Source: an uncultured Lachnospiraceae bacterium
Lineage (GTDB): Bacteria > Bacillota_A > Clostridia > Lachnospirales > Lachnospiraceae
NCBI GenBank assembly: GCA_947564305.1
Contig: CANOBT010000224.1
Location: forward strand, 1 to 7,651
Direction: 5' to 3'
DNA: 7,651 nt
Part shown: positions 1 through 7,651 of the stretch, one piece after another
Position numbering within the stretch: position 1 is the stretch's first letter
Layout of the letters: each line of letters starts with the position of its first letter
Made by a program: the position numbers and the translations under genes
The notes under the pieces: model-generated
Told to the model about the DNA's origin: nothing
Seen by the model: only the letters and a program-made list of their open reading frames with translations
The model's database searches: none

Positions 1-37
1 ATCCAGATGCTCCAAGCGAAGAGCCTTGATATCACCT

Positions 38-331
38 TCACCGAGGAGCCACCGGGTGAATATAGACAGTATCTTTCTTGCGCAGCTTTCTCAGGAAAAT
101 CTCAATGTTGTTATTAGGGTGTTCTATCATTAGATGGACATCCAGCGGAGTTTTAGTAGCTGATGCAATGTAAGACATATCATTTATAGACATCGCAAAA
201 TTCGGTACGTAACGTCCATCCATGATATCTATATGGAAAGAATCGATACCGCCGCTTTCCAGGTTCTTAACTTCTTTCTCCAAATTTCCATAATTGGCAC
301 ACATCATAGATGCCATTAATTCAAACTGCAT
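38..331 (-). CDS. rpe: Ribulose-phosphate 3-epimerase family protein, N-terminal part (frame broken)
   Basis: The product resembles the N-terminal half of the ribulose-phosphate 3-epimerase TIM barrel, which interconverts D-ribulose 5-phosphate and D-xylulose 5-phosphate in the cytosol. Visible family motifs are 'ASMMCANYGNL' near residues 7-17 (usual form APSIL.AD), 'HIDIMDG' at 33-39 with metal ligands H33 and D35, 'VPNF' at 42-45, and 'DVHLMIE' at 64-70 with ligand H66. 'VYIHP' at 89-93 is the strand usually followed by E(A/S)(D/E). Family members are about 210-230 residues, but this frame stops at codon 98 with TGA, before the second catalytic Asp and the phosphate-binding loops. Past the stop, another frame reads 'DIKALRLE', weakly like the expected 'KIKALGLEPG', so a frameshift or small deletion near 35-55 is plausible. 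The ATG at 331 has a purine-rich ribosome-binding site 9 nt upstream. It lies 41 bp after the HAD gene. A role in making an activated pentose/pentulose for the glycan, rather than central metabolism, is inference. Confidence 0.82.
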   Translation of the reverse strand: MQFELMASMMCANYGNLEKEVKNLESGGIDSFHIDIMDGRYVPNFAMSINDMSYIASATKTPLDVHLMIEHPNNNIEIFLRKLRKKDTVYIHPVAPR

Positions 332-340
332 ATATATCCA

Positions 341-350
341 TTCCTTTCCT
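341..350 (-). promoter_or_regulatory. Ribosome-binding site of the epimerase-like gene
   Basis: On the minus strand this reads AGGAAAGGAA, ending 9 nt before the ATG at 331. It supports that ATG as a real start inside the operon rather than a chance in-frame Met. Confidence 0.6.
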
Positions 351-372
351 TTCGCTTGGAGCCTAATGTTCC

Positions 373-2460
373 TTAAATAAGTTCTTTTATATCTGTCATC
401 CGATTAAAAAAAGGGTCCTCTACAATCAATTCCTGAAAATCTTTGTCCGAAATCTTTAGATTATGAATTAATCCTAGAAACGTCTCATCTAACCGCTTAC
501 TTCGGCTTTCCATATTTGCAGGCAAAAGTTTTAGATATCTGCCAAAATAATCCAGGATTCCTGCCTGCGCCTGCATAACACATCTGATATCTTTTTCTTT
601 CCGAGTTTCTTTCACAAACACTGGATTTCCCCTGTCATCAAATCCCCATACACATGGATGTGGGGCAGTCAAAACTGTCTCCAGAACATAATAATTATCA
701 TAAATACTGCTTCCATCCGTCTCATCTATATCATAAAAAGACTCTATATCAAGCCCCCTATCCTTCATGAAGTATGCTTCAAGCTGCAAAAAATACATAC
801 CTTTCAGACGATGCGCAGCAAATCTCTCTACATACATCTGTGTCGTCCCCTTTGCCACAAAATCAAAAAAAGCCACATCTCCGCCTTTTAGAGCCAATTT
901 CTCTATATATTTCATATATTTTTCCCGCTCATTCACGGCTTGTCTTAAAATATCATCCTTATATCTAAGCAGGTCAGTCTCCTTCTTGTCCCACCGCTTG
1001 GCATTCCCACCCTTCTTTTCAGTCCTTCCACACTCTAATCCAAACCGCGCTTTCAGATTTTCTTCCAATGTACCGCTGAATCTCATACTATCCACGTAAA
1101 CAATATCTTCCTCGTTCATCATACCTGCCCGAACTGCCGCCATCCTTGAAGTCAGAAAATACACGGTATCTGCATTTTTATCCAGCATCTGGTACATCTT
1201 CTGCAGAAGATATCCGTCCCTTGCGCTAAACCAGATATTATGCAATCCATAATGCTGCACTCTTTCCCGAAACCAGAACACAAAATCCGTGATGATTGGT
1301 GCGCAGAGTAAATAACCGATATCATAAGCATCAGATACCTCGATTTTCTTTTTGGCTGTCTCGAACTGAAAGGGATCATTAAACAGTTTTGCTGAAAACA
1401 TTCCCACCTTCAATCGCTCTGCTAAACTGTCTGAATCCATTTCCAATCCCATGTTTCCAACCGCATCCAGCAAATCCTCTTTGCTAAATATACGATATGT
1501 ATCCATTCCTTTTTTTAACGCCATCTCCATATCTGTGATAAGATCGTCGCCAATATGCAGATATTGTTTTTCTCCTTCAAGTTCCAATAACTTATCGAAA
1601 AGATGTTGTCTTTTCCCTGTGTTATACTCGCAGGATACCAAAAGACCCGTATATCCTGTCAACAGACATTCCCTCAATATCTGTTCTATCTGTGTCTTTG
1701 TGTAATAGGTATCAGTCACGATATAGACAGCCTTCTTTTTCTGAATACAATATTTGTACGCCTCACAAACTGCCTCTCTTCTTAAAAGCGTCCTGCAATC
1801 AATCTCCCACTCCAGTTCTGCTAATTCGCCGGCCGAAACACAAACCCCCTGTGTACATTTCAAGACCTCCTTATATAATCGCTCAAGCGTCGGAGCCCCT
1901 TCATCCGACAGCCTCTTTTCTGCTTCCAGACGCTTAGAAGGAAACTGGTCAATGTAGATATCTTTCATCTTTAGCGCACTATCCATGAGTTTAATGATAT
2001 CAGACGAAAATAATACTTCACGCAAAATAAGAGTATCAAAAAGATCAAAGCTGATCACTTCTGCTTTGTCTATCTTTTTATATAGCTCATCTTTCGTCTC
2101 TCCCTTCATATGCATAAAGCTATATGTAATGCTTTCTCTTTCCAGAAGATTTTTCCCCCTAATGTCCATAAGAGCAATTCCGCATTCTGAACAGATATCC
2201 CCGATTTTCCCGGCAATCGCTTTGCAGGAACCCGGACGTGCAACGACAATAATAAGCTTCACACCTGCTTCAACCACATAAGACAGAGATACAATTTTTT
2301 TGCCGTACAGTTCCCCCTCTTCACGGAAGCTGTCCAACAGACCAAGGATTTCAAATCTGTCCTCCAACGAAAGAAGTGCTCCTTTTGTCTCCGTACCAAG
2401 ACCATACAGGGCAGTTTTTTCCCCGATATATTTTTGAAATGGTTCATTTATCCCAGACAT
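373..2460 (-). CDS. HAD-superfamily protein with N-terminal Rossmann-like module (COG5610-like)
   Basis: I numbered residues from the ATG at 2460 (695 aa). A GTG three codons upstream is in frame, but it lies inside the AAGGAAGTG ribosome-binding site, so the ATG is preferred. Residues 18-105 form a Rossmann-like module ('YGLG' at 19-22, 'LLDSF' at 41-45, 'LIIVVARPG' at 69-77). Residues 133-325 are a HAD domain: motif I 'FDLFDTL' with nucleophile D139, motif II 'VTDTYY' at 248-253, a basic 'TGKR' near 281-284, and motif IV 'GDDLITD' with D305, D306 and D310. The +2 general-acid Asp of motif I is replaced by F141, as is usual for 'FDIFDTL' HAD proteins of polysaccharide loci (COG5610). The C-terminal half has 'FSARDGYLL' near 411-419 and 'FFDFVAKGTTQ' near 531-541; I recall similar motifs in this family but cannot assign a function. 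There is no signal peptide or membrane segment. A phosphatase or phosphotransferase role on sugar or polymer phosphates is inference. It starts 22 bp after the GT4 gene. Confidence 0.85.
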   Translation of the reverse strand: MSGINEPFQKYIGEKTALYGLGTETKGALLSLEDRFEILGLLDSFREEGELYGKKIVSLSYVVEAGVKLIIVVARPGSCKAIAGKIGDICSECGIALMDIRGKNLLERESITYSFMHMKGETKDELYKKIDKAEVISFDLFDTLILREVLFSSDIIKLMDSALKMKDIYIDQFPSKRLEAEKRLSDEGAPTLERLYKEVLKCTQGVCVSAGELAELEWEIDCRTLLRREAVCEAYKYCIQKKKAVYIVTDTYYTKTQIEQILRECLLTGYTGLLVSCEYNTGKRQHLFDKLLELEGEKQYLHIGDDLITDMEMALKKGMDTYRIFSKEDLLDAVGNMGLEMDSDSLAERLKVGMFSAKLFNDPFQFETAKKKIEVSDAYDIGYLLCAPIITDFVFWFRERVQHYGLHNIWFSARDGYLLQKMYQMLDKNADTVYFLTSRMAAVRAGMMNEEDIVYVDSMRFSGTLEENLKARFGLECGRTEKKGGNAKRWDKKETDLLRYKDDILRQAVNEREKYMKYIEKLALKGGDVAFFDFVAKGTTQMYVERFAAHRLKGMYFLQLEAYFMKDRGLDIESFYDIDETDGSSIYDNYYVLETVLTAPHPCVWGFDDRGNPVFVKETRKEKDIRCVMQAQAGILDYFGRYLKLLPANMESRSKRLDETFLGLIHNLKISDKDFQELIVEDPFFNRMTDIKELI

Positions 2461-2466
2461 TTTTGT

Positions 2467-2475
2467 CACTTCCTT
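2467..2475 (-). promoter_or_regulatory. Ribosome-binding site deciding the HAD gene start
   Basis: The minus strand reads AAGGAAGTG, one mismatch from AAGGAGGTG, followed by 6 nt and then ATG at 2460. The in-frame GTG at 2469 is part of this element and so cannot be properly served by it. Confidence 0.7.
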
Positions 2476-2482
2476 ATTGTAT

Positions 2483-3871
2483 TTAATGATTGAATATCAA
2501 ACTCATAAGTCTCTCTTCAAAAGCATCCATAGAAAAATATTTTTCATAAACTCTGCGGGCATTATTACCCATTATTTGCAAATCAAATTTCCCCACGATA
2601 CAGTCCTCCAACGCTGACCTAAGCCGGTTTACATTCTCGCTTGGAAATATAATTCCATCGATTCCGTCCCTTATGTATTCTGCCGTGCCTGCAGTATCTG
2701 AAATCAGACAAGGAATGCTGTGCATCATCGCTTCTGCAGCTACGGTAGGCATCGGATCTTCTCTGGAAGGACACACTAAGATATCTGTCTGTTCCAGAAT
2801 GCAGTTTATTTCGTTTCTTCCCACAGGCCCTGAAATGATAATCTCAGAAATATCTTTTGCAGACTCCATGATCTCCTTTGCCAGCAGAGATGTATTTTCG
2901 CCGACAAAGATGAACCGTGCTCTCTTTCTGATCTCTGGATTTAACCTTTGAATGGCTTTCAACAGAATGTCCTGGCCTTTTCTATATTCGATATATCCAA
3001 TGACAGTAAAACACATCTTGTTATGATGTCTTCCTGACTGCACTATTTTACCTACTCTTCTAAATTGATCCGTAACACCATAAAGTAAATATTCCACATG
3101 AAAATCCGGTCTGAATATCTTCAAGGCTTTCTCCGGTATAGGTCCTACGCTCCATATCTTCATATTATGTGACACTAGCTTATCCATCGTTTCCTGACGG
3201 ACTCCATCATAAAAAAAGGGGGCGTCGTGAAGCCACCATGCAACTGGTATCTCTGGTTCTCTCTCCGAAAGAAATACATGAAAATTCATCGTATTGCAGA
3301 TGATAAAATTATACTCCCTGACCCAATCCGATTCTTTCATTGTCGCAATCATCAGATTTTCGTCTATGACTGCCGGTATCCCTTCCCTGGTTAAAATATC
3401 ACGCAGAGGGCCATCCAGCATAGATACATATACCACATGGTATCCTTTTTTAATCAGTGCTTGTGCCGCATGATATAAGGCGATGGCAGGACCTCCCAAC
3501 GTCAAATCATGGCTCAACAACAGAATCTTCTTATTAACTCTGAGATTCCCGGCGTTATCGACACACACTCTTCGACACTTTTTAGAGGGTGTACCAATCA
3601 AATCATGTAAGTCAAAAAAATGATATATCTTCTCTTCACTTACCCCCAAATCAAGCAACTGGACCCTCATCATTTTCACGTAAAAGCTCAAAATAATAAT
3701 CGCATCAAACTCATATTGCAGGACATTTTCTGGTGCAATCACAAGAATATCATCTATATAATAACCCTGTTTCTCTTTTGAATTATCAATCAGAGCAACC
3801 ACATCTTTTTTCTCAAACCAAATCTTATATCGATTATAATATTCGCCTGTGCCAAACAGTAAAAATCTCAT
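2483..3871 (-). CDS. Family 4 (GT-B fold) glycosyltransferase with N-terminal Rossmann-like module
   Basis: The 462-residue product (from ATG 3871) has two parts. Residues 1-92 are a Rossmann-like module: 'FGTGEYY' at 6-12, 'LIDNS' at 27-31, 'ILVIAPENV' at 42-50, 'AIIILSFYV' at 57-65 and 'LGVSEEKIY' at 75-83. From about residue 113 a GT4 glycosyltransferase begins: 'LLLSHDLTLGGPAIAL' at 117-132 is the N-lobe glycine-rich loop, 'GYIEYRKGQDILLKAI' at 292-307 is the conserved R/K-bearing donor loop, and 'CPSREDPMPTVAAEAM' at 367-382 is the nucleotide-sugar binding segment with E371 or D372 and E380. Such enzymes are retaining transferases using a nucleotide-activated sugar at the cytoplasmic face of the membrane; the exact sugar cannot be read from the sequence. 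No membrane segment or signal peptide is present. The gene starts 17 bp after FkbM and ends 22 bp before the HAD gene. An in-frame GTG at 3877 overlaps the Shine-Dalgarno and was rejected as the start. Confidence 0.9.
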   Translation of the reverse strand: MRFLLFGTGEYYNRYKIWFEKKDVVALIDNSKEKQGYYIDDILVIAPENVLQYEFDAIIILSFYVKMMRVQLLDLGVSEEKIYHFFDLHDLIGTPSKKCRRVCVDNAGNLRVNKKILLLSHDLTLGGPAIALYHAAQALIKKGYHVVYVSMLDGPLRDILTREGIPAVIDENLMIATMKESDWVREYNFIICNTMNFHVFLSEREPEIPVAWWLHDAPFFYDGVRQETMDKLVSHNMKIWSVGPIPEKALKIFRPDFHVEYLLYGVTDQFRRVGKIVQSGRHHNKMCFTVIGYIEYRKGQDILLKAIQRLNPEIRKRARFIFVGENTSLLAKEIMESAKDISEIIISGPVGRNEINCILEQTDILVCPSREDPMPTVAAEAMMHSIPCLISDTAGTAEYIRDGIDGIIFPSENVNRLRSALEDCIVGKFDLQIMGNNARRVYEKYFSMDAFEERLMSLIFNH

Positions 3872-3876
3872 CCCCA

Positions 3877-3883
3877 CTCCTTT
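3877..3883 (-). promoter_or_regulatory. Ribosome-binding site deciding the GT4 gene start
   Basis: The minus strand reads AAAGGAG followed by TGGGG and then ATG at 3871, a 5-nt spacing. The alternative GTG at 3877 begins within this element, so the ATG is the better start. Confidence 0.75.
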
Positions 3884-3888
3884 GCATT

Positions 3889-4962
3889 TTAAGGTATGGC
3901 ATACAGAACCATCTCATTATCTGCATTGCTATAGCTTCGGAGGTAAAACTTGTACTCAGAAACTAAAGCTTTCATATAGAGCGGCAGCGTAACAATATCC
4001 TCCGGTTTATGGTAAATACAGATTGCAAGCTTTGGCTTATCTCTTTTTATTATCTTTTCTGCTCCCTTTAATGACTCTAGTTCTGCTCCTTCAACATCCA
4101 TCTTGATAAATGTAATCTTGTCGTGTACATCCACAACATCATCAATAGCTGCTGTTTTTATCGTGCATTTTCCTTCTCCAATATGCGCACATCCATCTGC
4201 TGTTGAAGCAAAAGGCAATTTGGAACTGCAGCTCCATGTCCCATAGGGAAATAGTGATATTTCAGGAAAAGACTCCTTTTCTCTCTCAAGCCTTTTCAGA
4301 CAATTTTCATAATTCTTGGGATCCGGCTCAAATGCATATACCTTCTTCAGACCGCCGCAAAGTTTTGCAAAATCATAGGTCGTACCCAAGTCATAGCATC
4401 CTGCGTCCACAAAAATCTCCTCATCCAAGTAATGTAAAAAGTCCTCATAAAAATAATCATCGCCTGTTCCGCATTTAAAAAATGACCGAATATCCATGAG
4501 TTCCCTTTCTTCAACGCCATGATTAATCAGATATTCTTTCACTTCCTTCATATATTTTGTTGTACATATGACAATCTTTTTTTGCTCTCTCCTCCCGAAG
4601 AGCTCCATTGGCGATATTACCCTGTATCCATAAAAATCCTTTTTTTGCTTCTGAATATCACTGTCACAAAACTCAATTTCCAGGTTACATTCTTTCAGAT
4701 ACGGTATCAGACGTTCCGAAAAACTGCCTGTCCCATAGAACGTAATCTTTATCCCCTCAGGCAGTGTCTTAATGAAATCTTTTTCATCACATCCGTTCCA
4801 TACTGGAATATCCGGATGCGACTTTTTAGCCATATGCTCCACATATCCAAAGTTTCCAGTCACAAGCCAGTTTAGACGGTCAAGATATAGTTCTTTTGAT
4901 AACTGATCCTCAAGCATTTCATAAACATCTTTTAACCCCTGTATGAATTCGTCAGGCTGCAT
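3889..4962 (-). CDS. FkbM-family SAM-dependent methyltransferase with central Rossmann-like module
   Basis: The 357-residue product (from ATG 4962) has three parts. Residues 1-70 are mostly helical, acidic and unassigned. Residues 71-163 are a Rossmann-like module ('FYGTGSFSE' at 75-83, 'FCDSD' at 98-102, 'YRVISPMEL' at 113-121, 'IVICTTKYM' at 130-138). Residues 180-357 are an FkbM methyltransferase: SAM-binding 'EIFVDAGCYDLGTT' at 182-195, 'AFEPDPKNYENC' at 210-221, the hallmark 'IKMDVEGAELESLKGAE' at 286-302, and 'LAICIYHKPEDI' at 312-323. FkbM enzymes typically O-methylate sugar or polyketide hydroxyls, so this one probably methylates a residue of the glycan made here. Two starts compete. 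An ATG at 4992 overlaps the GT8 stop as ATGA but has only AAGG directly abutting it. The ATG at 4962 has GGAGG at 8-nt spacing and is preferred. It would extend the protein by 10 residues if the upstream start is used. Confidence 0.92.
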   Translation of the reverse strand: MQPDEFIQGLKDVYEMLEDQLSKELYLDRLNWLVTGNFGYVEHMAKKSHPDIPVWNGCDEKDFIKTLPEGIKITFYGTGSFSERLIPYLKECNLEIEFCDSDIQKQKKDFYGYRVISPMELFGRREQKKIVICTTKYMKEVKEYLINHGVEERELMDIRSFFKCGTGDDYFYEDFLHYLDEEIFVDAGCYDLGTTYDFAKLCGGLKKVYAFEPDPKNYENCLKRLEREKESFPEISLFPYGTWSCSSKLPFASTADGCAHIGEGKCTIKTAAIDDVVDVHDKITFIKMDVEGAELESLKGAEKIIKRDKPKLAICIYHKPEDIVTLPLYMKALVSEYKFYLRSYSNADNEMVLYAIP

Positions 4963-4970
4963 ACACTTTT

Positions 4971-4975
4971 CCTCC
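4971..4975 (-). promoter_or_regulatory. Ribosome-binding site favouring the FkbM start at 4962
   Basis: The minus strand reads GGAGG, then 8 nt, then ATG at 4960-4962. It lies 26 bp or less after the GT8 stop, so ribosomes finishing GT8 could reinitiate here. Confidence 0.6.
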
Positions 4976-4988
4976 ACATACTTACGTC

Positions 4989-6245
4989 TCATCCTTGCAT
5001 CTTTTTCTCATATTCCATATATTTTTCATCCAGCCTTGCATAATACGTATTGTCTTTATGGATATATCTGATTATCCTGCAATCATTGATTTCCATCTGA
5101 TTTAACTGTTTTTTTATTGGAATAAACCCGTTCTGGCTGCTGATGATATAAAAAGCATTCGGATATTCGTCCTCAAGCCGCGCTGCCGAAATAACCGGAA
5201 TCCCCCGATATGTCATACCCTGTTTTGCCTTATCATTATCGGCAAATGCTGCAATGGATTTTACATTTGACCGAAGCAAATGGTCTGCAACTTTCTTCCC
5301 GATTTCAGAGAATCCAAATACGACAACTTGCTCTGCCTTCTCTGCCATCCCACGTATATATGACCAGTCACTTTTCCGTTCAGCTTCCAAAGCTGCTTCC
5401 CAAATATTGCGGTAAACCGACTCGTCCAACACTCTGCCTGCCTCGTTCCACCACAGTGTATTCACTTTAAGCCTTGTACAGATCCATGGTTTAAAATAAC
5501 CTGTAAAATGCAGCACACAGGCTCTCTCTTCAATATGAGACAACTCTTCCTCTGAATAGCCGTCCGGTGGTTTCTCGGCTATACTTCCATAATATTCTGT
5601 AAAAAAATCATATTTTAAAGGAAGTATTTTTATTTTTCCATAACAGCATTTATTGATAATATCCTGATCCATATATTTGCAGCCTGAGCCTATGGCTTCG
5701 ATCATTCTATGCTCCACATGGTCTTCCCTGATTTTGTTAAGATTAAGAAGCATAAAGCCAACATTCACATAATCGTCCATGGATGGAATATGCAAGATGT
5801 CGGCATATTCCTTATACTCTGACATATGGCTCTGAACCCCCAAATCCTTCACCGCAGCCACATAATCATTCTCCATATCAGTGTTATAAACTTCCGATAA
5901 GTCATCCCTGATTATCATATCCCCGTCAATAAACAGGCATCGTTCTTCCTCTATCATCTGGCTAATATATAGCCTGTAATAGGACGCAACCGAAATATGG
6001 GCTGTTGCGACTGCCTTATCTAGCCTTGAATCATGAATCTCCTTAAAGGTAAACTCAATCCTGCCGTCCTTTTTTTCCAGTTTCTTCAGCATATCCCGGC
6101 AAGCATAATTAAAATTCCGGTCACATAGAATATATACATGAAAGCATGTACCTTTCTTTGAAGATGTTAAAATAGAAGATAACGTCACAAGTGTCGGTAT
6201 GACGTAATTTTCATCGGTTGACATTACAATATTTATTTTCTCCAC
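4989..6245 (-). CDS. Family 8 glycosyltransferase with C-terminal Rossmann-like module
   Basis: The 418-residue product (from GTG 6245) opens directly on the GT8 fold: 'INIVMSTDENYVIPTLV' at 4-20, the 'ASYYRLYI' helix at 87-94, the metal-binding DxD 'FIDGDM' at 105-110 (D107, D109), 'YVNVGFMLLNL' at 159-169, 'DQDIINKC' at 193-200, and 'LHFTGYFKPW' at 245-254. These match the retaining LgtC/glycogenin type, usually UDP-galactose or UDP-glucose dependent with Mn2+, working in the cytosol. After a linker near 280-304 comes a Rossmann-like module: 'VVFGFSEIGKKVADHL' at 308-323, 'FADNDKAKQG' at 334-343, 'GIPVIS' at 348-353, 'FYIISSQNG' at 365-373. A charged helical tail ends the protein. The GTG start has AGGGAG at 6-nt spacing and fits the usual GT8 N-terminus. 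An upstream ATG at 6269, with AGAGG 5 nt before it and overlapping GT2 by 14 bp, would add 8 residues and cannot be excluded. Confidence 0.94.
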   Translation of the reverse strand: MEKINIVMSTDENYVIPTLVTLSSILTSSKKGTCFHVYILCDRNFNYACRDMLKKLEKKDGRIEFTFKEIHDSRLDKAVATAHISVASYYRLYISQMIEEERCLFIDGDMIIRDDLSEVYNTDMENDYVAAVKDLGVQSHMSEYKEYADILHIPSMDDYVNVGFMLLNLNKIREDHVEHRMIEAIGSGCKYMDQDIINKCCYGKIKILPLKYDFFTEYYGSIAEKPPDGYSEEELSHIEERACVLHFTGYFKPWICTRLKVNTLWWNEAGRVLDESVYRNIWEAALEAERKSDWSYIRGMAEKAEQVVVFGFSEIGKKVADHLLRSNVKSIAAFADNDKAKQGMTYRGIPVISAARLEDEYPNAFYIISSQNGFIPIKKQLNQMEINDCRIIRYIHKDNTYYARLDEKYMEYEKKMQG

Positions 6246-6251
6246 AGTACA

Positions 6252-6257
6252 CTCCCT
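6252..6257 (-). promoter_or_regulatory. Ribosome-binding site of GT8 overlapping the GT2 stop codon
   Basis: The minus strand reads AGGGAG, with its first two bases being the last two of the GT2 stop codon TAG (6258-6256). GTG at 6245 follows after 6 nt. This arrangement suggests translational coupling of the two transferases. Confidence 0.55.
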
Positions 6258-7395
6258 ATCCATTTTCATGCATACCTCTTATCAATTCTCCTATGGTCCA
6301 TATTTTTGCATTTAGCTTTTGACTTAATATTTTCCTAACATCCTCTTCATGTTCCACTAGAGATATAATTACCAAATCCACACCAGGCAATGTTTCTTTT
6401 GGTGTGTATATTGGTATGGTTGGTTTTAAATACGGTATGCTTCTGTCTATAAAGTAACAGACCGATATACCCGCCTCTTTTAATGAATTCTCAATCTGTT
6501 TTCCAATAGTTCCGTTTCCATATATTGCTACCTTGTGAAAACCTCTTTTTTTTATGATATCCCAAATCCTTATCCCTCTGTTTTCCTGCTTCAGCCAGTC
6601 ATCATACAAAGTTACCATGTTCCTGAACTTATCGAGAAGCTGTATTTTCCCGAATACTTCTTTCCAAAAAGCCTGCTGCAAATCAGACATTTCCGCATCA
6701 GAAAGCAGTTTAATTTTTCTCACAATCTCTACAACTTCCTGTTCAGACTGAATCATCTTTACCGTTTGAAGAGATGCATTATTTCCATCCATAACATGTT
6801 CAAATAAAATGTCATCATTTAATACAAACTGTTTTCCTTCGCTCAACATACAGAGCCATAGCAGCCAGTCGTCTGCCCCATTATGATGCAGAATATTTTT
6901 CTTCCAGATATCTGAAATTGAATTCTTCCTGATAAGTACCTGTCCTGGAGACACAATTGTATTCCCGTTTCTAATGACATAATTTCTGTCAACCGCATTC
7001 TGAAAGAATCTCTGCTCATCATAGTAAATTTTGCCTCCGTCTACTAATCGACAAACCACTGCATCCCCATCTTTGATTCGGTCCAACTGACTTTTAAGAT
7101 ATAAAGGGAAAATCCGATCATCCTGATCCAGAAATAATACATATTCCCCCTTCGCCTCATTTAATCCATGAACTCTTGCTCCATGGATACCTCGGTTAAA
7201 CTCTGTGTTCAAAATCCTGATATCAACCGTATACGAATATATATCTATTTTGATAGGCGTCAGAGGGTCATCATTGACAAACAATAATTCTGTCTTTGCG
7301 CCTGTAACTTCTGCACAGGCTTCGATTTGATGAATCATCCTCTCTATGTACGGTATTCCTTGATAAACCGGAACAACTACGCTTACTGATACCAA
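6256..7395 (-). CDS. Family 2 glycosyltransferase with C-terminal Rossmann-like module
   Basis: The 379-residue product starts with TTG. There is an in-frame stop eight codons upstream and no in-frame ATG before residue 20, while the first GT2 strand 'SVVVPVYQG' is already at residues 5-13. The GT-A domain shows 'LLFVNDDP' at 37-44 (nucleotide binding), 'NRGIHGARVHGLNEAKGEY' at 67-85, the metal-binding 'FLDQDD' at 88-93, and 'GADDWLLWL' at 173-181, which carries the presumed acceptor-activating Asp. This is an inverting glycosyltransferase using a nucleotide sugar; donor and acceptor are unknown. A helical linker (about 210-284) leads to a Rossmann-like module: 'VAIYGNGTIGKQIENSL' at 288-304, 'YFIDRS' at 314-319, 'IPIYTPKE' at 327-334, 'VDLVIISLVEHEEDV' at 339-353. 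No membrane helix is seen, so it should act in the cytosol on a lipid-linked glycan. It starts 25 bp after the upstream partial gene. Confidence 0.94.
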   Translation of the reverse strand: MVSVSVVVPVYQGIPYIERMIHQIEACAEVTGAKTELLFVNDDPLTPIKIDIYSYTVDIRILNTEFNRGIHGARVHGLNEAKGEYVLFLDQDDRIFPLYLKSQLDRIKDGDAVVCRLVDGGKIYYDEQRFFQNAVDRNYVIRNGNTIVSPGQVLIRKNSISDIWKKNILHHNGADDWLLWLCMLSEGKQFVLNDDILFEHVMDGNNASLQTVKMIQSEQEVVEIVRKIKLLSDAEMSDLQQAFWKEVFGKIQLLDKFRNMVTLYDDWLKQENRGIRIWDIIKKRGFHKVAIYGNGTIGKQIENSLKEAGISVCYFIDRSIPYLKPTIPIYTPKETLPGVDLVIISLVEHEEDVRKILSQKLNAKIWTIGELIRGMHENG

Positions 7396-7403
7396 CGCTT
7401 TTT

Positions 7404-7410
7404 CACCTCT
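7404..7410 (-). promoter_or_regulatory. Ribosome-binding site supporting the TTG start of GT2
   Basis: The minus strand reads AGAGGTG, then 8 nt, then TTG at 7395. It lies between the stop of the preceding gene (7421) and the TTG, and it is the main evidence for this rare start codon. Confidence 0.7.
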
Positions 7411-7420
7411 GATAAATCAC

Positions 7421-7651
7421 TTATACAATCGGGATTTCCTGTGGACGAACCCAGAGCATTCGTTCTCTATGAATCCCTAATGAAGATAACTCGTCCATAA
7501 TCTCATCTGCCATCTCTCTGTTCTTGACTGCGATGAGTATTTTTATATAATCTAAACTCACAATCCGGGCAGGATGTATAATTTTTCTGCCGTCACAGGT
7601 ATTTTTATCAACCCATGATAAAATTTACGTTTTCTTCAATAGGTTTTGTTC
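7421..7651 (-). CDS. 3' end of a glycan-locus gene ending in a Rossmann-like module; apparent frameshift
   Basis: Only the C-terminal part lies in the window. Reading from the right edge, one frame gives 'TKPIEENVNFI' (from 7649) and then hits TGA. The adjacent frame continues 'WVDKNTCDGRKIIHPARI', then 'LDYIKILIAVKNREMADEI', then 'LGIHRERMLWVRPQEIPIV', and stops with TAA at 7421. Joined, they read like one module: hydrophobic strand, WVDKN, a 'P..I' turn, a hydrophobic strand 'IKILIAV', and a 'GI..ER..WV' end, matching the second half of the C-terminal modules in the next two genes. The break lies at 7616-7623, where AAAA on the plus strand (7620-7623) is a natural slip site. A one-base insertion, real or from sequencing error, is the simplest reading. 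The catalytic part, if any, is outside the window; by analogy it may be another glycosyltransferase. The stop is 25 bp before the GT2 start, so it belongs to the same operon. Confidence 0.65.

Follow-up and report, generated by a model that had tools for sequence, protein, structure and literature searches.

The stretch of DNA analyzed here (the window) comprises 7,651 nucleotides of contig CANOBT010000224.1, from assembly GCA_947564305.1 of an uncultured Lachnospiraceae bacterium. According to its open reading frames (longest-ORF calls) and Pfam domains, the minus strand carries one tight operon encoding GT2, GT8, FkbM, GT4 and HAD proteins, with overlaps of 14 and 4 bases and gaps of 11 and 13 bases between genes; beyond it a ribulose-phosphate 3-epimerase (Rpe) gene begins. 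A Lachnospiraceae isolate contig, CAJTDD010000014.1 (L001), is 99.7% identical to window positions 48-7617 and holds the complete operon in the order GT32-like, GT2, GT2, GT2, GT8, FkbM, GT4, HAD and Rpe, with the GT32-like gene and an extra GT2 gene upstream of those seen in the window. In an initial annotation of the window, a Rossmann-like segment had been reported in six consecutive genes. The segment is present where described in all five complete proteins, with its second half in the partial upstream gene, but the number was too low, as eight consecutive genes carry it in L001. A PADLOC scan returned just two weak matches. The features of the window are as follows:

38..331, minus strand: start of the ribulose-phosphate 3-epimerase gene, untagged (PF00834, 8.2e-21); intact in L001 at 13546-14226
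376..1359, minus strand: CriT-like ribofuranosyltransferase domain of the HAD protein, residues 371-698
1360..2079, minus strand: HAD phosphatase domain, CrpP-like, residues 131-370, with DLFDT at residue 142
2161..2412, minus strand: Rossmann tag of the HAD protein, residues 20-103 (tag profile, AlphaFold model)
2483..3877, minus strand: GT4 glycosyltransferase with N-terminal tag (PF00534, 1.1e-23)
3626..3862, minus strand: Rossmann tag of the GT4 protein, residues 6-84 (tag profile; PF22674 at 2e-5, below cut-off)
3889..4992, minus strand: FkbM-type methyltransferase, tag preceding the catalytic domain (PF05050, 1.1e-16)
4504..4746, minus strand: Rossmann tag of the FkbM protein, residues 83-163 (tag profile)
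4989..6269, minus strand: GT8 glycosyltransferase with C-terminal tag (PF01501, 7.3e-39)
5088..5327, minus strand: Rossmann tag of the GT8 protein, residues 315-394
6256..7395, minus strand: GT2 glycosyltransferase with C-terminal tag (PF00535, 6.6e-20)
6319..6531, minus strand: Rossmann tag of the GT2 protein, residues 289-359, YGNGTIG...FIDRS (tag profile, AlphaFold model)
6544..6660, minus strand: "W-helix" extension before the GT2 tag, residues 246-284, common to free, WbsX and PIG-L tags
7424..7615, minus strand: second half of the upstream GT2 tag (WVDKN...PIV); gene complete in L001 at 5270-6457

Over both its phosphatase and its transferase domain, the HAD protein shows homology to the corresponding ribofuranosyltransferase/phosphatase part of Bcs3; DLFDT stands at residue 142 and GDD at residue 307. 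Compared to CrpP-CriT of Bcs3 (the Hib capsule polymerase) and to the Thermobacillus ribofuranosyltransferase 7shg, it has no CroT part and carries the Rossmann tag instead. The glycan of this operon probably contains ribofuranose, which the HAD protein would make from PRPP, transfer of ribofuranose-5-phosphate being its predicted activity.

The repeated segment is a homologous Rossmann-type module of about 80 residues that serves as a pathway tag. In profile-profile comparisons, with alignments built from disjoint enzyme families, nine of the ten pairs of window modules reached a probability of at least 90 (the exception, GT2-GT4, reached 35), and the module of the upstream GT2b protein matched all five window modules at 97-100. 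These comparisons, which the initial annotation had proposed, establish one homologous module. Chance resemblance of unrelated Rossmann folds was rejected, with five control domains (SDR, nucleotidyltransferase, FkbM catalytic, GT2 catalytic and UGD) scoring at most 66 against the window modules. Structure prediction, suggested for all six segments, was carried through for two: AlphaFold models of the GT2 and HAD modules have an identical order of main strands and helices. The GT2 module (pLDDT 91.4) is modeled as a beta-alpha-beta unit with a Gly-rich loop and an acidic residue after strand 2; a Foldseek search with it gave no match at E <= 0.001. The first loop Gly is conserved in 263 of 265 tags, the second in 224 of 265, and the Asp after strand 2 in 229 of 271. 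The resemblance to PglD_N-like Rossmann units noted earlier holds at the level of a homologous module with a conserved loop Gly and Asp. By structure, the tag is of the NAD/nucleotide-binding Rossmann fold, nucleotide binding itself being putative. With the eight segments of L001 as seeds, a profile matches all eight and 39 further ORFs in the five related loci L002-L006. Recombination that "stitches" genes through tag DNA was rejected, because tags are only 13-26% identical to the first sequence of A1.

The fold of the tag is already known from PglD_N, C2185-like_N and the WbaP domain. For an alignment of 46 tags, the best PDB profile match is 2g6t, of the C2185-like_N family PF22674 (E = 1.1e-8); we take 2g6t to be CAC2185. 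Against the PF22674 cut-off of 27 bits, the GT4 protein scores 25.3 and the FkbM protein 15.5, and the window GT2, GT8 and HAD proteins give no match at E <= 1. More broadly, of 197 tagged proteins only 16 have a PF22674 match at E <= 0.001. In genome scans, the family was found in 3 of 196 genomes of the class and in none of 14 control genomes. In the window, PF17836 (PglD_N, cut-off 23.4 bits) gives 15.1 bits for GT8, 15.0 bits for GT2 and no match for the others, and some tags elsewhere exceed the cut-off (33.2 and 29.5 bits). In PglD-type enzymes, a nucleotide-sugar-binding domain is followed by a hexapeptide acetyltransferase. Such an acetyltransferase is absent after the Rossmann unit in the window, where four proteins have Pfam glycosyltransferase or methyltransferase domains and the fifth has Bcs3-type homology. 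Unlike the PF17836 domain of PglD-type enzymes, known also as the NeuD/PerB/VioB domain, the tag sits here on many other enzymes or stands alone.

The tag also matches, by fold, a regulatory domain known from both PglF-type dehydratases and the large phosphoglycosyl transferases (WbaP, 3nkl), with a profile match to 3nkl. In WbaP-type systems, however, the domain is located on the initiating transferase or on dehydratases, whereas the tag is found on most transferases of clusters without such an enzyme nearby. A FlaA1/PglF-type dehydratase, assigned by reading, in an untagged cluster of genome G001 shows a weak match to the tag profile (L073_536, 8.1e-5). The Rossmann-like domain of WbaP dimerizes and senses uridine nucleotides (PMC10942596), and a response regulator acting through a WbaP-type enzyme is a second precedent (PMC12802240). 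A literature search, with most subscription journals outside its scope, found no description of pathway-wide use of the tag in cis or in trans, and among the papers listed on flagellin glycosylation in Lachnospiraceae none is about such a tag by title.

Tags occur far beyond the window. In G001, which contains the window cluster (G001:C14), the tag profile detects 64 copies, 61 of which have another tag within 10 kb, whereas 2000 random placements gave 13.6 on average and 28 at most. The outcome named at the outset as one that would undo the idea of a pathway module, fusion at random with no clustering in operons, did not appear in this genome, where clustering is far above chance. Tagging of GT2 genes in G001 (21 of 64 tagged) is nearly all-or-none by cluster (concordance 0.83 versus 0.55; 0 of 20,000 permutations). 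Across 46 loci chosen for containing tags, 264 of 629 ORFs are tagged; the tag is C-terminal in 135 of these, N-terminal in 103 and internal in 26.

Tagged enzymes include GT2, GT4, GT8, GT32, WbsX, FkbM, PIG-L, radical SAM and sulfotransferase-like proteins as well as the ribofuranosyltransferase. To compare enzyme classes, ORFs of the tag-selected loci were grouped by BLAST of their non-tag parts, with groups of at least four ORFs retained; these groups mix families, and the resulting class rule does not extend to the 254 ORFs of smaller groups, among which 65 are tagged. Pfam covered 197 of the 264 tagged proteins, and class names come partly from Pfam and partly from sequence reading (TarI, TarJ, CMP-sugar synthetase, UGD and LicD). 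Tags are carried by 14 of 17 WbsX, 14 of 15 FkbM, 14 of 15 HAD and 15 of 17 radical SAM proteins (the Cys motif being present in 17 of 17 of the latter), and by 79 of 110 members of the GT2/GT4 group, leaving 31 untagged. Thirteen of 22 are untagged in the GT8-containing group, which also holds propeller-like proteins, and in the LicD group one of nine is tagged and eight are not. No tag was found on any of the 64 precursor-supply proteins in groups of at least four ORFs from the 46 tag-selected loci: SDR (0 of 17), nucleotidyltransferase (0 of 13), TarI/IspD-like (0 of 8), Rpe (0 of 7), UDP-GlcNAc 2-epimerase (0 of 6), CMP-sugar synthetase-like (0 of 5), UGD (0 of 4) and APS kinase (0 of 4). 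There are exceptions to a strict rule: of 95 tagged proteins, 2 have a Pfam match to a cytidylyltransferase domain. In particular clusters, then, the tag sits on enzymes working on the growing glycan and rarely on those that make precursors. A shared nucleotide-sugar ligand, among the possibilities raised in the initial annotation, fits this distribution poorly, since precursor-supply proteins are untagged, yet methyltransferases, deacetylases, radical SAM and sulfotransferase-like proteins are tagged. General nucleotide-sugar binding by the tag was set aside on account of this rule.

The tag also exists as a separate protein. This free tag family, with proteins of about 160 residues, has a variable N-terminus, a helix with a conserved Trp and then the tag. 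Among the best 120 of 207 homologues, the Trp is present in all 120, and 71 have an N-terminus hydrophobic enough to pass a transmembrane-type hydropathy cut. In the loci, the cut is passed by 13 of 25 free tags versus 6 of 282 long tagged proteins; two of the four free tags beside untagged WbsX proteins fail it. Membrane anchoring, as predicted from hydropathy, is likely for many members and uncertain for free tags overall. A free tag occurs in 17 of 41 tagged clusters, the window's own cluster being without one. The W-helix directly precedes the tag 46 times, including in the window GT2 protein and in WbsX and PIG-L proteins, and had no matches in untagged ORFs. Per cluster, free tags and W-type tagged enzymes were not associated (six clusters with both, 11 and 12 with one only, 12 with neither; p = 0.52), although such an association had been expected. 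Neighbors of free tags are untagged in 32 of 46 cases, compared to 195 of 504 for neighbors of tagged enzymes, a few ORFs at overlapping locus edges being counted twice.

The clearest relation between fused and free tags concerns WbsX. In the tag-selected loci, 14 of 18 WbsX proteins are tagged and none of these 14 adjoins a free tag, whereas all four untagged ones do (p = 3.3e-4). A free tag of this kind is encoded at L002 4750-5247, next to an untagged WbsX. An independent set was chosen by PF14307, which gave 60 rows (59 genes); with 10 in earlier loci and two omitted, 47 genes in 46 loci were retained. ORFs were obtained for 44 of these genes, and no tag lies in the loci of the remaining three. 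By automatic count, 10 of 13 WbsX proteins in tagged contexts are tagged and 0 of 31 elsewhere, and there is no cis/trans signal (1 of 3 versus 2 of 10; p = 1.0). Two corrections were then made post hoc, with the data in view: one "untagged" WbsX protein has an N-terminal tag missed by the rule requiring more than 300 residues, and the sole tagged neighbor of another reads as a PglD-like acetyltransferase. With these corrections, 11 of 12 WbsX proteins in tagged contexts are tagged, two of the 11 adjoining a free tag as well; the remaining one lies beside a free tag, and elsewhere 0 of 32 are tagged. Over both sets, again as corrected post hoc, all five untagged WbsX proteins in tagged clusters adjoin a free tag, compared to 2 of 25 tagged ones. 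After this correction, therefore, WbsX proteins in tagged clusters have the tag either in cis or on an adjoining protein, and beside WbsX the free tag can stand in for the fused one. Such replacement favors a shared docking or regulatory part.

With regard to the acceptor, a lipid-linked surface glycan, the default assumption, was set aside because no gene of three families that start or flip such a chain was found near the multi-tag clusters of six genomes. Among the matches listed, which were read by eye, no PF02397 (phosphoglycosyl transferase, PGT), PF00953 (WecA/TagO-type) or PF01943 (flippase) domain lies within 10 kb of multi-tag clusters in genomes G001-G006, and the window cluster has no such match at all; the search covered these three families. 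By these families, the combination of an initiating enzyme and a flippase in or beside the cluster, as in Wzx/Wzy-type systems, was absent from the multi-tag clusters of the six genomes. One comparison bearing on a lipid-linked glycan used a 12 kb threshold set with the data in view and a 2x2 table counted by eye. Among the matches listed and uncorrected for phylogeny, flagellin is present in 30 of 30 genomes with at least two detected tags versus 52 of 120 others, with PGT as a control present in 148 of 150. The 10 genomes without flagellin among the 50 with at least one detected tag are all single-tag genomes in the matches listed; tag counts per genome are lower bounds, at most 35 candidates being scored in each (35 of 64 in G001). 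By a crude motif, flagellin lies inside 5 of 41 tagged clusters, four of these being among the Pfam matches listed, and giant flagellin genes stand beside tagged clusters G006:C33 and G003:C3; none was found near the window operon. Distances between tags and flagellin come from 15 contigs hand-picked because both features were listed. The acceptor would not be a lipid-linked chain begun beside the cluster and would most likely be flagellin, glycosylated before export. LicD, CDP-glycerol-type and NKWYS enzymes are also compatible with a surface polysaccharide.

We give about an even chance to a reading in which the tag, much like a subunit, assembles a glycosylation line in the cytosol, probably for flagellin, regulates this line through nucleotides, or does both, with docking, ligand and acceptor all putative. 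The tag would join cytosolic transferases into one assembly line, in which they would bind one another or a partner that is propeller-like or held at the membrane, and flagellin would be glycosylated in the cytosol before its export. By analogy with the WbaP domain, which senses UMP, the retained nucleotide-pocket signature may allow the assembly to sense a nucleotide by-product. A candidate partner of the tagged enzymes is a recurrent propeller-like protein with 29 matches, none tagged, and one weak Pfam propeller match; it occurs in 28 of 41 tagged clusters and in 0 of 3 control loci, its profile having been seeded from tagged clusters and checked against only these three untagged loci. The fully specified version, in which a fused or co-supplied module, a partly membrane-type free copy and a propeller-like scaffold together build flagellin glycans in the cytosol with collective nucleotide sensing, is put forward tentatively, as possible rather than probable.

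Docking best accounts for the class rule and for the replacement of fused by free tags, and sensing best accounts for the conserved pocket; both may hold. It is possible, though less likely, that sensing acts without any assembly line, each tag being an independent, WbaP-like allosteric sensor of a uridine or cytidine by-product that throttles its own enzyme, and a free tag regulating its neighbor. Alternatively, each tag might be a PglD_N-like substrate domain that supplies its enzyme with a binding site for the donor nucleotide sugar or for a portion of the acceptor, with the substrates of a cluster sharing a moiety. Relatedness to PglD_N and VioB/PerB and the Asp after strand 2 agree with this proposal; 43 of the 64 GT2 genes of G001, however, are untagged, non-glycosyltransferase enzymes also carry the tag, a separate protein can replace it, and glycosyltransferase catalytic domains bind donors themselves, which makes it improbable. 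An equally low probability is assigned to neutral spread, in which the module was copied and fused in fast-evolving glycan clusters and its clustering reflects shared ancestry and recombination instead of joint function. Tags of one cluster can be paralogous, GT2 genes within a cluster may be related and tag position is variable, all as neutral spread would have it, but conservation of the loop and Asp despite such low identity, the class rule and the WbsX complementarity argue otherwise.

In this mouse-gut bacterium and its relatives, most enzymes of certain, probably flagellar, sugar chains have one small domain of nucleotide-binding type in common. Such a pathway-wide tag, which in some cases comes as a protein of its own that seems to be held at the membrane, hints at a hitherto undescribed means of keeping a sugar assembly line together or of regulating it. 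This bears on how soluble bacterial glycosyltransferases stay ordered without a lipid carrier and would extend the nucleotide-feedback idea proposed for WbaP. Its occurrence in cis or in trans offers a direct, testable handle on the pathway machine. The tag profile also flags hidden glycan clusters, with 60 places in G001 at E <= 1e-4 versus 4 by PF22674. In addition, these clusters connect Lachnospiraceae of the gut with flagellar glycans of an unusual kind, which may contain ribose and be sulfated. Near sulfate-activation genes there are tagged proteins, two of them upstream of the window operon, that have either an NKWYS domain (PF10364), presumably linked to sulfotransferases, or a weak match to Sulfotransfer_3 (0.0015).

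Among 41 gene clusters carrying the Rossmann-type module (tag), 28 also contain a propeller-like protein, which is 270-415 residues long in most cases, shows only a weak propeller match in Pfam, and carries a tag in none of its 29 matches. Examples from the fetched loci (L-numbers), among others, are:
L055 6114-7196, propeller-like protein
L059 3342-4526, propeller-like protein
L061 7350-8531, propeller-like protein
L022 3931-5148, propeller-like protein

Some proteins carry two tags, providing a handle on how two tags pack, and one protein from an untagged cluster may bear on tag origin:
L015 12075-14627, two tags
L042 13528-15216, two tags
L019 772-2274, two tags
L024 9202-10668, two tags
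L026 1112-2902, two tags
L073 536-2401, protein reading as a FlaA1/PglF-type dehydratase

Because this dehydratase-like protein weakly matches the tag profile (8.1e-5), its sequence hints at where the tag originated.

Giant flagellin genes lie inside or adjoin tagged clusters, and untagged GT2-like pairs border ordinary flagellin genes:
L067 1805-6946, giant flagellin, 1713 residues
L068 8527-13149, giant flagellin, 1540 residues
L070 2973-7024 and 14184-18315, paired GT2-like proteins, ~675-700 residues, without tags

In G001, a genome with 64 tag copies, such untagged pairs flank ordinary flagellin genes; those of L070 are candidate enzymes that may add the first sugar to flagellin.

Within the operon, one product has a known relative, and sulfate genes lie immediately upstream of the operon:
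Window 373-2469, 'HAD' protein, homologous to the CriT-CrpP (ribofuranosyltransferase/phosphatase) part of Bcs3
L055 2031-4767 and L001 545-2995, sulfate-activation set (CysD-type and CysN/APS kinase) with putative sulfate ABC transport genes, assigned by reading of sequences

Two tagged NKWYS-family proteins are located farther out, and comparable gene sets recur in other tagged clusters of G001 (C30 and C4). Window positions 1-47 and 7618-7651 lack a match to L001, the near-identical contig, and are probably assembly ends; Rpe and the upstream GT2, truncated there, are intact in L001.
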